IMG/VR virus record: IMGVR_UViG_3300025890_000061 | Coordinates: 1 to 35,601 of that record | From: a virus | Length of the DNA stretch: 35,601 bases | Strand: one strand, 5' to 3' | Position numbers and translations under genes: made by a program | Notes under the pieces: model-generated | The model's input: the letters and a program-made list of their open reading frames with translations, nothing else | The model's database searches: none | What the model was told of the DNA's origin: nothing | Shown: positions 1 through 35,601 of the stretch, piece by piece | Position numbering within the stretch: position 1 is the first letter of the stretch | Layout: every line of letters begins with the position of its first letter

Positions 1-93
1 GCTACTAGTGCTGGTGCTGCCACCGCACAATTCGTATCTGGGTCAGGACAAACTCTAAGTTACACTGTTCCAACTGGATTTAAGGCGTATTAA
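1..93 (+). CDS. C-terminal end of a structural-type protein (5' partial)
   Basis: The first 30 codons are open in frame 1 and end at TAA 91-93. The visible residues are rich in Ala, Thr, Ser and Gly and end TVPTGFKAY, which resembles the tail of a phage fibre or virion protein. A Gly/Thr-rich C-terminus next to another fibre-like gene suggests a structural module upstream of the window. The start lies outside the window, so no function can be assigned with certainty. Confidence 0.6.
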   Translation, partial: ATSAGAATAQFVSGSGQTLSYTVPTGFKAY

Positions 94-107
94 AGGATAG
101 ATAAGAC

Positions 108-1385
108 ATGGCAATAAACTTTCCAGATAATCCAACACATGGTCAAAGTGCAACACTAGCAGGAAAATCATTCACCTATGATTCAGATGTATCTGGATGG
201 AATGTCAGTTCTTCTGCTTCTCTTGATCTATCATCAATTGCACAAGATATATTACCAGATGCCGATAGTTCTCGCAGTTTAGGTTCTGTAAGTAAGAAAT
301 GGAAAGACTTATATTTAAGTGGTAGTACAATTCATTTAGGTGGTCTACAGTTACAAAATAAATTGGGACAATTATCTGTGGCTGATAGCACAGGAAAAGA
401 TATTTCTGGCTTTAACACTGCACCTAGATTTATAACATCTCCCCCATCTGTTTTTAAATTAGACCCTGCAAGTGATAGTGGTAGAATCACTAGTATAGCG
501 ATTGATGCTGATGGATTTCCAATAACCTATGATTGGGATGGATATAAAGATTCTGGTGGAAGTACAACATTATATAACTCTACATCATTACCACCACAAG
601 TTTTGTCAGTTACACAACCGTCAAATGGAGTTTTTAAACTTACATACGATTCTTCTGGTGGAACTACACCAGCAGGTGAATTCGGATTTAGAGTAAAAGC
701 ATCAGATGGTGCTTTAGTAAGTACAGCAACATCAACTGTTCAACTTGCATATTCAATACCAGTTGTTGTTGATGCATTACAAACAAGAAATTCAAATACA
801 TTACAACCAACCACAGATGGTACTATAACAACTTTTCATACCAATGCAACGAGTGGTGGAACTGGTACTTTATATTTCCCAACTGGTGCTGGAAATACTA
901 TGCCTACAGGCAAAAAGTATATAGAAGTAAAACTTACTAATGCATCTGGTGATGCTTGGACTGTCGGTATTGCTAGAACTAATGATGCTGCGGCACATAA
1001 TGCAAATATTGGATATAATTCAACTAATAGTAATCAATATAATTCTCAGACACAAGTTTCTTTCAATTATGCAACCCAACATCCAAGTGGTGCGCCCAAT
1101 GGTACTAGTACTGGATTTAGCGGTAGTCCGATGATAATTGCAAACAATTCAAATGATGTATTTCAAATTGCATATGATACAGATGCAGAAAAGGTTTGGT
1201 TTGGTGTAAATAATACATGGGCATCCAACACAGGTGATCCAATTACAGGCGCAGGACGAACTATAGATTATTCTCAAGGTGGATATTCATTTATTATTGG
1301 GTCTGAAACTAATGGATCAATATCTGCAACATTTATATTTGGTGGTCAAGTATACGCACCACCATCAGGATTTACCTATTATTAA
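108..1385 (+). CDS. Tail-fibre-like virion structural protein
   Basis: 425 residues, start ATG with AAGG about 10 bases upstream. The N-terminus (FPDNPTHGQ, then FTYDSDVSGW, residues 5-31) and the block SRSLGSVSKKWKDLYLSG (residues 55-72) followed by a short beta-rich repeat are typical of fibre-type proteins in T4-like marine phages. Residues about 105-220 look like an Ig/cadherin-like beta domain (PPSVFKLDP, IAIDADGFPITYDWDG). The last 200 residues are Gly/Ser/Asn rich and resemble a SPRY or lectin-like jelly roll (FIIGSETNGS near the end). Probable role is a distal fibre or decoration with carbohydrate-binding ability. The fold calls come from residue patterns only. The glycan cluster downstream could modify such a Ser/Thr-rich protein, but that is inference. 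Confidence 0.75.
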   Translation: MAINFPDNPTHGQSATLAGKSFTYDSDVSGWNVSSSASLDLSSIAQDILPDADSSRSLGSVSKKWKDLYLSGSTIHLGGLQLQNKLGQLSVADSTGKDISGFNTAPRFITSPPSVFKLDPASDSGRITSIAIDADGFPITYDWDGYKDSGGSTTLYNSTSLPPQVLSVTQPSNGVFKLTYDSSGGTTPAGEFGFRVKASDGALVSTATSTVQLAYSIPVVVDALQTRNSNTLQPTTDGTITTFHTNATSGGTGTLYFPTGAGNTMPTGKKYIEVKLTNASGDAWTVGIARTNDAAAHNANIGYNSTNSNQYNSQTQVSFNYATQHPSGAPNGTSTGFSGSPMIIANNSNDVFQIAYDTDAEKVWFGVNNTWASNTGDPITGAGRTIDYSQGGYSFIIGSETNGSISATFIFGGQVYAPPSGFTYY

Positions 1386-1465
1386 ATAATTTTATGAATG
1401 AAACAGAATATTTCTTTTAACTTAATACTATATACTAAGTGAATAAAATTCTTATGGAGAAAAAA

Positions 1466-1702
1466 ATGACTACTGAAAATGAACAAACGAATGACATGCC
1501 AAAAGTTGACATTACACCAAACGATCTTATGGTTATCAGACAAGTATTTGATGCCTCAAGCCAAGCAGGAATTTTTAAAGCAGCAGATTTATCTACTGTT
1601 GGTTTTGTGTACGATAAAGTAAATGCTATTGTTGAAGGTATCATTGCTGCTGCAAAAGCAGATGAAGAAAATAATAGTTCTGAAGAATCAAAAGAAGAAT
1701 AA
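1466..1702 (+). CDS. Small acidic hypothetical protein
   Basis: 78 residues from ATG 1466, chosen because GGAG at 1456-1459 sits 6 bases upstream. A GTG at 1439 and an ATG at 1454 are in frame but poorly placed. The protein has a central helix-rich part (NDLMVIRQVFDASSQAGIFK) and a very acidic tail (ADEENNSSEESKEE). It resembles small conserved proteins of T4-like cyanophages of unknown role. It lies between the fibre gene and the EF-hand gene and reads in the same direction. Confidence 0.7.
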   Translation: MTTENEQTNDMPKVDITPNDLMVIRQVFDASSQAGIFKAADLSTVGFVYDKVNAIVEGIIAAAKADEENNSSEESKEE

Positions 1703-1738
1703 TTGAATTTTTTGTTATGATCAATCTAAGGAAAGAAC

Positions 1739-2092
1739 ATGGCAACTAAAAAACCAAAACAATTAGAAACAGAATCAAAGTATGAATACCTAGATAGGGA
1801 CGGAGATGGTATCATCTCTGATGATGAAATGGCAAATGAAAAAAGAATGATTGAATTAGAAGATTTACGTTCTGATATGGAGAATGAAGATAAAAAACAA
1901 GATGCACAAAGAGCGATGGCTTGGTTTGCGCTTGCTGGAATGCTTCTATATCCTTTTGCTGTTGTAATTGCTGCATGGATGGGTCTTGAAAAAGCACCTG
2001 CTATTCTTGGAGATATGGCTCCAACATACTTTGTTTCTGTTGCTGCTATTGTTGCAGCATTTTATGCTAAAGAAGTACTGCATAAGAAATGA
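1739..2092 (+). CDS. EF-hand plus two-transmembrane protein
   Basis: 117 residues with AAGGAAAG just upstream of ATG. Residues 19-30 (DRDGDGIISDDE) form a canonical 12-residue EF-hand calcium loop with Asp/Glu at positions 1, 3, 5, 9 and 12. A charged helix follows (about 31-58), then two hydrophobic segments at about 60-81 and 93-111, ending in a basic tail (KEVLHKK). Two membrane spans near structural genes would fit a holin-like or membrane-anchored role, but no lysis partner is adjacent and function is unknown. The EF-hand is single, so calcium binding would need pairing between molecules. Confidence 0.75.
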   Translation: MATKKPKQLETESKYEYLDRDGDGIISDDEMANEKRMIELEDLRSDMENEDKKQDAQRAMAWFALAGMLLYPFAVVIAAWMGLEKAPAILGDMAPTYFVSVAAIVAAFYAKEVLHKK

Positions 2093-2214
2093 AAAATACT
2101 AACACGCTCATAGATGTGTGTTATAATTGTAAGTGTAAATCTCATTGCGAGAAAGAATGTAAGTCTTGCAGAAATGATGTTTGTATAAAATGCGAGTGTT
2201 CTCGCTGTAAATAA
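2089..2214 (+). CDS. 41-residue cysteine-rich mini-protein
   Basis: ATG 2089 overlaps the stop of the previous gene (ATGA) and the frame runs to TAA 2212-2214. The predicted 41-residue peptide has 10 cysteines (positions 11, 14, 16, 20, 24, 27, 32, 35, 37, 40), with CxxCxC at 11-16 and again at 32-37 (CIKCEC). This density suggests metal binding, either a zinc-ribbon or a metallothionein-like cluster. A translational-coupling overlap and in-frame codons up to the next gene support a real gene. No family is recognised; the function is open. Confidence 0.6.
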   Translation: MKNTNTLIDVCYNCKCKSHCEKECKSCRNDVCIKCECSRCK

Positions 2215-2228
2215 AATTGGAATGTATT

Positions 2229-3011
2229 ATGAAAAGACTTATATATCAAGTTTACGTTGGAAAGCGTTCAAAACTTTATGACCATTGCACACAGTCTGTG
2301 AAAGATTATTGTAAACGTCACAATATAGATTATGAAGTACAAAGATCACCTATTCTTATGATTAAACCTGATGTGTTTTCTACAAACCGTAGTAAAGAAT
2401 CATATGAAAAGCATGGTGGCTATCTTCCAATATATGAAAAAGAAAATGCATTCACTTATCTTAGATCATACGATCAAGTAGCAATTATTGATGCTGATGT
2501 GTGGATTCGTCCAGACGCTCCAAATATCTTTGATGAACTATCTGAAGGTTATGATTTTGGGGCTGTTTGTGAAAGAGAAATGCCTATCAATAATCAGTAT
2601 ATGGCAAAAATTGCTAATTATTCTAGAATGCAATACAGCACGATTAAATCTGTTGATTGGAAATGGAATAATAAAACAGGTGGTCAGTTTTTCAATATGG
2701 GCATCATGGTTATGAACAAATCAATTGAGAAGTACTTGAAAGGAGAAACCCCAGCACAATTTATTCGTAGGCCAGAGTTTAAACCTTTTGTTGATGGTAT
2801 GGGTGCTTGGAAATGGTCAACAGACCAAACACTTCTCAATACTTGGATTAGAGAAGAAAAAATGGCAATTAAACATTTAGATTGGAAATGGAATGGTTTG
2901 TTTACTGCTAATACTAGAATTAAAGAATGTCACTTTGTACATTTCTTCTTAAAAGATAAACTACCAAATCGTGGTGAGAATGTAGAAGAATTGAGAAAGG
3001 TTGTAGAGTGA
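2229..3011 (+). CDS. Putative GT-A glycosyltransferase
   Basis: 260 residues from ATG 2229 (GGAA 6 bases upstream; a TTG at 2217 is also in frame). Residues 84-92 read VAIIDADVW, a hydrophobic strand ending in a DxD-type metal/nucleotide-sugar site (D88, D90). Downstream are a GQFFNMGIMVMN segment and WSTDQTLLNTW, which match the acceptor-side pattern of GT8-like and related GT-A enzymes. It starts the glycan cluster and overlaps the next gene by 4 bases. Donor and acceptor cannot be told from the sequence. Confidence 0.75.
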   Translation: MKRLIYQVYVGKRSKLYDHCTQSVKDYCKRHNIDYEVQRSPILMIKPDVFSTNRSKESYEKHGGYLPIYEKENAFTYLRSYDQVAIIDADVWIRPDAPNIFDELSEGYDFGAVCEREMPINNQYMAKIANYSRMQYSTIKSVDWKWNNKTGGQFFNMGIMVMNKSIEKYLKGETPAQFIRRPEFKPFVDGMGAWKWSTDQTLLNTWIREEKMAIKHLDWKWNGLFTANTRIKECHFVHFFLKDKLPNRGENVEELRKVVE

Positions 3012-3631
3012 ACTTAAAAGATTGCTTTGACAGATATAAGTGTGATAAAGGTTATAAACATCATTATCATATAGAGTACGAAAAAGAATTTTCTAAAGTA
3101 AGAAATAAAGAAATTAATTTTTTGGAAATAGGTGTTTACAAAGGTGCAAGTACTAGTGCTTGGCATGATTATTTACCTAGAGCAAATCTTTATTGTGTAG
3201 ACATATTTGAAAGAGTTGATGTTAAAAATATAGAAGTTTTAAATAGAGAGCGAGTACACTGGTTAAAATCTGACAGTACAACTATAGAATTTAAAAAAGA
3301 AATAAAAAATTGGATAGGAGATTTAAAATTTGATTTTATAATTGATGATGGTCTACATACACACACTGCAAATGAAAAAACTTTTACCAGTTTAATAGAT
3401 TTTTTAAAAGATGATGGAATTTATTACATTGAAGATATATATGCACTTGATGTTATGACTAAAATGGAGAGAAATAATTATTGGACAGTTAAACAAATGA
3501 AACTTGGTAATATTGGAGATATACAGTTAGGTTCACTTAAAAGTAAATTGACAAATTATAATCTAAAAGAAATTAGCACAAGGCATCTTTCAAGATTTCC
3601 TGATAGTCACATTTATAAAATAAGGAAATAA
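3008..3631 (+). CDS. Class I SAM-dependent methyltransferase-like protein
   Basis: 207 residues, starting at GTG 3008 in a GTGA overlap with the preceding stop. NFLEIGVYKGASTSAW (about residues 37-52) is a SAM-binding motif I of the cephalosporin-hydroxylase/methyltransferase-24 type. CVDIF follows as the acidic motif II, and FDFIIDDGLHTH is a motif IV with a possible metal-binding DDGxH. This type usually methylates a sugar hydroxyl or a small molecule. The position between a glycosyltransferase and a sulfotransferase favours glycan O-methylation, which is inference. Confidence 0.75.
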   Translation: MNLKDCFDRYKCDKGYKHHYHIEYEKEFSKVRNKEINFLEIGVYKGASTSAWHDYLPRANLYCVDIFERVDVKNIEVLNRERVHWLKSDSTTIEFKKEIKNWIGDLKFDFIIDDGLHTHTANEKTFTSLIDFLKDDGIYYIEDIYALDVMTKMERNNYWTVKQMKLGNIGDIQLGSLKSKLTNYNLKEISTRHLSRFPDSHIYKIRK

Positions 3632-3632
3632 A

Positions 3633-4325
3633 ATGATAAAAAAGTTTTTTATCCATATCCCAAAAAATGGTGGAATGAGTATTAGACGTAGTAATATTGC
3701 TAGACCTAAAGTAATGATTGCGACACCACAAACTCACAAAACTGGCGAATACACCCAAGCAGTTAGAAATAAAATGCAATCGCTTGGTGAGCATGATGGT
3801 TTTGAACACGCTAGATGGAGAGATATTAGCAAGGGTTTACAAGACAAAATGCAGTTTTTTGCGATTGTGCGAAATCCTTGGGATAGAGTTGTTTCTCGTT
3901 ATTTTTTTGCTAAAAAGGTTATTTACCTTGAAGAAAATTCAGATCATTATGGTGAGACTGAATATTCAGACTGCTCATCATTTGAGGCTTTTCTTGAGGA
4001 AAGGCATAAATGGGGTGGACATGAATATATGTGGCACAGAGCCATTCGCGGTTGGTATCCAGCAAAAGATTATGTAACTTGTGATAAAGGCATTATGCGT
4101 TGTGACATTTTACGACTTGAGCATTTAGATGAAGAAATATGTAAGTATTTAAATTTACCATTTATGACAGGCGCAAGAAATGTAACTGCTGTTAATGATA
4201 AGCGTTATCAAGACATATATACACCAGAAACAATTCAAATTGTTGCGGATTGGTACAAAGATGATATTGATCAGTGGGGTTTTGATTTTGATACTTCAGC
4301 GCAAAAAAACTATTGGGGAGAGTAA
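3633..4325 (+). CDS. Sulfotransferase family protein (PAPS-dependent)
   Basis: 230 residues with AAGGAAATAAA before ATG. The N-terminal IHIPKNGGMS (7-16) matches the 5'-phosphosulfate loop of Sulfotransfer_2 enzymes (usual form HIPKTGG). AIVRNPWDRVVSRYFF (77-92) matches the 3'-phosphate-binding block with Arg80 and Ser88. WHRAIRGWYP and a late KDDIDQWGF resemble the carbohydrate sulfotransferase C-terminus (usually YxxDFxxFGY). It would move sulfate from PAPS to a glycan or other acceptor. No PAPS-making genes are visible, so the host would supply the donor. Confidence 0.85.
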   Translation: MIKKFFIHIPKNGGMSIRRSNIARPKVMIATPQTHKTGEYTQAVRNKMQSLGEHDGFEHARWRDISKGLQDKMQFFAIVRNPWDRVVSRYFFAKKVIYLEENSDHYGETEYSDCSSFEAFLEERHKWGGHEYMWHRAIRGWYPAKDYVTCDKGIMRCDILRLEHLDEEICKYLNLPFMTGARNVTAVNDKRYQDIYTPETIQIVADWYKDDIDQWGFDFDTSAQKNYWGE

Positions 4326-4994
4326 ATGATAATAGGTATTGTGCCTATAGGTGGTATTGGAACAAGGCTAGGGCTGACATTTTCAAAAGAAATGTTACCT
4401 CAAAGAAATTATACATATTATAATCCAGTATCAAATCATTTAGTTTCAAAGATGATGGAAGCAGGTGCTGAAAAAATAATATTCATTCATGGTGATGAAT
4501 TAAAAAGAGATGTTACTTCTTTCTTTACCAATGATAAATTTATTCACATTTGTCAGAAAAAATCTGGTTTCGCAAATGTGCTATTTGAATTTTTAGACTA
4601 TAATCATACAACTGAAAATGATATATTGTTTTTTGGTATGCCTGATACTATTTTTGAAAATAATCCTTTTATTGAAATGGCTTCAATTAAAGGTGTAGTT
4701 GCTGGAACATTTAATACTGATGATGAGTCTAGAGTTGATAGATTAGAAAAAAACATGAAAACTTTTAGAGTTAAGACACAAATTGAGGATGATTTATTAG
4801 ACATATTTTGGGGAATACTAAAATTTGATGGTAAAGACTTAAAAGAAGCCTACAAACAAAATCTATTTGAAAAATATACTGAAGTGGGAGACATTGTAAA
4901 TTATTTGGGATTTAATATTGTTAAGGGTGGCAAATATATAGATTTAGGAACTTGGATTAATTATAATAGGTATTTGTCTAATGGTTATTATTAA
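4326..4994 (+). CDS. Sugar-phosphate nucleotidyltransferase-like protein
   Basis: 222 residues; GGGAGAG lies directly upstream of ATG 4326. PIGGIGTRLGLTFSKEMLP (7-25) is the signature loop of RmlA/GlmU-type nucleotidyltransferases (GGxGTRL plus a downstream KEMLP). GMPDTIF near residue 100 replaces the usual catalytic GD region. The chain is shorter than RmlA (about 290), lacking some of the C-terminal part. It would activate a sugar phosphate with NTP to feed the glycosyltransferases. A reduced or non-catalytic sensor role is possible given its shortness. Confidence 0.75.
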   Translation: MIIGIVPIGGIGTRLGLTFSKEMLPQRNYTYYNPVSNHLVSKMMEAGAEKIIFIHGDELKRDVTSFFTNDKFIHICQKKSGFANVLFEFLDYNHTTENDILFFGMPDTIFENNPFIEMASIKGVVAGTFNTDDESRVDRLEKNMKTFRVKTQIEDDLLDIFWGILKFDGKDLKEAYKQNLFEKYTEVGDIVNYLGFNIVKGGKYIDLGTWINYNRYLSNGYY

Positions 4995-5328
4995 AGTTGA
5001 CGAAGGATATGCTTTTGACTTCTTGAGTATTATAGAAGTCAAAAAAATAAAAAAATTACATAAAGCAGATCAGCAATATGAATTTTATTCTAAAAGTATT
5101 AAAAACCAACTTGATGAAAAATTATTTGATAAAATAATCAAATCTTCAGAATATAATTTATTATTAAAATCTAACACTATAATATATGATACTCTTGAGG
5201 AAATTAGATTAGACAACTCAAAAATACCAGCAAAAGTCATTGACAATTTAAATACTGATAGATACAGTGCGAAGATATTACTACAAAAAAAATTCTTCAA
5301 TGTCAATATTATGGAGTTAAAAAGTTAA
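4981..5328 (+). CDS. Hypothetical protein in glycan cluster
   Basis: 115 residues, overlapping the previous gene by 14 bases and ending on the start codon of the next (TAATG). It is Lys/Ile/Leu-rich and helical in character (IIEVKKIKKLHKADQQYEF, KILLQKKFFN). No recognised motif. The DNA is very AT-rich: the line 5101-5160 has 10 G+C of 60. Its position inside an overlapping operon suggests a glycan-related helper, but no function is assigned. Confidence 0.65.
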   Translation: MVIIKVDEGYAFDFLSIIEVKKIKKLHKADQQYEFYSKSIKNQLDEKLFDKIIKSSEYNLLLKSNTIIYDTLEEIRLDNSKIPAKVIDNLNTDRYSAKILLQKKFFNVNIMELKS

Positions 5329-6068
5329 TGTTTGAAATTAGTGGAAGGCATCATGACGAAAAATTTGGCGGTAAGCATGTGGGAATAATCAGACCTCTAG
5401 GTGATAGGTTTGACTATATTGCATATTGTGACACAATTTCTAAGTTAGAAAATTCAAAAGTTTACATGAATTTGCCTCAAATGAAAGATCAAAATGAAAT
5501 ATTAAAATTATTCAATAATAAAAATTTAGAATTTGGAACGAATAACTTAGCACAAAAAATTAAATGCACAGAAGGTCATATGAGTGAAGTTTATAGTAAA
5601 ATAGATGATTGGTTCAAGATACCAAATATACCTTCTCCAAAAGAATTTTTTAAAAACTTTCCAGATAACTATATAACCATGCAATGGGATGCTAATCAAG
5701 AATACCGAAGAATTAACGAGGATAGAAAAGTAAAAATTATAAACAAGTATTTAGAAATGGGTTATAAAATAGTACCTATAGGTGGAGAATCAAAAATTAA
5801 AGAGTTAAATAATGGTAATATAAAAACTCTTATTAGTGTTATTGGTAATGCAAAATTACATATTGGCAGCGATTCAGGTATGCCACAATTAGCAAAGTTA
5901 GTTATGCCATCTGAAAATATTCACTTATATGTGAATACTAACAAAGCAGTAGGAAAAACACATGCTAGAAGATTCCCTTATGGAATATCAGTTAGTTGGT
6001 TGGCATTTGAAATATTCAAAAAAGGTGGTAAAATGAATTATGTAGAAACTTATGGAGATTTTGAATGA
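5328..6068 (+). CDS. Putative GT-B glycosyltransferase (family 9-like)
   Basis: 246 residues, short for a GT9 enzyme (about 300-350). The first half carries MFEISGRHHDEKFGGKHVGI and YIAYCDTISKLENSK. Residues about 112-118 (NYITMQWDAN) open the C-terminal lobe. YKIVPIGGESKIKEL, then LISVIGNAKLHIGSDSGMPQ (about 165-195), matches the nucleotide-sugar donor region of heptosyltransferase-like GT-B proteins, where a GxDSGxxH or GSDSGxxQ motif binds the donor. Start overlaps upstream stop and end overlaps the next start (ATGA). Donor is unknown. Confidence 0.65.
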   Translation: MFEISGRHHDEKFGGKHVGIIRPLGDRFDYIAYCDTISKLENSKVYMNLPQMKDQNEILKLFNNKNLEFGTNNLAQKIKCTEGHMSEVYSKIDDWFKIPNIPSPKEFFKNFPDNYITMQWDANQEYRRINEDRKVKIINKYLEMGYKIVPIGGESKIKELNNGNIKTLISVIGNAKLHIGSDSGMPQLAKLVMPSENIHLYVNTNKAVGKTHARRFPYGISVSWLAFEIFKKGGKMNYVETYGDFE

Positions 6069-6619
6069 TACTTGTTGATAAGGGTACAAAAATAAAAACA
6101 ACATTAGAATTTATAGATAATGTTAAAACTCTTCATGAAAAAGCAGGTGATTATGAGTCAATTAAAATATATTCAGCAATGGCAGACTGTTTAAAAGAAT
6201 GCGAATCTTACAGAGAACTTGGGACTCAGCAAGGAGCGAGTGCGGCTGTTGCTGCAAATTGTGGTATTAAAAGTATGGAACTTGTTGATATATCTTTTAA
6301 AAATTTTAGACCATGGGCATATTTATTTGATGATGTTGAATTATTTCTTTATGAAAGGTCTAGTATAAATTTTTCTAAAATTGAACTAAAAAATGTTGAT
6401 TTTTTATTGATTGATTCTTTACATAAACCCAATCACCTCAAAAAAGAATTAAATTTACATCATAATTCTGTAAATAAATATATTGCAATTCATGACACAA
6501 ATCAATTTAAAAATATGCAATATGAGGTAGAATTGTTTATAAAAAACAATAAGGAATGGGTATTGAGAGAATACTACACTAAAGGTGTTGGTTATTCTAT
6601 TATAGAGAGAGTGTTATAA
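6065..6619 (+). CDS. Methyltransferase-like protein (SAM fold)
   Basis: 184 residues. YRELGTQQGASAAVAAN (about 54-70) resembles motif I, MELVDIS the acidic end of strand 2, VDFLLIDSLHKPNHLKKEL (about 115-133) the motif IV/V area with Asp and a His, and KYIAIHDTNQF a strand ending in HDT. This order fits the CmcI/methyltransferase-24 type seen in the gene at 3008. It sits between a GT-B-like protein and the acyltransferase and overlaps both by 1-4 bases, so sugar methylation is a reasonable guess. Confidence 0.65.
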   Translation: MILVDKGTKIKTTLEFIDNVKTLHEKAGDYESIKIYSAMADCLKECESYRELGTQQGASAAVAANCGIKSMELVDISFKNFRPWAYLFDDVELFLYERSSINFSKIELKNVDFLLIDSLHKPNHLKKELNLHHNSVNKYIAIHDTNQFKNMQYEVELFIKNNKEWVLREYYTKGVGYSIIERVL

Positions 6620-7182
6620 TGAATAACATTCATCCTACAGCAATAATTAATTGGGATAATGTTACTATAGGAGATGGAAACAATATTGGTCCATATGTTT
6701 GTATTGGAACAGATGCCCAACACAAATCAGAGAATAGTAATGGGATAGTAGAGATTGGTGACGGTAATACATTTAGAGAATATGTCAGTGTTCATAGACC
6801 ATTAAACGGTATAACAAAAATAGGAAATAATAATTATATCATGTGTAATTCTCATATCGCCCATGACTGTGTACTTGAAAATGATATAAGTCTAACTGCA
6901 GGTGTTATTTTAACAGGTGGTGTCGTTGTAATGAATGGCGCGAATATAGGATCAGGTGCAACTGTACATCAAGGGCAGATTATAGGATCGTTTTCTATGA
7001 TAGGTATGAACTCTGTTGTCGTTAAGAAAAGTGATGTATTACCAGGAGAAATTTATGCTGGAGTTCCCATAAAAAATATAGGTAAAAACGTTATAGGTCT
7101 TGAGAGAAATAATATAGATAATGAACATCTTGAATCTGAAATAAAAAGATTTTATAAAATTAAAAATGGTCTTGAAAAATGA
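6619..7182 (+). CDS. LpxA-like hexapeptide acyltransferase
   Basis: 187 residues. Left-handed beta-helix hexads run through most of the chain (IHPTAII, VTIGDGNNIGPYVCIG, VEIGDGNTF). FREYVSVHRPL (52-62) parallels LpxA RESVTIHRGT, HIAHDC (79-84) is the LpxA catalytic block with the general-base His at 82, and VHQGQIIG (116-123) parallels VHQFCIIG. The late GLERNNI matches GLKRRGF. The C-terminal helical domain of LpxA (total about 262) is largely missing. LpxA acylates UDP-GlcNAc at O3 or, with an amino donor, at N3. The next two genes could supply that amine. An N-acetyltransferase of the WbpD/WlbB kind is the main alternative. Confidence 0.85.
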   Translation: MNNIHPTAIINWDNVTIGDGNNIGPYVCIGTDAQHKSENSNGIVEIGDGNTFREYVSVHRPLNGITKIGNNNYIMCNSHIAHDCVLENDISLTAGVILTGGVVVMNGANIGSGATVHQGQIIGSFSMIGMNSVVVKKSDVLPGEIYAGVPIKNIGKNVIGLERNNIDNEHLESEIKRFYKIKNGLEK

Positions 7183-8087
7183 TATTATTAGTTGGTTACG
7201 GGTATTGGGGAAAAAATCTAGCAAGAAATTTTTCAGATAAATTGACTGCAATTTGTGATAGTAATCCAGATTCTCTTAAAGAAGCAAAAAACAAATATCC
7301 TAATGTAGATATGTATCATGATTTGGATTCTGCTTTGAAAGATTCACGGATTGCTGCTGTAATAATTGCTACAAAAGCAAACACTCACTTTGAAGTTGCT
7401 GTTAAATGTCTTAAAGAAAAGAAACATATTTGGATAGAAAAACCAGTATGTGAAAAACTCAATGAAATTGACAGATTAATTGATCTGAGCGAAAATGTTA
7501 ATCGCATAATTTTTGTAGATCATACTTTCTGCTATAATCCCGCTATCATGTACCTTAAAAATTCAAAGGTTGTGGAATTTCCATTGTATTATAATAGTAA
7601 TAGAATGTCTCATGGGCAGTTTCAAAATGATGTTGATGTTGTCTTAGACTTAGCAATACATGATTTATCTATAATAAACTTTTTATATCCAAATTTAAAA
7701 TTAGATAAGCGTGAAATAATAAAGAATTATCATGTAAATAATATAGCGAACCAAGCATCAATTAATTTAAAGTTTAATAATGGGTTTAATGCTTTAATAA
7801 ATTGTAATTGGGTTTCTCCTATTAAAATTCGTGAAGTTATTATTGTTGGAAAAAATAAATCTATAGTATATGATGATATGTCTTCTGATAAAATTAGGGA
7901 GTATTCACACAAGGATGTTGATAGTAAATTTTCTCCAGCACATATGAAAGACATATATATTCCAAGAATACCTAATGATGAAAGTTTGTATAATGCCAGA
8001 AAACATTTTTTAAAATGTATAAAAGAAAACTTGAAACCAAAAACTAACATCTATGAATCTAAAAAAATTATGAGTTGGATATTATGA
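7179..8087 (+). CDS. Gfo/Idh/MocA-family sugar oxidoreductase (GnnA/WlbA-like)
   Basis: 302 residues. LLVGYGYWGKNLARNF (3-18) is a Rossmann NAD(P) loop (GxGxxG with Y at variable sites). IEKPV (86-90) carries the family lysine Lys88, and LDLAIHDLSIINF (156-168) the catalytic histidine region at about 161. These are the family's nucleotide- and substrate-binding blocks. It would oxidise a nucleotide sugar (C3 of a UDP-GlcNAc-type substrate if it acts with the DegT protein). ATGA overlaps on both sides place it in one operon with the acyltransferase and the aminotransferase. Substrate is inferred from context. Confidence 0.85.
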   Translation: MILLVGYGYWGKNLARNFSDKLTAICDSNPDSLKEAKNKYPNVDMYHDLDSALKDSRIAAVIIATKANTHFEVAVKCLKEKKHIWIEKPVCEKLNEIDRLIDLSENVNRIIFVDHTFCYNPAIMYLKNSKVVEFPLYYNSNRMSHGQFQNDVDVVLDLAIHDLSIINFLYPNLKLDKREIIKNYHVNNIANQASINLKFNNGFNALINCNWVSPIKIREVIIVGKNKSIVYDDMSSDKIREYSHKDVDSKFSPAHMKDIYIPRIPNDESLYNARKHFLKCIKENLKPKTNIYESKKIMSWIL

Positions 8088-9133
8088 TACCATATTATGA
8101 CTTAAAATCAATCCATTTAGGTGAAATTAATTCTATGAAAAAAGTCGCAAGTGAAGTTATTGAAAGTGGTAACTACATTTTTGCTACAGAAAAGTTTGAA
8201 GAAGAATTTGCAGACTTTGTTGGAGCGCGTTATTGTGTTGGTGTGAATAGTGGAACATCAGCATTACATTTAGCATTAATATCTTTAGGTATAAAGAAGG
8301 GTGACGAAGTTATAACTGTATCTCATACTTTTCGTGCTACAGTCGCTGCAATTAATTATGTTGGAGCAACGCCAGTTTTTATTGACATTGATCCAGAAAC
8401 ATTTCTTTTAGATGTTGATTTGGTTGAAGGTAAAATAACTTCAAAAACTAAAGCCATACTTCCAGTACATATGTATGGAAATGTTGTTAATATTGATGCG
8501 CTAAAAAGATTTAATTTACCAATATTAGAGGATTGTTCCCAAGCCCACGGTTCTTATCATAATAATAAACATGTTGGATCATCTGGTATAGGAACTTTTA
8601 GTTTTTATCCAGGAAAAGGTTTGGGTGCTTTAGGTGATTCTGGCTGTATAGTTGTAAATGATGAAGGTCAATACGATGAGTTAAAATCTCTAAGGTCATG
8701 GGATGATAAATCTATTGGTTTTAATTATAGAATGGATAATCTTCAAAGTGAATTTTTAAGAATAAAATTAAAAAATTTAAAGAATATTATTTCTGCGAAA
8801 AATATTATTGCAAGTAAATATAATAAATATTTTAAATATTCTAAAACTCATATAGATAACTATAACTCATACCACATATACCCTATTTTAGTAAAAAATA
8901 GAATTAAATTTTTCAATGAAATGAGAGATAAAATAGAACTAAAATGTCATTATGAAAATCCAGTTCATAAACAAACCCCATATAGAAAATTAATATTTTC
9001 CAAACCAAATATGTTTGAGTTGCCTGTGACTGAAAATATATCAAGTCATCAAGTCAGTATACCTATATACCCTACGGTAAATCATAATAAAGTTATAGAC
9101 TTAATAATGAATAATAAGGAATATCTACTTTGA
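8084..9133 (+). CDS. DegT/DnrJ/EryC1/StrS-family sugar aminotransferase (GnnB/WlbC-like)
   Basis: 349 residues from ATG 8084, which overlaps the upstream TGA; a TTG at 8075 is in frame but unlikely. NSGTSALHLAL (55-65) binds the PLP phosphate, EDCSQAHG (149-156) contains the Asp that contacts the PLP nitrogen, and FYPGKGLGALGD (174-185) carries Lys178 for the Schiff base. RSWDDKS and FNYRMDNLQSEF further on are also typical. It would transfer an amino group, usually from glutamate, to a ketosugar nucleotide made by the preceding oxidoreductase. The exact product is not determined. Confidence 0.9.
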   Translation: MIPYYDLKSIHLGEINSMKKVASEVIESGNYIFATEKFEEEFADFVGARYCVGVNSGTSALHLALISLGIKKGDEVITVSHTFRATVAAINYVGATPVFIDIDPETFLLDVDLVEGKITSKTKAILPVHMYGNVVNIDALKRFNLPILEDCSQAHGSYHNNKHVGSSGIGTFSFYPGKGLGALGDSGCIVVNDEGQYDELKSLRSWDDKSIGFNYRMDNLQSEFLRIKLKNLKNIISAKNIIASKYNKYFKYSKTHIDNYNSYHIYPILVKNRIKFFNEMRDKIELKCHYENPVHKQTPYRKLIFSKPNMFELPVTENISSHQVSIPIYPTVNHNKVIDLIMNNKEYLL

Positions 9134-9921
9134 TAACACTCGCACCCTTCTACAGAGATATTATTTCCGCAAGTCCCACTTTAAAAAAACATTTAAGTGC
9201 AAGAGAAAATTTTGATTATAGATTAACACTATCCAGAATGAAAGACACCTTTTTAAAATTTTCTGGAAAAAATGCAAAAGTTGTAGTACAATCAGACATG
9301 ATCACACCTTTTGAAAATTTTGAAGTTTTTAGAAGCGCGATTTCGGAACATTCATTGATGCAGTCTATAGTACAATCAAATACGAATTATATAAAGAATT
9401 GTGACTTGGGTAAACACGTTTTAGTGGGCGCAGATCATTTATTTATGGGTGATGGTAACATATTTTTTGAAGATGAGTATGATATTGGTTTATATGTGAG
9501 ATCAAATGCTAATGAACCAATTACAAGACAGATTAATAATACTGCTGTTTGTGTGAATATGAAAGTTAGTAATAAAAATGAAATAATTAATTTTTTCGTT
9601 GATAGAGAAAATGAGTATGATAAAAATACGCAATACCATGATTGGTATGGGGATCAACATAGTATTTTCTCCACACTACAGAGATATAATATAATTAACG
9701 AATATTGGTCTCATAAAAAATCTAAACAATTCTTTAATTATCAAGGCATTAAAATAAAACTTATGGAATACAACAAAGAATATTTGATGATATTAAATAG
9801 AAATGGTAAAATAGAATTTGATAAAAGTAAGGCAGTTATGTTAGATTTTAAAGGAGAAGATTTTCTTCAAAAAAAATATATTACGGACACTTACAAAAAT
9901 ATAATGGATGATAATCTATGA
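9130..9921 (+). CDS. Putative glycosyltransferase-like protein of the glycan cluster
   Basis: 263 residues with TTG start inside a TTGA overlap; no nearby in-frame ATG. HVLVGADHLFMGDGN (about 95-109) resembles a GT-A metal/donor strand, though the acidic pair is spaced differently from a plain DxD. NNTAVCVNMKVSNKNEI and YHDWYGDQHSIFSTL (about 166-185) resemble the acceptor-side blocks of the gene at 2229 (its WSTDQTLL). Family assignment is weak; a GT-A-like fold is the best reading. Context between aminotransferase and epimerase supports a glycan role. Confidence 0.5.
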   Translation: MITLAPFYRDIISASPTLKKHLSARENFDYRLTLSRMKDTFLKFSGKNAKVVVQSDMITPFENFEVFRSAISEHSLMQSIVQSNTNYIKNCDLGKHVLVGADHLFMGDGNIFFEDEYDIGLYVRSNANEPITRQINNTAVCVNMKVSNKNEIINFFVDRENEYDKNTQYHDWYGDQHSIFSTLQRYNIINEYWSHKKSKQFFNYQGIKIKLMEYNKEYLMILNRNGKIEFDKSKAVMLDFKGEDFLQKKYITDTYKNIMDDNL

Positions 9922-10856
9922 AAATATTCATTACAGGTATATCAGGATTCATTGGGTATCATCTTGCAAGAAAACTTTTTTCTCAAGGGCATCATGTATT
10001 AGGAATTGACTCATATAATGATTATTATGATGTTTCACTCAAAAGGTCTCGCGCTGCAAAACTTGATGATTTGGGGATTGAAACTTCTTATGGAGATTTA
10101 ACTTTAACTACATTCAAATCTGATTGGCATGATAAACTTGATGGTGTTGATGTTGTTATTCATTTAGCGGCATATGCTGGGGTTAGATATTCATTAGAGT
10201 TTCCTAAACTATATATCAACAATAATATAATTGGTACACAAAATCTAATTGATGCGTGTGAAAATTGGGGTATTGATAAAGTTCTTTATGCATCAACATC
10301 ATCTGTTATGAACGGTAATCCTATCCCTTGGGATGAGGATACCCAATTGCATACCCAAAAACACCCATATGGCTATTCAAAAGTGGTTAATGAGTCTCAA
10401 TTTGAAATGAGTAGTATTAAGAACACTATCGGAATGAGGTTCTTTACTGTCTATGGTCCATGGGGTAGGCCAGATATGGCACTCTTTGATTTTACAAAAA
10501 ATATTCTTGGGGGTAAGGAGATTACTGTATTCAATAATGGTGATATGGTTCGTGACTTCACATATATTGACGATATTGTAGATGGCGTAATAATTCTGTT
10601 AGCGCAAACTGGAAAAGATATATATAACATTGGAAGGGGTGAAAAGGTTCAACTTATGGACTTTGTTCATCAAATAGAATTACATTTGAATAGAAAAGCA
10701 ATAATAAAAATGGCTCCGATGCATTCAGCAGACGCAAAAGAAACTTGGAGTGATACATCTAAATTAAAAAGATTGGGATACTCTCCAGTAATATCAATTA
10801 CAGAAGGTGTGGGTAAATTTGTGTCGTGGTATAAAGATTATTATAAGGTGAATTAA
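9918..10856 (+). CDS. NAD-dependent epimerase, UDP-glucuronate 4-epimerase-like
   Basis: 312 residues. ITGISGFIGYHLARKL (5-20) is the extended SDR NAD loop. The catalytic pair is Y151-K155 (HPYGYSK), with STSSVMNG (127-134) supplying the Ser/Thr. RFFTVYGPWGRPDMALFDF and DMVRDFTYIDDI are close to CapI/LspL-type UDP-glucuronate 4-epimerases, which make UDP-galacturonate. A Ugd-like protein at 15866 could provide UDP-glucuronate. Epimerase versus dehydratase cannot be decided from motifs alone, but the PWGRPDM motif favours the former. It overlaps neighbours by 1-4 bases. Confidence 0.85.
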   Translation: MKIFITGISGFIGYHLARKLFSQGHHVLGIDSYNDYYDVSLKRSRAAKLDDLGIETSYGDLTLTTFKSDWHDKLDGVDVVIHLAAYAGVRYSLEFPKLYINNNIIGTQNLIDACENWGIDKVLYASTSSVMNGNPIPWDEDTQLHTQKHPYGYSKVVNESQFEMSSIKNTIGMRFFTVYGPWGRPDMALFDFTKNILGGKEITVFNNGDMVRDFTYIDDIVDGVIILLAQTGKDIYNIGRGEKVQLMDFVHQIELHLNRKAIIKMAPMHSADAKETWSDTSKLKRLGYSPVISITEGVGKFVSWYKDYYKVN

Positions 10857-11551
10857 TGAAAGCATATTGTATAACCCTAAAAGATGATAAACTAAGTGAA
10901 AACGGTTTTAACAAAGTATGGCAAAGTGCGAGAGAACTAAATTGTGATTTCTATGTAGAGAGATTTGATGCTACAAATGAAAAAAATGCTAATAGACAAT
11001 TAATTGATTGGGATTTATTTTGGAATTATCCATGGGAAGGTAAAGTCACTGATATTGCAACAGGTCTTACTAAATCTGCATATCCTACAGCGATCAAAGA
11101 AAGAAGAATTGCTTGTGCTATAAGTCATTTTAGATTATGGACGAAATGTTTTGAAATAAAAGAACCAATTCTTATATTGGAGCATGATGCCAAATTTGTT
11201 AAAAAATTAGATTATCAATATATTTTAGATTCAAAATATAAAGTAGTGGGTATAAATAATCCTATTGGTGCAACAAGACGCGCTAGACAATACCATGATA
11301 TTATTCAACGAAACCATAATCCGATTCAAGGAATACCTCATATTGACGAATGGAATATTCCGCAAGGTTTGGCGGGAAATTCTGCATATATTATTAAACC
11401 AGAGGGAGCCGAAAAACTCATATCAAATGTATTTAGTTATGGGCTTTGGCCTAATGACGCTATTATGTGTAAACAATTAGTTGATGATATGGGGGTTACT
11501 AAAATTTTCTATACTGAAGTTCAAGGTTTAAAATCAACAACAACTCAATAG
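10856..11551 (+). CDS. Glycosyltransferase family 25-like protein
   Basis: 231 residues. The opening MKAYCITLKDDKLS matches GT25 (LPS biosynthesis) proteins. IACAISHFRLWTKCFE (85-100) is the conserved SHxxxW block, and ILILEHDAKF (105-114) carries the E-x-D acidic motif at 109-111. NIPQGLAGNSAYIIKPEGAEKL and GLWPNDAIM follow as donor/acceptor blocks. The gene at 16639 has the same architecture, so the phage has two such enzymes. Probable role is transfer of a sugar to an LPS-like or fibre glycan. Confidence 0.8.
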   Translation: MKAYCITLKDDKLSENGFNKVWQSARELNCDFYVERFDATNEKNANRQLIDWDLFWNYPWEGKVTDIATGLTKSAYPTAIKERRIACAISHFRLWTKCFEIKEPILILEHDAKFVKKLDYQYILDSKYKVVGINNPIGATRRARQYHDIIQRNHNPIQGIPHIDEWNIPQGLAGNSAYIIKPEGAEKLISNVFSYGLWPNDAIMCKQLVDDMGVTKIFYTEVQGLKSTTTQ

Positions 11552-11561
11552 GTAAATTACA

Positions 11562-12275
11562 TTGAAAAAGATTGATATCTTTTATGCTGCTCTAAACGCA
11601 AAAAAATTTGAAAGATTAAATGATTTCTACTATTACTGTATAGATTATGCTAATAATGGTCTTGCTTTAGATATAGGGTCTGATAACTTTTTAGGTTTAA
11701 CAAAAAAATTATTAGAGAAGCAATGGTCTGAAGAAATTTGTGCATTTGATCTTCAAGATTTAAAAGAATATGATAATAAGGTTGAGTTTTATAGTGGCGA
11801 TGTTTTGGATACAATAACATCAGTTTTAGAAGATAAGAATAAAAAAATTTCTATTTTGGAGATAGATTTAAGAGAACCTACAATTTCTTTTAATAATACT
11901 TCTGATCTAAAGACAAGTAAATTAAATAAAGTATTGACTTTATGTAATGATTATTTGAACGATAATGTAGTGATTATAGTAAATGAATTTATGAATGATG
12001 AATGGGATAGTATAAATCCAGATGGGTATTTGTTAGCAGATTTTTTTGAAGAAAATAACAAATATTACGAATGTTTAGGATACTTACCATATAATTTGAA
12101 TGATAATGGTGAATTATTAGGTAACGAAGGTGCAACTGCTTGGGTTGTATCTGATGGTAAAAGTTTACAAGGAAACGATCTTAAAAATCTTATAAATCAA
12201 TTATGGACACATAGTCCATGTTCAAGATGCCAATCATTGGCACAATGTAATCAAGAAAGGTTAAAAATAAAATGA
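11562..12275 (+). CDS. Methyltransferase-like protein with Cys-rich tail
   Basis: 237 residues beginning at TTG 11562; AGG lies 9 bases upstream and no in-frame ATG is close by. GLALDIGSDNFLGLTKKLL (about 33-51), CAFDLQ, EFYSGDVLD and ISILEIDL follow the order of SAM-fold strands, so a class I methyltransferase is possible, although the glycine-rich loop is imperfect. The last residues contain CSRCQSLAQC, a possible metal-binding cluster. The stop overlaps the start of the BMP gene. Function stays tentative. Confidence 0.6.
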   Translation: MKKIDIFYAALNAKKFERLNDFYYYCIDYANNGLALDIGSDNFLGLTKKLLEKQWSEEICAFDLQDLKEYDNKVEFYSGDVLDTITSVLEDKNKKISILEIDLREPTISFNNTSDLKTSKLNKVLTLCNDYLNDNVVIIVNEFMNDEWDSINPDGYLLADFFEENNKYYECLGYLPYNLNDNGELLGNEGATAWVVSDGKSLQGNDLKNLINQLWTHSPCSRCQSLAQCNQERLKIK

Positions 12276-13327
12276 AAAAACTTTTAACAATCGTAGCAGC
12301 AGTAATGTTAGCGACAAGCGCATGGGCTGGGGATAAAGTTAAAGTAGGGTTCGTGTATGTCGGCCCAGTAGGTGATCATGGTTGGACGTATCGCCATGAT
12401 ATCGGTAGACAAGATGTAGAGGATCATTTTGGTGATCAAGTTGAAACAATGTATGTAGAAAGTGTCAGCGAAGGTCCAGATGCAGAAAGAGTTATTAACT
12501 CAATGGTTCTTCGCGGTGCTGATATTATTTTTACAACATCATTTGGATATATGGAAGCAACTGCAAAAATGGCAAAAAGATATCCTGATGTAAAGTTTGA
12601 ACATGCTACAGGATATAAGCAAGGGCCAAATATGTCAAGTTATGGTTTGAGATTGTATCAAGCGAGGCATGTGCAAGGTGTGATTGCTGGTATGATGACT
12701 AAAACAAATAAAATTTGTTATGTTGCAGCATATCCGATTCCAGAGGTTATTCGTGAAATCAACACTTATTATCTTGGAGCAAAAAGTGTAAATCCAGATG
12801 TTGATATTGATATTGTTTGGGTGAATACTTGGTATAATCCAGGAAAAGAATCTGATGCTGCAAAGGCTCTAATGTCGCAAGGATGTGATATGGTTGCACA
12901 ACATACCGACAGTCCTGCACCACTTCAAGCGGCAGAACAACAAGGGAAACTTGGTTTTGGTCAAGCATCTGATCAAAGTAAATTTGCACCAAAGGCACAA
13001 CTTACAGCAACTATTGATAATTGGTCGCCATATTATATTCGTAAGGTTGGTGCGGTAATTGATGGTACTTGGGAAAGTGAAGATTATTTTGGACATATGA
13101 ATGAAGATGTTGTTCAAATGGCTCCATTTACAAATATGCCAGATGATGTAAAAGCAAAGGCTCAAGAAATCAAAGATGCTATTTCTAATGGTGAATTCTT
13201 CGCTTTTACTGGACCTATATATGATAATGAAGGAAATCTTCAGTTAGCAGATGGGGAAGTTGCAACAGATATTCAACTTAACTCAATGAACTATTATGTT
13301 GAAGGAATTGATGCGAAAGTACCTTAA
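12272..13327 (+). CDS. BMP-family periplasmic substrate-binding protein
   Basis: 351 residues with a clear Sec signal peptide (KK at 2-3, hydrophobic 4-17, AWA before a predicted cut at 19/20; no lipobox Cys). KVKVGFVYVGPVGDHGWTY (22-40) and ADIIFTTSFGYMEATAKMA are characteristic of the BMP/PnrA-like basic-membrane-protein family, known as nucleoside or small-molecule receptors of ABC transporters. LYQARHVQGVIAGMM and NTYYLGAKSVNPDVDI are also typical. Length is close to the family norm and every core block is present, so it looks intact. No permease or ATPase is nearby: it would have to work with a host transporter. Overlap (ATGA) ties it to the glycan operon. Confidence 0.9.
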   Translation: MKKLLTIVAAVMLATSAWAGDKVKVGFVYVGPVGDHGWTYRHDIGRQDVEDHFGDQVETMYVESVSEGPDAERVINSMVLRGADIIFTTSFGYMEATAKMAKRYPDVKFEHATGYKQGPNMSSYGLRLYQARHVQGVIAGMMTKTNKICYVAAYPIPEVIREINTYYLGAKSVNPDVDIDIVWVNTWYNPGKESDAAKALMSQGCDMVAQHTDSPAPLQAAEQQGKLGFGQASDQSKFAPKAQLTATIDNWSPYYIRKVGAVIDGTWESEDYFGHMNEDVVQMAPFTNMPDDVKAKAQEIKDAISNGEFFAFTGPIYDNEGNLQLADGEVATDIQLNSMNYYVEGIDAKVP

Positions 13328-13339
13328 ATAATTAATAAC

Positions 13340-13360
13340 GGAGACTCCAATGGAGTCTCC
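13340..13360 (+). terminator. Perfect 9-bp hairpin after the BMP gene
   Basis: GGAGACTCC (13340-13348), loop AAT, GGAGTCTCC (13352-13360) form a perfect stem. The following bases AACTTTAGG lack a strong T-run, so termination may be weak or the hairpin may protect the transcript end. It lies 13 bases after the BMP stop codon and before ClpP. Confidence 0.55.
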
Positions 13361-13380
13361 AACTTTAGGAATGATTGAAT

Positions 13381-13962
13381 ATGAATAATATAACAAATAG
13401 TGCGCCATCAGCGCCAACAATCCCACCAAAAATGCAATTACTTTCCCATGGCACATACGTTTTTATGGGTGATGTATCAATGGATACAATGAGTCCAATT
13501 ATTGATTGGATATTATCAGAAAATATGAAAAGAAGTGATAAACCAAAAGAATTAACATTAGGAATTTGTTCAAGGGGTGGAGATTTAAATGCTTGTTTTG
13601 CCTTAGTTGATGTTATGAGAGCATCAACAATTCCTGTTAAAACTGTGGGATTGGGTATGATTGCATCTTGTGGATTGCTATTATTCATATCTGGTAAAAA
13701 AGGTAAAAGAATTCTCACGCCAAATACTGCAATTTTATCTCACCAATATTCTTGGGGTAGTGTAGGTAAAGAACATGAGTTGTTCGCAAGAGTAAAAGAG
13801 ATGGAACTTACTACTGAAAGGATGATTAATCATTATAAAAAATGTACTGGTATGAATGAAAAAAAAGTAAGAGAGTTTTTGCTCCCACCAGAAGATGTTT
13901 GGTTAAGTGCGGAAGAAGCAAAAAGTTTAAAACTTTGTGATAAAATAGAAGATATACAATGA
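13381..13962 (+). CDS. ClpP-like serine protease
   Basis: 193 residues from ATG 13381 (TTG 13375 also in frame; AGGA at 13367-13370). GICSRGGDLNACFALVDVMR (61-80) matches the ClpP oxyanion-loop region (usual SPGG replaced by SRGG). The triad can be placed: Ser96 in GMIASCGLLLF (92-102), His121 in LSHQYSW and Asp172 in EDVWLSAEEAKSLKLCDKI. Length is normal for ClpP, with no obvious N-terminal leader. The protease would act with a host or phage AAA+ partner (none here) in protein turnover during infection. A signal-peptide-peptidase-like prohead protease is less likely because the ClpP C-terminal block is well kept. Confidence 0.9.
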   Translation: MNNITNSAPSAPTIPPKMQLLSHGTYVFMGDVSMDTMSPIIDWILSENMKRSDKPKELTLGICSRGGDLNACFALVDVMRASTIPVKTVGLGMIASCGLLLFISGKKGKRILTPNTAILSHQYSWGSVGKEHELFARVKEMELTTERMINHYKKCTGMNEKKVREFLLPPEDVWLSAEEAKSLKLCDKIEDIQ

Positions 13963-13989
13963 AAAATTGCTAAATACATCTAATGAGTT

Positions 13990-14016
13990 GAGGAAGCCTT
14001 GGCTTCCTCTTTTTTT
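13990..14016 (+). terminator. Rho-independent terminator
   Basis: GAGGAAGCC (13990-13998), loop TT, GGCTTCCTC (14001-14009), then a run of seven T (14010-14016). Perfect 9-bp G+C-containing stem plus U-tract. It would end transcription of the glycan/BMP/ClpP run; the next gene starts 16 bases later. Confidence 0.92.
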
Positions 14017-14032
14017 AAGAGAAAGAGAGAAA

Positions 14033-14860
14033 ATGACACAACTGATAAATCCAAAGAAATTTACTAACACTGTGGGGCGTTTACGCTCCTTTTTTTTGAA
14101 CAGAGGGTTTTTAGAAGTACATACGCAAAATAGATTAAGTATTTTAGCAGCATGTGAAGACCCAGAAAATGTAGCAAGTTATAATTATGAAGGTAATGTT
14201 TGGCCTTTACCCCAAACTGGGCAAATGTGGCTAGAACATGAATTATTATCTGATCCCTCTGCGAAGGGATTTTTTTGTGTCTCCACTTCATATAGACAAG
14301 AACCTAACGCAATTCAGGGTCGGCACGATACAATTTTTCCCATGTTTGAATTTGAAATGCCAGGAGATATAAATGATCTTAAAGTCATGGAAAGACAATT
14401 AGTAAGTCATTTAGGTTTTGACGATTGCACAGAGAAAACATATAGAGAATGGCAGCGACATTATGGTATTAGTGCGAATACAGAATTGGACGCCCAACAT
14501 GAATTAGCAATGCAAGCATCATTTGGTTCTTGTATGATTACAGACTTCCCAGAAATGACAAGCCCATTTTGGAATATGAGTCGCAATGAAGATGGAACTA
14601 GTAGAAAGATTGATGTTATCCTTGGGGGTATGGAAACTATTGGTAGTGCTGAACGCAGTACGGATAAAAATCAAATGAGAGATACATTTCATACAATTTC
14701 TAATGGAGAATATGCTGGACTTATTAAACATTTATTTGGGGATGAGAGAGTTGAAGCAGAACTTGAAAAGTTTCTTGAGTTTGATTTCTTTCCAAGAGTT
14801 GGTGGTGGTATAGGGTTGACACGAATGATATCTGCTCTAGAAACTCAAAAGAGTAACTAG
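14033..14860 (+). CDS. Class II aminoacyl-tRNA-synthetase-like catalytic core
   Basis: 275 residues from ATG 14033, preceded by GAGAAAGAGAGA; an in-frame upstream TTG is ruled out because it lies before the terminator. STSYRQEPNAIQGRHDTIFP (about 91-110) is a motif 2 with its Arg and the loop ending in MFEFE. FFPRVGGGIGLTRMISAL (about 254-271) is a motif 3 with the ATP-binding Arg. MITDFPEMTSPFWNM resembles the amino-acid-pocket area of Asp/Asn/Lys-type subclass IIb enzymes. No anticodon-binding domain is visible, as in AsnA- or EpmA-like relatives. It could act on a non-tRNA substrate or a protein. Specificity is unknown. Confidence 0.75.
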   Translation: MTQLINPKKFTNTVGRLRSFFLNRGFLEVHTQNRLSILAACEDPENVASYNYEGNVWPLPQTGQMWLEHELLSDPSAKGFFCVSTSYRQEPNAIQGRHDTIFPMFEFEMPGDINDLKVMERQLVSHLGFDDCTEKTYREWQRHYGISANTELDAQHELAMQASFGSCMITDFPEMTSPFWNMSRNEDGTSRKIDVILGGMETIGSAERSTDKNQMRDTFHTISNGEYAGLIKHLFGDERVEAELEKFLEFDFFPRVGGGIGLTRMISALETQKSN

Positions 14861-14869
14861 AGCATATGG

Positions 14870-14980
14870 TCTGGGGTGGTGGAATAGGTAGACACGCGAT
14901 ACTGTTTATATCGTGGATATATAGTTAAGTGTAAAAGACTATTTATATTCGTGAAGGTTCGAGTCCTTCCCCTAGAGCCA
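14870..14980 (+). tRNA. Leu-type (class II) tRNA with apparent GUU anticodon
   Basis: Acceptor TCTGGGG (14870-14876) pairs with CCCTAGA (14970-14976) with one wobble; discriminator G, encoded CCA 14978-14980. D-arm GTG/CAC with GGTAGA is typical of tRNA-Leu. The T-arm is GAAGG TTCGAGT CCTTC (14953-14969). The anticodon stem CGATA/TATCG encloses CTGTTTA, giving GUU (Asn) at 34-36 and an unusual U37. The variable arm is very long (about 38 bases) and can form a bulged helix. Architecture is Leu, anticodon reads Asn codons. It may be specialised, mis-folded in this model or degenerate. Confidence 0.7.
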
Positions 14981-14993
14981 AAGGAAATAAAAA

Positions 14994-15857
14994 ATGATAC
15001 CAGTGATTGATTTAAATTCTTCATATGCAAATCAGCATATTGAGGATGCTTATACATCCGTAGGTTTTGCTGTTTTTACTAATGGTTTAACTCCAATTGA
15101 AAGGTCTGATATGATTAGTTGGTTTAGTGAAATGAAGGCATTTTTCAATTTACCAAATGATATAAAGAAAAAATATCCATATGAAGGTGATACTAATCTA
15201 GGTTATAGCATGGTAGGAGATGAAAATGTTGATCCAACCGCACCTAAAGACATTAAAGAATCTTTCAATTACAATAATACAAGGATGAGTGAACATCTTT
15301 GGCCTAAAGAATTACCAGGATTTAAAGCAACAGCATTGCAAAGTATTGATGTTGCAGATAAACTAACTCTTAGAATACTGAGTAGATTTGATGAAATTCT
15401 AAAATCTGGTACTACTCTTGTGGATGCTCATATGAAACCATTTAACACTACAAGAGTTATTCATTACCCAGCACACGATGGTCCAGTAGAAGATAAACAA
15501 ATGAGAATTGGTGAACATAGTGACTACGGAACCATTACACTACTTTGGCAAATAAACGATGTTCCAGGATTGCAAGTACAAGATTTAAAAGGTGAATGGC
15601 ATCCAGTGCCATATAATGTTGATGGTGTAGTTGTGAATATTGGCGATCTACTTCAAAGATGGACAAATGATTACTTTAAAAGCACAAAACACAGAGTAGT
15701 TAATTCACATATACATAAGACTAGATACAGTATGCCACATTTTGTTGATCCTACTCCGGGCACTATAGTTAAAAATCTAATGGGTCGTATGACTGATAAA
15801 TATGAGCCTATTGAGAGTAAAGAATATTTGATGTGGAGACTCGCACAAAGTTATTGA
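14994..15857 (+). CDS. Isopenicillin-N-synthase-like 2OG-Fe(II) oxygenase
   Basis: 287 residues. N-terminal MIPVIDLNSS is the DIOX_N pattern. Iron ligands are H175 and D177 (GEHSDYGTITLL) and H233 (STKHRVV), and the 2-oxoglutarate Arg is R244 in RYSMPHF (RxS). These are all in register for the plant-type/IPNS family, so the enzyme should be active on a small molecule or modified nucleotide. It overlaps the Ugd-like gene's upstream region and follows the odd tRNA. Substrate is unknown. Confidence 0.85.
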   Translation: MIPVIDLNSSYANQHIEDAYTSVGFAVFTNGLTPIERSDMISWFSEMKAFFNLPNDIKKKYPYEGDTNLGYSMVGDENVDPTAPKDIKESFNYNNTRMSEHLWPKELPGFKATALQSIDVADKLTLRILSRFDEILKSGTTLVDAHMKPFNTTRVIHYPAHDGPVEDKQMRIGEHSDYGTITLLWQINDVPGLQVQDLKGEWHPVPYNVDGVVVNIGDLLQRWTNDYFKSTKHRVVNSHIHKTRYSMPHFVDPTPGTIVKNLMGRMTDKYEPIESKEYLMWRLAQSY

Positions 15858-15865
15858 GGTATATT

Positions 15866-16642
15866 ATGAATTCTTTAGTACTATTAGGATATGGGTTTGT
15901 TGGTAAGGCAGTACATGACGTACTGAAAGATCACCACAATATTATTATTGTAGACCCACAATATTCAAACGACACGGTAGAAGATCAAGTTGGAAAAGAT
16001 GGTTACATAGTTTGCTTGCCCACCCCTCAAGGACAGTATGGTGAGTGTGACGTAAGTATTATTTTTGAAATGTTAAATAAAATTCCTGTTGTAGATGGTC
16101 AAGTCACAGAGGTTCTTATAAAATCTACTATATCAATAGAAGGTTGGAGAGAAATTGAAAAAGATAATACGCATTTAAATATATGTTTTTCTCCAGAGTT
16201 TTTAACTGCTGCAAACGCATCTGAAGATTTTAAAAATCAAGATAAAATGCTTTTCGGTGGCGGCAATGAAGATTTTTGGATTAATGTTTTTGAACCTTGC
16301 AAAAAGTTTGATGCAGTCCGATCATCAATTCCTGAACTCATCATAACTAAATATGTTAGAAATTCTTTCCTAGCAACAAAAGTCGCGTTTTTTAATGAAG
16401 TTTATGATCTTTGTGCTTCTTTGAATATCCAGTACGATGAAGTATCATATCTCGTAGGTATGGATGAAAGGATTGGATATTCACATATAAGTGTTCCAGG
16501 TCCAGATGGTGATAGAGGTTTTGGTGGTGCTTGTTTTCCAAAAGACACACTTGCTTTGCAGCATTCAGCGGAACGTAGGGATCAGCATCTTAATGTTTTA
16601 AATGCTGCAATTGCATCAAACAGAAATAAGAGAAAACTATGA
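15866..16642 (+). CDS. Short UDP-glucose/GDP-mannose dehydrogenase-like protein
   Basis: 258 residues from ATG 15866 (GAGG at 15856-15859; an in-frame GTG at 15833 lies inside the previous gene). LLGYGFVGKAV (6-16) is the NAD loop, SPEFL (109-113) holds the catalytic Glu111, ITKYVRN (160-166) Lys162 and Asn166, and GFGGACFPKD (218-227) the nucleophile Cys223. Family members are about 390-450 residues and have a C-terminal UDP-binding domain, which is missing here. Either a compact enzyme or one using another partner. It could supply UDP-glucuronate to the epimerase at 9918. Confidence 0.8.
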   Translation: MNSLVLLGYGFVGKAVHDVLKDHHNIIIVDPQYSNDTVEDQVGKDGYIVCLPTPQGQYGECDVSIIFEMLNKIPVVDGQVTEVLIKSTISIEGWREIEKDNTHLNICFSPEFLTAANASEDFKNQDKMLFGGGNEDFWINVFEPCKKFDAVRSSIPELIITKYVRNSFLATKVAFFNEVYDLCASLNIQYDEVSYLVGMDERIGYSHISVPGPDGDRGFGGACFPKDTLALQHSAERRDQHLNVLNAAIASNRNKRKL

Positions 16643-17322
16643 AATCATATGTAATAACAATTATGGATATGGAAAAATCTGTTAAGGCGGCAGAAAAGTG
16701 TATTCAATCTGCTGCTGAATATGGAGTTACTGTAGAAATGTTTCCTGCGATAACGCCAAAAGATGATCCATCAAGAATGATGGAAGAGCGCAATATACCC
16801 ACTATTGGATTTAATGAAAAATGGTCTAGAACTGAGAGGTGTATGGCTGCATTTTTATCTCATTATAGTCTCTGGAAAAAATGTGAAGAAGAAAAAGATC
16901 AATCTTATTTGATTTTAGAACATGATGCGGTTTTTGAAGGAAATATACCAAATATAAGTATGCTTGAGGTCAACACAGAGCCATTATTAGTATCTTTGGG
17001 GGAACCATCTTATGGCTCATATAAAACTCCAAACACTATCGGTTTAAATAAACTACAATCAAAACCTTACCTTCCTGGCGCACATGCTTACATGATTAAC
17101 TATAAGGCAGCACACCAACTTGTCGGTAGAGCAAAAAATGACCCTGCGCCAACTGATGTTTTTATTGATAATAGAAGATTTTATTTTTTGCATGAGTGGA
17201 GTCCATTTCCTATTACTGTAAAGGATACTTTCACAACTATACAAAGAGAAATAGGATGTACGCACAAACATTCTTATAAAAAAGTGATGGAAACAGGAAA
17301 GGGCAAATATGACATTATTTGA
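16639..17322 (+). CDS. Glycosyltransferase family 25-like protein (second copy)
   Basis: 227 residues starting in an ATGA overlap. MAAFLSHYSLWKKCEE (about 69-84) carries the SHxxxW block; YLILEHDAVFEG (about 89-100) has the acidic E-x-D; YLPGAHAYMINYKAAHQL matches the acceptor region. Same order as the gene at 10856. The two differ in sequence, so they are paralogues or separate acquisitions. The next gene starts 14 bases before its stop. Confidence 0.75.
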   Translation: MKSYVITIMDMEKSVKAAEKCIQSAAEYGVTVEMFPAITPKDDPSRMMEERNIPTIGFNEKWSRTERCMAAFLSHYSLWKKCEEEKDQSYLILEHDAVFEGNIPNISMLEVNTEPLLVSLGEPSYGSYKTPNTIGLNKLQSKPYLPGAHAYMINYKAAHQLVGRAKNDPAPTDVFIDNRRFYFLHEWSPFPITVKDTFTTIQREIGCTHKHSYKKVMETGKGKYDII

Positions 17323-18028
17323 TAAATGTTTTATTACGGGTTGTGATGAAAATACAGAATGGATGCTTCCTTGGTTTGTTGAAAATTATAAAGCCCATAA
17401 TGATATTCCTTTAGTTTTTGCAGACTTTGGTGTTAGTTTAGAATTAAAAAATATGTTATCACACTTAGGTTTTGATCATGTCATAGACATGCGAAGTACG
17501 GTTGCAGATTCTACTATTGGTAATCCAAAAAAATTAGTTAATTGGTTTAAAAAACCAAAAGCGATGATAAATTGTTCTAAAATTTCAAATTATAGTTGCT
17601 GGATAGATAGTGACATAGAAGTTTTAGCAGATATGTCAAATATTTTTAGTTATGTTATTCCTAACAAAATAGGAATGGTTCAAGATCATCCATGGTCAAA
17701 AAGAATGATGGAAACTTGGCATAATTCTGGAATTGTGGCATTTAAAGATTGTCCAGCAATTTTAGATAAATGGGCATGGTATATTGAAAAGGGGAATCAT
17801 GGACAAAGAGGTGATCAAGAAGTACTTCATGCTATGATAAATAGCCCACTTAATAGAATGATACATATCAATGATATTCCAAATGAATATAATTGGTTAA
17901 GAATACAATTTGAACATGATGATGAAAGCAGTAAGAAAGCAAAAGCAATTCATTGGACAGGCAGAAAAGGAAAAGAAAGAATTATGAATAAAATGGGAAT
18001 GGAAATTATGGAAGATTCTGATGCCTAG
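17309..18028 (+). CDS. Putative GT-A glycosyltransferase
   Basis: 239 residues. CWIDSDIEVLADMSNIF (97-113) contains the DxD motif (D100, D102) after a hydrophobic strand. WHNSGIVAFKDCP and HGQRGDQEVLHAMI are the later blocks of GT8-like enzymes that also appear in the gene at 2229 (acceptor region with DQ). AIHWTGRKGKE near the end matches the terminal IHxxGxxK motif. Overlaps both neighbours. Donor and acceptor not determined. Confidence 0.75.
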   Translation: MTLFDKCFITGCDENTEWMLPWFVENYKAHNDIPLVFADFGVSLELKNMLSHLGFDHVIDMRSTVADSTIGNPKKLVNWFKKPKAMINCSKISNYSCWIDSDIEVLADMSNIFSYVIPNKIGMVQDHPWSKRMMETWHNSGIVAFKDCPAILDKWAWYIEKGNHGQRGDQEVLHAMINSPLNRMIHINDIPNEYNWLRIQFEHDDESSKKAKAIHWTGRKGKERIMNKMGMEIMEDSDA

Positions 18029-18623
18029 TGTAGCGCACATTATTGGTAACGGAAAAAGTGCTGGCTTATATAATCCATCAAAAGGGTTAAAAATTGTATG
18101 TAACCTTCCACCTATGGAAGTTAATAATGTATATACAACAGTTATGGTAGATTTCAAAATGATGAAAGCCATATCAACTGGTTCTGTTCAAGTTCAAGGG
18201 GATTGGGTACTGGGCGCGAGACCAAAACATTGGATGGAAATGAGAAATGATTTTTACATTCATTATTCAAAACAAATTAAAGAGTTTTACACAGTTCTTC
18301 CTAAATATGCAGCAAACTATACAGATTTTAATTGTGGTCATATGGCAACACATTACACTGCAAATAAATTAAAACGAGAAGAAATTCATATGTATGGATT
18401 TGATTCAATATTTGGTTTTGATATTACAAGTCATTCAGATGTATATTTACCTTCACCGAGAGATAACTTAAATACTCAAAGATTAACTGAGAATTGGAGA
18501 CCTATTTGGCATGGACTATTTAGGGAATTCCCTAAAACTCAATTCGTTATTCATCAAGTGAAAGGTAAATCTTTAGTAAAATTACCTGATAATGTTGAAG
18601 TGGTTTATCCAAAACGTAAATAG
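18021..18623 (+). CDS. Hypothetical protein with GNGKS-type N-terminus
   Basis: 200 residues. AHIIGNGKSAGLYNPSKG (about 5-22) resembles the GNGPS-type nucleotide-binding strand seen in sialyltransferase-like or DUF115-like proteins. HMATHYTANKLKREEIHMYG (about 107-126) and GFDITSHSDVYLPSP are conserved-looking. It ends the glycan-type block with an 8-base overlap with the gene before. A transferase role is possible but unproven. Confidence 0.6.
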   Translation: MPSVAHIIGNGKSAGLYNPSKGLKIVCNLPPMEVNNVYTTVMVDFKMMKAISTGSVQVQGDWVLGARPKHWMEMRNDFYIHYSKQIKEFYTVLPKYAANYTDFNCGHMATHYTANKLKREEIHMYGFDSIFGFDITSHSDVYLPSPRDNLNTQRLTENWRPIWHGLFREFPKTQFVIHQVKGKSLVKLPDNVEVVYPKRK

Positions 18624-18696
18624 TATACTACCCTCTTATAAAGGAGTCTCCTTATTATACATATAATTTGATGATTCGTCAACCCTAAAAATTTAC

Positions 18697-18723
18697 TTGA
18701 CAACAATTTAATATTATGATACT
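18697..18723 (+). promoter_or_regulatory. Early-type promoter before metallopeptidase gene
   Basis: TTGACA at 18697-18702 and TATGATACT with a likely -10 GATACT at 18718-18723 (spacer 15, shorter than the usual 17). Position is 32 bases before the next start codon. The leader that follows contains AGAGAATCA. Confidence 0.65.
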
Positions 18724-18754
18724 TTAAGGTGTAATAAGAGAGAAAGAGAATCAT

Positions 18755-19162
18755 ATGATCTTAGAAATACTGAATAAGCCTTCAAAAATTTCAGATGATA
18801 TGATTGATTCTATCGTTAACCATGCAGATCAAATTCTTGATTTAGAAGAATTAGAAGAACTTCAGATAGTATTTAATGAAGAAGATGGGGATACTTGTGG
18901 TTACTTTGATGGGATTGGTGAAGAAGAGGATGGTGTCGCTGTTATTGAAATTAACAGTAAGAAATCTTTAGAAGAAATTATTAAAACAATATTTCATGAG
19001 ATTGTTCATGTTCAGCAAGTTCTTCATGGATTTTTTTGTAATGAAGAAAAGACTTGGTATGGTGATTATTTTGGCGATCTTAACTATGATGAAAAGCCTT
19101 GGGAGATAGACGCTTTCTCAAAAGAGGGTATGCTTTATAGTAGTTGGAAAACTTGTGCCTAA
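18755..19162 (+). CDS. Putative zinc metallopeptidase (HExxH)
   Basis: 135 residues. Residues 80-90 FHEIVHVQQVL contain HExxH (H81, E82, H85), and PWEIDA (115-120) supplies a candidate third ligand Glu117. The N-terminal half is acidic and helical. Size and motif resemble small zinc-dependent proteins common in T4-like marine phages. Preceded by its own promoter and by the GAGAAAGAGAATCAT leader. Substrate unknown. Confidence 0.75.
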   Translation: MILEILNKPSKISDDMIDSIVNHADQILDLEELEELQIVFNEEDGDTCGYFDGIGEEEDGVAVIEINSKKSLEEIIKTIFHEIVHVQQVLHGFFCNEEKTWYGDYFGDLNYDEKPWEIDAFSKEGMLYSSWKTCA

Positions 19163-19215
19163 AGTCGGATAAAACACTAAATATAGTATAAGACTAACTA
19201 CAAATGCGGTAATAT

Positions 19216-19305
19216 ATGCACCACGAAAAACCTGTTCCAATAGATGATCCTTGTGATGATTGGAGCAAAGAGATTGATAGGTTGAGAAAATACTTGACAA
19301 TCTAA
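19216..19305 (+). CDS. Possible 29-residue ORF upstream of a promoter
   Basis: ATG 19216 to TAA 19303-19305 encodes MHHEKPVPIDDPCDDWSKEI then a basic end. A CTAAATATA element about 30 bases upstream resembles a late promoter. No clear ribosome site. The -35 box of the next promoter lies inside its last codons. Could be a real micro-gene or a chance frame. Confidence 0.4.
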   Translation: MHHEKPVPIDDPCDDWSKEIDRLRKYLTI

Positions 19306-19322
19306 AAAAAATATGCGATAAT
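19294..19322 (+). promoter_or_regulatory. Early-type promoter
   Basis: TTGACA 19294-19299, spacer of 17, GATAAT 19317-19322, preceded by ATGC at the extended -10. It drives the 56-residue gene at 19357. Confidence 0.75.
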
Positions 19323-19356
19323 AGAAAATCACTAAATAATGGCAAAGGAAATCGCT

Positions 19357-19527
19357 ATGAGTGAAAATGCATATTGGACTGTAAAGGCGTATAATTGGGA
19401 TTCTCAAACCAAAAACTTTGTACTTTCTGAATGGGCATCTGGATTTTCTCATAGTAACGCAGACAGTTACTATAAAAAAATGAGAGAAACTAACAAGTTT
19501 TCAAAATTAACTATGGAAAAATGCTAG
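19357..19527 (+). CDS. Hypothetical protein, 56 residues
   Basis: Start ATG 19357 chosen because AAGGAA is placed 7-8 bases upstream; an in-frame ATG at 19339 has no ribosome site. Sequence MSENAYWTVKAYNWDSQTKN is Trp/Tyr-rich, with charged ends. No family recognised. Own early promoter upstream, and another begins inside or just after its stop. Confidence 0.6.
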   Translation: MSENAYWTVKAYNWDSQTKNFVLSEWASGFSHSNADSYYKKMRETNKFSKLTMEKC

Positions 19528-19556
19528 TTGACACACACTATTAGGTATGCTATAAA
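19528..19556 (+). promoter_or_regulatory. Early-type promoter
   Basis: TTGACA 19528-19533, 17-base spacer, TATAAA 19551-19556. Starts immediately after the preceding stop codon, and the leader AATCAGAGAAAGAGAGAATC follows to ATG 19585. Confidence 0.8.
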
Positions 19557-19584
19557 ATATATGTAATCAGAGAAAGAGAGAATC

Positions 19585-19881
19585 ATGATTGATATGAATA
19601 CCCCACAACCTTCTACTAATGACTCTAACTGGAATGATATTCGGTGGGAAGAGCATCACCGTGTTAATCCTGAGACTGCTCAAGGAGAACATTCTACAAT
19701 GATGCAACTAGATTTTGCAAAATGGTCAAAGGGCAATGGAACTTGGGAAACAGTATCCTCTTACCACGAAAACGTAAAGATGTGGTATGAAGATGTGTAT
19801 AATGTTTTATGGATAGGTAATTATCGGTATGGAGAACCCATATATCAAACTGAATACGATGGGATGGAAATCTATGGCTGA
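19585..19881 (+). CDS. Hypothetical protein, Trp/Tyr-rich
   Basis: 98 residues. Many aromatic residues (WNDIRWEEHH, WETVSSYHENVKMWYEDVYN) and no known motif. Its leader is a variant of the recurring AGAGAATC leader. The stop overlaps the next start region (19874). First gene of a short run of overlapping small genes. Confidence 0.6.
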   Translation: MIDMNTPQPSTNDSNWNDIRWEEHHRVNPETAQGEHSTMMQLDFAKWSKGNGTWETVSSYHENVKMWYEDVYNVLWIGNYRYGEPIYQTEYDGMEIYG

Positions 19882-20050
19882 TGATCATTTGGCAACTAAA
19901 GAAGATATGTTAGAACTAGTTGGAGAATCTGTTGCAAATCTCAACAATAGAATTGATGTATTGAATTCTATTGTTGAAGTTCTGGCTCGTAATATAAAAC
20001 TATTACTTGATATTCATATCTCAAACGAGGATGACGGTGATTTAGAATGA
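19874..20050 (+). CDS. Small coiled-coil-like hypothetical protein
   Basis: 58 residues from ATG 19874, overlapping the preceding gene by 8 bases. ATKEDMLELVGESVANLNN then RIDVLNSIVEVLARNIKLLL reads as one long amphipathic helix with Leu/Ile heptads, ending in an acidic tail (SNEDDGDLE). Self-association is likely. Function unknown. Confidence 0.6.
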   Translation: MADDHLATKEDMLELVGESVANLNNRIDVLNSIVEVLARNIKLLLDIHISNEDDGDLE

Positions 20051-20298
20051 TACGCGAAAAAACACCACAATCAGATATTATAATTGATCTTGATGGACCT
20101 GATGGTAATGCATTTTTTCTTCTTGCAAAAGCAAAAGAATATGCTCACTATAAAGGCACTAGAGCATCACCTATAACTAGTGAAATGTGTGCAGGAGATT
20201 ATTTTCATTTAGTGAAAATTTTTGATAAACATTTTGGTGATTTTGTCGTTCTAGAAAGTAGTGATAGAAAACTTATGGAGTTTGTAAATGCGAATTAA
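20047..20298 (+). CDS. Hypothetical protein, 83 residues
   Basis: Starts in an ATGA overlap. Residues 10-25 (DIIIDLDGPDGNAFFL) form a strand-turn with acidic residues; GDYFHLVKIFDKHFGDFVVL follows. Similar small proteins occur in T4-like cyanophages without known function. Ends 11 bases past the next start. Confidence 0.6.
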   Translation: MIREKTPQSDIIIDLDGPDGNAFFLLAKAKEYAHYKGTRASPITSEMCAGDYFHLVKIFDKHFGDFVVLESSDRKLMEFVNAN

Positions 20299-20500
20299 TT
20301 CATATGGGCGTACTGCCTCAGTAATGTCAACAATGCAAAATTTGTCTATTAGAAAAACGTCAAAGACAGATTTTCGTAGCGTAATGGAGTTAGAGCAAAT
20401 GACCATGACAAAAGATAGTGCAAGTAATAGTACAAGTCATAAGATTGATTATGAAAAACTTGTTGATGCTATTATCAAAAGTGGCGATTTAAAAGTATGA
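20288..20500 (+). CDS. Hypothetical protein, 70 residues
   Basis: ATG 20288 lies within the end of the preceding gene. Ser/Thr-rich middle (TMTKDSASNSTSHK), with a C-terminal KLVDAIIKSGDLKV. Stop overlaps the start of the IscA-like gene (ATGA). No recognised family. Confidence 0.55.
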   Translation: MRINSYGRTASVMSTMQNLSIRKTSKTDFRSVMELEQMTMTKDSASNSTSHKIDYEKLVDAIIKSGDLKV

Positions 20501-20805
20501 TTTTAAATGTTACTGATAAGGCAAAGGAGTATATGACTCATCAGTTAGTTTTGGCTGATAAAAATTATGTACTCCTTGAAGTAAAAGGTGGTGGTTGCAG
20601 TGGCTTTAAATATGAATGGTCATATGTTGAGGATGATTCAAAAGGAACACTGATTGATAATATATTGGTTCTTGATGCTATGGCAGAAATGTTTGTCTTT
20701 GGATGTACTGTTGATTACATAACAGAATTAGGTGGTAATTATTTGGTAGTACAAAATCCAAATGCAAAGGCCCAATGTGGGTGTGGAGAAAGTTTTGCAG
20801 TTTAA
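20497..20805 (+). CDS. IscA/HesB/ErpA-like iron-sulfur carrier
   Basis: 102 residues. GGGCSGFKY (31-39) and AQCGCGESF (92-100) give the three conserved cysteines C34, C94 and C96 that hold iron or a Fe-S cluster in A-type carriers. Length is typical. It would help load Fe-S clusters into host or phage enzymes during infection. Followed by tRNA-Arg under its own promoter. Confidence 0.9.
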   Translation: MILNVTDKAKEYMTHQLVLADKNYVLLEVKGGGCSGFKYEWSYVEDDSKGTLIDNILVLDAMAEMFVFGCTVDYITELGGNYLVVQNPNAKAQCGCGESFAV

Positions 20806-20825
20806 TAATTTATATTAAAAAGAAG

Positions 20826-20854
20826 TTGACATTAAAGTTCGCGTGTGATATATT
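20826..20854 (+). promoter_or_regulatory. Early-type promoter for tRNA-Arg and downstream RNA
   Basis: TTGACA 20826-20831, 17-base spacer, TATATT 20849-20854, about 18 bases before the tRNA 5' end. Would transcribe the tRNA and the structured stretch behind it. Confidence 0.8.
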
Positions 20855-20872
20855 ATGATTAACAAAAGATTC

Positions 20873-20948
20873 GGTCTCTTGGCTCAATGGATAGAGCAAC
20901 GGCCTTCTAAGCCGTAGGTTGCAAGTTCGAGTCTTGCAGAGACCGCCA
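20873..20948 (+). tRNA. tRNA-Arg (anticodon UCU)
   Basis: GGTCTCT (20873-20879) pairs with AGAGACC (20938-20944). D-arm GCTC/GAGC, anticodon stem ACGGC/GCCGT with loop CTTCTAA giving UCU for AGA codons, and T-arm GCAAG TTCGAGT CTTGC. Discriminator G and encoded CCA. All arms pair well. Confidence 0.95.
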
Positions 20949-20952
20949 AGAA

Positions 20953-21142
20953 ACTGGGTATGAAGTTAAATTGGAGCGCGAAGCGTTGGAGTTTAAAAGA
21001 TTGCTCAGTGAAACCCTAGTCGGAATGAAAGCCTTGCAAGGTCGTACTAGGTCGGTGAATACTCTGTACCGACGAAAACCAGAGCGTGGTTGTCAACGAG
21101 AAAGACAAATAGAGGGTGGAGATTGTGCATAGTCTCCACCCT
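20953..21142 (+). ncRNA. Structured RNA-like stretch behind tRNA-Arg
   Basis: No convincing reading frame, but nested pairings. ACTGGG 20953-20958 with CTCAGT 21004-21009 (one wobble) encloses TTAAATT/AGTTTAA (20966-20972 with 20990-20996) and AGCGC-GAA-GCGTT (20975-20987). CCTAGT 21015-21020 pairs with ACTAGG 21046-21051 around a small CCT/AGG hairpin, and TCGGT 21052-21056 pairs with ACCGA 21068-21072. A perfect 10-bp hairpin sits at 21113-21142. Likely co-transcribed with tRNA-Arg. The family is not recognised. Folding done by eye. Confidence 0.5.
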
Positions 21143-21173
21143 TGAATCTAAAATAGTAAAAAAGGAGATTGCA

Positions 21174-21389
21174 ATGCTTACATGTTTGATAGTTGCAGGA
21201 TCATTATGGATAGGTGATGAAAATAAAATGTTTCCAACACAAGGATTATTTTATTTTCATAAATTTAAAGATAGTATAAAAGTATATAGTCATAATGGAT
21301 CAAGATACGGTAGTTTTGTCATTCCAAAAAACTTAAAAGGTGAAACTATCATGGAAGTTTTTGAAAATTGTGCCAACAAGTCTGAGTGA
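21174..21389 (+). CDS. Hypothetical protein, 71 residues
   Basis: ATG 21174 with AAAAAGGAGA 6-8 bases upstream. MLTCLIVAGSLWIGDENKMF is a short hydrophobic start, possibly a membrane or signal-like segment; the rest is mixed. An upstream TTG in frame at 21090 would run through the hairpin and is rejected. Downstream is tRNA-Met. Confidence 0.6.
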   Translation: MLTCLIVAGSLWIGDENKMFPTQGLFYFHKFKDSIKVYSHNGSRYGSFVIPKNLKGETIMEVFENCANKSE

Positions 21390-21403
21390 TAGTACCAAAT
21401 AAC

Positions 21404-21479
21404 GCGAGAGTAGCATAGCGGTTAATGCGCCCCGCTCATAACGGGTTGATCGTAGGTTCAAATCCTACCTCTCGCACCA
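21404..21479 (+). tRNA. tRNA with anticodon CAU (Met, possibly Ile)
   Basis: GCGAGAG (21404-21410) pairs with CTCTCGC. D-arm GCAT/ATGC, anticodon loop CTCATAA (CAU), T-arm GTAGG TTCAAAT CCTAC, discriminator A and CCA 21477-21479. One anticodon-stem pair is a mismatch (C27-U43). CAU could be elongator Met or, if its C34 is modified, Ile; the sequence does not decide. Confidence 0.85.
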
Positions 21480-21480
21480 A

Positions 21481-21488
21481 TATAAATA
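21481..21488 (+). promoter_or_regulatory. T4-type late promoter
   Basis: TATAAATA immediately after the tRNA CCA, 31 bases before ATG 21520. Perfect T4 late octamer. Confidence 0.75.
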
Positions 21489-21519
21489 ACAACGTAGAAA
21501 TTAATAAAGGATATTTAAA

Positions 21520-21840
21520 ATGGCAATTAAACCTCCCGCATGGGCAAAAGGCGCACACCCAACAACTAGTGGCTGGATGAAAGGTAGAGAACTACTTGTG
21601 GCAAAAACAATATCTCAAGCGGATATTGATGAATGGAATGGTACTTTAGGTCAACCAGTACCAATCGCCCCAACTCCAAAACCAGAGCCAGAGCCAGAAG
21701 TAGTAGAAGAAGATTTTTCTGAAGTTGAAAACATGTCTAAAAGAGAATTAGAAGAATTCGCACGAACTAAAGGTGTGGAATTAGACAGACGCCAAAGTAA
21801 AAGATCATTGCTTAACATTGTAAAGGATATTATGAGATAA
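21520..21840 (+). CDS. Late hypothetical protein with SAP/HeH-like tail
   Basis: 106 residues preceded by AAAGGA. MAIKPPAWAKGAHPTTSGWM is a start seen in many T4-like cyanophage late proteins. A Pro/Glu linker (APTPKPEPEPEVVEED) joins to MSKRELEEFARTKGVELDRR then SKRSLLNIVKDIMR, which resembles a helix-extended-helix/SAP-type small domain that may bind nucleic acid or protein. Its late promoter suggests a virion-assembly role, not proven. Confidence 0.7.
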   Translation: MAIKPPAWAKGAHPTTSGWMKGRELLVAKTISQADIDEWNGTLGQPVPIAPTPKPEPEPEVVEEDFSEVENMSKRELEEFARTKGVELDRRQSKRSLLNIVKDIMR

Positions 21841-22103
21841 TGGATATTAAAGGACCAGCATATTCACATAACTATGCGAGTCAACCACTGGAACTAATTG
21901 TAAAGACTCAAGCAGCGAAAGAACTTCAGATGAATATAGTTGAACAAACTCGCCGTAGAACTGAGTTAACAGTGAGACAACCACAAAAAGCATTGGCTAA
22001 TTCATATGAAGGTCATGCTGGCACGTATGGTGCTGATGGTAAAAAAATGCATATACCGCAAGTTGAAGGAGTTAAACCAAAAAGCATAGATATTCAAGTA
22101 TAG
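21840..22103 (+). CDS. Hypothetical protein, 87 residues
   Basis: Start overlaps the previous stop (TAATG). Gln/Arg-rich helical core (KELQMNIVEQTRRRTELTVR) and a Gly-rich YEGHAGTYGADGKK. No family known. Read from the same late promoter. Confidence 0.6.
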   Translation: MDIKGPAYSHNYASQPLELIVKTQAAKELQMNIVEQTRRRTELTVRQPQKALANSYEGHAGTYGADGKKMHIPQVEGVKPKSIDIQV

Positions 22104-22122
22104 TATAAAGGATTAAATTATT

Positions 22123-22308
22123 ATGAAATCTATTTATCCAGAAGATGGGCCGCTTAGATTTGCAACACAAAATGAAACTAAAAATGTTACTAGGCAAGAA
22201 CTGGTAACATATAAAAAACGTGATGATAAAATGGTAAGAGAAACTGTAGTGAGAACATTCACATCAGATGATTATACAGATTATACTAATACTGTAATTT
22301 TATCTTAA
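22123..22308 (+). CDS. Hypothetical protein, 61 residues
   Basis: AAAGGA precedes ATG by about 11 bases. Basic/acidic mixed sequence with MVRETVVRTFTSDDYTDYT near the end. No recognised motif. Confidence 0.55.
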   Translation: MKSIYPEDGPLRFATQNETKNVTRQELVTYKKRDDKMVRETVVRTFTSDDYTDYTNTVILS

Positions 22309-22329
22309 TTATAAAATAAGGAGAAAGCG

Positions 22330-22539
22330 ATGCGTGAATTATTAATAAAATCTTTTAAGAGCCATGCTCAAGGTCATATTGATAAACACCTAGCCAATTT
22401 TGAAGTGTATCTTCATAATGCTGCTGGTGTTGGTGAACATCCAGACATTATTGAAGCAATGGAAGCGGAAATGGAACAAGTTGCAAAATATCATGATTTA
22501 CTTGAAATGACAGAAAAATATGTTGAGAATAATATTTGA
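22330..22539 (+). CDS. Hypothetical helical protein, 69 residues
   Basis: AAGGAGA just before ATG. Residues 15-35 DKHLANFEVYLHNAAGVGEH are followed by EAMEAEMEQVAKYHDLLEMT, an acidic amphipathic helix. Similar to small conserved phage proteins. Stop overlaps the next gene's TTG. Confidence 0.6.
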   Translation: MRELLIKSFKSHAQGHIDKHLANFEVYLHNAAGVGEHPDIIEAMEAEMEQVAKYHDLLEMTEKYVENNI

Positions 22540-23186
22540 CTTTAAATATTAAAAATGGGGTCAACAATTGTTGGGTATCACCTATATTAAAAACATCAAT
22601 CACTAAGACTGAGTGTGATAGATTGTTTACTGATATAATGATTGCCCATAGTGTTGACTCCAAAACAGGAAATAAAAAAAGAAAAAACTTTAAAGGTTTA
22701 GGTGATAAATCTGATAAGGGTATGCATATTGGGCAAATTGATATAGAGGAAGATTTGCTGCTTAGAACTTGTGCGGATAGATTTTTTGGTGAATATTTTG
22801 ATAAGGTTTTAGGTATTAACTTAAAAGATTTTGATTATAGATATTCATCTGCCTTTAATATTAATCGTGGTAAGGGGTCAATGCCAATTCATCAACATCA
22901 AGAGGTTGATTTTATTTCAGTTGTCTACTTATATGCAGAGGCGGACGATGGACAAATAGTTTTGCATGATCCAAGATGGGCGATAGCATCTAAAGGTTAT
23001 AAAACTGAATTTTTAGATCATTATGGTTCTATAGAATTTACACCGAAAACTGGAGATGTTCTTGTAATGCCAGCCTACATATATCATTCAGTAAAACAAA
23101 GTTTAGCACCTCTAAGAGTGTCTATGCCTATTGACTTAATTATTAATTCAAATGATGAGGAAATAAAAAATGAAATATGTTATTGA
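22536..23186 (+). CDS. 2OG-Fe(II) oxygenase-superfamily protein
   Basis: 216 residues from TTG 22536 (TTGA overlap; no early ATG). The double-stranded beta-helix blocks are SMPIHQHQEVDFISVVYLYA (115-134) with ligands H119 or H121, DGQIVLHDPRW (138-148), and GDVLVMPAYIYHSV (173-186) with distal H184, then APLRVSMPIDL with the 2OG-binding Arg194. This pattern is shared with prolyl-hydroxylase-like proteins common in T4-like cyanophages. Probably a hydroxylase of a protein or nucleic acid. Overlaps the HAD gene. Confidence 0.75.
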   Translation: MTLNIKNGVNNCWVSPILKTSITKTECDRLFTDIMIAHSVDSKTGNKKRKNFKGLGDKSDKGMHIGQIDIEEDLLLRTCADRFFGEYFDKVLGINLKDFDYRYSSAFNINRGKGSMPIHQHQEVDFISVVYLYAEADDGQIVLHDPRWAIASKGYKTEFLDHYGSIEFTPKTGDVLVMPAYIYHSVKQSLAPLRVSMPIDLIINSNDEEIKNEICY

Positions 23187-23502
23187 TATTGATGGAACGA
23201 TTTGTAATGAGGTTTTAAAACCTAATGGTAAAAAAGACTATGAATTGCATGAACCCATGATGAATAGGATTGAAAAGGTAAATAAATTATATGATGCTGG
23301 TCATACTATAAAATATATGACTGCAAGAGGTTGTGTGAGTGGTGTTGATTATGAACCTCTTACTAGGAGACAACTTATGGCTTGGGGTGTAAAATATCAC
23401 GAATTGAGTGTTGGTAAAAAAGAACATTATGATATTTGGATTGATGACAAAGCATTTTGGTCTGAGAACTTTTTCCGAGAAACTGGGGAAACTTATGAGT
23501 AG
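23170..23502 (+). CDS. HAD-superfamily phosphatase-like protein
   Basis: 110 residues; DIDGTICNE (5-13... D6, D8) is HAD motif I, IKYMTARG motif II with Thr, and HYDIWIDDKAFW motif IV with paired Asp. Short, cap-less HAD phosphatases of this kind act on polynucleotide or sugar-phosphate ends. Starts 17 bases before the previous stop. Confidence 0.75.
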   Translation: MKYVIDIDGTICNEVLKPNGKKDYELHEPMMNRIEKVNKLYDAGHTIKYMTARGCVSGVDYEPLTRRQLMAWGVKYHELSVGKKEHYDIWIDDKAFWSENFFRETGETYE

Positions 23503-23656
23503 AATTCCTATGAAGGGCGGTGATGAGTACGATGGTCTTACTAAGGCTCGTAAATATTACAACTGGAGTAAGGGACAAATTAAAAAAATCAAACGTGGTT
23601 ATAATAAGAGATTTCGTAAAGTAGGAAAAAAATACCGTATGAGTAATAAATATTGA
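23495..23656 (+). CDS. Small basic hypothetical protein
   Basis: 53 residues from ATG 23495 (GGGGAAA upstream). RIPMKGGDEYDGLTKARKYY is conserved in T4-like cyanophage proteins, followed by a run of Lys/Arg (QIKKIKRGYNKRFRKVGKKY), suggesting nucleic-acid or membrane contact. Overlaps the HAD gene by 8 bases. Confidence 0.6.
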   Translation: MSRIPMKGGDEYDGLTKARKYYNWSKGQIKKIKRGYNKRFRKVGKKYRMSNKY

Positions 23657-23710
23657 TGAGACTTACTAATAACGTGGCGTAATATTGTAAGTCAGATGGT
23701 TTATATTTTA

Positions 23711-23718
23711 TATAAATA
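23711..23718 (+). promoter_or_regulatory. T4-type late promoter
   Basis: TATAAATA 22 bases before ATG 23741. Exact octamer. Confidence 0.7.
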
Positions 23719-23740
23719 TTACTTTACATGGAGTTTTAAC

Positions 23741-23899
23741 ATGGTACAACTAACTGATGATACAGAAGCAGAGCGATATCGTAAAATTCTCCTAATTCAA
23801 GCGTCTGAAATAGAGATGTTAAAGAAACAACTCGCGCAAGAAACTGATGAAAAATATGGCTATATTAAAAGAATTGCGGAGTTATTAAAGGAGAGTTAA
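23741..23899 (+). CDS. Short coiled-coil protein, 52 residues
   Basis: GGAG precedes ATG 23741; an in-frame earlier start lies upstream of the promoter and is rejected. EAERYRKILLIQASEIEMLK then QLAQETDEKYGYIKRIAELL is a continuous helix. Probably an adaptor in a late gene group. Function unknown. Confidence 0.6.
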   Translation: MVQLTDDTEAERYRKILLIQASEIEMLKKQLAQETDEKYGYIKRIAELLKES

Positions 23900-23901
23900 T
23901 C

Positions 23902-24297
23902 ATGATAAAAGTAGTGGCATTGATTTTAGCGATGTCTGCATTTACCGCTCAAGCACAAGATTCAAAGAATAAAGTTCCAAAAGAATCTCCGCAAGAGATG
24001 CCTCAAATGGACCCTAGTACTTCTACACCTATTGCTATAAGAAGTATATGCGATGAACCAAAAAAAATAAGAGCAATAATTGACCAATATGAAGAAAAGA
24101 AATTATTTGATGCTTTTGGAATAACTTTTGTAATACCACCCAATTATCCACCAGAGTATGCTAGGAAATTAACGGGAATTACTTCAATGTTTGTTAATCC
24201 AGATACTGGAAGTTTTTCTATTATACTTAAAGGTGAGGGTTTTTCATGTCTAATTTTAAATGGAAATAAATTTACTCCAGGTGGAATGGACCAATGA
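23902..24297 (+). CDS. Secreted/periplasmic hypothetical protein
   Basis: 131 residues with AAAGGAGAG before ATG. Signal peptide MIKVVALILAMSAFTAQA, likely cut after AQA. A Pro-rich stretch (KEPSPQEMPQMDP-like) follows, then a beta-rich domain with two cysteines (CDEPKK, FSCLILNG). It could act on the periplasm or outer surface during lysis or superinfection exclusion. No family recognised. Confidence 0.65.
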   Translation: MIKVVALILAMSAFTAQAQDSKNKVPKESPQEMPQMDPSTSTPIAIRSICDEPKKIRAIIDQYEEKKLFDAFGITFVIPPNYPPEYARKLTGITSMFVNPDTGSFSIILKGEGFSCLILNGNKFTPGGMDQ

Positions 24298-24605
24298 ATT
24301 ATGCCGCATGGATTTTATACTCTTTGTTTAGTTTAAACGATGGACAAGCGTATGTTATTCAAGGTCAAAATTTTAAAACTTCTCAAGAATGTGTTGTATA
24401 TGCAAAAGCAAATATAAGAGGTCTTGGCACAACAATGTATAATGAATTATCTAGACAATATGGAGAAGGTAATTTTGTGCCATTAGAAATAGGGTGTGTT
24501 CCTAAAAAACTAAATGGTTCAGATGATCCTAAAAAACGTATTCCAATTGTTGCCATGCCAAGAGAACTTTATCCAAAAGTAGAAGATCAAGGGATTTCCT
24601 TATAA
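24294..24605 (+). CDS. Hypothetical protein, possible membrane/secreted N-terminus
   Basis: 103 residues in an ATGA overlap with the signal-peptide gene. MNYAAWILYSLFSLNDGQAY is hydrophobic and could be a signal or anchor. QNFKTSQECVVYAKANIRGL is followed by a Pro-rich end. Paired with the upstream secreted protein. Function unknown. Confidence 0.6.
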   Translation: MNYAAWILYSLFSLNDGQAYVIQGQNFKTSQECVVYAKANIRGLGTTMYNELSRQYGEGNFVPLEIGCVPKKLNGSDDPKKRIPIVAMPRELYPKVEDQGISL

Positions 24606-24606
24606 A

Positions 24607-24849
24607 ATGATACATGATATGACCATTTCTTGGATAAATTTTATGAAAAGAAAAACTAAACGTAAAACTGATCCTAAATTTTTAAGAGAACTATCAGATA
24701 TGTATCATAAAGAGAGAACTGAAAATTTTAGAGAGAACATAAGAAATATGCAAAATAGAAGCAGACAGATTGAAGAAATGCAGACTGAAAAGCAAGAATC
24801 TTATCACGATTATATTGCAAGAAGATTGAGGGAAACAAAAGATGAGTGA
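24607..24849 (+). CDS. Basic helical hypothetical protein
   Basis: 80 residues, starting right after the previous stop; an ATG at 24643 (MKRKTKRK) is an alternative start. Strongly charged helix: RENIRNMQNRSRQIEEMQTE and SYHDYIARRLRETKDE. Ends overlapping the next gene by 8 bases. Confidence 0.55.
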   Translation: MIHDMTISWINFMKRKTKRKTDPKFLRELSDMYHKERTENFRENIRNMQNRSRQIEEMQTEKQESYHDYIARRLRETKDE

Positions 24850-25105
24850 TGATATTTTTGACTTTGGTTTTACAGCAGTTACTGAAGATGAATTAGAGAC
24901 CGTACAAGAACTCACTCAAAAATCCACATCTAGTGCTGAAAATCTAGATGCTGTTCAATACAAAATTGATAAACTTTATAATGCTATAATTCCCTTGCTC
25001 AATAACCTTAAAAAGAATCCACAAAAAGATTATATTCATTGGCCTAACAGACTTACCAAAGTTGAACAGTTTGAAGAAATGCTAACTAAAATTTACAAAA
25101 ACTAA
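24842..25105 (+). CDS. Conserved T4-like marine phage protein, 87 residues
   Basis: MSDDIFDFGFTAVTEDELET at the start, then DAVQYKIDKLYNAIIPLLNN and DYIHWPNRLTKVEQFEEML. The organisation resembles conserved proteins of T4-like cyanophages found near late or structural genes. No enzyme motif. Acidic start and helical tail. Confidence 0.6.
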   Translation: MSDDIFDFGFTAVTEDELETVQELTQKSTSSAENLDAVQYKIDKLYNAIIPLLNNLKKNPQKDYIHWPNRLTKVEQFEEMLTKIYKN

Positions 25106-25106
25106 T

Positions 25107-25151
25107 ATGATTTTAACATCATATTTTACATTTATGATTTCCACATCATAT
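25107..25151 (+). repeat. Two 18-bp repeats, each able to fold, at a late promoter
   Basis: ATGATTTTAACATCATAT (25107-25124) and ATGATTTCCACATCATAT (25134-25151) differ at 2 bases. Each has ATGAT and ATCAT as a short stem. The second runs into TATAAATA. Could be a binding site or weak hairpins. Confidence 0.6.
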
Positions 25152-25156
25152 AAATA
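25149..25156 (+). promoter_or_regulatory. T4-type late promoter
   Basis: TATAAATA, 26 bases before ATG 25183, overlapping the second 18-bp repeat. Confidence 0.7.
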
Positions 25157-25182
25157 ATAAAAAAACTATAGTGGAAATCAAA

Positions 25183-25776
25183 ATGAAAACTTTTAATACA
25201 TTTATAGCAGAAAGATTTGTTAATGCTCTTCCTAATGATAAGGAATTGAAGCGTAAGTGGTCTGACGATGTTTGGAGTTTGCTGCAAAAATCTTATGAAA
25301 AAATAGGCGGAATTAAAGGTAAAGGATTTGAAAGCAAACAGTCTATGATTGACAATATTCCTATGTGGAAAATGGCTGTAAAAAATGGTAAACTTGTAGC
25401 AGTAATACTTTATAAAGATAAAGGCGGTAGAAAATCTGTAGCAATGGGTGCTGTTAAAGGTGATGAATCTAAAGCCATCGTCGCTAATATGTTTGCTCAA
25501 GAAATAAAAAGATCGTATGGTGAAAAGAGTAAATCTGCACTAGGCACAATGATGAAAAGTGTTCCTTGGGACGTTTTAGAGAAATTTGCAATTGATCCAA
25601 AATATATTGATGGTGCAATTTCAATCACAAAAATTAATCCGAGAGAATGGCCGAAGGATGCTAGTTTCACCATTGACAAGTATCCAGAACTAAAGAAGTA
25701 TGGTTATCTGAGAGATTTAGGTGGAGAAATGATATTTAAAGTTGCTTTTGGAACAAAAGGTAAATTTATAAAATAA
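25183..25776 (+). CDS. Late phage protein with MKTFNTF start
   Basis: 197 residues from ATG 25183 (GGAAATC upstream; GTG 25171 is in frame). KTFNTFIAERFVN resembles the short start of many T4-like cyanophage structural proteins. MWKMAVKNGKLVAVILYKDK and KSVAMGAVKGDESKAIVANM, then a KSALGTMMK segment, look like a GNAT-type or ADP-ribosyl-like core, but the motif is incomplete. Driven by a late promoter, so virion or assembly role is plausible. Confidence 0.6.
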   Translation: MKTFNTFIAERFVNALPNDKELKRKWSDDVWSLLQKSYEKIGGIKGKGFESKQSMIDNIPMWKMAVKNGKLVAVILYKDKGGRKSVAMGAVKGDESKAIVANMFAQEIKRSYGEKSKSALGTMMKSVPWDVLEKFAIDPKYIDGAISITKINPREWPKDASFTIDKYPELKKYGYLRDLGGEMIFKVAFGTKGKFIK

Positions 25777-25780
25777 ATTC

Positions 25781-25809
25781 TTGACAACATCTTAATAATA
25801 CATTAATAT
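25781..25809 (+). promoter_or_regulatory. Early-type promoter
   Basis: TTGACA 25781-25786, 17-base spacer, TAATAT 25804-25809, then leader GTAAAAAGAATCAGAGAGAG. Confidence 0.75.
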
Positions 25810-25839
25810 CATGAAGTAAAAAGAATCAGAGAGAGAAAG

Positions 25840-26421
25840 ATGAATATTTTATATGTGCATGGCTTTGGCTCATGTTATGATGCGAGTAATCCTAAAATTG
25901 TAGAACTATCTAATCTAGGAAAAGTTTTTGGAGTCGATTTAAATTATTGTGATAGTCAAGAAAAAAATCAAAAAATAATTTACGACTCTCTTATCAAAGA
26001 TGATATAGATTTACTTGTTGGTACTTCTATGGGCGGTTATATGGTCCATAAGATGGCTAATGAATATTCTATTCCTTATGTTATGATAAACCCCGCAATC
26101 AATCCTTCTGAAACTCTTAAAAAGTATGAGGGTTCGGGCGTTGATCATAAAGAGCGTAAATACAATTTGACAAAAGAAACTATTTCAAATTTTGCACATA
26201 TGCAAGAAAATTGCGGTTGTACACCTGGATTGCTTTTGTTGGACTTAGATGATAAAATTATAGACGCAAAAGAAACTGTCAAACTATTTTTAGATTCAAA
26301 TTGGGTAGATATTTTTTCTTGGTCTAGCGGCTCACACAGATTTGACCATATGAGTGAATCTGTTCCCATAATCAAAGATTTTATTAGTGACACAATATCA
26401 TATGGATTTGGTGATAATTAA
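25840..26421 (+). CDS. Alpha/beta hydrolase (YqiA-like esterase)
   Basis: 193 residues. LYVHGFGSCYDASNPK (4-19) is the oxyanion-hole HGF region, LLVGTSMGGYMVHKMA (58-73) the nucleophile elbow with Ser63, LLLLDLDDKIID (131-142) the acid residue region, and SGSHRFDHM the His region (166-170). Size and motifs match the small YqiA-type esterases. Ligand or function in infection unknown. Confidence 0.85.
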   Translation: MNILYVHGFGSCYDASNPKIVELSNLGKVFGVDLNYCDSQEKNQKIIYDSLIKDDIDLLVGTSMGGYMVHKMANEYSIPYVMINPAINPSETLKKYEGSGVDHKERKYNLTKETISNFAHMQENCGCTPGLLLLDLDDKIIDAKETVKLFLDSNWVDIFSWSSGSHRFDHMSESVPIIKDFISDTISYGFGDN

Positions 26422-26424
26422 CTA

Positions 26425-26453
26425 TTGACAATCTAATTTAAATATTGTAAGTT
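26425..26453 (+). promoter_or_regulatory. Early-type promoter
   Basis: TTGACA 26425-26430, 17-base spacer, TAAGTT 26448-26453. Followed by the leader element at 26452. Confidence 0.7.
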
Positions 26454-26486
26454 ATAAGAGTAAAGAGAATCAGTGAAAGGGTTCCT
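26452..26486 (+). repeat. Recurring 5' leader element
   Basis: TTATAAGAGTAAAGAGAATC then AGTGAAAGGGTTCCT just before ATG 26487. The same element occurs at 27139, 30677 and 30975 and in shorter form at 18732, 19564 and 25816. Confidence 0.85.
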
Positions 26487-27128
26487 ATGCTCATTTATCA
26501 AACACACCAAAAACCGATAGCACAGAATCTCCAATCTCTTAATTGGGATAATTCAGACATTATGTCATACTTGGCATATCTCAATAAGAAGCAGACCCTT
26601 ATTGAAACTGGTCGTAAGCATGGCAAGTATAGTCGCGACTCAGATCGTTCAAAAGTTTACAAGTCTGAATTCAAATATGAGCGTACTTATGGTACTGGCA
26701 AACAATTCAAAAACCTCGCAGAAGCACAAAAGTATTGTGACCACGTTCTAGCCTCAAAGACTTGGCAGAAAATGTCAAACAATACGCATATTGCTTTGTC
26801 TACTATGTATGGCAATAGAACTGCTGGTCGTGCCTGGAGAAATAATATTGATCTAAATGTCAAAGGTGGAATGAACCAATATGTTCTCCTTCATGAGATG
26901 GCTCATTGTGCTGGTAATATGCACCATGACACTCAGTTTCGGATTGATCTATTGAAGTTGGTATCTCGTTTCATTGGTAAAGAGCAAGCGGAATATCTCA
27001 AGGCTTGTTTCAAGGAAAAGAAACTCAAACTCAAAATCAATACTAACATCATGAAGCCTGATGCTTGGATGAAAATGAACAAGCGTATGGAAATGGCAAG
27101 AGATAAAAGGCTTGACATGGCAGCATAA
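26487..27128 (+). CDS. Metzincin-like metallopeptidase candidate
   Basis: 213 residues. LLHEMAHCAGNMHHDTQF (134-151) contains HExxHxxGxxH exactly (H136, E137, H140, H146), the metzincin zinc signature. No Met-turn is obvious after it, and the rest is Lys/Arg-rich. SprT/WSS1-like proteins share HExxH and are an alternative. Preceded by a leader-bearing early promoter. Activity is plausible, target unknown. Confidence 0.75.
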   Translation: MLIYQTHQKPIAQNLQSLNWDNSDIMSYLAYLNKKQTLIETGRKHGKYSRDSDRSKVYKSEFKYERTYGTGKQFKNLAEAQKYCDHVLASKTWQKMSNNTHIALSTMYGNRTAGRAWRNNIDLNVKGGMNQYVLLHEMAHCAGNMHHDTQFRIDLLKLVSRFIGKEQAEYLKACFKEKKLKLKINTNIMKPDAWMKMNKRMEMARDKRLDMAA

Positions 27129-27140
27129 TTATCGTAGTTT
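27112..27140 (+). promoter_or_regulatory. Early-type promoter inside the preceding gene's end
   Basis: TTGACA 27112-27117 lies in the last codons of the metallopeptidase; 17-base spacer; TAGTTT 27135-27140. Confidence 0.65.
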
Positions 27141-27176
27141 ATAAGAGTAAAGAGAATCACTTGAAAGGGTTCACAA
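27139..27176 (+). repeat. Recurring 5' leader element
   Basis: TTATAAGAGTAAAGAGAATC, then ACTTGAAAGGGTTCACAA before ATG 27177. Nearly identical to the copies at 26452 and 30677. Confidence 0.85.
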
Positions 27177-27356
27177 ATGACTACTTTTGCAATATACGGA
27201 ACAGGTACTGCTAGTGTTCGGGGTGAGTATCGGACTCTTGATAATCAACTAGTGAATACAGAAACCTGTTATGGCAATGCCGCTGAATGGGTTTCTGCTT
27301 ATTCTGAGATTTTTCCTAATGTTGAATTCACAATAAAAGAAAAGGTAACCTCATGA
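27177..27356 (+). CDS. Hypothetical protein, 59 residues
   Basis: ATG 27177 follows GAAAGGG. Sequence MTTFAIYGTGTASVRGEYRT then YGNAAEWVSAYSEIFPNVEF. No recognised family. Its stop overlaps the next start (ATGA). Confidence 0.6.
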   Translation: MTTFAIYGTGTASVRGEYRTLDNQLVNTETCYGNAAEWVSAYSEIFPNVEFTIKEKVTS

Positions 27357-27529
27357 CTGAATATCGTGAAATTGCTCAAATGCTTCGTCAGTTAATCAAA
27401 AACACAAACTCACCAGAGAGTCCAATTCCCGCTGGACATATTATGGCATTATCAGAGATGCTTGATGAAAAGGCTGATGACGTTGAGTTAGAGATGATAA
27501 TTGAAATGCAAAGAAAGGCTGTCGCATGA
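27353..27529 (+). CDS. Hypothetical helical protein, 58 residues
   Basis: ATG 27353 in an ATGA overlap. TEYREIAQMLRQLIKNTNSP and ALSEMLDEKADDVELEMIIE form helices with an acidic face. Overlaps the next gene by 4 bases. Function unknown. Confidence 0.6.
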   Translation: MTEYREIAQMLRQLIKNTNSPESPIPAGHIMALSEMLDEKADDVELEMIIEMQRKAVA

Positions 27530-27774
27530 AAATGAAAGTTGTAAGTTCAAATGGATACACTATCGGTGATTTCCAAGAGGCATTTGATAAGTTGACCCAA
27601 AACATGGAAAACTGGAAAATGCCAATCAAAGCCACAATTCGGGTTGCTGAGTTGACATTGATGAGTGAAGCGTGTACTTGGTTTACTGGTTCAGAACTAT
27701 ATCAAACATACTGCAATGGTGATGGAACCATGGAAGTTAGTGCGGATGGTTATTACATGACAATAGGAGCATAA
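27526..27774 (+). CDS. Hypothetical protein, 82 residues
   Basis: ATGA overlap start. YTIGDFQEAFDKLTQNMENW and WFTGSELYQTYCNGDGTMEV; mixed alpha/beta, one Cys pair. No motif. Part of the same early operon. Confidence 0.6.
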   Translation: MKMKVVSSNGYTIGDFQEAFDKLTQNMENWKMPIKATIRVAELTLMSEACTWFTGSELYQTYCNGDGTMEVSADGYYMTIGA

Positions 27775-27775
27775 A

Positions 27776-27988
27776 ATGACTAAATATGATGAAAGACATG
27801 GTGGCCCATACGATAGTGGTGGTGCAGATTCTTGGTATCGGCGTTCACCAATACCCCACTATTGGACACAAGGTACTGGTAGCGGTATAAAAATAGAAGA
27901 AGAAGATATGACGCCCGATGAAATAAAAGCCTATTTTGCTGGCTATGATGAAAATGAAAGTTCTGGTTGTCATAAGGATTGGTTTTAA
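27776..27988 (+). CDS. Conserved T4-like marine phage protein, 70 residues
   Basis: MTKYDERHGGPYDSGGADSW is a start known from cyanophage early proteins. DMTPDEIKAYFAGYDENESS follows. Glycine/tyrosine-rich and acidic. Role unknown. Confidence 0.65.
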   Translation: MTKYDERHGGPYDSGGADSWYRRSPIPHYWTQGTGSGIKIEEEDMTPDEIKAYFAGYDENESSGCHKDWF

Positions 27989-27999
27989 GGAGCAATGAG

Positions 28000-28206
28000 A
28001 TGGCAATATATCGTCACGATAACCTAATACTAGATTTGTCTGGACCTAGCAACTCCAAGGCAAAAGTGTATCGTGACGGTGATTTAATTTTTCAAGGACA
28101 AAGTGGATATGCAGTTCCTTTGTTTGTAAAGGAATGTAACGACAAAGATGTAACCTTTAAATTTTATTCACAAACTACTAGACAAAATTTAATAAATGGG
28201 TTATAA
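28000..28206 (+). CDS. Hypothetical protein, 68 residues
   Basis: TTAAGGAG at 27985-27992 places the start at ATG 28000; an upstream in-frame start is ignored. RHDNLILDLSGPSNSKAKVY and VRDGDLI-like strands suggest a small beta protein. Overlaps the next gene region. Confidence 0.55.
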   Translation: MAIYRHDNLILDLSGPSNSKAKVYRDGDLIFQGQSGYAVPLFVKECNDKDVTFKFYSQTTRQNLINGL

Positions 28207-28234
28207 TGGTAAAAATAATGATTCGGAGAAAAGT

Positions 28235-28504
28235 ATGAAAACAGCGACTACTCAAGCAGATCGTATGGCACTTATAGCAGAAGTTCACAAACGACATGAG
28301 AAATTAAAAAAAGTTAAATTAAACAGTAAAAAGCGTCCAATGATCAAACGAGATTTCGCTAAAATTGTGATAGATGATACTGATGAAAATATCAACCACT
28401 ATACTGATGCAAGTAAATATGCAAAAGAATATTATGGTGATATTCTACATCAGACAATTAAGTATGATAATCCTGGAGTTGGTGAAGATTGGGGCGATTA
28501 TTGA
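28235..28504 (+). CDS. Hypothetical basic protein, 89 residues
   Basis: Start ATG 28235 chosen for GGAG at 28226-28229; an ATG at 28196 in frame is possible. AEVHKRHEKLKKVKLNSKKR is a basic helix, followed by an acidic C-terminal half. Ends with a 1-base overlap (TGATG) with the next gene. Confidence 0.55.
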   Translation: MKTATTQADRMALIAEVHKRHEKLKKVKLNSKKRPMIKRDFAKIVIDDTDENINHYTDASKYAKEYYGDILHQTIKYDNPGVGEDWGDY

Positions 28505-28779
28505 TGGAAGTCAATACTCATGGAATTGAAGAAGAAGAAAATGAACATGCCATAGAACGGCGTGTTTATATGGACATAACGCCCAGACCAAAACAATCTG
28601 AAATTGTTATTTCTCTTAAAAATCAAGCGGGTGAAGAATGGCAGTCTAGATGCACAGAACATTTTGCATGGAAAGCAGCAAATCATATAATTGAACTTGA
28701 AAAGAAAATTGAGTTTTATGAAGGTTTAATTCGTAAATATCACTTAGACAATGATCCATTTACTGGTACAGGTAATTGA
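28504..28779 (+). CDS. Acidic hypothetical protein, 91 residues
   Basis: TGATG coupling start. IEEEENEHAIERRVYMDITP and NQAGEEWQSRCTEHFAWKAA; C-terminal helical EKKIEFYEGLIRKYH. No known family. Confidence 0.55.
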   Translation: MEVNTHGIEEEENEHAIERRVYMDITPRPKQSEIVISLKNQAGEEWQSRCTEHFAWKAANHIIELEKKIEFYEGLIRKYHLDNDPFTGTGN

Positions 28780-28780
28780 A

Positions 28781-29125
28781 ATGGCTATGCATCTCATACA
28801 AGGTATGACTTCAAACAATACAAAAAAACGTAAACTGAAACGCTCGGCTGGTTGGCAAAAGCGACAAAATGAACATAACGCATTTCTTAAAAAAATGGGT
28901 GTGAGTGATAAGCCTAGTAATTACCGCTCGGATATGCCTGATTTAAGTGTCCGAAAAATGCCACAAACTTCAGATAGTATTTGTTCAAATGGTTTGAAAA
29001 AAGAAACCCAATCTTATACTGGGAATGAAATCGCTGGTATCGTTACAACACACAAGAGCAATCTAATGCCAATTCGTAAAGACAATAAAAATGCAGCAAT
29101 TGATGCTGCTAATATGCGGAGATAA
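28781..29125 (+). CDS. Conserved hypothetical basic protein, 114 residues
   Basis: ATG 28781 right after the previous stop (a second ATG at 28787 is in frame). MHLIQGMTSNNTKKRKLKRS and IVTTHKSNLMPIRKDNKNAA then DAANMRR are typical of small conserved T4-like and other marine phage proteins. Strongly basic; perhaps nucleic-acid bound. Function unknown. Confidence 0.6.
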   Translation: MAMHLIQGMTSNNTKKRKLKRSAGWQKRQNEHNAFLKKMGVSDKPSNYRSDMPDLSVRKMPQTSDSICSNGLKKETQSYTGNEIAGIVTTHKSNLMPIRKDNKNAAIDAANMRR

Positions 29126-29126
29126 T

Positions 29127-29357
29127 ATGTTTACAGTAGAACATGAATTTGATTACTCTACAGTGGTTGTTATAGATAATCACAATAACGCAGACGATGT
29201 TGAACTTATATTTGATGAAGAATATGTCTATATACGACAGTATGATAAAGAAGATGATTTCAATATTGTTGTAATAACTCCACAAATGTTTAAAGAAATA
29301 ATAGCCGCCTACGATATTTCTGAGGGTTCTTATGTAACTGGAAAATTTAAAAAATGA
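29127..29357 (+). CDS. Acidic hypothetical protein, 76 residues
   Basis: GGAGATAAT places ATG 29127. STVVVIDNHNNADDVELIFD and EDDFNIVVITPQMFKEIIAA read as beta strands with acidic loops. Stop overlaps the next start by 4 bases. Confidence 0.6.
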   Translation: MFTVEHEFDYSTVVVIDNHNNADDVELIFDEEYVYIRQYDKEDDFNIVVITPQMFKEIIAAYDISEGSYVTGKFKK

Positions 29358-29647
29358 ACTTGGCTAAACATGCTAATAAAATTATTAAGAACAATCCTAA
29401 TATGATGATACCATATTATCTTATGGCATCATATGCTTACTATGAAGAATCTAATCCTATTTTTTCGGATAGTTATTTTGATACTTTGGCTAAAAACATT
29501 TTAAAAGAATGGAATAAGTTAGAGCATTACCATAAACATTTACTAGATAGAGATGTTCTTGAAGCAGGAAGTTATCTTGGTGAATATCCAACAATCGTAA
29601 TTGACTCTTTACACGAATTGCAAAAAGGAAAAAATAATGCTAATTAA
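29354..29647 (+). CDS. Hypothetical protein with ligase-domain-Ia-like stretch
   Basis: 97 residues. YYEESNPIFSDSYFDTLAKN (about 29-48) resembles the helix of NAD+-dependent ligase domain Ia, where YYxxDxPxISDxEYDxL binds NMN. Without an adenylation domain it cannot ligate; it may be a decayed or repurposed piece. Overlap with the GMP reductase start region. Confidence 0.45.
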   Translation: MNLAKHANKIIKNNPNMMIPYYLMASYAYYEESNPIFSDSYFDTLAKNILKEWNKLEHYHKHLLDRDVLEAGSYLGEYPTIVIDSLHELQKGKNNAN

Positions 29648-30653
29648 TGATGATGTGAAACTTGATTATTCTGATGTTCTTATTAGACCAAAAAGATCAA
29701 CACTAACTTCAAGGTATGATGTTGATTTAGAGAGAAAATACAAATTTAAACATAGTAAAAAAACTTGGATGGGAACTCCAATTATGGCATCAAACATGGA
29801 TACTGTAGGAACATTTTCCATGGCAGATGTGCTGACCAATTATAATATGATAACTTGTCTCGCCAAACATTATAATGCAGAAGGTGTATGGCCCACTAGA
29901 AATCATCATAAGGCAGATAATTTATGCGTTATGGGTGGAATATCTGATACTGACATTCAAAACACTCAAAAAATATACCAATCAAGTGAAGCATTTTTTA
30001 TTGGTTTAGATGTAGCCAATGGCTACACAATTAGTTTTGTAGATGCCGTAAAGAAAATGCGTGATTTAGAACCAGACGCTACAATTATTGCGGGTAATGT
30101 TGTCACTGCTGATATGACACAAGAACTAATTCTTGCTGGTGCAGACATTGTAAAAGTTGGTGTTGGTCCTGGTTCAGTTTGTACAACAAGAATTAAAACT
30201 GGTATTGGTATGCCTCAATTGAGTGCTGTTATTGAATGTGCTGATGCGGCTCATGGTATGGATGCCCATATTATTGCAGATGGTGGATGTACTACTTCTG
30301 GTGATATGGTGAAAGCATTTGCCGCTGGTGCAGATTTTGTAATGATTGGTGGTATGCTTGCTGGGCATGATGAATGTGATGGTATTATAGACAATGGTAA
30401 AATGAAATTTTATGGTATGGCATCAGGCTCTGCTATGGATAGACATAAAGTTGGTCATAGAGAATATAGAGGTGTTGAAGGTAAAACCGTCACAGTAGAT
30501 CATAAAGGACCGGTGGAGTTAACACTAATTGATATTTTATCTGGCATCAGATCAGCGTGTACTTATGTTGGCGCAAGCAGATTAAAAGATTTATCAAAAT
30601 GCGCTACATTTGTAAGAGTAAATAATACACATAATACTGTTTATGGCTCTTGA
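29637..30653 (+). CDS. guaC: GMP reductase
   Basis: 338 residues from ATG 29637 (AAGGAAAAAATA upstream). Nucleophile loop [16 protein letters not shown] (176-191) with Cys182. [20 protein letters not shown] and [20 protein letters not shown], then the closing [20 protein letters not shown], are close to GuaC rather than IMP dehydrogenase; no CBS domains. It would turn GMP into IMP and ammonia with NADPH, feeding adenine nucleotides for an AT-rich genome. Near full length (family about 346). Confidence 0.92.
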
Positions 30654-30678
30654 CAATATTTATATCTTATGCTAGTTT
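30650..30678 (+). promoter_or_regulatory. Early-type promoter overlapping GMP reductase end
   Basis: TTGACA 30650-30655, 17-base spacer, TAGTTT 30673-30678. The -35 box uses the last codon and stop of guaC. Confidence 0.7.
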
Positions 30679-30716
30679 ATAAGAGTAAAGAGAATCAGTC
30701 TTGAAAGGGCTTCCCC
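30677..30716 (+). repeat. Recurring 5' leader element
   Basis: TTATAAGAGTAAAGAGAATC, then AGTCTTGAAAGGGCTTCCCC before ATG 30717. Confidence 0.85.
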
Positions 30717-30944
30717 ATGAATGTACATATCGGTTTAGACATTATTGGAAATTTTGGAGCGACAGTTCCTGAGATGCATGGTCAAATTTCTAAAATGGAA
30801 GATACAGCCCAAGGCACTATGGTTGATGTAATGTGGGACAACGGTTCTGTTCATCATATAACACTTGATGATATTCGTGACGATTATATGGGTGAGAATG
30901 GTTATGGACTGCCTATTGGTTTTTATATCAATCCCTTTGCATAG
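30717..30944 (+). CDS. Hypothetical protein, 75 residues
   Basis: GAAAGGG precedes ATG 30717. MNVHIGLDIIGNFGATVPEM then VMWDNGSVHHITLDDIRDDY; beta-rich. Resembles small SH3-like proteins but no clear family. Confidence 0.55.
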   Translation: MNVHIGLDIIGNFGATVPEMHGQISKMEDTAQGTMVDVMWDNGSVHHITLDDIRDDYMGENGYGLPIGFYINPFA

Positions 30945-30947
30945 GGG

Positions 30948-30976
30948 TTGACAATCAAGTAAAAATTGTCTATATT
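30948..30976 (+). promoter_or_regulatory. Early-type promoter
   Basis: TTGACA 30948-30953, 17-base spacer, TATATT 30971-30976, just after the preceding stop. Confidence 0.8.
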
Positions 30977-31018
30977 ATAAAAGTAAAGAGAATCACTTAG
31001 TCTTGAAAGGACAAACAA
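30975..31018 (+). repeat. Recurring 5' leader element
   Basis: TTATAAAAGTAAAGAGAATC, then ACTTAGTCTTGAAAGGACAA. Slightly longer version of the copies at 26452, 27139 and 30677. Confidence 0.8.
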
Positions 31019-31366
31019 ATGACTGATATCACTTCTAATGTAAATGCTCTGATTTCAGATATTATTGCAGACTATGGGACACGATCAAAATCTTCTGATC
31101 CATCTCTTGCTGACCATATAGCAAAAATGGAAAAAGAATTTGCAAAAAAAATTACCTACACTGTAGGTAAAAAATATATCAGAATTGTAAATGGTTCTGG
31201 TGGAGTGTGGGGTTTTATTGTCAATACTGCTGACGATAAAAAATTCAATCTTGGTGACATTCTCATGGCGGCTGGTTGGAAAACTCCAGCGCGGAATTCA
31301 TCTCGCGGAAATATTATTGATGGTGACTATAGCATTTCTTGGACAGGTCCGGGATACCTTCGCTGA
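31019..31366 (+). CDS. Hypothetical protein, 115 residues
   Basis: MTDITSNVNALISDIIADYG leads a helix, then VGKKYIRIVNGSGGVWGFIV and FNLGDILMAAGWKTPARNSS beta-type blocks. No family recognised. Stop TGA overlaps the next ATG (TGATG). Confidence 0.6.
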   Translation: MTDITSNVNALISDIIADYGTRSKSSDPSLADHIAKMEKEFAKKITYTVGKKYIRIVNGSGGVWGFIVNTADDKKFNLGDILMAAGWKTPARNSSRGNIIDGDYSISWTGPGYLR

Positions 31367-31554
31367 TGAAAACTGAAGTATATGAAATTCTTGTGGATGG
31401 TAAGTTCGTAACTACCATCCGCGAAATAAGTGAATTTTGTGCAATTAACAAATTCAAAGATATGTGGGATTATCCAAAGAATGGAAAAATCACTGCAAAA
31501 ATATGGGAGCCTAAGTTATTATGCGAACAGTTGTATATACGGCATTTACTATGA
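31366..31554 (+). CDS. Hypothetical protein, 62 residues
   Basis: ATG 31366 in TGATG coupling. YEILVDGKFVTTIREISEFC then FKDMWDYPKNGKITAKIWEP. A possible beta-hairpin with helix. Overlaps the next gene (ATGA). Confidence 0.55.
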   Translation: MKTEVYEILVDGKFVTTIREISEFCAINKFKDMWDYPKNGKITAKIWEPKLLCEQLYIRHLL

Positions 31555-31817
31555 AATTTTCAGAGTTAAAATTTGAACCTATGAGTAACGGTGGCAATCG
31601 CGCAGTTGTGCGGTTTGGTGACTATGGATTATCTATCATAGATAATGGGTATGGCAGAGAACGTGATTTATATGAAGTAGGTACATTTTATAAGAACAAA
31701 CTTGCAAACCTCTTACCTTCACATACTGGTGATGATACTGTTGTAGGTAATTGTACTGAAAGTCATGTTGAGTTTATTATAGAAGCAATGAAAACAAGAA
31801 GTGAATGGGGAACGTAA
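31551..31817 (+). CDS. Hypothetical protein, 88 residues
   Basis: Start ATG 31551 fits the 4-base coupling; ATG 31521 in frame is an alternative. MKFSELKFEPMSNGGNRAVV, then FGDYGLSIIDNGYGRERDLY. Small acidic protein. Function unknown. Confidence 0.55.
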   Translation: MKFSELKFEPMSNGGNRAVVRFGDYGLSIIDNGYGRERDLYEVGTFYKNKLANLLPSHTGDDTVVGNCTESHVEFIIEAMKTRSEWGT

Positions 31818-31820
31818 TTA

Positions 31821-32021
31821 ATGGGAATGGAGAATGAAAACTATATTTGGGAACCAATTAAACACATTGATAATGTGCGAATACAAATCCTAGAAGAAGA
31901 AATAGAGTATTATAGGACTCTAATTCAACCACATGATTGTGGTCATATTCATACTACCATAAGTTTTTTAGAGCAAAGAATAAAAAATCTTGCTGGTGGT
32001 AAAAGGGAATTCCCTTTCTAA
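31821..32021 (+). CDS. Hypothetical protein, 66 residues
   Basis: ATG 31821 (or 31827). RIQILEEEIEYYRTLIQPHD, then HIHTTISFLEQRIKNLAGGK; helical. Ends before a region holding late and early promoters. Confidence 0.55.
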   Translation: MGMENENYIWEPIKHIDNVRIQILEEEIEYYRTLIQPHDCGHIHTTISFLEQRIKNLAGGKREFPF

Positions 32022-32052
32022 TATTAGGCCATTTTTCAACTTTGTGGTCAAG

Positions 32053-32060
32053 TATAAATA
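32053..32060 (+). promoter_or_regulatory. T4-type late promoter
   Basis: TATAAATA about 67 bases before ATG 32128, just upstream of an early-type promoter, so the downstream genes may be read early and late. Confidence 0.55.
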
Positions 32061-32073
32061 ATTAAAATATAAG

Positions 32074-32102
32074 TTGACAACTTAAACAAACTATGATATA
32101 AT
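32074..32102 (+). promoter_or_regulatory. Early-type promoter
   Basis: TTGACA 32074-32079, 17-base spacer, TATAAT 32097-32102 with TATGA before it: near-perfect sigma70 boxes. Confidence 0.88.
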
Positions 32103-32127
32103 TCAGTATATCATGAAAGGAAACTAT

Positions 32128-32382
32128 ATGCTAACGAAATCAGAACTTATTGAACAACTCCAAACTGGAGTTTATGAAGTCACATTTACAAAAGTAAATG
32201 GTGACAATCGTGTTATGCCTTGTACTTTGATGGCAGATCACCTACCAGAGTTTGGTACTAAATTAAAAGAATCTGATACTGTTGACCTTGATCTAGATCG
32301 TATTTCAGTTTGGTGTACAGATGCTAATGCTTGGAGAGCATTTAAACCATCAAAACTCATTTCTTTTGAGCGGATGGTATGA
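32128..32382 (+). CDS. DUF2693-like small protein
   Basis: 84 residues from ATG 32128, because AAAGGAAA 6-8 bases upstream serves it; ATG 32113 is in frame. LTKSELIEQLQTGVYEVTFT, then KVNGDNRVMPCTL and SVWCTDANAWRAFKPSKL match an SH3-like family widespread in T4-like cyanophages. Role unknown. Confidence 0.7.
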   Translation: MLTKSELIEQLQTGVYEVTFTKVNGDNRVMPCTLMADHLPEFGTKLKESDTVDLDLDRISVWCTDANAWRAFKPSKLISFERMV

Positions 32383-32633
32383 TTGTAATTGACCAATATA
32401 TATTAAGCGCAATCGTCACGTTTGCGCTTTTTATTGCCTATCGTCTAGGACTTAAATCAGCAGTTCAAAAGTATGATACTCAAAGGATAGAAAGAATTGT
32501 TGATCATACAGTTGATAAACTTTGCGATGAAGGTTATGTTGTCTATAAGAAACATGATGATGGTGAAGTAGAATTAATCCAATTACCAGAATGGATTTTA
32601 GAAAAAGAAGACTTGACTTTCATTAAAAAATAG
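32379..32633 (+). CDS. Single-span membrane protein
   Basis: 84 residues. YILSAIVTFALFIAYRLGL (7-25) is one membrane helix with a short outer start, then a charged cytoplasmic part (RIERIVDHTVDKLCDEGYVV). Similar short membrane proteins flank gp33 in this family. Starts with ATGA overlap. Confidence 0.65.
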   Translation: MIVIDQYILSAIVTFALFIAYRLGLKSAVQKYDTQRIERIVDHTVDKLCDEGYVVYKKHDDGEVELIQLPEWILEKEDLTFIKK

Positions 32634-32670
32634 TTTAGGATTATGGCAATAATCACTAGGAGTGAATCAC

Positions 32671-33777
32671 ATGGCACGATCAAAAAAAAGAAAATCTTTT
32701 TCTAGAAAAACTAAAACTGGATTTGCTGCTGCACCAACAGATAACTTTCAGCATTTCAACGATTACATAAGAGTAGAGGTTGACAGAAAAGATATTGCTG
32801 TAAAAATAAAAAACCATGTGAAGAAGTCCTTATCTAAAGAAGATGCTAAGATAGCATTACAAGCCCCAGATTGGGCAATCAGTCAATCTCCTGGTTTAGC
32901 GGCAACGATTGCATGGGCAGAACTACAATTAGAATTTCCTACTTGGTGGGATGCTGAAAAAGTTCTTACAAAACAAGTTAATGAAATTCTGCGGCTAGGT
33001 AAGCGTAAACTTTTAAATAAAACTGATAATATTGGAGTTGTTACAACTCCAAGAAAATCTCCAGCGGAAATTATTAAAGAACGCACTAGTGATTTTATTG
33101 GTGGTATTGAAATTATTATTGATAATTGGAAAGATGAAAAAGATTTCTCTATTTATAGTGAAATGAAAAAACATGATGTTCCTTACATTACAGCAAAGGC
33201 AACATATGATCACTATATTCCATTAAGGGATGAATTGGACGAATTAGTAAACAAAAAAACTCCTGATCTTATTGAGGGCTATTCGTCTATGAAAGTAAGT
33301 GACCAGAAAAAATATTTAAAGTTTGTAGATAATATTCTTACAGATATTGAAAAATATATGACAGCAAAGAAGGCGACTCGTAAGACTCGTAGACCTGTAG
33401 TAAAGTCTGCCGAAAAACAAGTAGCAAAGGTTCAATACTTAAAAGACTCTGTAGAGTTTAAACTAGCATCTATTAGCCCAACATCTTTGATTGGAGCGAT
33501 GAGAATTTATTTATTCAATGCAAAGACTAGAGCATTAACTGAATTGGTTTGCGAAAAGAGTTGTGGTTTTGAGGTAAAAGGAACGACTCTTCAAGGTGTT
33601 GATTTTGGGGCATCAAGGGTTACAAAATTGCGTAAACCAGAGGTCTTTATTCCAATGGTACTCAAAAAGACTTCAAACCAAATAAACAAAGAGTGGTCTA
33701 GTCTTACCACAAAAACAACCATCGCGAATGGTAGGATTAATAAAGATACCATAATTTTAAGGGCAATGAATAAATGA
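32671..33777 (+). CDS. Large hypothetical protein upstream of gp33
   Basis: 368 residues from ATG 32671, AGGAG about 9 bases upstream. Basic Lys/Arg-rich start (ARSKKRKSFSRKTKTG), a middle of helices (DWAISQSPGLAATIAWAELQ) and a closing beta part. No enzyme motif. Its position next to gp33 and gp32 is shared with proteins of T4-like cyanophages, suggesting a role in DNA replication or transcription. Overlaps gp33 by 4 bases. Confidence 0.6.
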   Translation: MARSKKRKSFSRKTKTGFAAAPTDNFQHFNDYIRVEVDRKDIAVKIKNHVKKSLSKEDAKIALQAPDWAISQSPGLAATIAWAELQLEFPTWWDAEKVLTKQVNEILRLGKRKLLNKTDNIGVVTTPRKSPAEIIKERTSDFIGGIEIIIDNWKDEKDFSIYSEMKKHDVPYITAKATYDHYIPLRDELDELVNKKTPDLIEGYSSMKVSDQKKYLKFVDNILTDIEKYMTAKKATRKTRRPVVKSAEKQVAKVQYLKDSVEFKLASISPTSLIGAMRIYLFNAKTRALTELVCEKSCGFEVKGTTLQGVDFGASRVTKLRKPEVFIPMVLKKTSNQINKEWSSLTTKTTIANGRINKDTIILRAMNK

Positions 33778-34004
33778 TAGAAAAAAACTTTATGAATAGA
33801 GCAAAGTTTAGCAAACTAATAGAAGAACAAGTAATTGATAAAAAACTAGGTTATATTGATGCTGTTGTTGAGGTATGTAGCATTACTGAACTTGAACCAG
33901 AGGATGTGAGCAAATTCATATCACCAGTAATAAAGGAGAAGATTGAGGCAGAAGCGATGAGTCTTAATTTTTTACCAAAGCAAAACGAATTGATTTTTGA
34001 ATGA
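33774..34004 (+). CDS. 33: gp33-like late-transcription coactivator
   Basis: 76 residues. MNRAKFSKLIEEQVIDKKLG, then YIDAVVEVCSITELEPEDVS and KFISPVIKEKIEAEAMSLNF match gp33 of T4-like cyanophages in order and size (T4 gp33 is about 112 residues). It bridges host RNA polymerase and the sliding clamp at TATAAATA promoters, several of which are in this window. Overlaps neighbours by 4 bases. Assignment is from pattern memory. Confidence 0.75.
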   Translation: MIEKNFMNRAKFSKLIEEQVIDKKLGYIDAVVEVCSITELEPEDVSKFISPVIKEKIEAEAMSLNFLPKQNELIFE

Positions 34005-34177
34005 TACGGTGGTATGATTATATAGCAGTGGCTCTCATGGCAATGTTTATGTTTCCAGCAGTAATCACAATATTACCTCCAATAATTAATTTAAATGCTA
34101 TTTTACCTCTAGGGGCTTCTTGGTATATGTGGACAATCTACTGTGATAAGAGACAGAGTATGGAAAATGACAGATAA
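34001..34177 (+). CDS. Small membrane protein, 58 residues
   Basis: ATG 34001 overlaps the gp33 stop (ATGA) and runs to TAA 34175-34177. YIAVALMAMFMFPAVITILP (7-26), and NAILPLGASWYMWTIYCD, give two hydrophobic segments with a basic end (CDKRQS). No family recognised. Confidence 0.55.
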   Translation: MIRWYDYIAVALMAMFMFPAVITILPPIINLNAILPLGASWYMWTIYCDKRQSMENDR

Positions 34178-34289
34178 AGAGATACAAGAATTTATATTGA
34201 TGTTTAAAGGAGTACTGCCAAACCCAGAAAATTACCCAATATCTTTTGACTATTACTACGAACTATATAAACATATAAAAGGAAAATAA
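34167..34289 (+). CDS. Short ORF, 40 residues
   Basis: ATG 34167 to TAA 34287-34289, starting 11 bases before the preceding stop and ending immediately before the next ATG. MTDKEIQEFILMFKGVLPNP then YPISFDYYYELYKHIKGK. Position and coupling suggest a real gene. Confidence 0.5.
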   Translation: MTDKEIQEFILMFKGVLPNPENYPISFDYYYELYKHIKGK

Positions 34290-34484
34290 ATGTTTGAACT
34301 AATCATGATTACTATGCTCTTTCTAAATGATAATGAAGAGTTTTTTGCCGCAGGTCCAGCCAATCGTGCAGTAGGCACAACTTGGGAATATGTAGGAACA
34401 CAACCTGTGCCAGATGGTCACGTTGCAATTCCATCAGTAAACCCAGACACTGGTAAAGAGACCATTATTTTTCAGAGAAAATAA
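34290..34484 (+). CDS. Hypothetical protein, 64 residues
   Basis: ATG 34290 follows AAAAGGAAAATAA. MFELIMITMLFLNDNEEFFA starts with a hydrophobic segment, then a Gly/Pro-rich part with Val/Thr strands. Function unknown. The gp32 promoter follows. Confidence 0.5.
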   Translation: MFELIMITMLFLNDNEEFFAAGPANRAVGTTWEYVGTQPVPDGHVAIPSVNPDTGKETIIFQRK

Positions 34485-34498
34485 TTTGATAAATATGG

Positions 34499-34527
34499 TT
34501 GACATACACACACAAATATGATATAAT
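34499..34527 (+). promoter_or_regulatory. Early-type promoter for gp32
   Basis: TTGACA 34499-34504, 17-base spacer with CACACACA, TATAAT 34522-34527. A GATAAATA just upstream (34488) is one base off a late octamer. Confidence 0.88.
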
Positions 34528-34582
34528 ACAGTTATACTAAAAATATTACAGCAATAATTCAGCATATATGGAGAAATAAAAT

Positions 34583-35479
34583 ATGTCTTTTGCAAATCTA
34601 AAACGTAATCGTGGTCAGATTGACCGATTAACTGCTGCCGCAACAGCAACAAATACCACTACAAAATCTTATGTGGATGAACGCATGTGGAAACCCACTG
34701 TTGATAAACAGAATAATGGTTATGCTGTTATTCGTTTCTTGCCAGATGGGAAAGAAGGTTCTGAAGTACATTTTGTACGATATTGGGATCATGCCTTTAA
34801 AGGTCCAACTGGTAAATGGTATATTGAGAAGTCTTTGACTTCAATTGAACAACAAGACCCAGTTGGTGAATACAATTCCAAACTTTGGAATAGTGGTATT
34901 GAATCTGATAAAGAAACAGCGCGGCGTCAAAAGCGGCGGCTGCATCATGTTTCAAATATTCTGGTAGTTTCTGATCCAGGAAATCCAGAAAATGAAGGCA
35001 AAGTTTTCATGTACCAATATGGTAAGAAAATCTTTGATAAACTTATGGATGCTTGGTCACCAGAGTTTGCAGATGAAACACCTATGAATCCATTTTGTAT
35101 GTGGGAAGGTGCGGATTTCAAACTCAAAATTCGTGATGTTGAAGGTTATCGTAATTATGATAAATCTGAATTTGCTGCATCACGCGCAGTATCGGATAGT
35201 GATGAACGCTTGGAAGAAGTGTATGACAAGTGTCATGATCTTTCAGAGTTTACTGATCCAGAAAACTATAAGTCGTATGCAGAACTAGAGACTAAAATGC
35301 GGAATGTTCTTGGTCAAACTGCACCTCAACCAACAATGGCACAAACTGCTTCAATGGGTGAGGAAAAGGCTTCGGCATTGGATGATAATATTCCAGACTT
35401 CGCCACGCCTAAAAAGACAGAAGTAGAAGGCGAAGATAATACTATGGATTACTTCGCAAGTCTAGTTAACGAAGACTAA
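34583..35479 (+). CDS. 32: gp32 single-stranded DNA-binding protein
   Basis: 298 residues. LKRNRGQIDRLTAAATATNT at the start is the basic LAST-type cooperative region. WKPTVDKQNNGYAVIRFLPD, then VHFVRYWDHAFKGPTGKWYI and VSNILVVSDPGNPENEGKVF, YQYGKKIFDKLMDAW follow the T4 gp32 core. The zinc ligands of T4 gp32 are replaced (region with CPVCQY in T4 reads DPVGEY here), as in cyanophage relatives. The acidic tail (EVEGEDNTMDYFASLVNED) binds replication partners. Own early promoter. Confidence 0.95.
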   Translation: MSFANLKRNRGQIDRLTAAATATNTTTKSYVDERMWKPTVDKQNNGYAVIRFLPDGKEGSEVHFVRYWDHAFKGPTGKWYIEKSLTSIEQQDPVGEYNSKLWNSGIESDKETARRQKRRLHHVSNILVVSDPGNPENEGKVFMYQYGKKIFDKLMDAWSPEFADETPMNPFCMWEGADFKLKIRDVEGYRNYDKSEFAASRAVSDSDERLEEVYDKCHDLSEFTDPENYKSYAELETKMRNVLGQTAPQPTMAQTASMGEEKASALDDNIPDFATPKKTEVEGEDNTMDYFASLVNED

Positions 35480-35601
35480 TTTCCATAATGAGGAAATGCC
35501 CAGCGTAGCGCACCATCAACACCACTCGCTACGCTGGTCATCATACCACCACTTAGATTGGTAGTATTTTGTTGAATATTAGAAGAAGTTGAATTATCCA
35601 T
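35476..35601 (-). CDS. Minus-strand frame, C-terminal part, runs off window edge
   Basis: On the complement, an open frame enters at the window edge (codon ATG at 35599-35601, either start or internal) and ends TAG at 35476-35478. It encodes NSTSSNIQQNTTNLSGGMMT then SVASGVDGALRWAFPHYGN. Ser/Thr/Gly-rich with aromatic end, like a structural protein end. It overlaps the gp32 stop by a few bases, convergent. The rest lies outside. Confidence 0.55.
   Translation of the reverse strand: MDNSTSSNIQQNTTNLSGGMMTSVASGVDGALRWAFPHYGN
35500..35537. terminator. Inverted repeat between convergent genes
   Basis: CCAGCGTAGCG (35500-35510) and CGCTACGCTGG (35527-35537) form a perfect 11-bp stem with a 16-base loop. 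No T-run follows on either strand, so it may be a weak bidirectional terminator or a coding coincidence. Confidence 0.5.

Follow-up and report, generated by a model that had tools for sequence, protein, structure and literature searches.

A probable phage amino-sugar cassette in which an LpxA-like gene occupies an exchangeable, probable N-acylation slot

Do three overlapping phage genes, arranged in the order of bacterial lpxA, gnnA, and gnnB, remodel host lipid A, or do they make a different N-acylated sugar? The genes lie in a 35.6-kb virus record (hereafter the window, meaning the whole stretch of DNA analyzed), which we assign to a marine T4-like phage because its gp32-like protein (34583–35479) resembles, at ∼52% identity, the gp32 of Methylophilales and, equally, Pelagibacter myoviruses. 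A sequence-only reading had favored lipid A remodeling, with a WbpB/E/D-type N-acetyl sugar as the alternative. Its account of the genes themselves holds: all three frames are open, run in the order acyltransferase, Gfo/Idh/MocA oxidoreductase, and DegT aminotransferase (frame ending at 9133), and give highly significant family matches. They sit within a long run of glycan genes, and the features discussed here are as follows:

4326–4994, plus strand: weakly nucleotidyltransferase-like protein (GalU/RmlA-like N terminus, E = 2e-4)
6619–7182, plus strand: short LpxA-like left-handed β-helix N-acyltransferase, probably an N-acetyltransferase, 187 aa (profiles, PDB match, alignment, tree)
7179–8087, plus strand: Gfo/Idh/MocA oxidoreductase, 302 aa, probable UDP-sugar 3-dehydrogenase with GnnA/WbpB/MMP0352-like chemistry (best NCBIfam match, motifs)
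8084–9133, plus strand: DegT/DnrJ/EryC1/StrS PLP aminotransferase, probable C-3 aminotransferase (PF01041, PDB relatives)
9130–9921, plus strand: conserved fourth gene, predicted GT-A glycosyltransferase with a retaining GT6/GT8-like fold (co-conservation, AlphaFold, Foldseek)
9918–10856, plus strand: NAD-dependent nucleotide-sugar epimerase/dehydratase (PF01370, E = 7e-48)
10856–11551, plus strand: family 25 glycosyltransferase of the LPS biosynthesis type (PF01755, E = 7e-14)
15833–16642, plus strand: nucleotide-sugar 6-dehydrogenase, short form without the C-terminal domain (PF00984/PF03721)

The genes of the trio overlap by 4 bases or 1 base, and because such ATGA/TAATG junctions join them, ATG 8084 is a likelier start for the DegT gene than the mechanically called TTG 8075. 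The epimerase/dehydratase may belong to the same sugar pathway or to another one. The same cassette recurs at ∼100% identity in two further viral contigs (L002 and L003). Among the 50,697 annotated phage records searched, there was neither a close copy of the trio nor a close match to the Gfo–DegT pair; the best Gfo match there was 21% identical, and no acyltransferase match exceeded 33% identity. The same glycan cluster includes a sulfotransferase-like gene (3633–4325, PF03567), so that a sulfated glycan is possible. Farther downstream, 12272–13327 encodes a periplasmic substrate-binding protein of the PnrA/Bmp family, apparently preceded by a signal peptide, for which 60 Pelagibacteraceae genomes gave no match at E ≤ 1e-40, and 13967–14860 encodes a class II aminoacyl-tRNA-synthetase-like protein, as judged from reading its sequence only.

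The product of 6619–7182 is, by sequence comparison, LpxA-like but not LpxA. It matches the LpxA family TIGR01852 (E = 8e-36), and its closest curated families are LpxA, yet the scores (123.6 bits versus a cut-off of 231.05, and 133.5 versus 226) are about half the equivalog cut-off and lie below the membership threshold. The C-terminal helical domain of LpxA (PF13720) reaches 16.9 bits against a threshold of 24.5, and in the alignment 9 residues follow E. coli LpxA position 219, compared with 46–48 in SAR11 LpxA; the loss of this domain, which had been noticed earlier, is thus confirmed, as is the HIAHDC motif at residues 79–84. His82 of this motif corresponds to the catalytic His125 of E. 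coli LpxA, and LpxA His160, Gln161, and Asn198 are also kept. Position 173, which we take to be an acyl-ruler position that helps set acyl length, is Met in the window protein and in the rows for other phages, SAR11 short proteins, and 8e62-like proteins. The spacer from position 173 to 198 measures 28 residues in 8e62, the window protein, the other phage rows, and the SAR11 short rows, but 26 in each genuine LpxA, and this two-residue insertion is common to nearly all proteins of the short clade. Exceptions are two more remote 8e62-like rows, with spacers of 24 and 30 residues, and L038, a 263-aa protein from Heimdallarchaeota whose spacer is 26 residues long although the tree places it on the short side. 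Modeled with AlphaFold, the acyltransferase came out as a poor solenoid (pLDDT 72); a fold search with this model returned no significant match, and the model was left unused.

In a tree of 50 proteins, for which the E. coli LpxA sequence was checked against 1lxa, a split with support of 96/98 parts all genuine LpxA proteins from a set of mostly short proteins that holds the window protein. The LpxA side contains proteins of E. coli, Leptospira, SAR11, and Dependentiae, the last encoded just before a Gfo gene, while the short side contains the window protein, its phage relatives, the SAR11 short proteins, and PDB 8e62. The sequence-only reading had looked to the LpxA clade for support, and the protein lies outside it. 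Its best PDB sequence match is 8e62 (Pcryo_0615; E = 2.7e-26, 38% identity), whose role we take from its title: “an N-acetyltransferase required to produce Diacetamido-2,3-...”. The window protein shares with Pcryo_0615 the short form, Met173, the 28-residue spacer, and the side of the tree. Identity with WlbB/WbpD was also considered for 6619–7182 and was rejected, WlbB (3mqg) being absent from its PDB matches at E ≤ 0.001.

The closest bacterial relatives, at 42–52% identity, are from Pelagibacteraceae, where the short protein adjoins glycosyltransferases; most of the loci that extend far enough to judge also have a Gfo gene beside it, and in two SAR11 loci (L036 and L126) a DegT gene is next to it or near it. 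Short LpxA-like genes are linked to both Gfo and DegT genes in these two loci, in the window, and in viral contigs L133 and L146. In one Gammaproteobacterium, a relative is flanked by rmlA/rmlB on one side and FdtA-like/DegT genes on the other, neighbors that we named by inspecting their sequences; this is where operons for dTDP-3-acetamido sugars have their C-3 N-acetyltransferase. An automatic pipeline would probably label the short proteins of the SAR11 glycan loci (L028–L037 and L125–L127) as LpxA. Tailed-phage contigs L004–L027 carry, set among head and tail genes, a short LpxA-like gene (e.g., L020:7935–8546) and two other nonstructural genes without Gfo or DegT, so that the substrate may vary; there it must come from elsewhere.

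For the two remaining enzymes of the trio, GnnA/GnnB-type chemistry on a UDP-GlcNAc-type substrate is plausible. The oxidoreductase matches Gfo/Idh PF01408 (E = 2.9e-21), and its best NCBIfam family is UDP-GlcNAc 3-dehydrogenase (E = 1.2e-34); the score, 120 bits, is far below the equivalog cut-off of 450, which makes the substrate uncertain. Its motifs EKP and DLAIHD are invariant among the phage relatives. The aminotransferase matches PF01041 strongly (E = 4.1e-86, 289.9 bits), with its PLP lysine at Lys178 in FYPGKGLGA (alignment numbering), and its PDB relatives include QdtB and WbpE.

The relatives of this pair point to what the acyltransferase does. Viral contigs were searched with the Gfo and DegT alignments, and thus without selection for an acyl gene. 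Many viral loci share the same core of Gfo, DegT, and a gene of the 9130 type, and at or just upstream of Gfo the slot is held by a hexapeptide N-acetyltransferase of 139–150 aa in 17 distinct loci, by a formyltransferase (PF00551) in 5, and by a short LpxA-like protein in 3 (the window family, L133, and L146; L157 repeats the L133 protein and is not distinct). In several of the N-acetyltransferase loci another gene, usually methyltransferase-like, separates the acyl gene from Gfo. The best PDB matches of the hexapeptide proteins are WxcM-like and N-acetyltransferase entries. The core tree requires the slot to have changed at least three times, with some deep forks open and the three LpxA-slot rows long-branched, and more distant cassettes (L161–L164) likewise alternate N-acetyltransferase and formyltransferase. 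At least three N-acyl modules, the LpxA-like gene among them, occur interchangeably with this core across related viral genomes. Because such acetyl- and formyltransferases act on sugar amines, the slot is most simply explained as N-acylation of the amine made by the Gfo and DegT enzymes. Sugar N-formyltransferase-like genes in amino-sugar cassettes are themselves phage-borne at L163:4954–5580 and L148:3252–4010.

The fourth gene, 9130–9921, is co-conserved with the Gfo–DegT pair in these contigs. Its AlphaFold model is confident (pLDDT 89.9), and in Foldseek it matches α-1,3-galactosyltransferase and glycogenin (both at E ∼1e-6 to 1e-7) as well as viral glycosyltransferases, from which we predict a GT-A glycosyltransferase. 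With such a fold in its fourth protein, the cassette probably both makes and transfers a sugar.

GnnA/GnnB chemistry is summarized in PMC5644692, and the steps of the Wbp pathway are given in PMC10622841. In the reading we favor, the Gfo enzyme would oxidize a UDP-sugar at C-3, with UDP-GlcNAc the likeliest substrate and UDP-GlcNAcA a possible one; the DegT enzyme would replace the C-3 ketone with an amine; and the product of 6619–7182 would acylate this amine with His82 as general base, acetyl-CoA being the likeliest donor. The GT-A protein would then move the 3-acetamido sugar onto a surface glycan or protein, of the host or of the virion. Three things suggest the acetyl donor: the C-terminal domain is lacking, residue 173 is Met, and the protein resembles Pcryo_0615. 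That the missing domain means a donor different from that of LpxA, namely acetyl-CoA, is plausible, and the LpxA-like module might even add some acyl group that is not acetyl. Taken as a whole, the scheme is in our judgment likely to be right: by Wbp-type chemistry the cassette would make UDP-GlcNAc3NAc or the corresponding uronic acid, and this sugar would go onto a surface glycan or a protein. Counting against it are the low Gfo score, the modest 38% identity to Pcryo_0615, the short LpxA-like genes that stand apart from Gfo and DegT in L004–L027, the methyltransferase-like gene that intervenes in several N-acetyltransferase loci, and the poor acyltransferase model.

How do other explanations compare? 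In a true LpxA–GnnA–GnnB set, UDP-GlcNAc3N would be made, a 3-hydroxyacyl group added, and host lipid A shifted to amide linkage. The gene order agrees with this, as do the closest curated families, LpxA (124–134 bits) and UDP-GlcNAc 3-dehydrogenase, and the retained LpxA residues His125, His160, Gln161, and Asn198. However, the acyltransferase is outside the clade of E. coli, Leptospira, and Dependentiae LpxA–Gfo proteins, lacks the C-terminal domain, and has Met at the acyl-ruler position together with the diagnostic insertion, both shared with the clade that contains the N-acetyltransferase, and acetyl- and formyltransferases take its slot in relatives. Among 247 sampled Pelagibacteraceae genomes, moreover, only 4 have a match at the level of the short paralog, most matching at the level of full-length LpxA, and one genome (G003) carries both. 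Lipid A remodeling, the reading first preferred, is accordingly very improbable. A lipid A operon was rejected on the absent C-terminal domain and on the fact that no lpx gene was recognized within the 35.6 kb. The alternative, a WbpB/E/D-type N-acetyl sugar, finds support in Pcryo_0615 as nearest solved relative and in the exchange with N-acetyl- and N-formyltransferases.

Within that preferred explanation, a narrower form has a uronic acid as product, either UDP-GlcNAc3NAcA or the manno epimer of it, made by the full Wbp pathway with the phage 6-dehydrogenase as WbpA. We keep this variant because a short 6-dehydrogenase abuts the LpxA-like gene in L133/L157, though it scores as the UDP-glucose type rather than as UDP-GlcNAc/ManNAc types; one also lies near the core in L057 and L135, and Pcryo_0615 belongs, by its title, to a diacetamido-2,3-dideoxy sugar pathway. 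In the window, however, the dehydrogenase at 15833 likewise scores best to UDP-glucose types and is 6.7 kb from the trio, most core loci have none nearby, and no WbpI-type epimerase was recognized, so that we hold the uronic acid possible but on balance doubtful. Use of another sugar by Gfo and DegT (UDP-glucose, a dTDP sugar, or the kind of sugar phosphate used to make kanosamine), with the LpxA-like enzyme acetylating that, would fit the weak Gfo substrate scores and the gammaproteobacterial relative among dTDP-sugar genes. It is unlikely, given that the top Gfo family is UDP-GlcNAc 3-dehydrogenase, that NtdA-type kanosamine aminotransferases score far below QdtB and WbpE against the DegT protein, and that the equivalent of the uridine-site Asn198 is kept.

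The favored 3-acetamido sugar cassette is of a kind already known; what is new is that a phage carries an LpxA-like module and that N-acyl modules are exchanged. Pcryo_0615 of Psychrobacter cryohalolentis has the same short LpxA-like helix without the C-terminal domain, whereas the window protein, 38% identical to it, is phage-encoded in a cassette of overlapping Gfo, DegT, and phage GT-A genes. WbpB/WbpE/WbpD of the UDP-GlcNAc3NAcA pathway likewise bring together an oxidoreductase, a DegT aminotransferase, and an N-acyltransferase, and sister phages fill the slot with an ordinary hexapeptide N-acetyltransferase; the window acyltransferase, in contrast, is LpxA-like rather than WbpD-like, and the window has no adjacent UDP-GlcNAc 6-dehydrogenase or 2-epimerase. 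LpxA with GnnA/GnnB shares the gene order, the likely 3-oxidation and transamination, and the catalytic His, and differs in clade, C-terminal domain, acyl-ruler residue, and the company of lipid A genes, none of which was recognized in the window. Marine T4-like phages, such as cyanophages, have glycan-gene clusters with nucleotide-sugar and glycosyltransferase genes, from which this core with an exchangeable acetyl, LpxA-like, or formyl module differs.

What looked like a phage LpxA and lipid A remodeling is thus an annotation trap that becomes a testable glycan pathway, and short LpxA-like proteins in glycan loci, those of SAR11 included, should not be named LpxA. We lean, by a narrow balance, toward the view that marine T4-like phages keep a fixed 3-dehydrogenase/aminotransferase/glycosyltransferase core and repeatedly swap its N-acyl module among hexapeptide acetyl-, LpxA-like, and formyltransferases, such that one swap would alter the sugar chemistry of the host or virion surface, a change comparable to bacterial serotype switching. 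One phage core paired with acetyl-, LpxA-like, or formyltransferases forms a natural series, which lets the roles of phage-made sugars be asked, including receptor masking, superinfection exclusion, and virion glycosylation.
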